Assembly: GCA_021157815.1 (NCBI GenBank)
Contig: JAGGVT010000120.1
Span: forward strand, 1-5,547
Direction: 5' to 3'
DNA: 5,547 nt
Origin: a bacterium
GTDB taxonomy: Bacteria; JAJVIF01; JAGGVT01
Shown here: positions 1-5,547 of the stretch, in pieces
Position numbering within the stretch: the first letter of the stretch is position 1
Layout: every line of letters starts with the position of its first letter
The notes under the pieces: model-generated
What the model was told of the DNA's origin: nothing
Databases searched by the model: none
What the model saw: the letters and a program-made list of their open reading frames with translations, nothing else
Program-made: the position numbers and the translations under genes

Positions 1-135
1 GAATCAAGTTCAGAATGACAATTTATCACCCAATTGGTGAATTCAATGTTAACCAGGAAAGCGAGAGCTTCCCACATAACCTGCGAGCCGTAGGTGATAC
101 GAAAATATCCCATCGCGGATTTAGGGTTGTTTCTT
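1..135. other. Region downstream of ruvA, no supported gene; partial palindrome at the left edge
   Basis: No gene can be supported here. On the minus strand a frame is open from ATG at 113 to the window edge, but it has no ribosome binding site, no recognisable protein motif, and it runs into repeat-like sequence. Positions 1-16 look like the right part of a palindrome cut by the edge: GAA (1-3), TCAAG (4-8), TTCAGAAT (9-16), whose left arm would be ATTCTGAA. The sequence GAATCAAGTTCAGAATGAC resembles a dispersed intergenic repeat seen in many bacterial genomes (from memory). No ruvB start is visible, although ruvB often follows ruvA. Confidence 0.4.
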
Positions 136-768
136 CTATGCAGGCTGGCGAAAAACTTCCTTGATTAGTTCATCTGTGAGGGAAATGTCGGGATTGCGTT
201 TGAGAGCTTTGTTTATCATGCGGAATGCTTCAGTGCGTTTGTAGCCGAGTTGTATCAGAGCTGCAACAGCATTACGTTTAAAATCAGGCATCCGGCTTTC
301 ATCCATGCTTGAATCAACCACATTGCCCTCGGGAAGGAATCCGGTCATTTTACCTTTTAGTTCAGCCACCATTTTTTCAGCGCTTCGTTTTCCGATTTCA
401 GGCAGCGATGACAGGAATTTAATATCGCCCGTTTCAATCGCGTTTGCGATTTGTTCCAGCGGTTCGACAAGCGACTTCACCGCGCGTTTTGCTCCGTAGT
501 CTTTTACCTTGATTATGCGCTCGAAGAATCTCTTTTCACTATCGTTGAGAAATCCAATAAGGCGTGGAGTCATTTTCCCGAATCCACCTGCGGATTCGAT
601 ATCGTAAATTGTGGAAAATGTAACTTCATCACCGATTTGAAATCTGTCTTTGACTGTTTTCATGATAATCGCCGGCAGGAGGATTTCATAGTAGATACCG
701 TTGACATCGACAATCACATGATAGTCGTCGGGGATTTCGTTTAATATGCCGCGAATTTTAGCTATCAT
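136..768 (-). CDS. ruvA: Holliday junction branch migration complex subunit RuvA
   Basis: RuvA binds four-way Holliday junctions as a tetramer and loads the RuvB motor during recombinational repair in the cytoplasm. The 210-residue product has the normal family length. Residues 1-64 form the OB-fold domain (MIAKIRGIL start, DVNGIYYEI at 21-29). RLIGF (69-73) leads into the two helix-hairpin-helix motifs. The second, LPEIGKRSAEKMVAELKGK (122-140), is canonical. The first (85-97) is degenerate: the usual GVGPK is DYGAK. Domain III, which contacts RuvB, is at about 160-205 (AVAALIQLGYKRTEAFRMI). The LPEIGKR form recalls planctomycete-type RuvA. The ATG at 768 matches the conserved family N-terminus. 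It has no Shine-Dalgarno, only an A-run. The gene follows ruvC on the same strand but is separated from it by 456 bp of repeats, and ruvB is not adjacent within the visible 135 bp. Confidence 0.95.
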   Translation of the reverse strand: MIAKIRGILNEIPDDYHVIVDVNGIYYEILLPAIIMKTVKDRFQIGDEVTFSTIYDIESAGGFGKMTPRLIGFLNDSEKRFFERIIKVKDYGAKRAVKSLVEPLEQIANAIETGDIKFLSSLPEIGKRSAEKMVAELKGKMTGFLPEGNVVDSSMDESRMPDFKRNAVAALIQLGYKRTEAFRMINKALKRNPDISLTDELIKEVFRQPA

Positions 769-802
769 TTTTTTTATAGATTTGAATGGAGCACCATGCT
801 AA
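769..802 (-). promoter_or_regulatory. Candidate ruvA promoter giving a leaderless or nearly leaderless mRNA
   Basis: On the minus strand TATAAA (778-773) lies four bases before the ruvA ATG. A weak -35 candidate TTAGCA (802-797) sits 18 bp upstream of it. A transcript from such a box would begin at or next to the ATG, in keeping with the missing Shine-Dalgarno. The -35 candidate falls inside the left arm of the outer inverted repeat (791-821), so the inserted element may supply part of the promoter. The A-rich sequence makes chance matches likely. Confidence 0.3.
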
Positions 803-879
803 AGAGCGTGTCGAGAAAGTCATTATAATTGGCGACTGACACCATTTAACTGTTCCTAAGCCAGACTAAGGATGATGTT

Positions 880-907
880 CCGTCATTCCCGCGAAAGCGG
901 GAATCCA
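880..907. repeat. REP/dRS3-like palindrome, intact copy
   Basis: A 28-bp unit with perfect 8-bp arms ATTCCCGC (885-892) and GCGGGAAT (897-904) around a GAAA loop. It fits the neisserial dRS3 pattern ATTCCC-N8-GGGAAT, a widespread intergenic repeat design. An exact inverted copy lies at 947-962 joined to 1098-1109, separated from this one by 39 bp (908-946). The two therefore form a REPIN-like doublet. Confidence 0.85.
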
Positions 908-946
908 ATTTTCTTTTCTGGAGAGTTGGCATCTCGCATTTTTAAA

Positions 947-1109
947 TGGATTCCCGCTTTCGGGGCTGTTGAAAAAGCCCGTTTTGTCCCAGACCGTAGG
1001 GGCAACTCTCCGTGGTTGCCCTGTATTTATGCCAATATTTAGGGTAGGCACAGAGACCCACCCCCTACATTCAGCCCTTTTTCAACAGCCCCTTTCGCGG
1101 GAATGACGG
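947..1109. repeat. REP/dRS3-like palindrome, inverted copy split by an insertion
   Basis: If positions 963-1097 are removed, 947-962 joins 1098-1109 and restores a 28-bp sequence that is the exact reverse complement of 880-907. The break lies at the hairpin loop. The loop sequence CTTTCG is present on both sides of the insert (957-962 and 1092-1097), as expected for a target-site duplication. Confidence 0.85.
963..1091. mobile_element. 129-bp MITE with 15-bp terminal inverted repeats
   Basis: The ends are perfect 15-bp inverted repeats, GGGCTGTTGAAAAAG (963-977) and CTTTTTCAACAGCCC (1077-1091). They are flanked by the direct repeat CTTTCG. Because of G/C ambiguity at the ends, the same junction also reads as 16-bp repeats with a 4-bp TTTC duplication. 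Inside are a second inverted pair, GTAGGGG (996-1002) and CCCCTAC (1062-1068), and a hairpin GGGCAAC (1000-1006)/GTTGCCC (1015-1021). No transposase is encoded, so movement would need one in trans. The family is not identified. Confidence 0.8.
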
Positions 1110-1224
1110 TTTAATTGACGAATAATGATTTCAGTAACCAATTTAATTTTTATCCTCTACCATTAAAATGCAACGACTTTCCCGACAAATTCTAAAGCAA
1201 GGTGTTATTTTAAAATAATTAAAA

Positions 1225-1716
1225 TCAAATTCCCAAACCCTCCTCCGCATGCATCCTGGCATGAGTGATAGCGCACGCTAAAGCATCGGAAACATCCGAG
1301 GGTTTGATTTCACCTTTCACATTGAGAATGTCTTTCACCATCATGTTGACTTGATCTTTTGGCGCTCTTCCGTTTCCGGTCAACGATTTTTTAATGTGCG
1401 TCGCGCTATAGCTGACAACCGGAATTTCACAATGAGCGGCGGAAAGGAAAATAGCCCCTCTCGCGTGTCCCATGATTATCGCCGTTTTCGGGTGCGCGTA
1501 ATGCGAATACAAATCCTCGACAATCATAATGTCGGGTTTGAATTCATCGAGTACCGATTCAAGTTCATCATGGATAATCATGACACGCTTTTCCAGAGGC
1601 TGATTGACACGGGTTCGAATCACACCAGCCTCGACCAGGTTCATGTCCCAATCGTCAGACTCGATGATTCCGTAGCCTGTGATATTCAATCCGCAATCTA
1701 TACCCGCAATCCTCAT
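1225..1716 (-). CDS. ruvC: Crossover junction endodeoxyribonuclease RuvC
   Basis: RuvC is the dimeric, Mg-dependent resolvase that nicks Holliday junctions handed over by RuvAB. The 163-residue product is of typical family length. All four acidic catalytic residues are present: D7 in GIDCGLNITGYG (usual GIDPG, with Cys for Pro), E67 in IMIVEDLYS, and D141 and D144 in SDVSDALACAITH. The conserved GHARGAIF (83-90) and SLTGNGRAPKDQV (111-123) are also intact, so the enzyme should be active. The ATG at 1716 gives the exact family N-terminus and has no Shine-Dalgarno. The gene is followed by a repeat-filled gap and then ruvA on the same strand. abiEi lies upstream behind its own terminator-like hairpin, so ruvC probably starts its own transcript. 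Confidence 0.96.
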   Translation of the reverse strand: MRIAGIDCGLNITGYGIIESDDWDMNLVEAGVIRTRVNQPLEKRVMIIHDELESVLDEFKPDIMIVEDLYSHYAHPKTAIIMGHARGAIFLSAAHCEIPVVSYSATHIKKSLTGNGRAPKDQVNMMVKDILNVKGEIKPSDVSDALACAITHARMHAEEGLGI

Positions 1717-1751
1717 ATTCTGATTATACTAAAAATTTATTCACCTTTAAA
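1717..1751 (-). promoter_or_regulatory. Candidate sigma70-type ruvC promoter, probably leaderless
   Basis: A perfect TATAAT (1728-1723, minus strand) lies six bases before the ruvC ATG. A -35 candidate TTTAAA (1751-1746, four of six consensus positions) is 17 bp upstream of it. With usual spacing, transcription would start at or within a base or two of the A of ATG. No Shine-Dalgarno is present, which agrees with a leaderless message. The region is AT-rich, so the -35 is only weakly supported. Confidence 0.5.
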
Positions 1752-1778
1752 GCTTATTGTTTAGAATAACAGAGGATT

Positions 1779-1796
1779 AAGAGCGTGTCGGAAAAG
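1779..1796. repeat. Third copy of the GAGCGTGTCG end motif
   Basis: AAGAGCGTGTCG (1779-1790), followed by GAAAAG, repeats the 12 bases at 802-813 in the left end of the 791-1205 element (followed there by AGAAAG). It has the same orientation as that left end. No matching right end is visible within about 400 bp, so this may be a solo end or part of the larger repeat cluster upstream of ruvC. Confidence 0.5.
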
Positions 1797-1811
1797 GTAT
1801 CGCAAACACAA

Positions 1812-1947
1812 TGCCCCCACCCCAGCCCTCCCCGCGAGCGGGGAGGGAGAATGTTATCTTTTCCCTTTGCAAGTGTATATACCGGGTATATAGGTTGCAA
1901 ATGCAAAAAACATTTCCCCCGCTCGCGTGGGGACTAAGGGGGGAATG
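1812..1947. repeat. Inverted GC-rich repeats around an AT-rich palindrome
   Basis: The left part is a perfect palindrome with 10-bp arms CCCTCCCCGC (1826-1835) and GCGGGGAGGG (1838-1847). The right part (1909-1947) is a diverged inverted relative of the left part: both read AACATT, a C-run, GCTCGCG, then GGGG. Between them lies a long hairpin: TTTGCAA (1866-1872) pairs with TTGCAAA (1895-1901), and TATATACC (1876-1883) pairs with GGTATATA (1885-1892) around one G. No gene is present in the 235 bp between ruvC and abiEi. The layout is that of a REP doublet. Confidence 0.7.
1905..1947 (-). terminator. Probable intrinsic terminator of the abiEi gene
   Basis: Read on the minus strand just after the abiEi stop, CATTCCCCCC (1947-1938) can pair, with one mismatch, with the segment GGGGGAAATG (1920-1911). 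It is followed directly by six T (1910-1905). An inner stem CCCC/GGGG around ACGCGAGC is an alternative fold. This is the layout of a Rho-independent terminator, formed here from the right half of the repeat cluster. Confidence 0.5.
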
Positions 1948-1951
1948 AGAT

Positions 1952-2728
1952 TTAAAATGGCCTCACCAGTTCACGGAAACTTTTCGGGATGATTAACCTC
2001 CACGTTGGTTCAAGTTCACCCATGCCCTCCGGGATGTTGCGGTCGAGATAATATATTGTGTCACCCGCGATATTTTTTTTAAGCGATTCGAGTATATCGG
2101 GCGGCACATCCCATCTGTCGCGAAGAAAATCGAGAGTGAATCCGACTTTTGCCATGAGTGTCTTGTTGCCGATTTTCTCAAGATACTCCATCAGAAGAAG
2201 ATAGTTTAGAAAACCGAATGAACTCATCGTGCGATAGACACGAACCATTCCACCTGCCAGTTCGAATCTGCTTAAACAATCGAGAAAAGTACGTTCGAGG
2301 TCGCTGACATATACATCGAGATTATCCTTAAACGGGTGGGATTTATATCCGAAAAAGTGCACCGTGTGGACATTCTGAAACGTGCGCTGCTCGAATGTGA
2401 ATTTGCGGAATCTCTCGGGTGAGGTTATCACTATTCGATGAAGGGGAGTATCGACGAAGCCGTAAATGCGCAGCGCTGTGTAGTGGCTGAAAAAGTAAGG
2501 ATCAACGAGTCTGCTTCCAACCATCACCAGATCGGGTGAGTAGTCTTTATCTTGGAATTCAAATGGTATCACGCAGTACAGTCCGGCTTTGATTTGCTTG
2601 AGATATCCGTGCTGTTTCATGTAGTGGACAGCGTTACGAGCCTGCTGCTTGTCTGGAAAATGCCGTGACGCTTCTTCCAGCGAGAATACTCGTTGGTCAT
2701 AAAATGTCCTGTATAGTTTGGGAACCAC
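1952..2728 (-). CDS. AbiEi-family winged-helix antitoxin-like regulator, without AbiEii
   Basis: Likely a COG5340-type protein of the AbiEi family, the antitoxin and autoregulator of type IV AbiE systems. Its partner AbiEii is a nucleotidyltransferase toxin. The 258 residues begin with a winged helix-turn-helix (about 10-52: VFSLEEASRHFPD, then ARNAVHYMKQHGYLKQIKAGLYCVI). Next is the family segment YFFSHYTALRIYGF with HRIVITSPERF (about 78-110), then a helical region with SDLERTFLDCLSR. I start at GTG 2728 because GGAGGTGA lies seven bases upstream. The frame stays open to a TTG at 2782, but that TTG is part of the probable -35 box. No AbiEii gene lies downstream: a terminator, repeats and ruvC follow. 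It may be a solo regulator, or an antitoxin that has lost its toxin. The family call rests on recalled motifs. Confidence 0.75.
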   Translation of the reverse strand: MVPKLYRTFYDQRVFSLEEASRHFPDKQQARNAVHYMKQHGYLKQIKAGLYCVIPFEFQDKDYSPDLVMVGSRLVDPYFFSHYTALRIYGFVDTPLHRIVITSPERFRKFTFEQRTFQNVHTVHFFGYKSHPFKDNLDVYVSDLERTFLDCLSRFELAGGMVRVYRTMSSFGFLNYLLLMEYLEKIGNKTLMAKVGFTLDFLRDRWDVPPDILESLKKNIAGDTIYYLDRNIPEGMGELEPTWRLIIPKSFRELVRPF

Positions 2729-2732
2729 GAAA

Positions 2733-2740
2733 TCACCTCC
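2733..2740 (-). promoter_or_regulatory. Shine-Dalgarno deciding the GTG start of the abiEi gene
   Basis: GGAGGTGA on the minus strand, with seven bases between GGAGG and the GTG at 2728. This is the strongest ribosome binding site in the window. It contrasts with ruvA and ruvC, which have none. Confidence 0.85.
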
Positions 2741-2754
2741 GAATAATTCGTTAC

Positions 2755-2782
2755 ATTCTACACAATGATGCACGGAATTCAA
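2755..2782 (-). promoter_or_regulatory. Sigma70-like promoter of the abiEi gene
   Basis: TTGAAT (2782-2777) and TAGAAT (2760-2755) are separated by 16 bp and match the -35 and -10 consensus at four and five of six positions. The predicted transcript starts near 2748, giving a leader of about 20 bases that carries the Shine-Dalgarno. Confidence 0.6.
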
Positions 2783-2822
2783 GAGAATTAATCAAATTTA
2801 ATGAGATTTAATTCTACTTAAT
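2783..2822 (-). promoter_or_regulatory. Four helically phased ATTAA motifs abutting the abiEi promoter
   Basis: Read on the minus strand, four 10-bp units follow one another: ATTAAGTAGA, ATTAAATCTC, ATTAAATTTG and ATTAATTCTC. The next base begins the -35 hexamer. The ATTAA starts are at 2822, 2812, 2802 and 2792, exactly 10 bp apart, so all face the same side of the helix. The array could be an UP-like element for RNA polymerase alpha subunits, curved DNA, or an operator bound by the encoded winged-helix protein. Confidence 0.65.
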
Positions 2823-2846
2823 CGCAATATATATGATTTTTCGGGA

Positions 2847-3608
2847 TTAAACGAGGCAAGCTGGGTTGGCGAAATATATCAAGTTGCAATTAATATGAAT
2901 AATGCATATCAATCGCGCAATGGTTTGGTGTCGGACACCTTGATATGATTCAGGATCGGGTATTTCGGGTTGGGTTCCCGGTTGCGATGAAATATTCCCT
3001 TCAGGATTGGGAATCTGTGGAGAAGCATTTGGGATAAACTTATCGCCGAGATCAACTCCGGGGATATTCCTTAGAACGTCTGTTGGAACGGAATATGGCC
3101 CATGACTGTGTATGTTTGGAGGTCCCTGGGGGAAGACATCCTCCGGTGAGATTATTTCAGGTGTATGTTTTTTCTTGTACTCATCTGCCAGTTTAGTGGG
3201 GTCTGGCGGTTGAATGCAATATTTTGCGGTGAAACTGACAGGTTCACCCTCTTTGATTTCATCAAGATCGATTTCAGGTGGTGCTATCGGTTGCGGGTAA
3301 GTTGATTTCTGCTCAGTAGGATCAACCTCTTGTCCTGAATCTGTTGAAGATGCAGAATCCTTGATTGCCTCGTTGAAGGCATCATACGCGGCTTTTTCGG
3401 CGGCGCGTTCAAGAATCCGCTTCTCGCCAATTTGCGCTCTGACAACGTTTTCAGGTGCTTTCCCCTTGCGGAAACCCTTGATATCTGTGTTTTCCTTGAA
3501 CTCGTTGAGAATGTCAGGAATGTGCTTTTCAACCTCTTCCCACCCAAACTCAATTTTGAGTTCATGCTGTATTGGGTTGATTTCCTTATGTTTAACTTTT
3601 AAGTGCAA
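2847..3608 (-). CDS. Stand-alone trigger-factor N-terminal domain protein with Pro-rich tail
   Basis: The first 145 or so residues look like the ribosome-binding domain of trigger factor, which docks nascent-chain chaperones at ribosomal protein L23. The signature GFRKGKAP is at 45-52 (family pattern GFRxGxxP), inside ILNEFKENTDIKGFRKGK. It is followed by AAYDAFNEAIK, and by PIAPPEIDLDEI and VSFTAKYCIQPP (about 107-135). A Ser/Thr/Gln-rich insertion lies at 84-106. The PPIase and C-terminal chaperone domains are absent. Instead residues 150-222 are rich in Pro, Gly and Asn, and the last 30 or so read through a hairpin repeat. The only start codon in frame is TTG at 3608, with a poor ribosome site. 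It is either a reduced trigger factor or a degrading remnant. Confidence 0.65.
   Translation of the reverse strand: MHLKVKHKEINPIQHELKIEFGWEEVEKHIPDILNEFKENTDIKGFRKGKAPENVVRAQIGEKRILERAAEKAAYDAFNEAIKDSASSTDSGQEVDPTEQKSTYPQPIAPPEIDLDEIKEGEPVSFTAKYCIQPPDPTKLADEYKKKHTPEIISPEDVFPQGPPNIHSHGPYSVPTDVLRNIPGVDLGDKFIPNASPQIPNPEGNISSQPGTQPEIPDPESYQGVRHQTIARLICIIHINCNLIYFANPACLV
2905..2947. repeat. Compound hairpin at the 3' end of the trigger-factor-like frame
   Basis: CATATCAA (2905-2912) and TTGATATG (2940-2947) are perfect 8-bp inverted arms. Inside, GGTGTC (2927-2932) and GACACC (2934-2939) pair around one G. The inner stem abuts the right outer arm and leaves a 14-base bulge (2913-2926) on the left. 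It encodes part of the last 37 or so codons of the gene, which otherwise look non-coding. It may be a REP-like or transposon-end hairpin that replaced the original 3' end. Confidence 0.55.
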
Positions 3609-3681
3609 TCGTTTAAAAAACCTGGTTTGTATTTTGAAAAAACCTAAACCTTCATATTTACATTAAGCTTGATTGCGACAT

Positions 3682-4230
3682 TTATTTAATTTTATCTTTC
3701 TTCCTTCTCTCATTAAGATAAGAATATATAATATCCGTATTCTCATGGTTTTTTCCATAATCGATATGTGAGAATGAATTAATCCTTAATGGCGCACTTG
3801 ATATTATAACCTCAACAAGATCGCTATTATGTTTTTCAAGTTTAATCTCTATCCTCTCACCGAGAGTTTTCCAACTTATATCTGTTCTAGCTAAAATCAA
3901 ACCATTCGCAACATCCTTCTTAAATACATAACAGTTGTTAATCTCATTAAGTGATTCTATACACAATCTGAGAACAACATCGAAACTGTCTTTCATGAGA
4001 ATATTTTTCTGTATCACCTGTGCATTATGATCTAAGGAATTATCTCTTGCGATTTTGAGGAGATAAAATTCCCAAAAAGGGATAATAATGCCTGGGATGT
4101 ATGTAATAAAAATGCAAATAAATACAAGTAAAAAATGATTAATCCGCAGGTTGTTAGTACTCAAGATCAAATAGATTAGCATATAATAAATTAAAAAAGC
4201 TGTTGAAGATCTTATTAAGTATAACTTCAT
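3682..4230 (-). CDS. Two-helix membrane protein, candidate immunity protein for the RHS toxin
   Basis: I do not recognise a named family. The 182 residues start with two hydrophobic helices (about 8-24, AFLIYYMLIYLILS, and 32-57, LLVFICIFITYIPGIIIPF). A soluble part of about 110 residues and a Lys/Arg-rich end (ERRKKDKIK) follow. The soluble part (75-175) alternates helix and strands around SWKTLGERIEIKL, VEVIISSAP and IDYGKNHENTDII. It resembles small alpha/beta domains with a conserved DYGKN ending that I recall from unannotated bacterial proteins. Both termini would face the cytoplasm if the basic end is inside. The ATG at 4230 has GAGG eight bases upstream. The gene lies 99 bp after the RHS stop on the same strand and is strikingly AT-rich. 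By position it could be the immunity partner of a membrane-acting RHS tip; no homology shows this. Confidence 0.6.
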   Translation of the reverse strand: MKLYLIRSSTAFLIYYMLIYLILSTNNLRINHFLLVFICIFITYIPGIIIPFWEFYLLKIARDNSLDHNAQVIQKNILMKDSFDVVLRLCIESLNEINNCYVFKKDVANGLILARTDISWKTLGERIEIKLEKHNSDLVEVIISSAPLRINSFSHIDYGKNHENTDIIYSYLNERRKKDKIK

Positions 4231-4238
4231 TTTTAATA

Positions 4239-4242
4239 CCTC
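4239..4242 (-). promoter_or_regulatory. Ribosome binding site of the membrane protein gene
   Basis: GAGG on the minus strand, eight bases before the ATG at 4230. It supports that start over later methionines. No convincing promoter is visible in the 99 bp after the RHS gene, so co-transcription with it is possible. Confidence 0.55.
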
Positions 4243-4329
4243 ATTAAATTTAAAAGAATGATCTCGATACGATTGTTTATTATTTCTTTATGAACAAACA
4301 GACAAATCAGCACAAATAATCTTACTATC

Positions 4330-5547
4330 TCAAATGGCTGCATAACTTTCAATACATGACCAATATGATAAAACTGCTTCATAGAGACAAACACTAAGAC
4401 AAGTAATGGCCATACCACCTCCAAAGAAACCAGCACCTCCTGCTATTCCAGGCAATATACCAATAATTCCACCACCAATAAATCCAGCAATTCCACCAAC
4501 TACGACACCGAAGATCGTGGCACCTATTATAAGAGGTTGACATCTGTTCCAACAATTCGTGAACTGCTCACAAGCTGGACATAAACAATTAAGGTATATA
4601 TTACATATATTGGATGTGCTAAGATACTTTTTAAGCATTGGAATGCCTCTATTACATGCTTCCGTTAAACCATATCCTGCTAAAGCGGCCAGAACACCAA
4701 TTCCAGCGGTAGTGCCAACACTGCTTGGAAGTCGACGTGGATTACCCGGTTTATACCAAGGTGGATACATATAGCCTGGTGCCTTAATGCTTAAAGGTAT
4801 TAATTCTATGTTATCCCATGGGTCACCCCCATCTCCCCATGGACCAATATTTGGTGGGCCAAAAACAGTGGAACCACCTGTCCCCCCAAGCATACTACCA
4901 CCACCCATTGCAGCAGGAGCATTCTCGCCGTCACCTGCCCAGCAACACTTACAGTCACAGTCACCTTCAGATGTATAATGGCAATGATTCCATAGGATAT
5001 CTACTCGACGCGAATCACCACAACACGCATCTGTCCAGGAAGGTTCATCATCCCATAAACAGCATAATTCAAAGCATGGGTCTGGTGAACTTTCACGATC
5101 TATGCATTCACTGGGATAATAAACAGCACATTGCCTTTCTTCACCCTCTTCAGTTCCACCTTCTCCATTACCTCCACCTCCAGAACCACCGCCAAGATTT
5201 CTGAATGGTGAGCGTGTGAGTCCTCCACCTCCACCATCAGTTCCGAAACCTCCACCAAAACTGCCTCCTTCAGCCGGCATAATATCCCAGCCTCCGGGCT
5301 GATAACCACTGGTGTCGGAAAGCTGCAATGGTCTGTTGTAAGCATAAATGTAGGGATTGACACTTAGTGGTGTCATCTTACTTGGTGCTCGTGCGATAGT
5401 GAACGGATCCTTTTGCAGGAATTGACCGAGCATTGGCGAGTAATGCCTAATCCCCATGCGATAGAAATATCCGCGCTCTTGATTCGCAACCGACGTATGA
5501 AACTCCTTATCCTCTAAAAACCCGCCGTGATACTGAATGTGATTCTC
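4330..5547 (-). CDS. RHS-core protein with Cys-rich, glycine-zipper C-terminal tip (5' partial)
   Basis: The frame is open to the right edge, so the visible 405 residues are only the C-terminal end of what is usually a very long secreted or delivered protein. The ATG at 5457 is internal. The RHS-associated core is at about 27-81: GYFYRMGIRHYSPMLGQFLQ with KDP, then NPYIYAYNRPLQLSDTSG. DTSG replaces the usual DPSG. In polymorphic toxins, the variable toxic tip begins after this point. Here it has a Gly-rich linker (83-139), a module with 12 Cys (140-202), a Gly/Pro-rich stretch, a hydrophobic segment (277-294), seven more Cys (298-336), and a hydrophobic region (339-387) with glycines at 347, 351, 355, 359, 363, 367 and 371. 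No nuclease or other enzyme motif is seen. A pore-forming tip is inferred. A two-helix membrane protein gene follows. Confidence 0.85.
   Translation of the reverse strand, partial: ENHIQYHGGFLEDKEFHTSVANQERGYFYRMGIRHYSPMLGQFLQKDPFTIARAPSKMTPLSVNPYIYAYNRPLQLSDTSGYQPGGWDIMPAEGGSFGGGFGTDGGGGGLTRSPFRNLGGGSGGGGNGEGGTEEGEERQCAVYYPSECIDRESSPDPCFELCCLWDDEPSWTDACCGDSRRVDILWNHCHYTSEGDCDCKCCWAGDGENAPAAMGGGSMLGGTGGSTVFGPPNIGPWGDGGDPWDNIELIPLSIKAPGYMYPPWYKPGNPRRLPSSVGTTAGIGVLAALAGYGLTEACNRGIPMLKKYLSTSNICNIYLNCLCPACEQFTNCWNRCQPLIIGATIFGVVVGGIAGFIGGGIIGILPGIAGGAGFFGGGMAITCLSVCLYEAVLSYWSCIESYAAI

Follow-up and report, generated by a model that had tools for sequence, protein, structure and literature searches.

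What does the C-terminus of a truncated RHS protein do, and is the small gene behind it an immunity gene? The locus lies on a contig of 5547 bp, which was analysed in its entirety and is called the window here. It comes from a draft genome of 3.2 Mb (91% complete, 221 contigs). The original prediction proposed a membrane-acting RHS toxin tip with a glycine zipper, paired with a membrane immunity protein. The following features were assigned, in minus-strand order:

5305-5547, minus strand: C-terminal end of the RHS core (TIGR03696, 41.8 bits, cut-off 32.5); the 5' part is missing at the contig end
4774-5301, minus strand: Gly-rich linker after the core and Cys-rich region of the tip (Cys count; homology to the related locus C14)
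4330-4773, minus strand: putative membrane-acting tip, a helical hydrophobic segment (hydropathy, predicted model) with seven Gly spaced by four at 4435-4509
3682-4230, minus strand: putative immunity gene, 182 aa, with two N-terminal membrane helices (helix prediction) and a soluble domain without recognised family
2847-3608, minus strand: isolated trigger-factor N-terminal (ribosome-binding) domain with a Pro-rich tail (PF05697, 1.6e-22); TTG start and 3' end uncertain
1952-2782, minus strand: gene of 258-276 aa
1225-1716, minus strand: ruvC
136-768, minus strand: ruvA

The gene at 1952-2782 resembles, by eye, AbiEi-type antitoxin regulators and has no Pfam match even at E 10. Nested inverted repeats with arms of 21-28 nt (86-95% complementary) occupy positions 880-1109. 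They are MITE-like, and one element apparently sits inserted within another. The ruvC segment is flanked by near-identical direct repeats of 18 nt (AAGAGCGTGTCG..., 802-819 and 1779-1796).

The RHS open frame spans positions 5547-4330 and encodes 405 aa, the N-terminus being lost at the contig end. Its identity as an RHS protein, first read from the letters alone, was confirmed by the RHS-associated core domain. Both Asp positions of what we take, from family knowledge and by eye, to be the core-end protease motif are retained (QKDPFTI, SDTSGY). A search for YD/RHS repeats (PF05593) gave no match in the remainder of the window assembly, and the window RHS gene itself is truncated N-terminally; the repeats are present in the sibling RHS protein of locus C45. 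Three other genomes of the same class were searched for the RHS core. Only a metagenome-assembled genome (MAG) from Lake Pavin sediment, G001, was positive, with four core matches, so that RHS loci occur in two genomes of the four-genome class sample. When the collection of genome contigs was scanned with the window RHS core end, the sole match was contig JAPKYR010000311.1 of that MAG (locus C14). Its RHS protein is the closest relative, with 49% identity over 109 aa of the core end.

The part behind the core comprises 323 aa with 22 Cys. The seven glycines were found in the predicted register and at the predicted coordinates, exactly four residues apart, at residues 347, 351, 355, 359, 363, 367 and 371 (window 4509-4435). 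Shuffling residues 331-375 (13 Gly in 45 residues) gave an equal or longer run in 0.055% of cases (p about 5e-4), and shuffling the whole frame did so in 0.08%. The long hydrophobic run around them is also real, as 19-residue hydropathy peaks at 2.39 (residues 339-357). The second hydrophobic segment is present at residues 273-298 but is weaker, with a hydropathy of about 1.3-1.4. The window tip consequently has the extended GxxxG run inside a hydrophobic segment by which glycine-zipper membrane toxins are recognised. A two-sequence AlphaFold model of the last 147 residues contains three long helices at only moderate confidence (mean pLDDT 67). Because Pro366 lies in the hydrophobic run and the model breaks near it, between helices 55-99 and 106-146 of the segment, the zipper stretch is predicted to form a hairpin rather than a single zipper helix. 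The post-core regions of the window and C14 proteins are homologous (Smith-Waterman score 121 vs 40 ± 6 for shuffled sequences). C14, the closest homologous tip, retains Gly at three of the seven zipper positions. The glycine zipper is hence a property of the window tip and not a trait of the whole system.

The putative immunity gene starts 99 bp past the RHS stop. Its two predicted helices (2-25 and 32-65; pLDDT about 75-83) were recovered, whereas the soluble part was modelled unreliably. The profile and structure searches proposed for both proteins were carried out, and neither could be assigned to a family or matched to a relative of solved structure (PDB sequence searches). For the tip, Pfam, NCBIfam and PADLOC were empty, and the fold search, run with a query model of moderate quality, gave nothing better than E 0.5. 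No enzymatic domain was recognised anywhere in the post-core region (Pfam, NCBIfam, PHROGs and PDB searches). Scanning the collection of genome contigs and the plasmids with the tip gave no matches. The 182-aa protein has no match in Pfam, NCBIfam or PADLOC and a single weak one in PHROGs, to a family without assigned function. No relative of it was found among 97 genomes except one spurious match, and the plasmids were likewise empty. Weak tip and immunity matches in the 97 genomes (L002-L004, L006) were discarded, as they overlap unrelated genes on either strand.

The comparison of related loci covers the RHS loci of two draft genomes, and three of the G001 loci (C159, C45 and C278) are recent siblings. 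Behind the core, all four G001 RHS proteins contain hydrophobic segments and 10-22 Cys. No more than about 40 bp past each of these RHS genes lies a small gene encoding at least two membrane helices, a different one at each locus. Together with the window, a hydrophobic tip is paired with the gene of a multi-helix membrane protein at five of five comparable loci. In C159, C45 and C278 the neighbours look, by eye, as if they combine two membrane helices with a PH-type soluble domain behind them; a bPH_5 match was obtained only for the C45 neighbour, and it is weak (4.2e-4, below the cut-off). The C14 neighbour is a short all-membrane protein. The claimed linkage of the small gene to the tip is therefore upheld in that a membrane gene follows every tip. 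It does not extend to individual families: the window and C14 tips are homologous but their immunity candidates are unrelated, so the pairing is not one-to-one by family.

In the three sibling loci the RHS core DNA is 91-93% identical, and the similarity stops at the core boundary. Throughout the tip and the gene for the membrane protein no similarity is detectable at the DNA level, and identity returns at 76-87% in the third gene. About 26% protein identity remains between the C159 and C278 tips. Because the core and the third gene are conserved and similarity is absent between them, the tip and the next gene are the unit that is exchanged, the pattern expected of toxin-immunity exchange. The joint variation that the original prediction had proposed to look for was thereby found, in the sibling loci rather than at the window locus. 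Replacement of tip and immunity gene at a conserved core is the signature of polymorphic toxin-immunity modules in the rhs orphan cassettes of Enterobacteriaceae (PMC3967940). In C278 the immunity gene and the third gene are separated by a displaced piece of RHS core, and C14 has an RHS-like fragment at the same place. RHS fragments fused to or preceding a trigger-factor domain gene, such as rhs rearrangement leaves, are also seen at L014:7890-8642 and L012:2638-3333.

This third gene had been overlooked, and the earlier picture of the locus was incomplete in that respect. The window copy matches profile positions 2-114 of 144 of PF05697 (Trigger_N). Its score against the NCBIfam tig model (60.7 bits) is below the cut-off of 180.2; Trigger_N is found alone, in place of the three-domain trigger-factor architecture. 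The short copies in general lose the match to Trigger_N beyond about position 113 of 144, which is as far as the isolated ribosome-binding domain reaches in solved structures. They retain GFRKGKAP-type ribosome-binding signatures, and a profile built from them matches solved trigger-factor N-domain structures. A single full-length trigger factor is encoded in each class genome, separate from the short copies. The latter occur only in the two RHS-bearing genomes, downstream of five of five RHS-immunity pairs (window 2847-3608, L021/L026, L012, L013, L014, L015), and none was found in class genomes without RHS. A sixth copy (C211) is intact, with 179 aa, has no RHS nearby and adjoins the gene of a tandem two-helix membrane protein. 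That protein (L026:8868-9962, 364 aa) consists of two successive two-helix units, and its gene is convergent with the intact trigger-factor N-domain gene. It is weakly similar to the C278 immunity candidate and is possibly an orphan immunity gene.

Linkage of short trigger-factor domains to RHS was also looked for in other phyla. In a survey of 385 genomes, more than one Trigger_N match was found in only 12. Short copies occur in four genomes of a second phylum (G166, G305, G385 and G390), and the genes (L043:1-1511, L042:1-605, L070:7184-7567, L072:5351-6169) all lie near contig ends. The G166 copy is preceded by the end of a Cys-rich protein, located at the contig edge, and by an overlapping gene for a lipoprotein-like product; the G390 copy has a collagen-like Pro/Gly repeat as its tail. 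The RHS core was not found in G166 or G305, and a search of the four genomes for RHS repeats gave one weak match, in G390. The linkage to RHS is thus shown for the class of the window only. A literature search retrieved no paper that describes a trigger-factor accessory of RHS proteins.

Taken together, a polymorphic RHS system with a membrane-depolarising tip and an adjacent membrane immunity protein, exchanged as a unit, is the probable explanation. The RHS shell would carry the variable C-terminal tip to its target. Once delivered, the tip would enter the cytoplasmic membrane of the target by its helical hydrophobic hairpin and dissipate the membrane potential. The adjacent integral membrane protein, placed in the producer's own membrane, may prevent the tip from inserting or oligomerising. 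The tip would be exchanged together with the immunity gene through recombination in their two conserved flanks, the RHS core on the upstream side and the trigger-factor N-domain gene on the downstream side, and the trigger-factor domain may aid production of the RHS protein or shield the hydrophobic tip. Several points weigh against this explanation. Neither the tip nor its neighbour has a homologue of known activity. The homologous window and C14 tips have unrelated neighbours, and the zipper periodicity is not conserved. The loci come from two genomes of one class, three of those in G001 are siblings, and the window gene is truncated. The idea of an analogous but different toxin-immunity system consequently gains from the co-variation of tip and neighbour and from the five membrane neighbours, and loses the zipper as a general feature and a one-to-one pairing.

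A hydrophobic tip could also serve translocation or anchoring instead of killing. The main rival is a translocation role by analogy with Tde1, whose N-terminal GxxxG zipper is required for membrane permeability and prey delivery and not for the DNase activity (PMC10240207). The hydrophobic Gly-rich segment would then be a device for bringing in another toxic activity, for instance of the Cys-rich part, and the neighbour would block entry or activity. About 180 further post-core residues are indeed available in the window protein, Cys-rich and homologous in C14. They contain no recognised enzymatic domain, however; the window segment lies C-terminal to the Cys-rich part, and membrane proteins as neighbours at all five loci fit a membrane target better. 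A translocation role is for these reasons considered unlikely. Rated slightly lower still is the proposal that the tip anchors a large structural RHS protein in the membrane or at the surface, with the neighbour as an assembly factor and no toxin involved. Hydrophobic, Cys-rich C-termini would suit retention at the cell surface, in a class with no detected T6SS sheath gene and a locus with no recognised toxin family. Conservation would be expected of such an anchor, yet tip and neighbour are replaced together between the conserved core and third gene (cf. PMC3967940).

The role of the trigger-factor domain is a separate matter. The chances are even that it contributes nothing to the system and is a passive recombination flank or a decaying passenger. 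Several G001 copies are damaged (C159 is frameshifted, C14 truncated to 75 aa and C45 fused to RHS sequence), and the window copy has no clear ATG start. A mere flank is harder to reconcile with its presence behind every RHS-immunity pair, in two RHS lineages and in no class genome without RHS, or with the retained ribosome-binding signatures. The intact copy beside a tandem membrane protein in C211 also speaks against it. Furthermore, the subgrouping of the copies tracks the RHS core, as the window and C14 copies cluster in the tree (support 0.98) like their cores. A more specific proposal, rather doubtful at present, is that this deep-branching class uses a trigger-factor-derived, ribosome-bound chaperone, dedicated to each toxin-immunity pair, which would shield the emerging hydrophobic tip at the ribosome. 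Equally tentative is the analogy of this role with the Eag chaperones or the zipper-binding ExiA/ExiB pair, which would here be taken by an unrelated protein. Should the domain prove functional, it would represent a new answer to the general problem of making a protein with a membrane-inserting end without self-poisoning. To our knowledge, few RHS tips are known to be membrane-acting. All five tips examined here, from two genomes of one poorly studied class, look membrane-directed and are paired with membrane proteins.

Among known systems, Tse5-Tsi5 of Pseudomonas aeruginosa is similar in that an RHS shell carries a pore-forming C-terminal fragment (PMC9637101, PMC10684867) and the adjacent immunity protein, Tsi5, has two predicted TM regions (PMC9637101); the roles in the window are putative. 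The window tip is longer (about 323 aa after the core, against 149 residues in Tse5-CT) and Cys-rich. No PDB sequence match or significant fold match to Tse5-CT was obtained with a tip model of moderate quality, and most of Tse5-CT is structurally unresolved (PMC10684867). Unlike Tse5-Tsi5, the window has a large soluble domain in its immunity candidate and a third, trigger-factor-type gene nearby. The T6SS sheath (PF05943) was absent from the four class genomes, of which the window genome is 91% complete in 221 contigs, while the E. coli control was positive. Delivery would accordingly differ from that of Tse5, a T6SS effector, and the analogy originally drawn with Tse5 holds for the mechanism and not for delivery.

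The LXG toxins EsxX and TelE of Firmicutes share with the window a long C-terminal glycine zipper, membrane immunity proteins (putative in the window) and perhaps the requirement for a partner that binds the zipper in the cytosol (PMC12744356, PMC10434224). The zipper of EsxX depolarises membranes and is countered on the outside by the membrane immunity pair ExiC/ExiD, while another pair binds the zipper within the cell (PMC12744356). These toxins differ in their LXG and T7SS context, in having DUF5085 cytosolic partners instead of trigger-factor domains and in lacking an RHS core. CDI ionophore toxins (PMC11630599) and Cdz bacteriocins, with the three-TM immunity protein CdzI (PMC5380434), are likewise polymorphic or zipper-bearing toxins that depolarise or lyse membranes and are met by integral-membrane immunity proteins. 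Their carriers are CdiA or type I secretion, and no homology to the window was detected. The third gene resembles trigger factor (tig) in its N-terminal ribosome-binding domain with the GFRxGxxP signature, and differs from it in lacking the PPIase and C-terminal chaperone domains, in its Pro-rich tail and in its link to RHS. Finally, the Rhs orphan cassettes of Enterobacteriaceae (PMC3967940) show the same exchange of tip and immunity gene past a conserved core, with displaced core fragments nearby, whereas in the class of the window the downstream flank is a conserved trigger-factor N-domain gene.
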